Source: Daphnia pulex (Eukaryota; Arthropoda; Branchiopoda; Diplostraca; Daphniidae). From it: a stretch of 64,000 nucleotides of DNA. A program made the position numbers and the translations under genes. Position 1 is the first letter of the stretch. Each line of letters starts with the position of its first letter. Below are positions 1 to 64,000 of the stretch, piece by piece. The notes below the pieces were generated by a model. The model was given only the letters and a program-made list of their open reading frames with translations, was not told the DNA's origin and ran no database searches. Location: assembly GCF_021134715.1 (NCBI RefSeq), contig NC_060024.1, forward strand, positions 8,866,001 through 8,930,000, written 5' to 3'.

Positions 1-257
1 TCGTTTTAACAACGGGTGATCCTACCTACTACTTTAATTTAATCGCTTTAACTGTGAGACAGGACACGAGAAGAAAGGGATGTTTATTATTTTTTATTAT
101 TTGCTGATGTATTTGCAATTTACTTTTTTTGTTGTTGTGTGGATTGAGAAATTTAGTTCGTTTTCGTTTCTTAATTTTAATTTTATCGATTCACGCGAGT
201 TGTAAAAGAAATCTGGCAATGGTGCATCGCGTTCAATGAAATTATTCTGTTCGCGCT

Positions 258-2004
258 GGTCGGACCTATTGCCATGCCGGTCCGACAGGGCAATAGCCAT
301 AGGGGGCTATTGCCCTGTCAGTGTTAATAACCCCATCTAGCGACGGCTATTGCATTTCACATTACGTATGTACACTTTTACCTTGGTCTAGGCCTATTGC
401 ACCCCGCGGAGTCCTTTTTTAAAATTAACTCCGTCACGACTAACGAATCGTGTTAGTGTTATCATGTATGAGTAAAATTATGTGCAAAATTCTTTGTTAC
501 AAACTATTATGGATATGATGATTCTTATATCTATGACTGTTATTGAATTCTCAGGTTAGATAACCATAGTTATTGTAAGCGTTTTTTCATCTCGTTCAGT
601 GCATATAAGTAATCTTGTTTTTGCTCTTGTTGTTCGTAAGATAAAAACATTTTCGGTGGCTCTTAACTTATAAAAATCGAATAGAGAGAGATAGTACACA
701 GCCATGAGTGACGGTAAACACACTCTTTGGTTAAATTAGAAGCAATGTATAGGACGATAGAACTTTATAATTAAAATTCTATAAATTAAACTTTATAAAC
801 TAAAAATTTTTAATGACGCATGATACAAAGGTAGATTTCAATGTCACGTGATGTCACGGTATAAGACCGATCCTTAAAAATTCAGTGGGCTTTCCGTTTT
901 GGTAAAAAAGTTTAACTTTATTTGTTTATCATTACATTAGGCTGTTTAAAAAATTATCGACCCGGTGGAAGAGAAGCATTCAAAAAGTGAAACGATTGAG
1001 TGCAACGGGCGTGAACCAGTTTTATTTTTTTAAGTATCAGCCTATCATGATGGCAATATTTCCTGTGTTGATGATTTTTTTTTGTGTTGACTAATTCCGT
1101 TAATTCTCTCAGACGTAAGAGGGTGAACGGTGAACCATGCGCAGCCAGTTCTGCATAAAACGGGAGTCCCGTTGGTCCCATCTTTCTTGTTCGATTCACG
1201 CGTAACGTGGGAATCAATCAGCAGAAAAGGGGGAAATGGTGAGTCACGTTGCTGGTCGATGTTTATTCAAGGTCGTAAACAACCCCCCGCACCCCATTCT
1301 GACTTCTGAGAACTCCGGCTCAACCTTCAGCCAAACAAGGTCAAGGGGGGAGATTGAGGGTGACTCAGTCTGTTGTTGTAAATGAAACCATGTAATTTAC
1401 ATGCTTTAAATGATAACGCATTTGTTTTGTTTACAAAAAACAAAACACAATAAATGCGTTTCCTTTTTCAAGAATATGTTTTACTATATAAACAAGTTTT
1501 TAAAACTATTCATCAGAGCAATAGATTGCTCTGCTATTCACCCATAATGATACAAAATTTTATAAAATATCCTCCTGAATTAATAATATTCCCTAGCTTA
1601 CTTTAATTAAACACAAATTTCAAATTGAGGTTTGATATTACGAAAACAAATTTTAAAATATATTCTGTGATAGCTTTGCAGTTTACAATATAACGTCCCA
1701 TATTATAACTTACAAGGTCGTTAACTTAATTCTACATAGCATTCATATGGATGGATTCAGAAAGGCTACCATTTTTTTTAGACTTTTGTTCTTCATATCA
1801 TGGTATTTTTATTTTTCTTTTATGAAAAAAAATCGCAAACATCCCTTCCCCTTGCTAACGCGGGTGAGCTGAATTCTAGTTAGCATTCGTTTGGATTCAA
1901 ACAGGCTACCAAAAGCCGTCACTAGATGGGGGTTTCAGCACTGACAGGGCAATAGCCCTCTATGGCTATTGCCCTGTCGGACCGGCATGGCAATAGATTT
2001 CACG
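258..2004. mobile_element. Foldback/MULE-like non-autonomous element with long terminal inverted repeats
   Basis: About 80 bp at the left end (265-350) is repeated in reverse complement at the right end (1915-1996). Shared blocks include CTATTGCCATGCCGGTCC and CCCCATCTAG. The 9-mer GTTCGCGCT lies just outside both ends (249-257 and 2005-2013) and fits a target-site duplication. Long inverted ends with a 9-bp duplication are typical of Mutator-like elements, but the outermost 8 bp of the two ends do not match each other, so the exact termini are uncertain. Each end contains its own 36-nt hairpin (284-319, 1943-1978). Near the right end, 1741-1770 and 1883-1911 carry a degenerate direct repeat (CATTC...GGATTCA...AGGCTACC). 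The interior is AT-rich with no convincing coding sequence; the one 87-codon frame resembles nothing I know. I read it as a non-autonomous element. Confidence 0.6.
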
Positions 2005-2192
2005 GTTCGCGCTTAATTGTCAAGAGTCAGACAGAAGAAGGGACTAGGCCACTAGGGAGAGAAAACTGCGAAATATTTAGATTTTAGAACATTCTTTAGT
2101 GTGATGTGTGATCGTTGTCGTTGATTTTCGTCGTGTACGTGTCGTGGTTTTCACTGAACGTGTTCTCTTAACCATTATCTTCAACAATCAAC

Positions 2193-4018
2193 ATGCCTCA
2201 GCCGAAATGGTACCACAAATCTCTGGCAGAATTGTGTATGGACAGTATCGTCGATAACATGGAGAAATGGACGGCATCGCGTAGTTCGGAGCACGTTTTC
2301 TGTCATTTTTATTTACTGCGTGAGTGTCTATGGAATACTTGGTTATTAGTTGGTTTACTGTTACAATTATTTTATTACGGCATTTTGACTACATACAGCT
2401 TCACATTGTCTGGAGTACATGACTGAATGTCTCTTGAAAGACTACTCGATAACAGAGGACATGTTTGATTTACTTTTTAAAAGCCCACACATGAAAGTTC
2501 TGGATTTATCACAACTGGGCACTGGACGTGATGCAGAAAGAAATCTTCGCATCGTTCGTCTGGCATCTGACAGATGTTTGGTATATAGACCAATAGTTAA
2601 TTCTGCATTATAATAGTAGTAAATTTATGTGTAACTCTTTGCAATTACAGCAACTCACTACACTGAAGATTCATGATGGCTATGGTTTTTTTTGCAATGG
2701 AAAGAGTAATTTTGAAGTAGAAGAGGCTTTTGCTTCTATTTTGCAGCGTTTTGAACACTTGCAAATTCTTGATTTATCTTCCACAATTTATGGTGCATGT
2801 TGCATGCTCAAACTTGGATCAACTTGTAAACCAAAAATAAGGTAGGTTCTACTCTACTTATTTAATCAAATAAATTGATTGTACATTTTATATTTTTTTC
2901 CCCTAGGGAGTTGCTAGTTAATCGCTGCCCTGGTGTAACTGATTCTGTAGTTGAAGTTTGTTGCAACGGTCAAAGTTCCCTTCAGAAATTATCAGTTTAT
3001 GGAACGGAAGTGACTCATATCGGAATTCGATTTGCTATCGAACATTTACCAGAGCTGAAAGAATTAAATTGCGACGATGATTCTGATATCCTAAGAGCTT
3101 TTCGTAGAATTCGTAATGATAACAGAGAATCAAAAAAATATTCCTTGACCAAGTTGTTAATGGCTATGCCAAACAAAGTACCCTATAAACCCTATAAAAA
3201 AGGAAGCGTTTCATTGATGGTTGACATGTGTCCGTCGCTTGTTGAAGTTGATGTTATGATACATGTAAACGACGAAGGATTTACGGATGAGGAGTTATTA
3301 GGTGAGAAAAATCTGAAATGATGGTATTCGTATGTGTCGACAAACTAAACGCAATTGTATTTCAGGTTTTCGAAAGCTTCAACAACTAAAAAATCTCGAA
3401 ATTTTGATAACCTTCATGTCGTCAGTCTCTATTCGTGGCGGAGTAATTCCTCTTCTACAAGCTCGTGGCCTTACACTTGAAGATTTATATTTATCGGTGG
3501 AAGTAACGAGTGAAGAAGTCTATCTCATCATCCAATGCTGTCCGAACATACGCCGTTTGTTCCTTTCTTTAGAAAGTACCGATCTGGATACTCCCGAACC
3601 GGTGGTAGGTGATGGCGTCCACTCTTCTCTTTGTACCCCAAAGGAAGTAATTCCGTTAAGGATGTTGGAAGTCATCTCTCTCTCCTCTGATACACCCAAC
3701 GATATCTTCGTTATTTCACGCAAACTCTTACTTTTGCTTTTATCTTCCCTTACTATTACAGAGATAGCCATAGACGATTGTTTCACTCTTGATGACCAGA
3801 TCATCGAGGAAGCTTGCGCTAGAAACAGTTTCAAGTATTTGACCAAGTTAAACTTTTACGGTTGTTCTAATGTGAGCCAGAAAGGCATCGATTTCTTTCT
3901 GAACGAAACGAATCCTTTGGGCGACATTTGTGTACACAACTGTGGAAATGTGAACCTTAAGCGTATGAGAACCATGGCTCAAGAGAAGCATTGGAATCAG
4001 GTAAAAATAACTGTTTAA
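2193..4018 (+). CDS. LRR protein A, ZYG11-like BC-box/Cul2-box receptor (5 exons)
   Basis: Exons 2193-2319, 2399-2580, 2651-2841, 2907-3301 and 3366-4018 join in phases 1,0,2,1 and give 515 residues. Residues 10-19 read SLAELCMDSI, an exact fit to the elongin-C BC-box pattern (S/T-L-x3-C-x3-hydrophobic). Across the first splice, LPSHCLEYM fits the Cul2-box pattern (hydrophobic-P-x2-hydrophobic-x3-hydrophobic). The rest is irregular leucine-rich repeats (for example MKVLDLSQL, LQILDLSST, VTDSVVEVC). ZYG11/ZER1 proteins combine these parts as substrate receptors of CUL2 ubiquitin ligases, so the role is inferred as cytosolic or nuclear substrate recruitment. The start is chosen because the paralogs at 11110 and 13549 begin the same way (MPQ/MPR). 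It differs from them by one extra intron (3302-3365). A CAG|GTAAAA near the 3' end could be a further donor, but reading on reaches a stop after five codons. Confidence 0.85.
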
Positions 4019-4316
4019 GATCAGAGGTGATTTCAGTGAGACAAATTATGCGATCCAATGTATTTTAAGTTTCGTTTTCTATTCGAACACTTTCTTTATG
4101 TTTATGTGCTTTCACAAAATGCCCACTTAAAAGGAAAAAGAATATTGTTTTGATCAAAATTCTTTTTATCTGTGGTACTCAAGAAATATTAAAAAATTTA
4201 ACAACATCAATTTTTTCTTACTTTATTCAACAAAATGTTAATAGGTTTCAATTCAGGGGATGGCTACACTACATTCCGATAAGCTAAACAAATGTTATTT
4301 TGTTTTTGTATATTAT

Positions 4317-5502
4317 TTAGGACATGATTTTCATTAATTTGTTGTAAGTTCGCTTAAATGTCTGTTGTAATTTGGTCAAACTAGATTTCTCTTCTTTCAA
4401 GCTGATGTTAGAAATATTGGCGTCGTTCTCAGCTGATCCAACTTTGACAGGTCGACTGGGCTCTGTTGGTGCTGGACTGGTGAAGGTATTCGTTGCTACT
4501 GGTGTTTCGTTTGATGCTGGAAAGGTAGGAAAAGAATTTAACTTATTATGATTAAAAATGGTCGTTTGTGGCTGTGTTGAATATCTGATGAGGTTAGAAG
4601 TAACTTCAGGAGTAGTTGGTGGTTCGGTTGTTGGCAGATCGGTCGTCATTGGCCTGCCAGTTGTTGTAATATATTTAGCTGTTGTCCTAGGTAGTAGAGA
4701 CGTGTTTGCAGTGTTAAGGTTTTCCCTGTTTATGGTATTGCGGTTTGGGTTATTTGAATAGTAATGTTGATTGTAGGGAGCTGTTAACTTTAATGATGAA
4801 GCAGTAGAATTTTTACGAAGATAAGCAGATTTTAGAGCCAGCCACGGATTTGTAGTCGTCATTTCTGGGACTTGTTTCACATTAACGGCTTGGTTATTAT
4901 GTGGGTAAATTTCAAATGATGATGACGAATAATGGTTTTCTGTTTGCTCAGGAGATTTCAGAATAACCCATGGAATGTCTTGATAGTCGTTGAAATAAGT
5001 TGTGGGTGGTCGAACGGTCGTCGATGATGGCCGCTGACTTGTTTTTTCTGTTGACGAAGGGAAATAGGTGACTGAATCCGACGAATGTGATGGATGGCTG
5101 GATTCGGGGGATTGCGAGATGAGCCAAGATTCGTTTTCAGGATTGTTATCGTTAAAAACAGCTGGTTGTTTAGTTGGTGCTGCGCTAGTTGAAGTAGTTT
5201 TTGGTACTTGGAAGAAAATCAGATGTTGCTGGATGGATGAGATTTTGTGACAATCGCAGAATAGTTTGTGGTAGATCGTCATTCATCTCAGTGTACTCTG
5301 GATCGAATTCGGTTATGGACGATTGACTTTCCGTCTCAATCGACTTGTTTCTCAAAAAAGGTGTTTTTCCTAATAGAATACGAGATTTGATCGCCCATTA
5401 AAAATTTTCAGTTTTAGTTCTGTGATAGGTACTACCTGCCGAAGTGAACGACACGACGAGAATGCAATGGATGACAAACACAACGAAAACTTGTTGGCGC
5501 AT
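4317..5502 (-). CDS. Secreted Ser/Thr/Pro-rich mucin-like protein, with an apparent frameshift
   Basis: Exon 1 (5502-5436) encodes a clean signal peptide (MRQQVFVVFVIHCILVVSFT, then SA) and ends in phase 1 at GTAGTA. The exon starting at 5369 continues in phase 1 and is acidic (FDPEYTEMNDD). The frame then switches by one base in an A5 run (T5 on the + strand, 5198-5202). Without that extra base the reading runs unbroken through about 300 residues rich in T, S, P and N to the stop at 4317. The body carries the motif DIPWVILKSP, also found in the decayed neighbour upstream. No CUB module is present. It is likely an extracellular, heavily O-glycosylated, lineage-specific protein. The single homopolymer shift may be a sequencing error or an early disabling mutation. 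No enzymatic motif is visible. Confidence 0.55.
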
Positions 5503-6812
5503 ATCGACTACCTGCACAGGTGAAATTTAAAATTAAACGTCTAAATCTTAACCCCTTAATAATCGAAATAATAAATCAAAATTTACCTTCCAGGGTGATC
5601 GTCCGATCCATGGCGAATTGAACGACATTTAATCTGGCAAGTACGACGTGCCTAACCAGTGAAAAAGTGTACGTGCAAATTATTTGGTGTCCTAACTCTT
5701 CTTCTGGTTGATAGGCAATAATGAGACGCCCAGGCAGCAAGTGCTTACTCAGATGCTTCAGACGTTGGACTGAGAGTCTGAAACTGTAGCAGTTATGGAA
5801 TTAAGTGGCAACAACAAGTCGTTTTCTCCAGCACTCTCACAAGAAACAACATAGTAAACTCATTTTACACCAGACTACACAATGAACACTGTGTTTATTA
5901 TATCCCAGCATTCAACTATTTAAAAAAAAGTTGCCCAGAGGTTTTTTCTTTGCTCTTTTGAGCTCATCTGCACCATATAAATTCTGTCCTCTTTAAGCAA
6001 ATGAAACGAGCGAAACCGCAGAATAAGAAACTTCTTCAACCGAAAAATCTCTTGTGATAATGTTTTCGTGAATTTCCGTGACACGCATTCCATGCAGATA
6101 TTATTTCACGCTCGCTCGACTCACACGGGAATGCTGTATGGGTAAGTTTTAAAATATTTTACTTGCTCAAGGAAAATGTAACCGAATCTAAATTTCTTGT
6201 TTGTTAGTTTTTTTAATAAAGGAAAGAACAAGTTCTCACAAATCTGGTAAAACCGCACCTGGAAAAACCACGTCAATTATCTTTTCGCGCCTTTGAATAA
6301 GGGGAGAGGAAATGATGCCCATTCTGGCCATTCATCGTTCGTGCCATCATGGTGTCAAGTTTCTTAATCAGCGAGATCAACTGTCAAGTTTGGTAATGAT
6401 GACTAAAACAAATTATTATACATGACATGAATAATAACATTCTGCTTGGTTTATTATTAGTTGGTGCTATTTTGCATGGATAGTGTCGTTGTTGGGCATG
6501 CACGAATGAGTTGCCAAGCACGTTGCCTACTTATTTCACTGTTACGTCTCATGGAGTCTCGGTATCCCCTATTCAGTAAGTAAATTACATTTTATTCCTT
6601 ATACTAGTGCACGTTTTTCCCATGGAATGAACGTTTTTTTATAAAGTTTTTGGTTATAGTTTAGGTCCCACCGATTTATTTATCAACCACAAAATGAGAG
6701 ATAGATAGTAGCATAATATTTATTTAGGCCTGATAATTTATAACTGAGTAATTACTGCTGTCAATAAGCCATATGCTTATCAGACATATATTATGTTTCA
6801 TTGCTGTTTCTG
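5503..6812. other. Intergenic stretch without a recognised gene
   Basis: This is AT-rich sequence between the signal-peptide exon of the mucin gene (ending at 5502) and the stop codon of the next minus-strand gene (6813). It should hold the promoter and 5' UTR of the mucin gene. I found no intact reading frame, RNA gene or repeat that I can support. Confidence 0.4.
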
Positions 6813-9806
6813 TTATTTCTGCTGGTTTATTTCCGCTTCCCTTTTGATTTCTTCCAATTGCGACGTGATGTCAGAAATGGCTTCGTCGATAATGATGTCA
6901 TCGTTAATCACAATTGGCCGTACCCCGTTTGTGGCCGCCTTTGAATTGCTGTTGGGGACATTAAGAACCGGACTTTTGGTTGTGAGTGAAACCTTAGTGC
7001 CTGATTTTCGGGTCGTAGTTGATTGTCGTTTAGTTTGTTGACGAACGGTGGGGGAAGTAGGGCGAACTGTAGAAACACGAGTGGACGATGGAACAGCAGA
7101 TTTAGTTGCTGGTTTCTTGGCTGCAGTGCCGGGACGAACGGTGGTCGATGACAAACGAGTCGCTGTTGTTGACGACTGAACTGAACCATTAGATGTCTTG
7201 TTAGGCGGACGTTGAGTCTTTGATGTTGGCTTGTTTGTCGATGGACTAGTCGAAGAGCGATGGGTGGTGGGTGGACGGACCGTAGTCAACGGCTTAGCTG
7301 AAGTAGATGGGGTCGTTGATGCCTTTAATGGGGAATGATTTTCACTAACGGGAGATTTTAGAATGACCCATGGAATAGGGGAAGTAACGTGCGGGGTGAC
7401 GTGGGGAATCTTTGGAAGATTATTCACAGGACTTATTGACGAATGAATCGCTGCTGGAGCTACAATCTCATTTCTAACGACATTTGGAACTACGTTTGAC
7501 GAAGAAGATATCTTCGTGTCGGACAGCGGCTTCAGGATGACCCAGGGAATGTCTTATTGATCTTCAAAATGGTTAGAGGTCGTTTTATTGAAGTTTTGAG
7601 TGTTTGGCAGGATCGAGCTGATGGTCGTGGAACCAAAGATCCCAGGTGTGATTAATCTCGGCCCATCTCCATTAACAGATTCTTCCCTCAATCGATTCAC
7701 CCATCGAGTAGTGGACCAATAATTTTCAATATCGACGTCAATCTTCTTGATATCCGGCCTGATTTGAATACATTCGCCTAAAATTCACCACAGAGACACA
7801 GAATCAGGTATACAACATTCAATTGATTCATCAAATTATCTTTAAATGTCATTTTACTTTGAAGGCTGAAAGACAGACCCTCGGAACGGCCGTCATTTAA
7901 TCCAATGTTTTACATGACGATGGAAACATCTTCCAGTTTTTGGTCGTCCACGTACCACTGGAAGGGCGGAACTGTTCCGATCCGGCCGCAAAGTCTTGAC
8001 ACAAAACAATGATGGTAATTAAAGGAAATATAATTTTACAAAGAATCAAGTACTTTGCTTCCTTCATTATAGGTGTCACGGTGTAGTATCCCTTTGTACA
8101 GCCATCCACATCGGCCAATCGACTCCGGACATCCACTCTCATTGTGACTCGAGTACGACGGCATAGCGGACTCACCTGCGAATGTAATTGATTAAATTAT
8201 TAAAGCCGTTATAAAAGTTTGATTTTTACTTTTGACATTCCATATGCAGACGAGAGGATAATTGCGTCCGGTGAAGAAATGCGACGATTCGTGGAACGAG
8301 AGTCGATCGAATATCAAAGGGACATGGATTGTTCCTCCGCAAGTATCTGTTTTTCAATTTTTTAAAATTATTTATTAACCCCTTTTTGTATTCAAATGTA
8401 GACAAACCGTATTGGTCAAAAGTTATGGGTCGAGGTGTTGTTGCACGGGCAGTGACTGGATGAGCTGTTGGAAGTGACGGGCGTCGGATGTTGGGACGTC
8501 GAGTTGGTCGAGGACGACGGGTAGGCGGTTGATTTAGGTTACTCTCAATGTTATTTACTGTAGTGACACTTGCCAATGTCGTAGGTGGCGGCAGTGTTCC
8601 AGGATTTTCCATCCAGGGAATAATATTGGTCAGATCCACACCCGGAATGAAAACCCTGGGTCCTCCAGCGACTACCGAGTTTTTCCACAGCTGATGCAGC
8701 CACTGACTGTTGCTGGAATTCATGCCATTGTCGTTGATAGTCACGTTTGATAAGTATGCCAAACATTCACCTATCAGTTTAATAGAAGTAAGTTGTTTTT
8801 ATAAGGAAATGAAAATTTTTAAAAGTGCCAGTGCTGTACCTTGGAGGGTGAAAGACAGACCGGTGGATTTGTCTTCTTCAAGTCCCATATTCCGCATGGA
8901 AATGGTCACAGTTTCCGGCTGTTGGTCCTCGACGTGCCACTGGAGAGGAGGGACGTCTCCGATGCGGCCACAGATTCTGTTGTATCCCATAATGAATCAT
9001 TTTATTTTTAAGGTGAACTAAACTTAACTTTTGACTGTATTACTTGGCTTCTTTCATAAAGGGAGAAACGCGGATGTATCCATTTGTGCATTCCTTGTCA
9101 TTGGGCAGTCAACTGCGTTCGTCAAAAACAATTCGACCGTGACGGCAATTTATGCTCACTGGAGTCGACCCATCATCACCATGAATTTCGAGGGCAAATG
9201 TGATTTTCTACGTACCTTGACATTCCAAGTGCAGATTGATGGATACGTTCTCGCTATTGGGAAACTAGTCGACCGGTAAGTTTCCTCGATGACTTTATTA
9301 TTCTGATCGTCTGACAAAGGCACAAGGATGTTGCCCCCCGCAAGTATCTGCATGAATGATTGCATTGAATTTAATATGTTGAAAAATGTTATGGCGTATT
9401 TCTTTACCGGCTTGATCCCAACTGTGAACGGGATCTTTAGTTTCTGCTGGATGCCTAGTTGGTCTTGGACGTCGGCTCGTAGTAGCCGGTCGTCTGACAA
9501 CGGGTTTAACTGTTGTGCTTTTCTTTACAGCATTGGCCGGAGGACTGTTTTTACGGTAATAATCCTCGTCGTATCCGCTGCTGTTTATGGATGTGGCCAA
9601 AGTTGTCTCTGCTAAGGTAATAGGCGAAACTGTTATGTAACTGCTGTTTTGCGAAAAGTCTTTAGCCGAATCATCTAAATAATAAGTTAATGAATTAATG
9701 AACATGTTGTCATTTGAACTACAGGAAATGATTTATTTACCTGCCACGGTGACGGATAAAACGAGGCTGAACAACAAGACGAGATGGCGAATTTCGAGTA
9801 TCAACT
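6813..9806 (-). pseudogene. Decayed secreted two-CUB mucin-like gene
   Basis: Read on the minus strand from 9806, the order is: a hydrophobic leader (LVLLFSLVLSVTVAG) that lacks an ATG where the paralog at 5502 has one; a T/P-rich linker; CUB-like module 1 (about 9375-8840); a linker with PRPTRRP runs; CUB-like module 2 (about 8340-7870); a Thr-rich tail ending at 6813. The modules align with each other: TCGG start, W-N-V-K strand end, GCTKGYYTVTP versus ECTNGYIRVSP, ICGRIGDVPPLQW versus LCGRIGTVPPFQW. Lesions seen: a one-base insertion after TCGG in module 1; CGA to TGA in module 1 (about 9107); TAA where module 1 has CGG in module 2 (about 7914); and TAA just before DIPWVIL (about 7556). 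I infer a lineage-specific extracellular gene that no longer makes a full protein. Separate smaller genes using alternative exons are not excluded. Confidence 0.5.
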
Positions 9807-10123
9807 GAAACAAGTTCACCTTTCGCAATTCAACGCAACGAAAATGTAGGAAACTTGTTGAAGATGTTGATATGCTTCAGAGACTACAGTTGGAGAAACA
9901 CTGACTGCTGGATGAGGAGCGGAAGCAAACACACCTAACCGTGGGCTATAGTTTAACAGTCTTGTTATTAGAATGAAAACCAGCACGGCGCTGCTAGTTT
10001 CCAGGACGTTTTCTGTTCTACAATAACAACATAACTTACGCACTTGATTTGTCACGTGGTGAAAGTACTGCAAACGACGTTCGACTAGCTTACTTCTTTT
10101 ATTTGCGGCTGCACCTCAGTCAT

Positions 10124-10134
10124 TTTATAAATAG
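10124..10134 (-). promoter_or_regulatory. TATA box upstream of the CUB-like gene
   Basis: TATTTATAAAA on the minus strand lies about 320 bp upstream of the leader exon. The same box and about 90 bp on either side are conserved in the inverted copy at 27811-27985, where the downstream gene has been lost. An ATG immediately after the box opens MTEVQPQIKE but lies too close to be transcribed from this TATA, so I do not treat it as the start codon. Confidence 0.45.
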
Positions 10135-10204
10135 CGAGCTAGATAATTAAAACGGGGTTAAAAAATGGTCGTAACCTCAATTCCATTTAGTTTATAGATC
10201 TCTA

Positions 10205-11030
10205 ATTGCGCCCTTTTTTTTAAACATCTTCACTTGTAAGAAAAAGGTATCCTGTGTTGTATTAGGAAATAAGTTGATATGGCGACATCTGCGTTACAAT
10301 AAGGTGGTCGGCATCCACTAAAGACAATGAAACCTCTAGCCCGAATATCTGGCTTATTCCTTCAAGCAAAATAGACGTGAAATGCCTTTTTCAAAAACCA
10401 TTTTCTTTGGGGAAAAAAACATGTAATGATCTTATTGATCATTTCTTTGAAACATATGGGCGTTTTCGCCATAATAAAAGGCTGGTACCATAGGCCTTTA
10501 CTAGTAACAAATCAAGCATGCCAAACTTGCTAAACACATTATTAAAACGTATTAAAATCACTTGTAGGTGTACACTTTATCATTATATCAGATCACAGTG
10601 TTAAAGTATACTCAAATTCTATTTTGCTACTGCCAAAAATTTGTCACGACTTCTATTTTAAAGAGTAACTCCCGTCGATTCACTATGATTGGGTTGTCAT
10701 TTTTGCATTGACAACGAGTAATGTTTGGGTCCAGCGGCGGTTGTCAGTAGGACGCTGATCAAGTTTGCCGGTTTGCGGAATTTTGCATTTGTTGGTCAGT
10801 ATTTATGCGGGATAAAATATTTCAATCCGATAATTCAAATATCCACCAGGTTTTCGTGTTTCGTAATTCACCCATGGCCATGGGAATTCGCTAATCATGT
10901 TTGATTGTATTGGCAACTGTGTTCTTATTTCTTAAATGATAATTCAAGCTCGTGGATCGCCTGCTGTTCCTGGCTTTCGTCAATTTTCGCTTATCTTCAT
11001 GCTTCATGACTGCACGTTAAAATTTGGTAA
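10205..11030 (+). repeat. Segmental repeat R, copy 1 (5' flank of LRR gene B)
   Basis: This block is repeated in reverse complement at 17301-18425 and 19944-21063. Shared landmarks are TAATTGCGCCC, CTTGTAAGAAAAAGGTATCC, ACTCCCGTCGATTCAC and CCTGGCTTTCGTC. It runs up to the 5' UTR of LRR gene B. A diverged version of its distal part also precedes gene C (about 13165-13430; TATTTATGC, AATATTTCAATCCGATGA, GGCAACTGTGTTC). R is therefore best read as the promoter/5' flank of this LRR subfamily that has been duplicated, not as a transposon. This copy lacks about 310 bp that copies 2 and 3 carry between TTTGT and CACGACTTCTA. Confidence 0.8.
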
Positions 11031-11109
11031 TTTGGCTTCAAAAACTTGTAATTTGCACATAGCCATACAACGACTGTTTTATATTTATACAATTTTTTGC
11101 AGTTTCATC

Positions 11110-12890
11110 ATGCCTCAAGCGAAAAGTGCAAAAACTTTATTGGAACTGTCGATAGCATATGTTGTACAAAGCATGGACCAGTGGTCATGGAAGCCCATCG
11201 AGCTCTTAGACATGTCAGATTCAGATCTAGTTTCAAGTCCTTTACATCAGCTGCGTAAGTGTTGAATCTAATATGATTTCACTTTCTTATTTTTGTATTA
11301 TTATACATATTTTATTGCTTCAAGCTCTGTGTGTTATGGAGAAAATCGTGCATTATCTCCACATGAACCAATTGCTGACTAAACACTTAAAATGGGTTAT
11401 TACATCTGAACTAAATGAGCTTCTATTAATCTCACGTGATGAAAAAGAGATTCATGTACAACTCAAACATGCTTCTATCCAATGCCCAGTAAGAAACAAT
11501 TACGTTTTCTGCTCTATTAAGATAAAAAGATAATCTTCTAATTGGCATTCTTTTATTTATTACAGCTACTGAAAAAATTGAAATTTGAAGAAACTTGGAA
11601 ATTTCTTGATATCGAAACATCCATAGTGCAATTCCTTCCTAAATTCCAACAATTAGAGGTATTGGAAATTGCAAACACTTCTGTGAGAGACAATAGCTTA
11701 GAAGTTTTTGGAACTTATTTCAAACATCTAAGGTACAAAGTGTCATCTGTGAAATATTTGTATTGCCTACAATTTATTAATGTGAAAATGTTATATTTTA
11801 AAGGGAGCTGGATGTGAGTCACTGTCTAGGTGTGACAGACAACGGAATTCAAAGATTGTGTGGTAGTGCCCACCATTTGGAAGAGGAAAGTAGAAGAAAA
11901 GATTATGTATGGTGGGATTATGGGAAGTGTAAAGGTATTCAGATATTGCGCGTCAAGGGAACTAACGTTACCAAGAAAGGAATTCGAATCGCTCTTCAAA
12001 ATCTGCCTTCCTTGAAAGTTTTAAGTCATAAGTTAGTTGTAGAAGTCTTGAGTAACATTCATCATCATCAATTAGCGCTTGAGAGTAACCTGCCCGTAAT
12101 CCCCAAATATTCCTTAATTGAAATCGCTGTCGCCCGTCCGTACACACATGGAAGCTTAGGCTTAGCGCTCCTTCTTTGCCCTTCAATTATCAAGGTCAAG
12201 ATTAAGGGTATTAGTAATTTTCTTGATAGTGACTTGTTAGAATTATTGTCACTTGCTAATCTTTGTCACCTAAATATATCTGGTCGTTTTGTAACATTTT
12301 GTGATGGAGTGATCCCATTGCTAAAGGCTAATGGAAATCTTCTCGAGAGCCTGAAACTGAAACATTTCTCTGATGTCGACATTCATTCTATCATTGAGTT
12401 ATGTCTCAATCTCAATTCGCTTACAATTGACCATTGTGAGATTCCCATTCCTGTTGAAGATCCAAACAATTCTGTGCGTCGGAAACGATTCAAAATCGAA
12501 CAACCAATTTTAAGAAAACTTGAAGTATTGCGTCTATTCTTTTCGTCTTTTCAATTCAATGCCGAATCCCTACTTTTGCAGCTCTTGTCATCGCCTTCAC
12601 TCAGGATTCTTGAAATTGTTGTTTGTATTGAACTTACGGATAGCATACTTGAAAGAGTTGTGTTGCTTCATCATTTCCAAAATTTGAAACATTTAAAATT
12701 AGCTTTCTGTGGTTCTCTGACCAAAAAAGGAATTGATTTTTTGATGAATGAAAACAACTCAATCAATAGCATGGAGTTGGAAATTAACGAGAGCTCTCTT
12801 ATTACAACTGAGAACCTAAATGAATGGAAAGAGAAAAGCAAACAGAAAAATTGGCAATTTAACCTAACTATTAGGAATTATCGAGACTAG
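11110..12890 (+). CDS. LRR protein B, ZYG11-like BC-box/Cul2-box receptor (4 exons)
   Basis: Exons 11110-11254, 11325-11488, 11566-11732 and 11804-12890 join in phases 1,0,2 and encode 520 residues. The first three introns sit at the same places as in gene A; the fourth intron of gene A is absent. The N-terminus TLLELSIAYV fits the BC-box except that Ser replaces the usual Cys. Across the first splice, LPLCVMEKI fits a Cul2-box. Leucine-rich repeats follow (LEVLEIANT, LDVSHCLGVTD, LRVKGTNVTKKG, LKLAFCGSLTKKG). The role is inferred from ZYG11 relatives as a CUL2-elongin substrate receptor. An in-frame upstream ATG exists at 10936, but 11110 is preferred because the paralogs share this start. 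Gene B lies about 0.7 kb upstream of its closest paralog, gene C. Confidence 0.87.
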
Positions 12891-13006
12891 TTGTTCATAA
12901 TTGGTGAGATTTTGTTTTTAAATGTTCTCCCTTTTCATTGTGTTCACTTGATATATTCCCTAAGCATGTTCTTTGGTGTCATAAACTCATAATGTTGAGG
13001 CTAGAA

Positions 13007-13012
13007 AATAAA
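13007..13012 (+). other. Polyadenylation signal of LRR gene B
   Basis: AATAAA lies about 115 bp after the stop codon of gene B. The paralog gene C has the same element in the same context (GAGGCTA...AATAAA) about 95 bp after its stop. Confidence 0.6.
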
Positions 13013-13548
13013 TCACCCAATTTTGAAATTGTGCGTTCCCGTTCAATAACAAAACTATGAATTTTACAAATCTTCTATCTGCAATTGTGCGTGGAGCTTA
13101 CTTTACTAGGTCCAGCTCGGTGATCAGTATGGGTTATCACTTTGTGGAATATAGCATAGCATTTGTTCCATTGCTTGTCGATATTTATGCAGGAAAAAAT
13201 ATTTCAATCCGATGACCAAATCAGAGTAATAGAATATCTATAGAATATAACCAGAAAGCAGAAATCCAGAATCCACGTTTTCAGTTTTCATTTTTCAATC
13301 TGAAATATGAGAAATCGAGAAATCCGTTAATATCATTAAATGGCAACTGTGTTCCTTAATGAAAATCATAAATCATAAGATCTTCTGCTATTATTAATTA
13401 TTCCTGGTTGTTCAGTGTTGTTCACTTTCACGTTTTATTAGCGGCGTTTTGTGTTTTCACTTTAGACGTATTATAAACTTCAACTTGCACATAGCCGTGT
13501 AACGCCTGTTCAGTAATTTTGACAACACTTTTTTTCTGTATTTTCGTC

Positions 13549-15326
13549 ATGCCTCGAGCGAAAAGTGCAAAAACTTTATTGGAATTGTCGATAGCATATG
13601 TTGTACAAAGCATGAATCAGTGGACATGGAAGCCAATCAAGCTATCAGACGCCATATCAGATTTAGAGCTCGGCACGTCTCCTTTACATCAGCTACGTAA
13701 GTTATCAATTCTGATACGTAATTGACTTCACTTTGATCAACACATTTTTTTGCTTCTAGCTTTGCATGTTCTGGAGGAAATCATGTACTATCTTCACTAT
13801 AATAATTTGTTGGACAAACACTTGAAATGGGTTATCACTTCTCAACTCGATGAGCTACTATTAACCTCATGTAATGAAGTTCAGATCCGTGGATATCTTA
13901 AACATGCTGCTATACAATGTCCAGTAATGAGCAACTAAGCTTATTCTTATTCTAGTAACATAATCTTACAGTTGGGCTAATTTAAATATTGCAGTGTATG
14001 AAATCAATAGAATTTCAGAGGAGCAGAGATAACATTCTTAATATTGAGACATCCATACTACAATTCTTTCCTAAATTCCAGCAATTGGAGAAATTGGAGA
14101 TTGCATTCACTTCAGTGGGAGATAATAGCTTGGAAGTTTTTGGAACGTATTGCAAATATCTAAGGTAGAAAAAGTGTCAACTGAAAAATTTTTATTGTCT
14201 ATAATTATATTAATGTGAATATGTAATATTTTGAAGGGAGCTGGATGTGAGTCACTGTCCAGCTGTGACTGATGCTGGAATTGAAAGATTGTGTGGTGAT
14301 GCCGACTATTTGGGAGAAGAAGGTGGAAGAATAGATTATATGTGGGATAATGGGAAGTGTAAAGGTATTCAGATATTGCGCGTCAAGGGAACTAACGTTA
14401 CCAAGAAAGGAATTCAAATCGCTCTTCAAAACCTGCCTTCCTTGAAAGTATTAAGTCATGAGTTAGTTGTAGAAGTTTTGAGTAACATTCATCAATTAGC
14501 GCTTGAGAATAACCTGCCCGTTATCCCCAAATTTTCCGTAACTGAAATCACTGTCGTTAGTCCGTATGTACCTGGAAGCTTTGTCGTAGCGCTTCTTCTT
14601 TGCCCTTCAATTATCAAGGTCAAGATTAAGGGGATCAATGGTTTTCTTAACAGTGACTTATTGGCATTATTGTCGCTTGCTAGTCTCCGTCACCTACAGA
14701 TATCTGCTTGTCCTGAAGTAAAGTTTTATGATGGAGTGATCCCATTGCTAAAGGCCAATGGAGATCTTCTCGAGAGCCTGAAACTGGAAAATTTCTATGA
14801 TGTCGACTTTCATTCTATCGTCGAGTTATGTCCTAATCTCAATTCGCTTGTAATTGATGATTGTGTCAGCCGTGAAATTCCTATTGAAGAACAAGACAAT
14901 TCTGTGCGTCGAAAACGAATCAAAGTTGAACATCCGATTTTGAAGAAACTTGAAGTATTGCGTGTGACCTTTTCGTCTGTTAATTCCGAATCCCTACTTT
15001 TGCTATTGTCTTCACCTTCTCTCAAGGGTCTTGAAATTACTGATTGTTTTGAACTTACGGATGACATACTTGAAAGGGCCGCGTTGCTTCATGATTTTCA
15101 ACATTTGGAAGAATTAGAATTAGCTTACTGCGATTCTGTGACCAAAAAGGGAATTGATTTATTGTTGAATGATAGCAACTCAATCAGGGAAATGTCGTTG
15201 CAATTCGACTTCGAACATTCAGAACTGCTTACGGCAGAGAACATAAATGAATGGAAAGAGAAAAGCAAACAGAAAAATTGGCAGTTGAAATTAGATTTTT
15301 ATGTTCAAGAAACTAATTGTTCATAA
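13549..15326 (+). CDS. LRR protein C, ZYG11-like BC-box/Cul2-box receptor (4 exons)
   Basis: Exons 13549-13696, 13760-13923, 13995-14164 and 14237-15326 join in phases 1,0,2 and encode 523 residues. It is a close tandem paralog of gene B: both share AKSAKTLLELSIAYVVQSM near the start and KEKSKQKNWQ near the end. The BC-box position carries Ser (TLLELSIAYV) and the Cul2-box reads LPLHVLEEI. Leucine-rich repeats include LDVSHCPAVTDAG and LELAYCDSVTKKG. The first third is more diverged from gene B than the LRR body, most clearly in exon 3. The function is inferred as for genes A and B. No frame lesions are visible, so the copy appears functional. Confidence 0.87.
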
Positions 15327-15422
15327 TTCATGACATTTGTTTTAAATTATTTTCCCTTTCAATGCGTTTGGTTGTTGGATGGCCTATCTGCGTTTTTTGG
15401 TTTCACAACGTCGAGGCTAAAA

Positions 15423-15428
15423 AATAAA
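15423..15428 (+). other. Polyadenylation signal of LRR gene C
   Basis: AATAAA lies about 95 bp downstream of the gene C stop, in the same context as the signal after gene B. Confidence 0.55.
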
Positions 15429-16560
15429 ACACAGTTAATTTTAAAATTGTCTGTTCACTAACAAAACGTAATTGCTATTTGGTGATACTGTGCAATTTAC
15501 CGGTTTTCTTTCTAAACTATTTCTCTTAATTAGTGCTATTTGATCTGGTTAATATAACTTAAGAACCAACCCATTGGCAAAGTAATACTGAGATTTAAAA
15601 TTGACAGAAATCGCGATAATCACCAATGAATAGGCGTATTTTTATGAAAAAAGTAAAAGCAAAGTATCTAAAAAAAATATGTGAGACTACTATTGTTTTG
15701 TCTATTTCAAATTCGCTAGAGAAGAAAAAGCAGAATACTGAAAACTCCATCAATTCATGCAAAACTTCGCCGAGCAATGGGGAATCGGCGAACCGTCCGT
15801 ATGAGTTTACAATATTTTGAGCAAGATTCATTCACCATGAAGGCGGGAATTTGAATAGTTATACTGCACATCAAGGTTCAACACCTGAAAAGTTATTCCT
15901 TTTACAGGTATTCTTACTAATTGTAATAAGAAATTAAAACACTTACAGCATCTCTCCATCAACAGTCTGAACATCAATGGCCATCGAAACTTACACAGAG
16001 AAAATAAAGATTTATCACAAGTAAGGCAAAGTGCAGAATGACAGGAATGAAGATAAAAGTTAAAAAGGTGATACGTAAAGGTAGCAGTATACGATATTTC
16101 GTCAACAATCTGGGATCACTATCAGATGTAGGAGCACTCCTCATTATAGAAGAGATTGTACCTTGGGGATTTCATCTGTTGTGATGTGTGATGCTGTCGT
16201 GGTGCACTGCCTAACAGGGCCTTACGGCAAATCTGGGGGAGGTGCGACATATTCGGCCCCATGGCACATACACCAAGAGACCGAACAGTGCGGGCCCTTG
16301 CTAGAAGCTAACATGGGGAGAAAAATGCGTGGCAGCCAACGGGTTAACTTACAAACAAATCATACCAACAACAATAGATGATTAGCGTTGAACGTATTGC
16401 AGACCCTTCGTCGTTGTCAGCCGATTTCTTTTTTTTTATGCTCATCTAGGCTGCATCCTCTCTGTCATTACCTAAATAGAAAAATAAAAATAAAAAAGTT
16501 GACAATATTATGGAGTGATTTTACAATGAGATTTACATATAGTAACACCGATCTAGTTTT

Positions 16561-16960
16561 CTAGGCATCCAGATGATCCAGGGTGAAGGGGTTGTATAAT
16601 GTGATGTCAACACCAAGTTCATTTCGTGGGGGAAGGGACCATGTCAATGACAGCAAACAATACCAAATGATGATTCACTTTGGTGATCCCTGATACATTC
16701 AGTGGTTGTAGTTTGCCATCATCACCTCCAAGGCTCCAATTCTAAATAAATTGAAAATCAAATATACACACACCATTAACTCAGGGATAAAAAATTATTA
16801 AAGAGCAATCAACTTACACTTAGTTACAACCCCGAATTACAATTGCAACAGGAAATCTGGAAGTTGGAGAATACCCCAATAAATGATGAATTTGGTAATT
16901 GATAGCCATCACCACAAATGTTGTTTCTTAATGACTACAGAATTTTTAAAGAAATTCAGA
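16561..16960 (-). pseudogene. Unrecognised C-terminal coding remnant (two candidate exons)
   Basis: On the minus strand, about 16946-16828 reads FVVMAINYQIHHLLGYSP and ends at RGCN. About 16743-16561 reads WSLGGDDGKLQPLNVSG through NHHLVLFAVIDMVP, then, after a one-base shift in a C run, RNELGVDITLYNPFTLDHLD and a stop. Composition and flow look like real protein rather than noise, and the two parts could be neighbouring exons, but I do not recognise the family. The frameshift and lack of upstream exons suggest a gene fragment captured in this duplicated region. The rest of 15430-17300 shows nothing else I can support. Confidence 0.3.
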
Positions 16961-17300
16961 AATTTACTTGTTCCGATGAGGATGACACAGTAGAAAATCT
17001 CCTTACTTAACCAAACATGATTTCTTTTCCTGTTTTTTATATAATAACTGGCAGAATTACCTAATGAGTGTTCAATTAAAATGAGTTATCTCTGTCAAAT
17101 TGAAAAAAAAGTCTCCAAAATGTATGAGTTGTTTCATTCATACAAAAATGATGACATACCTTCTTTTCTTTTAGCTCTTTCTTCACAATTTGTCAATAGG
17201 CAGGAAGTTGGTGTAAAAAATTTCTTATCAGGCAAACAAATCCAGTTTAATGCTTCTTGTGTTGATTTTAAAAAAACATATGCGAAAACGCAACCGAATT

Positions 17301-18425
17301 GCCAAATTTTAACGTGCAGTCATGAAGGATGAAGGTAAGCGAAAATTGACGAAAGCCAGGAACAGCAGACGATCCACGAGCTTGAATTTTCATTTAAGAA
17401 CACAGTTGCCAATACAATCAAAACATGATTAGCGAATTCCCATGGGCCATGGGTGAATTACGAAACACGAAAACCTGGTGGATATTTGAATTATCAGATT
17501 GAAATATTTTATCCCGCATCAATACTGACCAACAAATGCAAAATTCCGCAAACCGGCAAACTTGTTCAGCAGCGTCCTACTGACAACCGCCACTAGACCC
17601 AAACATTACTCGTTGTCAATCAAAAATGACAACCCAATCATAGTGAATCGACGGGAGTTACTCTTTAAAATAGAAGTCGTGTTTCCTTGTATGAGGTCCT
17701 AGAACTAGACTCGTCTAATTAAAATTTAACAGGATCCACAGGCACATTGAAATGTAGAAATATTCCGTAAGACTGAATTTTTTTGCTTTTTGAAAATGAT
17801 ATATGGTCTCAACTTCTATAACGAGGACATCCAATAAAAAAAATTAACCGCATTGAACGACCCATTACACACCAGTTTACTAAACTCAAAACTATCGAGC
17901 GTTTAATAATTAAGTTCCTATTTCAAATAAAGACACTCCTCGTCCTCGATAGCATGTCGATAGTGTTGAATGTTGACACTTGACAATAGGTTTATATTTT
18001 AAAAAAGGAATTCCTCTCTCAACAAATTTTTGGCAGTAGCAAAATAGAATTTGAGTATACTTTAACACTGTGATCTGATATAATCATAAAGTGTACACCT
18101 ACATGTGATTTCAATACGTTTTAATAATGTGTTAAGCAAGTTTTGCATGCTTGATTTGTTACTAGTAAAGGCCTAAACTAGCCTTTAATTATGGCGAAAA
18201 CGCCCATATGTTTCAAAGAAATGATCAATAAGATCATTACATGTTTTTTTCCCAAAGAAAATGGTTTTTGAAAAAGGCATTTCACGTCTATTTTGCTTGG
18301 AGGAATCGGAAGGAATAAGCCAGATATTCGGGCTAGAGGTTTCATTTTCATTGTCTTTAGTTTATGCCGACCACCTTATTATAACGCAGATGTCGCCATA
18401 TCAACTTATTTCCTACAACACAGGA
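17301..18425 (-). repeat. Segmental repeat R, copy 2 (inverted relative to copy 1)
   Basis: This is the reverse complement of 10205-11030, from GCAGTCATGAAGGATGAAGG to the CAACACAGGATA end. It contains the extra internal segment (about 17675-18035) that copy 1 lacks but copy 3 has. It ends abruptly at 18425, where the RRM/satellite unit begins. No LRR gene body is attached, so it looks like a promoter copy separated from its gene. With copy 1 it brackets genes B and C as an inverted pair. Confidence 0.75.
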
Positions 18426-18462
18426 TACTTGGAATTGGCTAGGGCCAGGATTGGCTACCAAT

Positions 18463-18779
18463 TCTGGTAGCCAATTCGTCTCCCAATTCTGGTAGCCAAT
18501 TCGTCTCCCAATTCTGGTAGCCAATGATTCGTCTCCCAATTCTGGTAGCCAATTCGTCTCCCAATGAAGATTGATGATTTCCATCATTGGCTAGGCTAAT
18601 TCATAAAGAAGACAAGTTAAATGTAAAAAAAAAAATTAAATGTAATAGTTCAGTATGGCTACTGGAATTGGCTACCAATTCTGGTAGCCAATTCGTCTCC
18701 CAATTCTGGTAGCCAATTCGTCTCCCAATTCTGGTAGCCAATTCGTCTCCCAATTCTGGTAGCCAATTCGTCTCCCAAT
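18463..18779. repeat. 25-bp satellite in two four-unit blocks
   Basis: The unit starts TCTGGTAGCCAATTCGTCTC and ends CCAAT. It occurs about four times at 18463-18565, with a 3-bp insertion in one unit, and exactly four times at 18680-18779. TGGCTACCA and TGGTAGCCA next to the blocks form a 9-bp-stem inverted repeat around ATTC. The duplicated unit at 30.5 kb carries only one unit (30691-30715), so this array has expanded here. Unit identity and the absence of distinct spacers exclude a CRISPR array. Confidence 0.85.
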
Positions 18780-19124
18780 GAAGATTGGGATTACTATCAT
18801 TGGCTGGGTTAATTCATAAAGAAAAATTAAATGTTAAAAAAAAAATTAAATATTTAACATATGAATAGAATGAGAATTGTAACCACTTGTATTTAAACCA
18901 AAACCCAAAACCAAGAACACAAATTTTTGGGAAAAAAGCAAACAATTTTTCATGACAAATGTTGACAGCAGCAGGATGCCACAACATTTAAAAAGAGTAG
19001 AAAAATGGGTTTTTTGGGACAACTCGTGGACAACTCAAATGAACGTGTTAATTGACGATACAAAAGGGAAGGGGGGGATACGAAATTTCACATATCAACA
19101 GGTTGGAGTTGGGCCAATAATATG

Positions 19125-19731
19125 CTATTGGCGGGTGCTTTCAGGCTTACAAGTGGCACCAGGTGGGTCGACTTCTTCTTCGGGACGCCAAGCTAGAACT
19201 CTTAGGGCCACGGAATTCAGTAGAACCGGAAGAGGATATCCTGATAAAAATAAAAACAGTTAACACAAAGTAAAATTACAAGTTAAAAACACAAGGCAAA
19301 AAAAAAACTTACGTTTAAAGCAGCGAGAACAGCGTCTCTTGAGTAGAATGTTATGGTTACTGAGCGGCTCAATCCTTGGTTCGAATTTTCTCCAACCTCC
19401 ATCACTTTCCCTTATTGCGAAAAAGTTTCCTAAGAAAAATAAAATTAATATAAGCAATTATCTATAAAAAAAAGAAAACTACCTTGATCGCCTCGAGGGG
19501 CACACTCAACCCGATTCTTTTAACAAACAGACGTAGGGCAGGATCCCGTTTAACAACTTCCTTCAGTTCTTTCAATTCGTCATCAACTTGATTTTTTTGA
19601 AAATTCTTGAGTCGAAGATGCTTCTCAAATGCAGCCGTGACATGACCAGCAGCTTTCTTTAAGACTTCCTGATCCTCAATGGGCAAGCTACTACGGGGAT
19701 CAAACTTCAGTTTCTTTGGAGACGGTTCCAT
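19125..19731 (-). pseudogene. RRM-like small gene, copy 1 (disabled)
   Basis: Exon 1 (19731 to about 19484) starts MEPSPKKLKFDPRSS and includes VDDELKELKEVVKRD and LRLFVKRIGLSV. Exon 2 (about 19430-19316) carries SRSVTITFYSRDAVLAAL, but a TAA replaces the codon that is Val in copy 2 (after ETFSQ). Exon 3 (about 19236-19125) has two extra bases near its start relative to copy 2, which brings in an early TGA. The copy at 31086-31679 has none of these lesions. Splice sites are conserved. The unit from the satellite at 18.43 kb to 19.73 kb is repeated at 30.54-31.68 kb. Confidence 0.7.
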
Positions 19732-19943
19732 CGTGTGTTGTTCAAGTGCGTCAACTCGAGAGACTGAGGCTGGTAGGATGGGGCACTGGATTTATACGCC
19801 GCAGCGTCCTAGGTTTAGGGAAGCTACTCCTCTCTGAGAGGGCCAGTATTGGCTACTGGAATTGGCTACTAGTTGAATATCGTCGCCAAGATTTTTATCA
19901 AACTTAAAAATTATCATAGACGAGATAGTGCGCGACCAGCCTG

Positions 19944-21063
19944 TGAAGGTAAGCGAAAATTGACGAAAGCCAGGAACAGCAGACGATCCACGAACTTGAA
20001 TTTTCTTTAAGGAACACAGTTGCCAATACAATCAAAACATGATTAGCGAATTCCCATGGGCCATGGGTGAATTACGAAACACGAAAACCTGGTGGATATT
20101 TGAATTATCAGATTGAAATATTTTATCCCGCATAACTACTGACCAACAAATACAAAATTCCGCAAACCGGCAAACTTGATCAGCGTCCTACTGACAACCG
20201 CCACTAGACCCAAACATTACTCGTTGTCAATCAAAAATGACAACCCAATCATAGTGAATCGACGGGAGTTACTCTTAGTAGAAGTCGTGTTTCCTAGAAC
20301 TAGACTCGTCTAATTACAATTTAACAGGATCCACAGGCACATTGAAATGTAGAAATATTCCGTAAGACTGAATTTTTAAGCTTTAAATGATATATGGTCT
20401 CAACTTCTATAACGAGGACATCCAATAAACAAAAATTAACTGCATTGAACGACCCATTACACACCAGTTTACTAAACTCAAAACTAGCGGGCGTGTAATA
20501 ATTAAGTTCCTATTTCAAATAAAGACACTCCTCGTCCTCGATAGCATGTCGATAGTGTTGACACTTGACAATAGGTTTATATTAAAAAGGAATTCCTCTC
20601 TTAACAAATTTTTGGCAGTAGCAAAATAGAATTTGAGTATACTTTAACACTGTGATCTGATATAATAATAAAGTGTACACCTACAAGTGATTTTAATACG
20701 TTTTAATAATGTGTTTAGCAAGTTTTGCATCCTTGATTTGTTACTAGTAAAGGCCTATGATACCAGCCTTTTATTATGGCGAAAACGCCCATATGTTTCA
20801 AAGAAACGATCAATAAGATCATTACATGATTTGTTTTTTTCAAAGAAAATAGTTTTTGAAAAAGGCATTTCACGTCTATTTTGCTTGGAGGAATCGGAAG
20901 CAATAAGCCAGATATTTGGGCTAGAGGTTTCATTTTCATTGTCTTTAGTTGATGCCGACCACCTTATTATAACGCAGATGTCACCATATCAACTTATTTC
21001 CTAATACAACACAGGATACCTTTTTCTTACAAGTGAAGATGTTTAAAAAAAGGGCGCAATTAG
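19944..21063 (-). repeat. Segmental repeat R, copy 3
   Basis: This is the reverse complement of copy 1 and in the same orientation as copy 2. Its outer end GGGCGCAATTAG (21052-21063) abuts the 6.75-kb transposon. The sequence that follows GGGCGCAATTAG in the uninterrupted copy (AGATCT..., seen in reverse at 10197-10216) resumes at 27811. R copy 3 is therefore one continuous paralogous segment with 27811-28808, split by the transposon. Confidence 0.85.
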
Positions 21064-24000
21064 TATGGGGTATGGGGTGCCGTTTTTCCCTTTTTACAAC
21101 ATATCTATCGTTTAATTTATTTCAACTCCGTGTCATCATTAAACATATAAATTTGCATTGATATATTATTAAACCTACCAATTCATACTTTGATATCAAG
21201 AAATCAACCATACTATTTGTATTAATTGATTAAACATTAATAAATTGATTAAATACATTTCAAGCATGAATCAAACATTAATAAAGCAATAAAATTCATA
21301 TCAAACATGAATCAAATCAATTTAACAAAATAACCGAGGGAAAGAATCATTAACGTGAAAATGGGAAACATATATTATTTATGTGGAAAAAGGAATAATA
21401 TTAAATAATTCTACCGATTCCATAAAATTTATAATTCAACTTCGAATTCAAGTTGTTAAAAAAGACAGCCACCTAGCGGTTTATAAATGCTTCATTCGCC
21501 CACCCCCTTTATAGCCAGAACGGGAGCGGAGAGCGAGCGGTGCGATAGCGCCATCATCTTGGAATAGGTCTAAGCAATTCATTTTATCGTATTATTTACG
21601 AAACGTGCAAGCGCTAAAATATATTTAAAGCTACTTAACACGCATCGCATCAAATTTTATTAACAGGCGTAACAATGGAAGCGATTGCGGTGACTGGTCG
21701 GAAGAGCTTCCCCGTCCGTTATTTAAACGCTAAGCGTCGCCCATTTGCTTTTTTAGGCCACTCACTGCGCGAAAAATAATTAAGTCAAATATTTCGCGCT
21801 ATAGATCTAGCGCTATGTAAGCGCGCATGTCGCTTATCATTTACTTTAAAATTCACACGATGCGCTAAATTTAGTACAATTCATTTTATCATATAATTTA
21901 TAAAACACGCATTGTAAATATTTAGTGCTAGGTCTCTCTACATGTTTGCTACATGCGAAGTTTCATGTCACCTTTTTGCGGCTAATACAGTATCATGCCG
22001 TGTATACACAGCTCAATAGAAGCTTGTCCGCCTTTTTCCTTTCGTCCGATATTTACCCGCCCATATAGGCCTATATACACTGATTTTCCCGATATGTTAG
22101 CGCAATTAATTTCAGCCTAAAATTTGCAAGAATAAGTGTTCCCCTTTAGTTAAATTTAGTGCGATGCAAATGCGCTAAATATTTTCTCTCCAGCAACACG
22201 GCCAACTGGAACTTGTCCCGCAGCGTCAGCTCAGTGGGCGAGAGACACAGCGACACTTTCTCTATGCCAAAACATGGACCGTAACGTTCGGCACGGATTT
22301 CAACAGAACGGAAAGGATAAGGGCTTATAGTCAAGAAGTAGGACACCGATTTGACGCTCGTCGAGTCGACGATAAACGAACAGAAGCAGCAAAATAATAA
22401 CAAAATTTACGTACGGTAAATGTATATATATGTATAAACGACCGAAATTTGCCCCCTTTTTTATAAACAACCATTCAATTATTACGATGGTTTTGAATGA
22501 GCTTGTGTTTTTTTTCTCCGCTTTTAGACGGTTACTTTTTTTCGCAAGGAAGACGGATTGGTGCTTCAAAAATGGACATCTAGTTCGAGCCTACGATGTC
22601 ACTACCTTGATGTCAATGCTTGCTGCTTATATGGAAATTTTTTTAAAGAAACACACAAACGAACGAACGAAACAATACAAAAAATCCGTAAAAAATGCAG
22701 TGCTCTGTGGTGCTGTCAACGAATTAGACGAAAAACATAAATTGCATGGGTAAATACCGGGTAAATAAAATCACCAAGCAAAAAATTTCGATCCCTTCCA
22801 CCTTTCATCCAATTATCGAGAAACTGAAACGGCCATTCGTTGGTGCTGGAGACTTTTGTCGACAACCCTCATGCTGAATTTCATCGTGTCATATTCTATA
22901 GTCCCGTTCTAGTCCCAAAATTGCTAGATAAGTGGCTGGCTAATTAAAATCTTATCAGCCGGGCAAGGCATCGGGAATTTCCTTGTGAGGGTTTATTAGT
23001 TGGTATTCATATTGATATTACGTAATTACACTGGCTATACCTTACTGAAGACCGGTTTGGATGTCGACAGCTTTTTTCAAATATAGTTGTAGCGCCTAGA
23101 CAGACGGTGATGGTACGAGAAAGGCGAGCCGTGCCAAATTTGGCGATCATATTTCATTTTCCGACAAACTGAGAGAGATTTCAGGCTTATAGTCACTGCA
23201 TTATTGTACGCTATTTTTTAATTAATTACTTGAATATTCGATTCTTATGAGATTTAGTGTATAAATACTTCTTATAATAAACATTGTCCATTTGATTTAA
23301 TGGTTTTATAGTTACTCGTACTATTTATTTCATTTATTTTTCCTTTTATATAATTTCAAAATATATTTTTGTTTGATTCAAAATTTAAATGTCATTCGTT
23401 CTTTCATGGAACATAACCCACAGCATTGTAGTTTAATAAAAACAAATAATTTTATTCGCAAATTTATTCAATTAGGGGAGACTGGAGTAAAACGGGACGG
23501 TTTTCGTTTGCCCCCTATATCTCCCCAACTAATCATTTAATTTATTTAAAATTTTTTTTTTATGTATTCCCTATTGTAATGTACCCCCCATATTTTTTTT
23601 TATAATTTTATAATAAACCATTTCCCCATAAAAGACCTTTAAAGTTTACTCAGATTTATGGGAGGAGCCAATTTTTTGGGGTAAGTGAGGACACTGGGGT
23701 GGGTGGTAAGGGACGTCCTCCGTTTTCGCCTTAAAATTCATTAATAAAATTTAAAAAAATTTAAAAAGTGTTCCACTGCATAGACTCTTTGAGTTTATAA
23801 ATGTTTCAATTCAATTATTGTGTTAATGAACCTTTTTTCTTATATATACAAAAACCCTTATGGAACAGTAGGACATCCTGCGTTGCTAGGTCAGGAAATC
23901 GAGCCTCTTAAAAATGCTGTACGCTGATTGGTCCGTAACTGTCCCATTTTAGGCAAAAACAGCTGTCCCGATTTCCCGATTACGACTCTTTTTTTAAAAA

Positions 24001-24117
24001 GTTCATACTGTCTAAATGAATTGATCTAAAATTCTAATTTTTTTTTAACGATCAAGAAATGAATCAGCTTCATTTCCATATTAAATTTACATGCCATTAG
24101 CGTTTATTTCTTTCTAT

Positions 24118-24147
24118 AAAAACGGCACCCCATGGGGTGCCGTTTTT
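24118..24147. repeat. 30-bp perfect palindrome of two abutting transposon termini
   Basis: The half-site AAAAACGGCACCCCA is followed directly by its exact reverse complement, centred on CCATGG. Each half equals the terminal motif at the outer ends of the 6.75-kb element. The spacer thus contains two termini placed back to back, as expected if the structure arose by joining two inverted elements or by nested insertion. Confidence 0.85.
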
Positions 24148-25505
24148 CCCTTCTATCAGCATACAAAGGAATAGAAAAATATTTAAACAAAAATCAATCA
24201 TGGATCAAATGGATCAAACATGAATCAAACGAAATCAAACACAGATTAAACAAAAATCAATGTTTTTAACAGCGATCAAACCACATCTAACAGAGATCAA
24301 ACACAATTAATCGATTAACAATTAATGAAATAGGGATGACGTCAATGGTAAGGTTATACTAAATAGCAGTTGCTGATATAAATTTGTAAAAACATAAGAA
24401 ATCATTTCAAAAAGAGGAAATTGATCAGAAATGCTGGAATCAAACGGGAAATCCAAGAAAAATAATTGAATAAAGATGCGAATAAAATTATTTGTTTTTA
24501 TTAAACTACAATGCTGTGTGTTATGTTCAAAGAAAAAACGAATGACATTTAAATTTTAAATCAAACAAAAATATATTTTGCAATTATCAAAGAAAAAATA
24601 AATGAAATAAATAGTACGTAACTATAAAACCATTAAATCAAATGGGCAATGTTTATTATAAGAAATATTTGTACACTAAATCTCATAAGAATCGAATATT
24701 CAACTAATCAATTAATAAATAGCGTACAATAATGCAGTGACCTATAAGCCTGAAATCTCTCTCAGTTTGTCGGAAAATGAAATATGATCGCCAAATTTGT
24801 CACGGCTCGCCTTTCTCGTACCATCACCGTCTGTCTAGGCGCTACAACTATATTTGAAAAAAGCTGTCGACATCCAAACCGGTCTTCAGTAAGGTAGCCA
24901 GTGTAATTACGTAATATCAATATGAATACCAACCTCACAAGGAAATTCCCGATGCCTTGCCCGACTGATAAGATTTTAATTAGCCAGCCACTTAGGCTAT
25001 CTAGCAATTTTGGGACTAGAACGGGACTATAGAATATGACACGATGAAATTCAGCATGAGGGTTGTCGACAAAAGTCTCCAGCACCAACGAATGACCGTT
25101 TCAGCTTCTCGATAATTGGATGAAAGGTGGAGGGGATCGAAATTTTTTGCTTGGTGATTTTATTTACCCGGTATTTACCCATGCAATTTATGTTTTTCGT
25201 CTAATTCGTTGACAGCACCACAGAGCACTGTATTTTTTACGGATTTTTTTTATTGTTTCGTTCGTTCGTTTGTGTTTCTTTCAGTTTCTTTAAAAAAAAT
25301 TCCATATAAGCAGCAAGCATTGACATCAAGGCAGGGACATCGTAGGCTCGAACTAGATGTCCATTTTTGAAGCACCAATCCGTCTTCCTCTTGCGAAAAA
25401 AGTAACCGTCTAAAAGTGGAGAGAAAAAAAAACACAAGCTGATTCAAAACCATCGAATGGTTGTTTATATGAACATAAAAAAGGGGGCAAATTTCGGTCG
25501 TTTAT

Positions 25506-26379
25506 CGGGGGTTGGCAACTCCCCAGAATCCTCGTACACCCTAGCCAGAATCTTGTCAGAATCTTAAGAATCTTTCCAGAATCTTAAGAATCTCATAGAA
25601 TCTTCAGAATCTCGTAGAATCTTCAGAATCTCACAGAATCCCGTAGAATCCCATAGAATCTCGTAGAATCTCCAGAATCTCACTAAATTTACCCCCTTTT
25701 TTAACTTTAAACTACCCCAAAACCGTCTAAAATTCCAGATATTTTGTGAATTTGGTCTTTGAAAAGCTCCAATTGTAAAAAATGCACTAGAAATACTGCA
25801 AAATGTAAAAATATGGGTTGCGCTAAATCTTCTTTAATTTTCCCTCCTTTTTCCCACCGCTGGGTGGCGTACACATTTTTTCATCTGCTCATGAATGGAG
25901 GATGGGGTGGGAAAAATTTATGGTTAAAAAAACTTTATTGATAATATGCCATTAATTCCCAGCAATTAAAGTTAATTTTCCCCGTATATTTTATTTCAAA
26001 ATTAATAATCTGGACTTTTAATTCAAACCTATCAAATTTCTAACTATCAGATTACTTCATCTTACTTGAAACTACAAAACCTATTTAGCACCTTTTCCTA
26101 TCATTAATTATCTTAAAGATAATACGATCTACATGTCTATAAGCTGTATAGAGCATGCCAAAACGGAGCTACGCCCACTACGTAACATAGTGCATACTTC
26201 TGTACAGAAACTGGGCAAAGGACTAGTGGCGCCCCTAGCGGAATTTTGGGGAAAACTTGATTCAGAATCTCGCAGAAATCTCGTAGAATCTCTCAGAATC
26301 TCTCAGAATCTCTAGAATCTCTCGGAATCTCTGAGATTCTGAATCCTCGTACACCCAAATTTTGAGTTGCCAACCCCCG
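25506..26379. mobile_element. hAT-like non-autonomous transposon (MITE), 874 bp
   Basis: Perfect 16-bp terminal inverted repeats CGGGGGTTGGCAACTC (25506-25521) and GAGTTGCCAACCCCCG (26364-26379) are flanked by an 8-bp duplication TCGTTTAT (25498-25505, 26380-26387). The uninterrupted sequence is present, inverted, in the other arm at about 22434-22450, with a single copy of the 8-mer. Inside the ends, GAATCCTCGTACACCC occurs in direct orientation at both sides (25526-25541, 26341-26356). Short arrays of AGAATCT-type repeats follow (about 25545-25685, 26262-26335). An 8-bp duplication is typical of hAT elements. No transposase is encoded, so it depends on an autonomous relative. Confidence 0.85.
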
Positions 26380-27810
26380 TCGTTTATACATATATATACA
26401 TTTCCCGTACGTAAATTTTTTTATTATTTTGCTGCTTCTGTTCGTTTATCGTCGACTCGACGAGCGTCAAATCGGTGTCCTACTTCTTGACTAAGCCCTT
26501 ATCCTTTCCGTTCTGTTGAAATTCGTGCCGAACGTTACGGTCCATGTTTTGGCAGTAAATGCATATAGAGAAAGTGTCGCTGTGTCTCTCGCCCACTGAG
26601 GTGACGCTGCCGGACAAGTTCCAGTTGGCCGTGTTGCTGGAGAGAAAATATTTAGCGCATTTGCATCGCACTAAATTTAACTAAAGGGGAACACTTCTTG
26701 CAAAGTTTAGGCTGAAATTAATTGCGCTAACATATCGGGAAAATCAGTGTATATAGGCCTATATGGGCGGATAAATATCGGACGAAAGGAAAAAGGCGGA
26801 CAAGCTTCTATTGAGCTGTGTATACACGGCATGATACTGTATTAGCCGCAAAAAGGTGACATGAAGCTTCGCATGTAGCAAGCATGTAGAGAGACCTAGC
26901 GCTAAATATTTACAATGCGTGTTTTATGAATTATATGATAAAATGAATTGCACTAAATTTAGCGCATCGTGTGAATTTTAAAGTAAATTATAAGCGACAT
27001 GCGCGCTTACATAGCGCTAGATCTATAGCGCGAAATATTTGACTTAATTATTTTTCGCGCAGTGAGCGGCCTAAAAAAGCAAATGGGCGACGCTTAGCAC
27101 TAAAATCGCGAACGGACGCGCGGTAAGCGCTAAAATAACGGACGGGCAAGCGCTACTCTTCCGACCAGTCACCGCAATCGCTTCCATTGTTACGCCGGTT
27201 AATAAAATTTGATGCGATGCGTGTTAAGTAGCTTTAAATATATTTTAGCGCTTGCACGTTTCGTAAATAATACGATAAAATGAATTGCTTAGATCTATTC
27301 CAAGATGATGGCGCTATCGCACCGCTCGCTCTCCGCTCCCGTTCCCTGGCTATAAAGGGGGTGGGCGAATGAAGCATTTATAAACCGCTAGGTGGCTGTC
27401 TTTTTTAACAACTTGAATTCGAAGTTAAATTATAAATTTTATGGAATCGGTAGAATTATTTAATATTATTCCTTTTTCCACATAAATAGTAAATGTTTCC
27501 CATTTTCACGTTAATGATTCTTTCCCTCGGTTATTTTGTTAAATTGATTTGATTCATGTTTGATATGAATTATATTGCTGTATTAATGTTTGATTCAGTT
27601 TTGAAATGTATTTAATCAATTTATTAATGTTTAATCAATTAATACAAATAGTATGGTTGATTTCTTGATATCAAAGTATGAATTGGTAGGTTTAATAATA
27701 TATCAATGCAAATTTATATGTTTAATGATGACACGGAGTTGAAATAAATTAAACGATAGATATGTTGTAAAAAGGGAAAAACGGCACCCCATATACAACG
27801 GCACCCCATA

Positions 27811-27985
27811 AATTAGAGATCTAGAAACTAAATGGAATTGAGGTTACGACCATTTTTAACCCCGTTTCAATCCTCTAGCTCGCTATTTATAAAATGACTG
27901 AGGTACAGCCACAAATAAAAGAAGTACAGTAAGCTATAGTCGAACGTCGTTTACAGGACTTTCACCGCGTGACAAAAATAAACGC
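27811..27985 (+). repeat. Inverted copy of the CUB-gene promoter (10035-10210)
   Basis: Read forward, this matches the reverse complement of 10035-10210 nearly base for base, including AAACTAAATGGAATTGAGG, the TATTTATAAAATGACTGAGG block and TCGAACGTCGTTT. The downstream CUB gene is missing. After about 27985 the sequence no longer matches, and from about 28060 it matches the region 3' of LRR gene A, so a deletion of roughly 5.8 kb removed the gene in this copy. Confidence 0.85.
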
Positions 27986-28059
27986 GTACACATATTGACG
28001 CATATTGAATTACTTGACTATTTAACCTTTAATCGTGTACACCAGATCCCAGATAAAGA

Positions 28060-28808
28060 ATTGTATGACAAAAACAATATTATTGTTCCTTGTAGTTGAG
28101 AATTTTGTGAAAGCATGCAGTAGGCTATAAACATAAGGAAATATGTGTTGGATAGGAAAAACGACGAAACTTAAAAAATATTGGAAAGCATTGTCTTACA
28201 GCAATCACCTCATCTAATCTTCAACATTATTTTTACCTGATATTCAGTGCTTCTCATCCGCCATCCAATTTAAACGATTAAAGTTCACATTTCCAATATT
28301 TTCTACAGAAATTTCGGACAAAGGATTCGCTTCGTTCAGGAAGATGTGGCCTTTCTGGCTCACATTACAACAACCGTGCAACCTTAACTTGGTCAAATAC
28401 TTGAAACTTTTTCTAGAGCAAGCTTTCTCAATGATTTGGTCATCAAGAGTGAAACACTTTACTACGAAAATCACTGTCAGAGCAGGGGAAGACAAAAGCA
28501 ATAGGAATAATTTGCGTGAAATAGCGAAAATAGCGATTAGGCCTATTGTTGAAAAAAATGGTTTTCAGATAAATGACTTCCAACATACTTAACGAAATAA
28601 CTTCCTTTGGGTATTGGGGAACAAAGAGAAGAATGGAAGCAATCCACCACCGGTCCGCGAGTTTCCGGATCGGTACTTTCTAAAACAAGTAGCAAACGGC
28701 GAATATTCAGGCAGCACTCGATGATGAGATAGACTTCTTCACTTGTTAGGCCTACTTCGATTGATAAATATTACTTTTCAAGTGTAGGGCAACGAACTTG
28801 TAGAACTT
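28060..28808 (-). pseudogene. Truncated LRR gene A paralog (3' half only)
   Basis: On the minus strand 28808-28244 aligns with about 3450-3985 of gene A. The clearest stretches are CFTLDDQIIEKACSRKSFKY and YLTKLRLHGCCNVSQKG, against CFTLDDQIIEEACARNSFKY and YLTKLNFYGCSNVSQKG. Several small indels break the frame, and the Trp codon after EKH is a TGA. The 3' flank (28060-28240) also matches the sequence downstream of gene A (TTAAGTTTCGT, TTTCACAAAAT). The 5' half is missing from 28808 outward, where bacterial-looking sequence begins. This is the outer end of the right-hand arm of the inverted duplication. Confidence 0.85.
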
Positions 28809-28870
28809 TAGTTAGTGAACAGAAAATTTTTATTTATTTATTTATTTATTATTTATTTTTATATTTCCAT

Positions 28871-29005
28871 CACTTCGTTCCCAGAATCCTTTACTTTAGC
28901 TGGGGTTTTGCTGGATCTATTATAGAAAGATTGCAAATGCCTTTCTTTTTGATGCCATTATCTATTATCTCCGTATTTTTAATGATCTTTCGTTCGTTCC
29001 CATAA
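28871..29005 (+). pseudogene. Possible C-terminus of a bacterial membrane transporter
   Basis: A frame ending at TAA 29003-29005 reads YFSWGFAGSIIERLQMPFF followed by a hydrophobic stretch (LMPLSIISVFLMIF) and RSFP. The pattern of a charged loop between two hydrophobic helices, then a short tail, resembles the last helices of an MFS permease. It is too short to be sure. It matters because it lies just before clear bacterial fragments. Confidence 0.25.
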
Positions 29006-29191
29006 AAAAGTTGGCGCTTTATCTAAGTCACATCCTGATATTGTAAGATTTCACAATGATTTTGCTCATTTACAAAGAGAACTTCCTGTATTGCAAAAGA
29101 AAAACTTACTTCTGTTTTCATTATTTTTGTGATATTGCTTATTTTTTTATTATTCCCAAATTATTGTTAATAAAAAATAATAGAGTATAGG

Positions 29192-29345
29192 ATTCATATT
29201 GTTTGTCCAGATTGTTTAGAAAAAGATTCTTTAACTATCTGTGGTCCTGGAATTGAGAGAATTGAAGAAGAAACTAGGAGTATTTTTCCTGATAGTAAAA
29301 TTGCTGTAATTAGTAAAGATCATTCTCAAAAATCTAAAGATTCAT
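29192..29345 (+). pseudogene. priA: Fragment of bacterial priA (primosomal helicase N')
   Basis: In one frame the sequence reads [20 protein letters not shown], then [20 protein letters not shown]. This matches the PriA region where the zinc-binding CPxC pair is followed by a GxGxER motif and the FP-D-A/K strand. PriA restarts replication forks in bacteria and has no animal counterpart. Only about 50 codons remain. No start, and neither the upstream helicase motifs nor the rest of the zinc cluster, is present. The frame passes directly into sequence from a different gene at about 29343. AT-rich codons and the SKDH ending suggest an intracellular alphaproteobacterium (inference). Confidence 0.7.
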
Positions 29346-29438
29346 GGGGCAAAGAAATTATCACAGATTAGTTTTGAGGAAATGCTGGAATTTGCATCTT
29401 GTGGGGCGAAAGTGTTGCATCCACGTTCCTTAGAAATT
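29343..29438 (+). pseudogene. lysC: Fragment of bacterial lysC (aspartokinase)
   Basis: The next frame reads [20 protein letters not shown] and then KVLHPRSLEI. This is the conserved aspartokinase segment between the catalytic and ACT regions (usual form: ISF-EMLELASLGAKVLHPRSVE). Aspartokinase starts lysine/threonine/DAP synthesis in bacteria and plants and is absent from animals. Only about 32 codons remain. After LEI the reading continues as QPGQRLIALLNADSYVHIG, which is not aspartokinase and which I cannot place. Host-like sequence resumes at about 29575. Confidence 0.7.
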
Positions 29439-29576
29439 CAACCTGGTCAAAGACTTATTGCGTTATTGAATGCAGACTCTTATGTTCACATTGGTGCAAG
29501 TTATGCACAATATTGCAAATCTAGAAATAGCAATCCACCGATAAGCTTGAACAAAAACAACCAAAACTAAATATAC

Positions 29577-30096
29577 CTTCTCTACCTTGATTGAAAAGCA
29601 CCTTCGAACCAAGAATATCCAGAAGAACGTTGTTGACGACGAGCTAAAGGCCCTTGAGGAGGTTGTCAAACGCGATGCATCCCTTCGTCTGTATGTGAAA
29701 AATATTGGAGTAGGTGTGCCCCTCGAGACCATTCAGGTAGTTTGCTAATTAATTTAGATAATTGCAAAAATTAATTTTTTTTTTGTGAAGGAGAAATTTT
29801 CGTTTTTCGGCAAAGTGATGGAGGTAGAGGAGAACCCCAACCCCGGATTGATCCGCTCGGTCACTATTACATTTTACTCAAAAGATTCAGTTGTTGCTGC
29901 TATACATGTAAGTTGTTTCTATTTTGCAAATGTGACTTTTTATTAATTTTTTTGTTTTTTTCATTTCTTCCAGCATCAAGAACCTATTTTGCTGAATTCC
30001 GTAGTACTCAAAGTCACCGCTTGGCGTCCCGACGAAGAAGTTGACCTACCTGGTGCTGGAGGCGCCACCTGCAAGCCTGGAAGTATCCGCCAATAG
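29577..30096 (+). pseudogene. RRM-like small gene, copy 3 (5'-truncated)
   Basis: Exon 1 is cut at about 29577 and runs to 29736 (IEKHLRTKNIQK, VVDDELKALEEVVKRD, LRLYVKNIGVGVPLETIQ). Exon 2 is 29791-29907 (FSFFGKVMEVEENPNPG, RSVTITFYSKDSVVAAI). Exon 3 is 29974-30096 (LLNSVVLKVTAWRPDEEVD, ending SIRQ). Exons 2 and 3 are 117 and 123 nt, exactly as in the intact copy 2, and there are no stops. The first 35 or so codons with the start Met are replaced by the bacterial-looking patch, and no in-frame ATG lies between the nearest upstream stop and the homologous part. It is the most diverged of the three copies and lies on the opposite strand. Confidence 0.65.
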
Positions 30097-30539
30097 CAGT
30101 TCAGTTTCGCCAGTTCAGTTTAGCCAACTTTCCAACTCGTTGATATGTATAAATGAAAATTCGTATCCCCCCTCTTCCCAATGTTTGGCCTTGTTCATGT
30201 ACTGAAATGTAAATTTCGTCCCCTTTCTGAGAATGCAACGTTGCTGAAATAGAATTTTTTTCCTTGAAGTTTGACTTTTTTTTCCTTTTTCGGTTGAGTA
30301 CATGCGTGAACGGTAGGGCTATGGCCCGGACCATGGTGGAGAGAGTTTTCTTATTACTTATTATATTATTTTCCTAATCTCCCTAAACAAAATTTAAATA
30401 GTAAATTTGATGCTTTTCCTTGGTCTCAAGACTTGAATTTATTTAAATGCTAGCAAAAAAGCTTAGGAAATGTATCTAGTGCATGTAAGACAATGGGGTA
30501 TAGCAGAGATAGTTATTATAGATTCAAGGAATTTGCTAC

Positions 30540-30780
30540 CAGTTCTAGTAGCCAATTGGCCACTGGAATTGGCTAGGGCCAGGGTTGGCTACTGGAATTG
30601 GCTACCAATTTTGGTAGCCAATTCCGGCAGCCAAATCTGGTAGTTCAGTATGGCTACCGCCAATATTGGCTACTGGAATTGGCTACCAATTCTGGTAGCC
30701 AATTCGTCTCCCAATGAAGATTGATGATTTTCATCATTGGCTAGGCTAATTGATAAAGAAGACAAGTTAAATATTAAAAA
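30540..30780. repeat. Duplicated satellite flank with one 25-bp unit
   Basis: GGCTACT/GGAATTGGCTACC and GGTAGCCAATT motifs occur here in degenerate form, with a single intact satellite unit at 30691-30715. The following AATGAAGATTGATGATTT and CATTGGCTAGGCTAATT match the flank of the arrays at 18.5-18.8 kb. Homology to the other copy continues through the RRM-like gene. Confidence 0.75.
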
Positions 30781-31085
30781 AAAATTAAATATTTAACATA
30801 TGAATAGAATAAGAATTGTAACCACTTGTATTTAAACCAAAGCCCAAAACCAGAACACAAATTTTCGGGAAAAAAGCAAACAATTCTGAATGGCAAATGT
30901 TTACAGTAGCAGGTGCCTCAACATTTAAAAAGAGTAGAAAAACGGGATTTTTGGGGTTTAATTGAAGTTAAATCAAACTCGTGGACAACTCAAATGAACG
31001 TGTCAATTGACAAAAGTTACAAAAGGGAAGGGGGGGATACGAATTTTCACATATCAACAAGTTGGATAGTTGGCCAAACTATATG

Positions 31086-31679
31086 CTATTGGCGGGTGCT
31101 TTCAGGCTTGCAAGTGGCGCCACTAGCACCAAGTGGGTCGACTTCTTCTTCGGGACGCCAAGCGGTAACTTTGAGGGCAACGGAATTCAGTAAAACTGGA
31201 AGTGGATCCTGAAAAAAAGTAAAAACAATTAATACAAAGTAAAATTGGCAAAAAAAAAACTTACATTTAAAGCAGCGAGAACAGCATCCCTTGAGTAAAA
31301 CGTTATTGTTACGGAGCGGCTCAATCCGGCGTTAGAATTCTCTCTTACCATCATCACTTTGCCGTAAACCGAAAATGTTTCCTTAAAAAAAAATTAATTT
31401 AAGCAATTATCTATATAAAATGGAAACTACCTTTATATCCTCGAGGGGCACACTCAGCCCGATTCTTTTCACGAACAGACGTAGGGAAGAATCTCGTTTA
31501 ACCACTTCCTTCAGTTCCTTTAACTCGTCATCAACTTCTTTCTTCTGGAAATTCTTGAGACGGAGATGCTTTTCAAACGCAGCCGTTAGTTGACTTACAG
31601 CTTTCTTCATGACTTCCTGATCCTCAATGGGCATACTACTACGGGGATCAAACTTCTGCTTCTCATATATTCTTGTCAT
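31086..31679 (-). CDS. Small RRM-like protein, intact copy (3 exons, 162 aa)
   Basis: Exons 31679-31431, 31381-31265 and 31208-31086 (249, 117 and 123 nt, all phase 0) encode 162 residues without stops. Residues 1-60 are charged and probably helical (VDDELKELKEVVKRD). Residues about 65-140 have the order of an RNA-recognition motif: RNP2-like LRLFVKRIGL, helix 1 ending ETFSVYGKVMMV, RNP1-like SRSVTITFYS, helix 2 RDAVLAAL, last strand SVALKVTAW. The usual aromatic RNP1 positions are only partly kept, so RNA binding is uncertain. I do not recognise the family. The N-terminal eight residues differ from copy 1 (MTRIYEKQ versus MEPSPKKL), which places a duplication breakpoint near 31660. Promoter evidence is lacking, so expression is unknown. 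Confidence 0.65.
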
Positions 31680-33041
31680 ATCAAGCAGGTATAATCAGAA
31701 ATATACTCACAACAGCATAAAGCAGAAATGTCTGAACATGGCTAGTTATGCATACTGTCGAGCACACTTCGATAGAGAAACCCCAGTTACCCAGATTACT
31801 TCAAAGCTGTTAAACTTTCACTACATCATTATTCATTACTGCATAGTAAGTATGTTCATTTAAACAAAAGCAGGCATTGTGATGTCAAAATTACCTTAAG
31901 TGAAACGAATCATAATCAAAACGTATTGCAATTGTCAAGCAGGCACAGCTTGTTGGGAATAGAATCGATGCCCAACAGCCGACGACTAGGATCGGCCGAC
32001 AAACTCGATTACCGCGACATTTAAATGCTTACTGTATTCGGGGCCCCCGATAGGTGGCCCCCTGTGCCGCCGTTTACCCCCCATTTGGCCATTGTTCCTT
32101 TCCTCCTATTTTAAACCATTCGCATTTATGCTGTAAATTATTTAGTGTACAATAAACCAGCGCAGAGGAAGGAACCAATTCTAGAAGTGTCGTTATTATC
32201 GCATTTAACTTGAGATTGTAATTGGGTCGACACCCCACAAGCATTGCATTCTTAACACAGCTAACTGTAGGCCCGTAGCTGCCATCTTGAATGTTTAAAT
32301 GAGGAATGTGCAAGGTTGCATGATAGGGAAAATGTTGTAAAAAAAATAGAAGAGAAATTGTGTTCAAAATAAATCCAAGTGGCTTTGTTTTGTATGTGTA
32401 TTGAACCTTCTTTACAAAAAGCAAAAGTCATAAGAAAACCTTGAGAGACAGATAGAGATTCGAAATGCCACACATTCATAGGAAAATCCAAAGAGGAAGA
32501 AAATGTAGATGAAGGAGAGGGGGTCCAAATTCCAACACATAACGAATACCCAAATGTCTTGAACAAAAGCAAATGAAGGCGTTTACAAAAGGGTCTGACT
32601 GCATAGGCACGTAAACTGTTATCATGAGAGGAAAAAACACACCGGGGTTCAGGAAATGACAGAAAGAAGGACAAAATTAAAGAGTTTGGGGGGTCGACCA
32701 TCGGAAAGAAATTTAATGAGAAATAAAACAAAACAACGAAAGCCTGTGTCCTCAATTCAGAAATAATTTCAAAATATCTGGTTCCAAGTAAAAAAAAAAA
32801 TAAATCAAACTTTCTAAGTTGAATCAAAATATTGAAACAGGCTCTAGACTTCTACTGGTATGGCAGTGTTTCAAAACGGCGACGAGTAAGGCTAGCTTTC
32901 ATATTTCTAATGATAATTTTATGAATCTTTTGGGAGGGGCTGGGATGTGAAAAAACTTGTGGGGTTTTCGAGAATGAAGGAGCGTGGTGTTGTTTAGTCG
33001 AGGATGGAAAATGACGCTCCGTTAAATGTGGCTTCTTCTGC
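31680..33041. other. Intergenic region and collagen 3' flank
   Basis: This lies between the duplicated RRM unit and the collagen stop codon. It should contain the 3' UTR of the minus-strand collagen gene. I see AT-rich unique sequence and no supportable gene. Confidence 0.4.
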
Positions 33042-41329
<8,288 letters not shown>

Positions 41330-41823
41330 GGCTGTCAGGCAAGGAGTTTCACACGAGACACAACAACAGTCTGAGAGACGCGCGCAGTCTTTTCGAGTTC
41401 TTGAGGTTCCAAAATGTCCAAAACGGATGGGCCCGAAAAAAAAACTACCGAAGTCCAAGTCGCGCTGCGAGGGACGAAGCGGGAAAAATAACGTGTCCCG
41501 TCTCCCCTCCTTTTTTCTAATGCTAGTTGCTGGTTCCAACTTCCAAGCGGGGAGGCCCACACAGATCACACCGAGCGCCGCGGTGGCCTAGTCATACGCC
41601 ACACTCGTATTTTGTTCGATGTGTCTTCGGTGAAGACGAGTCACACACTGACCGACGTGATCGAGGACGGCGGCAATTTCTACCAGGATCGGCCCACACG
41701 CACTAACCCCTTCAAGACTGGCATCCACACTGAAAAGTCAGTCGAGTCGAAATCGGTCCCGGGTTCCCAGACCCCACGGCCTCCCCAGTGTGAGGAGTGC
41801 TACTCTTGCCAGTCGGCTAGACA

Positions 41824-41829
41824 TTTATA
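41824..41829 (-). promoter_or_regulatory. Candidate TATA box of the collagen gene
   Basis: TATAAA (minus strand, in TCTATAAATGTC) lies about 495 bp upstream of the collagen start codon, with GC-rich sequence downstream. This would imply a 5' UTR of roughly 460 nt unless a non-coding exon is spliced. No other TATA is as well placed; support is positional only. Confidence 0.35.
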
Positions 41830-43400
41830 GACGCCCTACGACCAGCATCCTCCTTCCCAGCTCCACCAGACTCTTCTCCCGTTCCTCCCGTCGCCATCCC
41901 GTCCTCATCTTCTTACCCAACACCCTCCGCTCTTGCTGCTCCTGCTGCTGCATGTCTTTTCTCTCTCTCATTCTCTTGACATCCCCCCCCCCTTCTTGGC
42001 TCCCTCTTCTTCTGCTTCTTCTGCTTCAACTCTGCGGCCATACGTGAAGGCTCGGAAAGAAAACATCATCCAGTTCACCACTCTGCAGCCCGGCCCTGAC
42101 TCTATTCACCACAATAAATAATCAAATCCAATATAATGATAACCGTCATAATCATTACCATACATTAAGTCTCCCTCCTCTTGTTTTCCTTCGCTGTCGA
42201 CCAATCTAAATTCAAGGATCCTCCGTCGTCGTCGTCGTTTTCGTATGGTCAATTCCCTACACGTTATACATAAAAATCTGGTGGAAAAGTGAGAGAAAAT
42301 TCGTCATCATTAATAATCGATAGACATAAGGGAAATTACACAAGTTTCATGGAGACCAAAGAAAAAAAAGTAAAGCAAACCCGACGACCGAAAACTAATG
42401 GGCCACAGCAGCATAGACATCCCAACCATTTTTTTCTTCTCTCTCTCTCATCTGCCGTCAAGTGGTGGGTTCGTTGGAACGTCTGCAGCGCGAATTGACC
42501 TCGGCCCAGCCGGCCGGCCATCTCATGTCTTTGATTCATTTGCCAGTCGCGCCCTACGTGACGTCAACCTTTCCACCAGTCCTTCTTCTTCTTCTTTTCG
42601 GCTCTTGGCCTCTTGTGTACGGTCATCCTACCCGACGGGGCGAGTCGAGGGCCCATGGAACGTATGGAAAGTGCAGCAGCAGGCTGCTATTGAGATCTTC
42701 CTTCGCCCCATCTCGAACTGGAACGCTGTCAAAATTTTCTTTTTTTTTTTGAGAGAGAGTGTGTCTGTTTTGTATTAATAGTAATATCGTATCCACAACA
42801 GTTACATGGCTCCATCACGGAAACAACGACACATGGAACATCTACGATATATATAGAGAGAGCGATAGTTGCTGCGCTGAAGAGGTGATTATTGGGTGTA
42901 TAAAGTAAACGACGAATTCAATTTTTGTGTGTGTGTGTGTCAGGATCGATATCGCATTTAGACTCAAGCAATCTCCTTCCTCGACCGCCAACCTCAAGCG
43001 TTTCACAGGGCCGACCTACGATATTTGCTGTGCGAGGGAGTTTTTAAATAACGTTATTGCACCAACTTTTTGTTTGAAATCTTTTTTAAACAAGTGCACT
43101 CGTCGGGAAGTAAACAAATTTTTCAAATAACGGGGGAATATAGAATGGGGAGAAATAGAGAGGGGAAAAGTATGAGCGCTGGACGGCAGTCCGCGAAAAG
43201 GAGAGAACCATCTGTGAATACGAATTTTGACTTTTTTTTTCTGTTTTTCTTTTCTTTAACCACTTGGGGTTTTTTAAAAATAATTGAGGAATAATAATAA
43301 TAAAAAGAAAAAAAAAGGCAAACCGATAATCAAAATGTAGAGCATATTTTCTTGGTCTTAATTGTCGTGACCAGCACTGTATGCCAATCGACGCTTACAG
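41830..43400. other. Intergenic region between collagen and SPPL2-like genes
   Basis: It contains CT-rich stretches, a GTC trinucleotide run near 42222-42238 and a short GT run near 42927-42942. It should hold the collagen upstream regulatory region and the 3' UTR of the protease gene. I see no gene here. Confidence 0.4.
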
Positions 43401-46400
43401 CTAATCCATCAAAGCGTCTCGGTCTTTGGTGGTTGAAGATCTTTCGGATAGCGATTCCTTTGCCGGGTCGACTTTAGGTTGGGCGCATTCCAAGTTGGAG
43501 CTGTCGGTTAATCTTGTATTCTCGACAACCTGTTGGAAAAACGAGAAGAAACAAGTTTAATTTTCATCACATCAGAATTTGTCGGCTGAAATGTTCATAC
43601 CTGTCCATCTCCGTTCCAGAGGATCGAAAACTCTCGTCGACAAAGACCCAACAAGAAAACGGGAATAAGAGTGAACGGAACCAAGTAGAGCAAAGCCGGT
43701 TGAGCGACTGCCATCAGGTAGAGACCGGCAAAGGTGACCATCAGTCCCAGGCCATAGGCTGAAAACGATTTTGAAAAAATTGGAAAATTCGATAAACTGT
43801 TGGTCTCTTTTCATCAACGGTTCAAACGCAGAGAAAAAATAAATTAAATCATCTTCAACGACAGAATTCATCTGGAAGTTTTTATCAATGTTCAACATGG
43901 CCATATAATAGTCGTTCGGGGAATGTATAATAGCGAGGAAGTTGTTTGTGCGCCGAGTCAGCTCAGATAGAGCTGGCTCAAAACGGCCTTGCCCCCCTCT
44001 CAGCTATGATCGACGTGTTTTGGCTTCGAGCTCCTTCTCCAGACATCATCGCTAGTCCGGAGAGTGAGAGAAAAAGAGAGAGAGAGAGAAAAGGCGGCGG
44101 AAGAAAATCAAAGAAAAATAATAAAATATAAGATGGTAGCATAAGAAGAAGAGATATATACACCAGACCCTGCTGGTGAATCGGCGCCGATTTCAAGTTA
44201 TAAGAACCTTTGAAAGGAAAATGTTGAAGACGGTTGGCTTACTGAATGACTACGACCTCTTTCGAGATGGCCTACAAGAAGTCGACGACACAAGCCATCA
44301 GGAGAGAGAACTAACAAAAAAAAATTTAGGTCTTGTTGTGACTCCACCATAGTTGGCCCTTTAATGAGGGAAACAGACTTGGTGTGTATGCAGATCGAAT
44401 GTATATAGCCAACGGACGGGATATATAACACGAATCGAGAGAAGAAGAAGAAGAAATCAGTTGTAGATGAAGAAGAAGAAGAAGAAAAAGGGGAGGAGGA
44501 GGAGAAGGAGTGCCGCTCCCTGGTTCCGTCTGTCTAGCGTTCCATCGAACGGCAATAGCAGCCAGTGCCCGAAAGCCCAGCCAACTATCATGAGAAGTTA
44601 GTGGTCATCAGAAAATAAAACAAGAAACAAAATAAAATAAAATAAGAGAAATAGAAAGAAGATTGATAGGACGATGAGCAGCAGTTGCTGCGAGGGGAGG
44701 GACATGAGCTGAAGTAGCCGTGTAAACACACAAGGCGAGAGAGACACGATGAGACCACGAAGAGCGACACAGAGTCGTTCCCGACCGGAGCCAAGCGCGA
44801 TAAACTCGGGCTCATTTTCAACAAATTGCAGACACCAAACAGTTTAAAGAAAAAAAGAAAAGCGGAGCAAGAGAGTAGAAGAGGAAAGAGAGAAAAAATT
44901 AGACGGAAAAACAGGAGGAAGAAGAGAGAGAAAAGCTAGAAACGCTAGAAGAGTAGGGAAAACGTTCTTTTTTATCCCGATTCATAACAAGAAGGCGGGC
45001 GGATCGTTTTACACTGATTCCTCAACGAGCGCGACTCGGTCATCGCGACCGGCTACATTCACAGCCAAAGTAGATCAAGGATGATGCCTGGTTTCCCTCC
45101 TCGTTCCAAACCGCTTATTCGGTTTCAGTTCCTGAGTCTCTCCATCCGCTGCTCCTGCTGCACAGCATATGAATCAGATAAACAGACGTCGATTCATTGA
45201 AGAGCCCCCCATCTGTTTTCTTCTGCCAACATTCTCAACAACGTTTCTGTTATGGTCACTTTTCTTTCTGACTCGTTTTTTTTTTCTTATTTTTTCTTTC
45301 AACACACAGTCAACATTTTTATGGGAAAGAGAATAAATGCTCCGCACCGAATCGCGGCGACAACAGTTGGCCGTTTCAACTGGGCTGCGTGTTAGTACTG
45401 CCAAAAAACAAAAAAACAGCCAACCAGCAGTGCGTACCGGTTGGGAAAACGAAAAACGATTTGTTCCCTGTGATATAATTATAAACGGCGAAGTCGACTA
45501 GCGACAGATGCTACTCAATCCTTTTTTTCACTTTCAACTTTGTTTTTTCTCTCTCTCGGTTATTTCGTGTAAACGTTGTTTGTTCATATTTTATTTTATT
45601 TTTTTCGTTTTGTTTTTTTAATGTTTGTTCTGTTTTCTTGGCCTGAGACGGGCTCGAAAGTCCACATGTTACACGAGCTAGCTTCCAGTCGCTCCAGAAT
45701 CGAGAGCTTGTTTACAAACAAAACATGGCACGGCCCCTATATCGCTGGCATGACAAGAGAGACGACGAGAAAGACCCCATCATGTTGAGGGTGCATGTGT
45801 AAATGGATCCCATCCGACAGAGACAAGAAGCACTCGCTCTCATCTTGGTGGGGCATCGTATTTTTCTATAAAAACAATCCCAGGCTCGGAAGTCGGAATG
45901 AAAACCGACCTAGTCCGACTAGGTCTTTTTCATTTCTTCCAGTTTCTAAAGAAAAGAGAAGAAACTCACCGATCAGCGTGCTGATGTAGTAGAGTTTGCG
46001 GCGATTGGCAGTTGCCAAATCGAATCCGTGGCAGAATCCAACCAGCATGCCCGGGACGAGAATGTCGCCGAAGCCGAGAAGCGAATAGCGTTGCCAGCAG
46101 ACGCTCAGTGGGTCGTAACCTAAATGCGGGACGCGGATGACCATGGGCAGCTGCTCGTCGCCTCCCGAAGAGTTGCCGCTGTTGCCTCCCGTTCCTCCAG
46201 AGACACCCGATCCTCCGCCCGTTGCCACCTCCACCATCACGCTCTGGCCGTTCTGTTAAAGTCATCATATCAAAAAACGGGGAATGAAGCGAGGTTTCAC
46301 ATTTTTAAAAATACCAGTTTCTTAATCTCAGTTCCAGAGCTTCGCTTTTAACTAACCAAGGTCCATATTACCGAGTTATGCAGGCGGACATCAAACAAGA

Positions 46401-49049
46401 GCTACTTTTGCGATTTAAGACATGAATTAAGCGGTACAAAGTAACAAAGAAGGCGACTATTGCGGTTCTTTTAATCCTATTAAAACTCGCCATTAAGTGT
46501 AAGTGGAAATGATTTTGATTTTATCTGGAAAACTATGTTGCCAATATAGTTTGTTACTCTCATCAAGTAGAAGCTGGGCATTGCTCGTACGTGGGTAATG
46601 ACTACGACAGCTGTTTTAATGATGAACATAATACGACCAGCGGAAAGGAATGGCAACGAAATAATAATAATAAAAAGAAAGAGAGAGAGAGAGGCGAGCA
46701 ATCACATCTGTCGTTTTCTGGCCACCGCTATGCGACTGTACATGTCTTTATTAAAATGTACGAGCCCTTAAATGGACTTGAAAAGTAGATTAACAAAGTG
46801 CCATTTACCTTGGTGAAAAGCGGCGTAATGAAGACGAAGAAAATGTCGTAAAAGAAGAGCAAGACTAGAAGGAGTGTGCAGATTTTTAAGCTGGGCAACC
46901 GCACCTGACGAATCATATTGACGCTAAAACGAAACAACAAAAGGCAGTTATAGTTAACAAATGTGTGTACGGTGATGGCCTTTTTTTTAGAATATGTACC
47001 TGAAAGCAAAACCCAGAATATCCTGTAGAATCCATGCGAATTTCTCTTTGCGGTATACCACCCAGCAGACGGCCAGTGTCACGGCTCCAATAAATAAAAC
47101 GAGTTGCCGTACTTCAACGTGGACTTGGACAAAGCCAGCGTCACAACGAGGCAATCTAGAAAAAGGAAAACATTTACGATGAATATGTACTCGAGGAATG
47201 AATACGTTTCACGTATAATAAACGTTCGTACTTGAAAGCCCCGACCGGAATACGACGGACAATTGGCTCAAGGCACTGGTAAACAGCTGTGATTGACGCC
47301 AAAACGAACAGGCCGATGATGACGTAAACTACATTGACGAGAATAATAAAAAAAATGTATATTGTTGATGTTGGGTAACAATGAGCGCAATAACTTACCC
47401 AAGTAGCTGAAGAAAAAGTAGAGCAGGAGCAGCATGCCACACATGCACAGCACGAAGACGCCCACCAGCATAGGAGTAACTGATAGTGAAACTTCTTCTT
47501 GAAGGATGGCTTTGGCCTCTTCTGATACCTCACCTGAATGCCCCTGTGAGATTAGGCGGCTTTGTTTTTGCCTGACACAAAAAGAACAAAAATATTAGTT
47601 TAGGTGATAAATTCGTAATATCTTTCATGATTTATAAAGTTAAGCTAGTTGACACTAATAAGCGGATTTGGGAAAAATGAAGAGTGTAATCTAATACAAT
47701 TTTAAAGTAACTTTAAGATAACTTCCACAAAAGTTACTGGTAGAATATTTTTTATTACTTTAAGTAGTTCAACTTGTTGTCGACTTGAGTTTTTTTTTTT
47801 ACTGTCATAAAGATAAAAGTACGGCTAGTAGCCTTAAACGTTGTAAAAAGTTACCGATTTCGATATTTTGTTATCTTTCACGAGAAGACTTAAGACTAGA
47901 ATTTAGTTGGACACAAATTTTGAAATATCACCCCCGCCATTGGTTGCCTCAATCCGCCGAACAGTGCAGCTGGTCACGATTGACCCATTTCATATCGCAT
48001 AGCAACACTTTTCATTTTGAGAAAAAGAGTTTAGAGGAATTATAATTACAGGTCATGACGGACAAGTCCACTCCAATAAGCACCAATGCCCACTGTTAAC
48101 ACAGCTAAGCTCCAAATGACAAGGAGACTATAGTCCATGTGGGATCCATCGATTGGGGAATAAATAAATATTTGTACACTACTTCCTAATACCTAATGGT
48201 AAAAAATATACAGATTATTGTAAACCATTGGCACATTAAAATATAAATCAACACACTTACCACAAGAATAGTTTTTGAATCTTGTCCAATAAGAGCAATG
48301 GGAATTTCAACTGGATAACTAATATTAGCTGACAGGTGAATCACTTGGGCTGCTACTATGAGAAGCCCTTTACCATTGAACCTCTGTAGAAATATTTTAT
48401 CAGTCTACATAAGAACTGGTATTCTTGATTTTTTACTCACTTTAATGGTTTCTGCTTTCTTGATAATTGAGCAGTTTCCATTACTTGTTATCACAAACTT
48501 GTCAGAAATGTCATCCGCACTGGGAGGAGTCTCGCTGCACCCATCCCAAGATGACAAGTCGATGATGGAGTCATACACCTGTGAATTTTCAAATGATAAA
48601 TTACTGATGTCAGTTTAAAAAAAAGGATATCTTACTTACCGCATCAACTTTTTCTGAAGGATAACTTGTGATGTTCGGATAGTAGATGACACAGAAACTT
48701 ACTTCTGTTGTCCCATTCTTGGCCTCAAGTACTCCATAACTAAATGACAGTAAAGATGATGCCTGCATAGAACAAACATTTCAATATTAAAACCAGTTTC
48801 AAGTTGCTGTTGAGCAACAATGGAAAACATAAGTTTGTTGCAATGAAATATGTAGGACACGGAAGTTAACGTGCTCTGTGACGCTTTTTCTCTATCGGCA
48901 GCCTCTTTTACCAAACAAAATTTTTCTAAACCTATAAATGAAAAGCAAAATTTCATTTCACGATTTAAAATGAATCGACTTACTTGACAGCAGGTAATGC
49001 CAACGAAAATAAAGAAGATTACGTCGACAATTCTGCAGTGGGCAGCCAT
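43401..49049 (-). CDS. SPPL2: Signal peptide peptidase-like protease, SPPL2 type
   Basis: Exons start at 49049-48984 (signal peptide MAAHCRIVDVIFFIFVG), then 48762-48640 and 48578-48441, all phase 0, and continue through a luminal protease-associated-type region with Asn-linked sites (NGTT, NITS). Multiple membrane segments follow. The catalytic motifs of presenilin-family aspartyl proteases are all present: FFYDIFFVF (about 46840), LLGFGDILVPG (about 46050) and QPALLYLVP (about 43690). Active-site Asp residues are in YD and GFGD. The last exon (43530-43401) is a cytosolic tail ending RDALMD. Family members cut type II membrane proteins within endosomes, lysosomes or the plasma membrane. A Gly/Ser-rich insert (TGGGSGVSGGTGG) precedes GFGD in exon 46257-45970. 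Intron 45969-43759 is the longest. GFGD rather than GLGD and the N-terminal luminal domain favour SPPL2 over SPP or SPPL3. Confidence 0.93.
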
Positions 49050-51393
49050 GTTTTGTCTGTATATTTTTGTGTGTGCTCTGGCTTGTTTTGAAGCAGTGGC
49101 AACTATGTGAGTCACAGTATATGCCGAACGAGGGGGAGAGACAAACTGGATACGGCTAAAAAGAAAAAATTCCGTCCAACTCCCTTTGGAGAGAAACTCC
49201 CTTCAGCTATTTCACGAGATCTTTTTTAAGTTTTCACAATTAATCCCGCCCAATGAACTCGTCTTTCTTCTGTGCTGTTGCTACTTTTCAGAGATGCTGA
49301 TGGCCTCTTTGAATTTCAAGTCGAAACGCAGGTAAATACAGCCGGGCAGAACAAGCACCATCAGTCTTTTCGATTCAACTGAGGTGTAGCAAAAAGGAGA
49401 AAGAACAAAACAAACGGGAATACGGTACGAGTCGCTGTAACGGGATTCTAGTATTGTTAGCTCAATGACTCTCCCCTTTTTTCTTTCTTTTTCTTAAAAC
49501 CCCCAAAAAAGAGCAAGAAACCATCTCACGCAGTATGGTTTTATCAATCCCTCCCAACGTTGAAACCCGCCAATAAATGAAAAAATACCAAAGTCAAAAT
49601 CTACTATCCAAATCAATTCCTTCCAGGTCTTTTTCTTTTTTACTGTATGGCCTACGTCCCGTTTTCCAGTAGAGCGAAACGCGGTTTTAGCAATACCTCT
49701 ATATTATCTCTCTCTCTAGTCTTAATGTGACTTTGTTCTTCTTGCTTTTATTATTATTATTTTTATTATCATTCGGGCTGGCTTTTTTCTTATTGTTGCT
49801 GGGGGCCGAGCCTAGCCTAGAATACGCCACGACAAATGAGGACTGACAGAATGAGGACAAGGAATATAACCGCGCGACTTGGCGGGATATTTCATACCGT
49901 ATAGTGTTGTATATTTTTTGAACGAAGAAATGTTTCATCAAAGTTACAAAGAGACCCATTAAATGACAATCGAGTTAAGTATGCACAATCAATTTTTTTT
50001 TCTTTTTTTTTGTCAAAATTTCATGTTTGATCATCAGGAAGCCATTATTTCAAATTTTCAATGATATTTGTATCTTTCCCTTCGCTATTTATAATCATTT
50101 GCACGCCTTTGGTATCATCATTTCTTTTTTTTTCGTCATCATCATTCCGTCATCGCGGCGAGTTCCGCCAGATTGCCGCCGCTGAGCCCGTTAACGGTAC
50201 GATGAACGATTACATCAAACAACTGTTGAATTTTATTTTTATTAGATTGGGAACGGGAGAGGGAGGGGAAGGACTTTATTTTATTTTTTTGACAGGGGAA
50301 TTGTGGAATTTAATAAAAAAGAGAACAATCTAAAGACGTTGATGATGTACCGTATTCTAGCCGGTGTTTATGAGATGAGACAAAACTGGTTTCACGGGGC
50401 CTCGCAGGTAATTATTTTTAAAAAAAGAAAAAAAAAACTCAAATTCTTTTCACGATATTATTCACGTATGGTTGCGGCACTTTTTTGATGGGCCAGTTAA
50501 GAAAACAAAAGACAAATTAAGGTTGAGAGACGGGAATGGTTTGATAACAAAGACAGCGCACGCTATAGGGGGGGAAGAAGAATGAGCAATTCAACAAAAA
50601 TACGACGAGATCATTTCAATTTGGTTATTCTTTTTTTCTTTCATAACTTGTGTGTGGCGCTACCGTATGTATACAAGTTAAGTTTTTGTCTTGTTTGTAC
50701 AAATCATACATTTGGTTCGTGTTGCCCGTGAATGCGTCATTTTAATTGTCAACCGGTTGTCGTTCAATCCTGACATTTTCCCACGATGGCAACGAACTTT
50801 TTCCGTTCCAAACTTTTTTGCCGTGAGTGCTGCAGTTGACGTTACGGTGTATTACATATGTGTTATAAGCGTGTTCTTTTTTTTTGTTTTGTTTGTTTGT
50901 TTGTTTTATTTGGTTTTCCTATTATTATACCTTCGTCTTCTTCTCCGTCTTCGTCTTCGTCTTCTTGTGTGGACAACTCAATGGAATAAAAACAACAGAG
51001 TCTCTGGCTGTGTCATCGATTTGATCGCGTCAGACAGACTATTAACTATTTGCTGTGATTGCTTTTTTGCGGATTGTATACACATGGCGCAGCCGATGGT
51101 GATGGAGGGGAGGTGGGTCAGAAATAGATGAGAGAAACGGAAACAACCGGTCGGGAGCAGGTCGTGTGGAGAAAAGAACTTGGGAAGAAACGATTCCGCC
51201 GGTTGCGCTTGATGGGCGAAAACCGAATGCAGTCGGGTCGTTAATCATGCACATTGTTCTCTCTCTTTCTTATTTCTTTTTTCTCTCTATATCTCTCGCC
51301 CTTTTATTTTTTTGCTGTTAACGAATAGATGAGAAAGAAAAATATATATATCGCTCCGCTTTTTTGGGGGTTTTTTTCTCTCCTTTCAATCAT
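49050..51393. other. Intergenic region between SPPL2-like and sidestep-like genes
   Basis: It contains the promoter and 5' flank of the protease gene and the 3' UTR of the sidestep-like gene. The sequence has T-rich and CTT-rich runs. I see no further gene or structured RNA. Confidence 0.4.
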
Positions 51394-54300
51394 TCAGACG
51401 GAGCTCTCCTTCTTGCTGGCGGCCAGCGCTGCGGCGGCTGCCGCCGAGGAAGCTGACGAGGGCGGGGCCGTCACGTTGAAGCGCTGCACGCTGCTGCCGA
51501 CGTGGTGGTTGCTGGAATTGGTCCACGGAGGTCGCGGCGGCCGCGGCAGAGTCGACGAAACGTGAACCAGCGACTGGCTCACAAATTCGTCCTGTTCGCC
51601 TCTCTGAATTTTAGAAAAGAATTTGAAAATGATTATTTTATTTTCGATAGTGGTGAAATGACCAATTGGGCCAACAGTTGCCCAGCCGACAAAAAAGGAA
51701 ATTTTGATAGGGGCTGGCCTATACCTCTCTAATGAATTGGACAAAAGAAAAAAGAAAAAAAAGAAAAAAGAGAGAGGACGACGTTAGTAAAGTGTAACGA
51801 CGACTTACCCATCGGGTTTTACCGCGACCGAGCGTGGCTGAGGAGCCCTGGCCCATCATCGTAACGCCTAATTGGCGCGTGCAGAAGTGCGGAGGCAAGT
51901 CGGTCAACATGGCAGCCAGCGGGGGACCACCTCCCGCTGCCGTCGTCGTCAACATCACGGCCGTTGGCTGCAGACGATCACCGTCTGCCCTCCGAGCAAC
52001 CAACCGGCAGCACAGCCCAGCAAACCGTATGGAAAACACAACACACACAATGTTACAATGGTTTGGGCAACTCAACAACATCAACAACAACAACAAAACA
52101 GGTTTTTCTTTTTGTTCTAGATTGGGAATAAACCAGAATCTTGTTTCTCTTTTGCTTTTTTGTATACATGTTCTAAACTAAATATGTTTAGGGGGTGGTG
52201 GGTGGGCAGAAAAGTGCGTGGTAACAAGGAGAAGAAGGGCCAGCAGCCACCAAATAATATCGAGGCCGACATGACGACGGCCGCCGCCGAGGCCGCCCTC
52301 ATCTGGGCCCGGCGACACTGGAGCCGCAGCGCCACCACCAGGAGCGAAGCCAGCAAGAGCTGGGATGTGGGGGGGGGGGGGCCAGCCAGACCGGTTGGCA
52401 ATTTTCCTTGTCGGGGATCTTAATTGCGTCAACCTGACACCTGAATCTCTTAGTCAAGGCGGCGTCGCCCTGGACGACGATCGAGCGGGCCCAGCAGTTC
52501 AGGCAGCGCAAATAGAATCAAACAGCGAGAGCGGACTGCCGCACCGGGCTGGACCGGTTCCCTGTTGGGAGCTGACTGGGAGCTGACATCATGACGTCAA
52601 TTACCGTCTCGATGAGGAATGAGATCGGGATTGCGATCGTCTGAGTCGGTCGAGTTGCTAAAGAGCGGCGTCGTCGTCGAGTGCAGCTGTTCCGATTTGA
52701 CCAGGAGCAGGGTCTCGGAGCCTCCGCCGGACGCCCCGCCCACCACTGAGCCTCGATGCCCGCTGGAAAGGGCTCCCGACGAGGCCGACATGACGACGGC
52801 CGCCGCCGAGGCCGCCCTCATCTGGGCCCGGCGACACTGGAGCCGCAGCGCCACCACCAGGAGCGAGGCCAGCAGGAACAGGGCCGAAATGACACCGGTG
52901 ATGATGGCCACCAGCGGACTGATTTGGCTGCTGGACGACGGCTGCGGTCGAGGTGGATCCACTTGAAAAGTTTGAAAATGAAGAAAATAAAAAATAAAAT
53001 TCAATCGTTATTCAGGAAAAATAAAATCTGAAATCTAAAAATGTTTGGAATGAAATCAAAATTTTGATTTTTTCTTGGGAAAATCAAATCGAGTTGATAT
53101 TTCTCCCGCGTTCCTCTTCATACACGGCGGTTTGATGGAATTCTATTGGAAGTTTCTTTTTAAGGGGCTGGCGGGCGGTGGGGGGTTGATGGTGCGTCTA
53201 TAGACCTATGAATACCAAATGGCGGGGCTGTGTGTGTACATACTATGTAAGTCGTTCGGTCGAGTTATGCGACGACGAGACTTTTCTTTTCGATCTGCCA
53301 CTCTACTTTGACATTTGAATTATTCCGAGGCAAAAAATAAGAACAGCCCCAGCATATATAACTTGATATGAGAAATAGTCCTGGCGAGTGTTTACTGATC
53401 GAATCTATCAAAATATTTTGGACAAGCCAAATAAGAAAGAGTCGTGCGTTATAACTCCTCCGTGATTGTTTCGGCAACGTCGTTTAAAAGGCCTTTTTTT
53501 TCCCGCAACAAAGTGTCTCAACAGTTTTTTGAGCAATTTCATTTTTTGATGGGGATTTTGATTTATTTTTGATTGTCCCGTTTCAAGGGCTCGTGTGGGA
53601 AAATAGACTTTGATCTTTCAGTGACCGTTCAAGTTGAACTATTTGGCCAAGCTCAGTCTGTTTCGTCCTTCTTGTCCGCCGTGGGCCATCTAGCTGCTTT
53701 CCACTTCAAATATTGAATTGGCCGGCTGCTGCTGCTGGGTGCAATTCGCCGCGTGTGTATGTTTGACCGCAGAGTAGATACACAAATTTTGAATAGTTGG
53801 CAAACGTTGGCTGGCCCAAGTTTTCCAAAAGTGGACGTACATCATATTATTCCTTCCAGGACTGCCAACTGACTCTCTGTTTGCTGTGTGCATGTATATG
53901 ACCACTCTCTTATAACTGCTCCTGGGCTGGTATTGCTCCTTCTCAATGCAACAAAGTTAGGAGCGCTCTTCTCACACATTTTGAGGCTCCTAACCTATTT
54001 ACTCTCTTCTTTTTTGCTATATGTATTCCGAAATGATCCAGCCGCTCTCTCTATAGGCTCCCGCGCTCCATCTAATATCCAGCGGCCTGATTTATCTGTA
54101 TGCATTATACAGTCCGGTCCTCAGCTGGCCGGCCTTGTATTTTTTTTTCTTTTGCCCGTCTAGGAGCTGGGAGGGAGTCTAAGTACTTGATAACATGCGA
54201 TATGTGTAGGACAGTAGGGACGCGCGAGTGCGCATTAAACAAAAGGGTCGAAACACGCAAAGTCTCATCCAAGGTCTTTTGACAGCGTGAAATCTCGCGA

Positions 54301-56203
54301 TTATATCAACCGGCGGCCAAAGTCTAAGCGGGATCACATCTAGACAATTGTTACGTCAGACCATTGAGCTGCAGCACCCCCCCCCCCCCCCCGCCCCTCG
54401 CTAATAATTGCGCATAATAGGCCGAAAGACTCGAAAAGTCAAAGGATTAAAACGGGCTACCAGTTATATGTACACATCTTCTTCTTCTTCTTGTTTTTGA
54501 GCTGATGAATGCCTAGCTGGCCAAGCGATTTCCCGGTAAATAGCCGGTCAAGAGACTTTTAGAAAGTTATACCCCCCACCACAATGTTTTTTTATTTTTG
54601 TTTTGGGGCCGGCCAACTTTTGTCTGTATCGCTCCTATACAACTAAACGAGGGAAGACAGATGGAGTTGAAGGCGGCGGCACTCTATGTGTGTAGCTTCT
54701 TCTCTTTTGCGGGCTGGAAAATGATGTATCGATCTGGGGTTTTATGCGTGTGTGATGTGTGTGTGTGTGTTGTGTTTCTGAATGCGTCAATGGCACAAAA
54801 ATGGCGCAGCAGCAGCAACCGTCGCCGGCTGTAAAATACCTCGTTTAAATCCAGTGGTATGTGTACCCTTGTCCTTAATATACGTTGGACTCTCCAAAAG
54901 TATTTAGGTGTGTGCCCAGTGTTATGTATTACAGACTAGGCTTGAAAACAAGTAGATGGATTGGATTTTAAAAAATATATCCAATCGTGATGGGTACGGA
55001 TGACCAACAGGGGACGAAAAAAAAAAGGGATTTTAGTTATTTTTTTACAAGGGATTTACCCAAAAAACCCCATAGAACATCCGTCTTTCTTAAGGGTGGC
55101 ACGGTTGGGGGGGTTGTGGGGGGAGAGACACAATCCATCCGGATAGAGAGGATGCCATGTTGGATGTCGTTGCTCACCTGATTTGGGTTTATAGAGTGTC
55201 GGATAGCTTAACGCCAACAGCCTTTTTCTTTTCCCCCCTTTTTTGTGTAGTGTACTATATCCCCGATGATGGCGGCCGTGTTAGACCCGAAAAGTTTATC
55301 GGACACACACATATCCTAAACTGAAATTGGCTTACGTATACACATTCCCTCCACCCTTTCCATTTAAGAACTTTGTTTCGAGCAGAGAATCATTGGCCGT
55401 CTGCACGTGTGCATTCGATTTGAAAGTCAGCAGACACTGTTCCCATTCACTATACACAGACAACGGGGGGGATAAACGAAAATAAAGTTTTTTTAACACC
55501 AATGCAACGCCGATCGGGAATTCGTGACCCGTTGGCGGAGTAATACGGACGTGTTTGCGCCGTTTTCTATCCCACCCTAACGTTCCCGGTGACGTTACTT
55601 TTTGAATAATACATTTATTCAATGACGGATTAGTGTCACGGTGTCGGGAGCACGTCACCTTTCGTCTTATTCGCTCTCAATTCAATTGCGCAAAGTCGCA
55701 ATCGAATTTGCCCAACAAATTCCGCGCCGACTCTCCGGTCTCAGGAAATAATTTTATTTTTGTATTTTGGGAGAAACTATATCAAATAAAAGGATGTTTT
55801 ATAAATGATATTGTACCTTCGGATTTGCCCGGCCCGACGTTCTTCTGCGTCTCGGGCGGGCGGAGCGTGACGACGCGGACGACGAACGACTCGCTGCGGC
55901 CCTTGGCGTTGACGGCCGTGACTTGGCCGACGTAGGTCGTGTCGGCGTCCAGCCCGCGCACGATGAAGACGGGCTTCATGGAAGTCTGGTTGAAGGTCTT
56001 GAGCTCGGCCGGCAGGTAGGGCCGCTGCGACGAGGTCTCCTGCTGGGGAGCGGGCGCCGAGCCGGCCAGCGCCCCGTCGGCCGTGAAGATTTCCAGCAGG
56101 AAATTCTGCGGCAATCCGCCGCTGAATCCTTCGCTGCAGGCGATCTGCAGCGACTCGGACGACTGGTGGCTCACGCTGCAGTTGGACACCGGGTCCGGTT
56201 TGT
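51394..56203 (-). CDS. Sidestep-like Ig-superfamily adhesion protein, last four exons (partial)
   Basis: Exons 56203-55817, 52961-52605, 51984-51809 and 51603-51394 join in phases 1,1,0 and end at a TGA. The first holds a membrane-proximal FN3 domain (PDPVSNCSVSHQ, CSEGFSGGLPQNFLLEIF, YVGQVTAVNAKGRSE). The second holds a transmembrane helix (ISPLVAIITGVISALFLLAS, LLVVAL) followed by basic RLQCRRAQ. The last two make a Ser/Ala-rich cytoplasmic tail. The GFxGGLPQxFxLE and NAKGRSE signatures are typical of the arthropod Sidestep family, surface proteins that guide motor axons through Beat receptors; the role here is inferred. The upstream Ig exons are not in the window, so introns are long and the gene continues past the right edge or begins in an unrecognised part of it. 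Confidence 0.8.
52261..52362 (-). repeat. Partial duplicate of the transmembrane exon, inside the next intron
   Basis: About 100 bp (52261-52362) is almost identical to 52786-52886 in the transmembrane/juxtamembrane exon. It encodes ASLLVVALRLQCRRAQ and the Ala-rich stretch that follows. The copy lies 0.25 kb downstream, in the same orientation, next to a poly-G run (about 52369-52380). It lacks the start of the helix and any good splice frame to the next exon, so it is probably not used. Confidence 0.85.
54377..54392. repeat. Poly-C run in sidestep-like intron
   Basis: A run of about 16 C residues on the + strand (G on the sense strand) lies within the intron between the FN3 and transmembrane exons. 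It is likely to be length-polymorphic. Confidence 0.85.
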
Positions 56204-59200
56204 CTATAACATCACGAGGTGGGCGGGGAAAATAAAAAGGGGGAAACGGCCAATGTGGCGGAAATATCATCGGATTAGCATATAGATAGATTCACGCTCC
56301 ACACTTTTAGCTACATACAAGACACACATTGTAAATAGAAAAGAGGGGGAGACATTATAACTGAATTAAAATTCGAATCTTGCCATTCACGCAAGAGAAG
56401 ATCTTCTTTTATACGTACATGGCTACAAGTCGTCAAAGTGTGAAAAATTGATTTTTCTTCCAGGAAGAAAATGAAAAAAAGACGATTTCCGGAATAATGA
56501 TAATAATAATATAAAAAAAACTTATTCGCCAGTCGTAGAATAAGAAACAAAGTTGCGCGATATAATAGAGTCTAGACGCTGTTCTTTCTTATTTTTTTGA
56601 TGTGGGTGACGTAAGAGTGAATTCACCAGCGAGTTATTATTCATCCCTTTTTTATTTAAAATGGAAAACTGTAAAGGATGTTGATGCGCACCCCTGCCGA
56701 TCCTGAATGCTTTTCTGATGGCAACATTGCATTCCTTCTATATATTCCTCTCTCTCTTCTCTCTCTTCTCTCTCTCTTGAAATCCTTTTCCAATTCGACG
56801 ACGTCGTTATTAGATTTGGAATTTGGGGGATTTGATTCGATTCCGAGCGATAGCGACAACACCGTCCGTGGGTGGACTGCAGGATCGTCGCCTTTTCCTT
56901 TTTCTCTCTTCTCTCTCAGACGGCGGGCTGGATGGCTGGATGGCTGGATGGCTGGCTGCATCTTCACTTCGCTTTTCTGCACACACACACACCACGGGGA
57001 GCCGAATCGACTTAGGCAAACATACATACAGTCGAAGAGAGGAGGACATGCGTAACGAGAGAGCGTCTAGGCCTCTCAGTGAGGGACGCGATCGAGCGCG
57101 ATGAATTCCAATTCCCTTTTTTCCTTCACGGATCGTTAAAATAAACTTTTTTCTTGTTCCCCCTTTTTTTTATTTTGACTTTTGTTGTTGTTGTTGTTGT
57201 TGTTGTCGGCCCTCCCCGCGACGGCGGAGAAAAGATGAAAGAGCGCGCAGTTCACCTTAGGTGAGAAAATACTAGAAAGAGTCGGGTGAAAGTTGTTATC
57301 TCTTTTCGTACTATATACGCACCGCGCGTGAAAAGACGCGATAATTACGACACCTCGATTGGGTGTGTCTCTACCTTACCCTACTTCTTCTCGGTAGACA
57401 ATAGACAAGCTAGATTTGTCCCTTTTGTCTTCGATTCATTCCTGACGACACGTTTGATTTCCTTCTCTCTCTTTCTGTGTGTGTAGTTGTCGTCTCCTTT
57501 TGAGATTTCTCTTGATTGTATTTCGCACTCTCTCTTTCGGCTAGAGAGACTTGACGAGGGGGTATATCTCTTTCTCGCACTTCTCGCCGTGATTTTATTA
57601 TTTATTTCTTCCATTTCTTTTGATTTTGTTATGCAGCGCTGCAGCAGCAGCAGCAGCCCTTTGTACTCTTTTGCCTATTTTACACTCTTCTTCTTTTTTT
57701 TCTTTTCTATTATAGAGACGGGAGGGAAATACACACCCGGGCGGGCGGAGCCCTTTTTTGGCGTGCCAACTAATAGTTCGCCATGTACATCAACCAGCTT
57801 CAGTAGAAGAGGAAATCTAGAAGGGGAAGAAGGGGGGAGATTCAAGCTCCACTGCAATCGAATCACGACCATTTGCACTACATCCCGCCCACCAAATTCT
57901 CTTTCTCTCATTTCTCTGTCGACCTTTTTTCTTTTTTCTTTTTTTCAACATTGGCAGTTCCGCGTTTCACTTTGTTGATTTCTTTTCCGCATTTCTCGAC
58001 GCCCAGCCGCCCGGATGAGAGACGAGAAATAGAGAAGAAGCGCGCGACTGTTTCTAGTTTTATGTACATCCCACTGCCACGGTATCGTTCTATATAGTCA
58101 AGATATAAATACATATATATGTATGCGCTGTCGCTCACTTAGTCTCTCTCGCAAATGTTTTCCCCGTGAGTTTTATTGATTGGCCAAAGCGATGGCTGCA
58201 CTTTCTCTTTTTTTCTTTTTCTTTTCTATAGAGCCCAACTCGTTTTCCTTTCTTCTTCTTCTTTTCCTTCTTCTTTTCCCCCCTTGGATATGTATACGAA
58301 TATTATACCAAGGAATAATATCGAGCTTCATTCCCGTCGGTTAAGTCCCCCCCCTCCCTGCCCAAAAGCGTGTCTCCGTGATATCGATCCCTAGTCTTTC
58401 GTAGATTTCCGCCCAATATTCTCGAACGGACTCTGACCTTTAGCAATCCGTAAGTCTCTTGCGTACACCAGGGTATTTATATACCCCAGTATTATACCCC
58501 ACTTTCTTATTTAAAAAAAATTCTTTAATTCCACCACACTGAAATTAAATTAAATTGGCCCCCAATGAAACTAACATGATTTATAGTGGCCGTGATGTCA
58601 GACACCTTTTTTCCCAGTTTTCGATTCCGGTGTCTTCTGCTGCTCACCACCAAACCTCACCGATAGAAACAAGTCCAAAACAAACAACAGATGAAGCCTG
58701 GATAAGAAAAGGAAGGACCTTTTTGAATCCAGCAGATATACATAAATAAAAGCCGGAGCAGCAGCAGCAGCAGTGCTGGATAAAAGTAGAGAGAAGGGAA
58801 GGCGATAGAAGTGAAGAAGAAGAAGAAGAAAAGCTTTTTGCGCTGACGTTTTCAAGAAGTCTCTCATCTATTTTGAAGCATCATCGATATACGACTACTA
58901 CCTGCCACCATGCACACTATACAGCGCCTCGGGCTGGCCGTATTGTGCAAGTCTATATATATCGATATCTACTGTATAGATATAATATATATAGACTCTC
59001 CACACCATATCTATATATCGAAGCATGTCTGTCTGTGTAAAAACGCTCCTTCTTCTCCATCTTTTCTCTATATAAGAAAAGGCGAATGCACAAGGGGGAG
59101 AGCCCCGGATGATGATATATATATGTACACCAAACACCGGCGCGCGCGAGAGAGTGAGTGTTATAGATATATATATATATATGATATGAAAAGACGATTC

Positions 59201-62200
59201 TTTTCATTCTTATTCTCTTGCTCGCCGCCGTTCTTCTCCTTCAAGTGTCGGAGAAAAAAAAAGACGGAAGGATGGACGAGCGAGAGCAAAGAAAAGGGGA
59301 CTCCACCCGTTCTTTCTTGACGGTGCGTGTGTGTGTGTGTGATGGTGTGCAGTTGTGCACACATCAGCATCAGACTTGCACACATCGATCTGTCGATGGC
59401 AATATCAAATACAAAAAAAAAACTAAAAAATACGAAAGAAAAAAAGGGGGAAAATGCTGCGGCCCCTGCAGATGATGTGCGCGTCCGCGCCCTTAGCCAA
59501 AATAGACTCAAGGCTGTTGGTTGGAATATTACATATGGAGGTCTATTGATGGCCGTTCGCGAGCTATTATTTCCCCACCCACCAGCCCATACCGCCAAAA
59601 GGACCGGCAAACCGAAATGTGGGCGTCATCGGGAGCGATTATATTTGTGTACCGTACCAACAAATAAATTTTTGTGTGACCCACATACGAACAAAAAATC
59701 TGAAAAAAACCGGACGACGAGTTTTTTTCACCGGAAGTGCCACATACTCGCAAGGGCACTTCACTTGAATACGAGTGTGTGATGGTCAATTCAGAAGACA
59801 GGGAGGGTGGGTGGGCCATATGACAAAACTGTTGGTCGTGCATCTTCCTCCCTTTCATCTCCGCAGGAATAAAGAAAAAGAAGGAAATAGATGGGCCCTA
59901 TAGCATATCCCCCTCCAACCGAGTTGTGCGTGTTTGGTGGCTATATAGACATATAGAATAGGGCGTTTATATCAATCACATGTCATCAATATACGGAACA
60001 GTGGGCTAATACGACTGGTGTGTCCACAGACCGGAGGACACGCGGTCCATCATCTCTTCTCCACCCTGCTGCCCGTTCAAGAGGTTGTAACTTTCAGTCG
60101 CACATCACAAAGCGTCCGTCGGCAACGACGACGACGATATTAATAATTCTCAGTCGTCGTCTTATAGAGTTGCTAGCCTATATAGATGTATCTATCTATC
60201 TGTAGCATCTATTGTGGAAAAAGAGGGATTTTCGAGAGTGGCCGGCGGCAGTCCGATCGAGTGGATGATTTCCTCCTGCTCGTCATTTTGACGAGATATT
60301 TATAAATATCAATGAGAAGCGGGAGGGAGAGATGTATTCAACGCCATCGAGCTACGTACAGTACGTCTTTCGAGTGGCTCTTGGGTGAACCTCACGACGC
60401 GCAATAACGCATTACACGCAGGCCCTGTGTGCGTATAGACGAGCGTATTGAGCAAAGGGATCCATGATGTACGTTCTACGTCTAAGCAGCAGTAGCGAAT
60501 AGATGGGCCACTTGTTCGGTCTTGAGATAGGCAATCGAAAATGGATATATCAATTCGAATAAATGTTCAAGTTGGCGCGCCGCTTTTCAGACGGAATGAA
60601 TCATTGAGGGCGGGTGCGATTAGTAGAACGTTAACGGCCCGATAGCGCTCAATGATGGAGAACGCCCCTCTCCATATTACATGTGATATAAACTTGTCGA
60701 CGTCATCGGGTCTCACGGGATGGATGGGTCGGAGAGAGTCGACGTGGAGGAACCCATCAATATTTGAAATTCAGCGCGCCAAAAAAGCGCGCTTGATTAG
60801 AGTGACAGCAGCACTTTGGATCGACTTTAATCGTCGGGATTTTAGACAAAAAGAAAAAAGGCTGCGCACGGTAGGAGATTGGCGTATGGGCAAAAAATTA
60901 AAAATTAAATTAAATTAAATTAAAGGGGGAGATGAGTCAGATTAGATATGGGCGGATGTGATCTGTTTCCCAGAAGCCAAAAGGTCTCTCTTATTCAGCC
61001 AACACTCTGTGCAATGTTGGCCACTCGGCAGCGATTGCCGTCCTCTTATAGACGTCCTAAAGGGTTTCGGCGGGTTGCCTCATCTGCTGCGACTGTGTCT
61101 AGTCTCTCTTGGAGTCATTAGAGATGCGTGACAAGTCGGATCGACTAGTTATGTATAGACGAGCGGGAGCGTGTAGTATAGTAGCTCAGCCAATCCTTCG
61201 AATTTGAGCGCGCGTGTCCTCCCTTCTATTCTTGTAATAGCTGAGGGATTTATGCGAGCAAGAAGGACATGCAGATCCGATTTGAGCAGCACGGGAGCTC
61301 CGCAAAATATTCATAGCCCGCAGCAGCTCTTCTTCAATGAGACAGAAGATGAACTACTTTTTCTTTTTGCCCCAACCAGCCACCAGCTGGTTTATTACCG
61401 GTACGATATTTCTTCTTTTTCTTTTCAAAAAGCCATTTTATAACTCGACAGACGATCTCATTACCGGCGATCCTCTTTTTTTTCTTTCTCATGGTACGTT
61501 CAATGGCTATGACCGATAGCTAAAGGATTGAACGAGAGAACACGGGGAACGTTTACCGTCTAGGTTGGCTTCCTTTCAAAAATTGTCCCGGGTGATGTGT
61601 GTCCACAGGATGATTGGCTGGCAATGACAAACGAAGCATTTCAAATCGCATCAGACAACGCTTATCCTTGTTTCTTTTCCACGTTATACACGACTGTACG
61701 ATACACACTTTGCCCAGTGGCTTCAAGTGCCTAAGTAGGCTAAACGGACGGTTCGTTTCTCCGGCGAACTCGACGGCCTTCCATCACCGACAAACAACAT
61801 TGGCTGCGTTGGTTTTTGTCTTGTAACCGTTCTCTTCGGCGTGTTTTTTCTCATTTTCTTTGTTTTCACGACATTTTACGTAATAATAATTCCTGTCGCA
61901 CGGTGAAGAAAAACGAATGCTAAACGGATGAGATTTGAAAGGCGAAAAAAAAAGAAAACATGCCAACGTTATTTTGGAGGGTTGTAGGCCCAGCCGAATA
62001 ATCACAACAAAGAGAGAGAGGCCATAGACGGCCCGGCCGAGTTTTTTTTTTCAATCACAGCGGCTCCCGCTAAGTTTTTTTTTCTTTCAGTTACACGAGA
62101 AAAAAAAGGGGCGTCGGCCGCTTACCGGAAAGTAGGGGGTGGTAGTGGGTGGTAGTGGGTGGGGGATATGGTTATTTCCTGATCATAATCACTTTTGGCG

Positions 62201-64000
62201 GGTAATCTAATGCCGGTTGTTGCTTCAGTGACGTGTAGCCATCACGCTATTTAGAGAAAAGACCCCCCGTTCGACTGATGAAGTGTCGAGTTTGAATTTG
62301 ACAAAGGTCACCATTAACAATGGCCAGCCGAAAAAGGGTCCATAGGAAATTGCTCAGTTCTCTGCTGTGGCTCTTTTGTGTGTTCAAAAAACTAATTAAA
62401 AAAATAGCAGCGGCAAACAAACGATGAAAAAAGGAGTCGCAAAAAGTTGTCCAAAATCTTTAAATAAAAGGTCAGAGCGGAAATGAACTGGATGCTATCC
62501 GCCCGAAAAAAAAAACTGCAAGGCGAATATTTTTCCCGATTTATCTCGTGACTGCTAGACTGGACTACGTAGTACATCTTGACATTTCTCTTTCGATCAC
62601 GACGATAAGCGGAGCCAGCCAAACGGAATGAATCTCTTTGAATGCTAGATAGACTAGAGAGTTAGACTTAGTCTAGAATATGTACATAATACAGACGAGG
62701 CGCAGCAAGCAAAGCCGGGGTCCTCCGTACATATCTAATAGACGGGAGATGGAATCAGATTTAGATATTCTGTCACGCCTCTTCTTTTTCAGAGTTTCTC
62801 GGGAGCGGTCGGCAGAATCCTGAACTTTTGCGACATCCTTTTCCACATGACGACGATGGCACACACAGTTCCCCCCTTTCTATATAGAGAAGAGCCGGAT
62901 CCCCCCAACGTTTCTTTCTTTTTATTCTGTCCTTTTCTTCGTATTATATGGATCCAAGTTTGTATTCCATCCAAACACACACAAGACAGGCGCTCGCGCC
63001 CGGCAATCTCACACACACCGGTGCCAGCCCAAAAAATAAGGAAAAAAATAGAAGATAAGAGAAAAAAGTCCTCGGCTTCTTCTTCTTTTCTTCTTGTTCT
63101 TCGTCTCCTACAGGTCCTGTCTCTTTTATAATCTGATTCCAGCAACTCTTTACTTAGTCTCTCATACACTCTCCTCTCCCCGTGTGTGTGTGTGTCTATA
63201 TCGCGTGTGTGTAGCTATAAATACGCAGAGCGACTAATCACATGTCTTTTTTATTTTCCTCGCCGGTTCCCAGCAAAACGCGCTATCTCTGTGTGTGTGT
63301 ACTGAGCTCTTCTAGTTATACAGCCGAGGTATTATTTATTTAAGAAAAAATAAAATAAAATAAAGAACTGGGCAAAAATGGGTGAGGGGGGTTATTTGTG
63401 CACGACCAGATTGTTTTGATCTATTTAGATAACGATCCTTATAATATACGTGGAGCCAACCAACCCCACCATCTTTTTTTCTTTTCACTTTCTCTTCTTC
63501 TCTTTTTTACATATTATTTTCATTTCCTCTTGTGTTTTGTTTTGTTGGTCTTTTCATTTTCTCCGGGTCTCTTTTTTGTGTACACACACAAACAAACGGG
63601 GGAGTAGGGTCCCTCTTTCTCTCTCTGTGTGTGTGTACATTTACACACACATGCAGACACACGGATAAAAGGGAAGGCCGGAACGGCACGCATCGGCAGA
63701 CGTATGGAAAACCGGAGAGAGACTGAGAGAGGATGGTTATAATAAATTGAAAGTTGCGCCCGCCTTCGTCCTATTGAGTACCATACAGCTTGCATTTATG
63801 TGTGTGTGTATTTGTGTATACGTTTTGTATAGAAACTTTTATCCTATTGCTCGGCATCATAATACGTTATGTGAAACATATACATATAGCATCTAAACCC
63901 TATAATAATAATGATCATTAAAAAATATTAAAAAATGATAGATTATTCAAATTCTCCTTTTTTCGCTTGGGATTCACGGGGGGCTGTTATTCTTCGGTCT
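56204..64000. other. Long non-coding stretch with many microsatellites (probable intron or 5' flank)
   Basis: No exon of the sidestep-like gene or of any other gene is recognisable in these 7.8 kb. Simple repeats include GGCTGGAT units (about 56930-56960), GTT (57182-57206), GCA/CAG (57643-57656, 58759-58773), GAA (58814-58830), TA-rich palindromic tracts (58950-59190), GT/CA tracts (59325-59340, 63185-63200, 63628-63655) and pyrimidine-rich blocks. The density of CT-rich and TA-rich tracts is higher than elsewhere in the window. Because the preceding exon begins in phase 1, more coding exons must exist upstream, so this is most likely intron. Confidence 0.5.

Follow-up and report, generated by a model that had tools for sequence, protein, structure and literature searches.

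An end-to-end mosaic of short Rickettsia fragments in the genome of Daphnia pulex

Introduction

At sites of chromosome-break repair, filler DNA or templated insertions can join short, unlinked pieces of DNA in one patch. Organelle DNA is mentioned as such filler in PMC6215612, and the complex numts, nupts and numins treated there combine, at a single place in the nuclear genome, several pieces from separate parts of the donor (one mosaic organelle insertion of 3,573 bp consists of four fragments), numins having blunt or briefly overlapping junctions that this source attributes to NHEJ. DNA of intracellular Rickettsiales is found in host chromosomes in the form of nuwts (PMC12693587, PMC4299567, PMC3998919), and duplication after insertion has been described for a nuwt of D. 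ananassae (PMC4299567). Arthropod HGT-chimera genes place bacterial next to host sequence in single reading frames, many of them expressed; Rickettsiales are among the donors, and the youngest cases reported come from Daphnia pulex and D. pulicaria (PMC13389597). PMC7992394 finds an over-representation of Torix Rickettsia among aquatic insects; Daphnia is absent from the text of that paper and of PMC9098888, and in the accessible portions of the open-access literature we found no description of a mosaic of Torix Rickettsia shards in a host chromosome.

The window analyzed here is a stretch of 64,000 nucleotides of Daphnia pulex (C8:8866001-8930000 of a host genome of 133.19 Mb in 13 contigs). 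An earlier note, made from its letters, had described bacterial gene fragments joined end to end from position 28809 on. We confirm that this mosaic is real and larger than first described; it begins at 28936, the first 127 bases of the stretch (28809-28935) having no significant Rickettsia match.

Results

Eleven Rickettsia fragments lie end to end between host blocks

We searched window positions 28800-29600 against six Rickettsia genomes, among them RiCimp, Lappe4 and moomin of the Torix group, and re-aligned them to stretches of about 2 kb of RiCimp, the Rickettsia endosymbiont of the midge Culicoides impunctatus (Torix limoniae group, proposed name 'Ca. Tisiphia'; chromosome of 1,469,631 bp; PMC9098888), donor gene names being assigned by NCBIfam and Pfam. 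Positions 28936-29588 (~650 bases) were found to be 11 RiCimp fragments joined end to end. The patch and its surroundings read as follows; sense and antisense refer to the donor gene on the plus strand of the window, and percentages are identities.

28050-28805, plus strand: left host block, 75.6% paralogue of window 4172-3453; homology stops at the patch
28864-28914, minus strand: host exon piece of 51 bp, C3:7740586-7740636, 96%
28936-28990, plus strand: Rickettsia comEC-like piece of 55 bp, RiCimp 506209-506155, 94.5%, sense
28996-29111, plus strand: Rickettsia amidase (AmpD-like), RiCimp 163763-163878, 99.1%, sense
29112-29157, plus strand: dispersed Rickettsia repeat, best RiCimp place 344065-344110, 97.8%
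29158-29182, plus strand: 25-bp fragment, RiCimp 1389565-1389541, 100%; also 100% in three other Rickettsia genomes
29188-29341, plus strand: Rickettsia priA, 154 bp, RiCimp 1037529-1037376, 100%, sense
29341-29435, plus strand: Rickettsia lysC (aspartokinase), 95 bp, RiCimp 880382-880476, 100%, sense
29439-29475, plus strand: Rickettsia virB10 (TrbI), 37 bp, RiCimp 1018040-1018004, 100%, sense
29475-29524, plus strand: piece of an unnamed 133-aa ORF, 50 bp, RiCimp 788739-788690, 96% (98% in the second copy), sense
29529-29549, plus strand: sdhB, RiCimp 1127850-1127870, 100%, antisense; starts at 29528 in the second copy
29545-29569, plus strand: ettA (ABC-F), RiCimp 995018-994994, 96%, sense; weak taken alone
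29569-29588, plus strand: mutS, RiCimp 78625-78606, 100%, sense; weak taken alone
29591-30449, plus strand: right host block, with window paralogues 31576-31025 (75.7%) and 19628-19066 (69.7%), both up to 30179
30450-30533, plus strand: RiCimp insertion-sequence transposase, 84 bp, 98.8% to the aligned copy, sense

Together the fragments cover 637 of the 653 bases, counting sdhB from its start in the second copy. They are 20-154 bp long (median 46), and the ten that are not the repeat carry six mismatches in 599 bases when the better of the two copies is taken. The ends of the comEC, repeat and ettA fragments come from the re-alignment only; if mismatches are allowed, the comEC piece extends to 28993 at 93%, the start of sdhB shifts to 29521, and the end of the unnamed-ORF fragment moves by a few bases. 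The best matches of the 11 fragments fall at 11 different places of a Rickettsia chromosome, not of a mitochondrial or plastid genome as in numts and numins. The donor loci lie in mixed order and strand across 1.47 Mb, and the ten non-repeat positions are spread over the chromosome like a uniform draw. Among the matches listed for the six genomes, RiCimp had the highest identity for comEC, amidase, priA, lysC and virB10, tied with other Rickettsia genomes for the repeat, the 25-bp piece, sdhB and mutS, and was alone in matching the unnamed ORF and ettA.

Host DNA lies on both sides of the patch within a contig of 14.2 Mb, in paralogous blocks at 28050-28805 and from 29591. The earlier note had observed that two host duplications end at the patch, and we found the same: homology on the left runs to 28805 and that on the right begins at 29591. 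Its names for the flanks, an LRR pseudogene and an RRM gene, were not borne out, Pfam returning no family for the three single frames tried. Between the left block and the first Rickettsia base, 28806-28863 is mostly low-complexity sequence and 28915-28935 a 21-bp remainder, on either side of the exon piece. The source of that piece on C3 lies in an open frame matching Pfam PI3K_C2 at E=1.1e-4, which is below the curated cut-off; we take it to be a PI3K-type gene, probably VPS34/PIK3C3. On the right, another paralogue of the host block (C8:7806022-7806750, 80%) reaches to 30314, and 30315-30449 is placed in the block by position only. The transposase piece, about 860 bp downstream of the patch, has at least ten chromosomal copies in RiCimp at 98-99% and a donor ORF with HTH domains; with it at 30450-30533, Rickettsia DNA flanks the right host block on both sides. 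The family of this block has several inverted and direct copies in the window (18656-19715, 30586-31663, 29591-30179).

The priA and lysC fragments and the significance of the short pieces

That fragments of priA and an aspartokinase gene abut was the centre of the earlier note, and the protein evidence upholds it along with the DNA identities: the PriA frame (29174-29368) matched NCBIfam NF004072 at E=2.9e-19 and the aspartokinase frame (29310-29567), in the same kind of search, TIGR00657 at E=1.6e-10, base 29341 being common to both fragments. At E<=1, Pfam found no family in the PriA frame, and in the LysC frame it found AA_kinase, with a score under the cut-off of that family; a search of solved structures gave no match for the former and, for the latter, aspartokinases along with others that we took as chance. 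When the collection of species genomes was scanned for a pattern from the PriA frame, 17 loci were confirmed, of which 16 were Rickettsia and one Janthinobacterium (35%), the top locus being RiCimp at 100% over residues 6-56. At the DNA level the priA fragment was 100% identical to RiCimp, 98.7% to Lappe4 and RiCNE, and 91-92% to Pante1 and nzgw532. Its identity to moomin was 77.9%; nine further Rickettsia loci aligned over 129-143 bp at 75.8-79.1%, and another over 92 bp at 81.5%. The nesting of the fragment with an intracellular bacterium is judged on these percent identities. The expectation that both genes would lead to one bacterial clade held, PriA in the species genome scan and LysC among the six Rickettsia genomes pointing to a Rickettsiales endosymbiont.

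Two other frames had been noticed in the letters. One, before priA, was read as a possible transporter C-terminus; a bacterial piece is indeed present, and it is the 55-bp comEC piece. NCBIfam found no family in the frames before priA, and DNA comparison then accounted for them. The other, left unplaced, does follow lysC and can now be placed: it consists of the 37 bp of virB10 and the 50 bp of the unnamed ORF, the latter out of its donor frame, so that the 86-codon frame at 29310-29567 is open although it contains a piece out of frame.

When the whole RiCimp genome was compared with window 19501-39000, with 40 of 94 first-look candidates scored, all 41 matches listed at E<=1 fell within 28936-29588 or 30450-30533. 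The short pieces at the right end are the weakest: their E values with the 801-base query were 2.6e-5 (sdhB), 3.1e-4 (ettA) and 5.8e-4 (mutS), and with the 19.5-kb query 6.3e-4, 0.0076 and 0.014. In a control, the reversed host sequence scored up to 41.9 bits (E=0.007) against the RiCimp loci, equal to ettA (41.9 bits) and above mutS (41.0 bits), indicating that these two assignments rest partly on their abutting position. Scores of 40 bits or more occurred in none of the 63,263 other window bases in a comparison with 12 RiCimp 20-kb chunks and one locus (~16% of the genome), a count biased towards the patch because the chunks were chosen to contain donors.

Junctions and orientation of the fragments

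The ten internal junctions comprise four overlaps (1, 1, 5 and 1 nt), two flush joins and four gaps (5, 5, 3 and 3-4 nt), so that 6/10 are blunt or show microhomology. If mismatches are allowed in comEC and sdhB, one gap shortens and another becomes a 4-nt overlap. Such an anatomy would fit end joining. Eight of the nine coding fragments are sense on the plus strand of the window (one-sided P=0.02), a bias that random capture of DNA does not predict; the transposase piece is sense as well.

Fragments break off inside the coding sequences of priA, lysC and further genes. A living donor should need these two and the other interrupted genes and is therefore not expected to have this order of fragments, which probably arose as the DNA entered the host cell or afterwards.

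A second copy of the right half of the patch

Part of the patch occurs again on the same contig:

29171-30623, plus strand: duplicated stretch, copy at C8:8302728-8304180 on the minus strand, 99.2%, 12 differences in 1453 bases

The copy is inverted and 590 kb away, keeps the same order of fragments from 29171 on, and has three of its 12 differences inside the patch. It stops within the patch at 29171 and continues into other DNA, in which a direct repeat about 657 bp apart was seen by eye (1930-2000 and 2588-2660 of the extracted stretch); this is perhaps a transposable element. At 29519 and 29528 the second copy has kept the donor base, which indicates that the patch is older than the duplication. 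With Daphnia pulex mutation rates of 2.30-4.53e-9 (PMC12926508), the divergence of 0.83% between the copies would correspond to about 0.9-1.8 million generations if the copies diverged without gene conversion.

Further Rickettsia fragments in the host genome

We probed the host genome with six of the 12 RiCimp chunks of 20 kb (120 kb, 8.2% of the chromosome) and found three new fragments at 100% identity beyond the patch and its copy, while three of the six chunks gave no strong new host site.

C2:7886016-7886109: RiCimp fragment, 94 bp, 100%
C2:7886213-7886283: RiCimp fragment, 71 bp, 100%
C3:4004151-4004208: RiCimp IS transposase (Pfam DDE_3), 58 bp, 100%

The two C2 pieces, which we take to be hemE and bcp, respectively, are sense on the same strand and lie about 100 bp apart within 270 bp, their donors being 880 kb or 589 kb apart around the chromosome; judged on this arrangement, C2:7886016-7886283 is probably a second mosaic. 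Three pieces per 120 kb would amount to ~37 for the whole RiCimp chromosome, an extrapolation with broad limits (some 8 to 107 under a Poisson assumption, two of the three pieces sharing one site).

Diverged matches were seen as well. At C2:10463700-10464862, about 106 bp match at 79-90% a multi-copy RiCimp element, presumably a Rickettsia palindromic element, and adjoining this is an 829-bp match at 68% that overlaps a RiCimp MFS transporter; the site is perhaps an older, larger Rickettsia insertion. C2 and C4 hold, for example at C2:10646277-10646379 and C2:9115042-9115205, 11 matches of 45-57 bp (85-92%) to one RiCimp DDE_3 transposase, a few of which form closely spaced inverted pairs, and C8:5296349-5297024 holds two pieces (74-85%) of an ORF-less RiCimp repeat in opposite orientation. 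These diverged matches may be older insertions or shared mobile elements. Two further candidates were set aside as probably ordinary host genes: C4:8017887, whose donor looks like tRNA-Leu, and C12:2213222, whose donor looks like infB (66%).

Discussion

We propose, with a probability of about 0.7, that the patch is symbiont DNA that was shattered and captured during the repair of a chromosome break, together with part of a host exon. In a host germ-line cell, DNA of a Torix-group Rickettsia very close to RiCimp would have been broken into pieces of tens to about 150 bp, and at least 11 of them, with the 51-bp exon piece, would have been joined end to end by classical or alternative end joining at a break on C8, either inside the two duplicated host blocks or between them. 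The scattered donors, the short overlaps and the host exon all agree with the ligation of DNA fragments into a broken chromosome. Later, a stretch of 1.45 kb with the right half of the patch would have been duplicated to the site 590 kb away. The C2 cluster and the C3 fragment could reflect either a repeated process or one burst at several sites. The earlier note had read the patch in much the same way; the short, unrelated, end-to-end pieces are as it described, the break repair that it invoked is inferred from junction anatomy, and its reading is on this evidence supported.

The main rival is template switching, in which a repair or replication polymerase (MMBIR or theta-type) copied bacterial and host stretches in turn. 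It accommodates the short pieces, the presence of some 1-5-nt overlaps and the persistence of the source exon on C3, but it requires the bacterial chromosome to remain at the break while the polymerase jumps about eleven times, and at 6/10 junctions no base is shared; we consider it improbable, although with a chance worth keeping in view. The orientation of the fragments speaks for another route, in which fragments of sense mRNA from the symbiont were copied into DNA by a template-switching reverse transcriptase before insertion: besides the 8/9 coding fragments, the IS piece and both C2 pieces are sense. Yet two pieces, sdhB and that of the host exon, run antisense, inspection of the letters by eye showed no poly(A) tract, and 9/11 donors are protein ORFs, where an RNA pool would be dominated by rRNA, so that an RNA origin is unlikely and has only a slim chance.

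The very high identity to a living bacterium could also arise from an artefact, if pieces of a Rickettsia sequenced along with the host had been joined in vitro and then built into a host contig by the assembler. Against such a chimera stand the two copies at a distance of 590 kb, which show 12 differences (three in the patch itself), the further fragments on C2 and C3, and the paralogous host blocks that abut the patch, which make it very unlikely. A bacterial insert that was once contiguous, then decayed and was scrambled as the host DNA rearranged, would suit this duplication-rich region, but the donor loci are spread across 1.47 Mb with neither order nor strand preserved, and the pieces are nevertheless nearly unmutated; we give this explanation next to no weight.

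Capture of shattered symbiont DNA, the reading that we prefer, might extend beyond this site. If the host holds tens of micro-mosaics, a whole symbiont genome may have been fragmented in the germ line or in dormant eggs, and its pieces, ligated with pieces of host DNA, may have formed a pool by which breaks in several chromosomes were closed more or less simultaneously. We offer this tentatively, at clearly less than even odds, and dormant, drying eggs as the setting of the shattering are speculation. Were it true, the genome would record a lost Torix Rickettsia infection and one repair crisis. The patch in itself points to past contact of the host with Torix Rickettsia and suggests that symbiont DNA can enter the nucleus as a concatenate of sub-gene shards, as opposed to genes or long tracts; such shards are easily overlooked by gene-based screens for horizontal transfer. 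Given that the match to the donor is near-perfect, the junctions are readable and the repair mechanism can be studied directly.

Like complex numts, nupts and numins, the patch unites non-contiguous donor pieces at one nuclear site, and it shares with numins the blunt or short-overlap junctions; it differs from them in that the donor is a Rickettsiales symbiont and not an organelle, that the pieces measure only 20-154 bp, and that a host exon piece is included. Compared with filler DNA, most pieces come from the genome of a second organism. The HGT-chimera genes resemble it in setting bacterial beside host sequence, but they are single reading frames, whereas the donor frames here are mostly broken. 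Wolbachia nuclear transfers appear to be the nearest bacterial case known, alike in bringing DNA of an intracellular member of the Rickettsiales into host chromosomes; the donor here belongs to another clade, and to our knowledge nuwts are not usually concatenates of sub-gene pieces, as this patch is.
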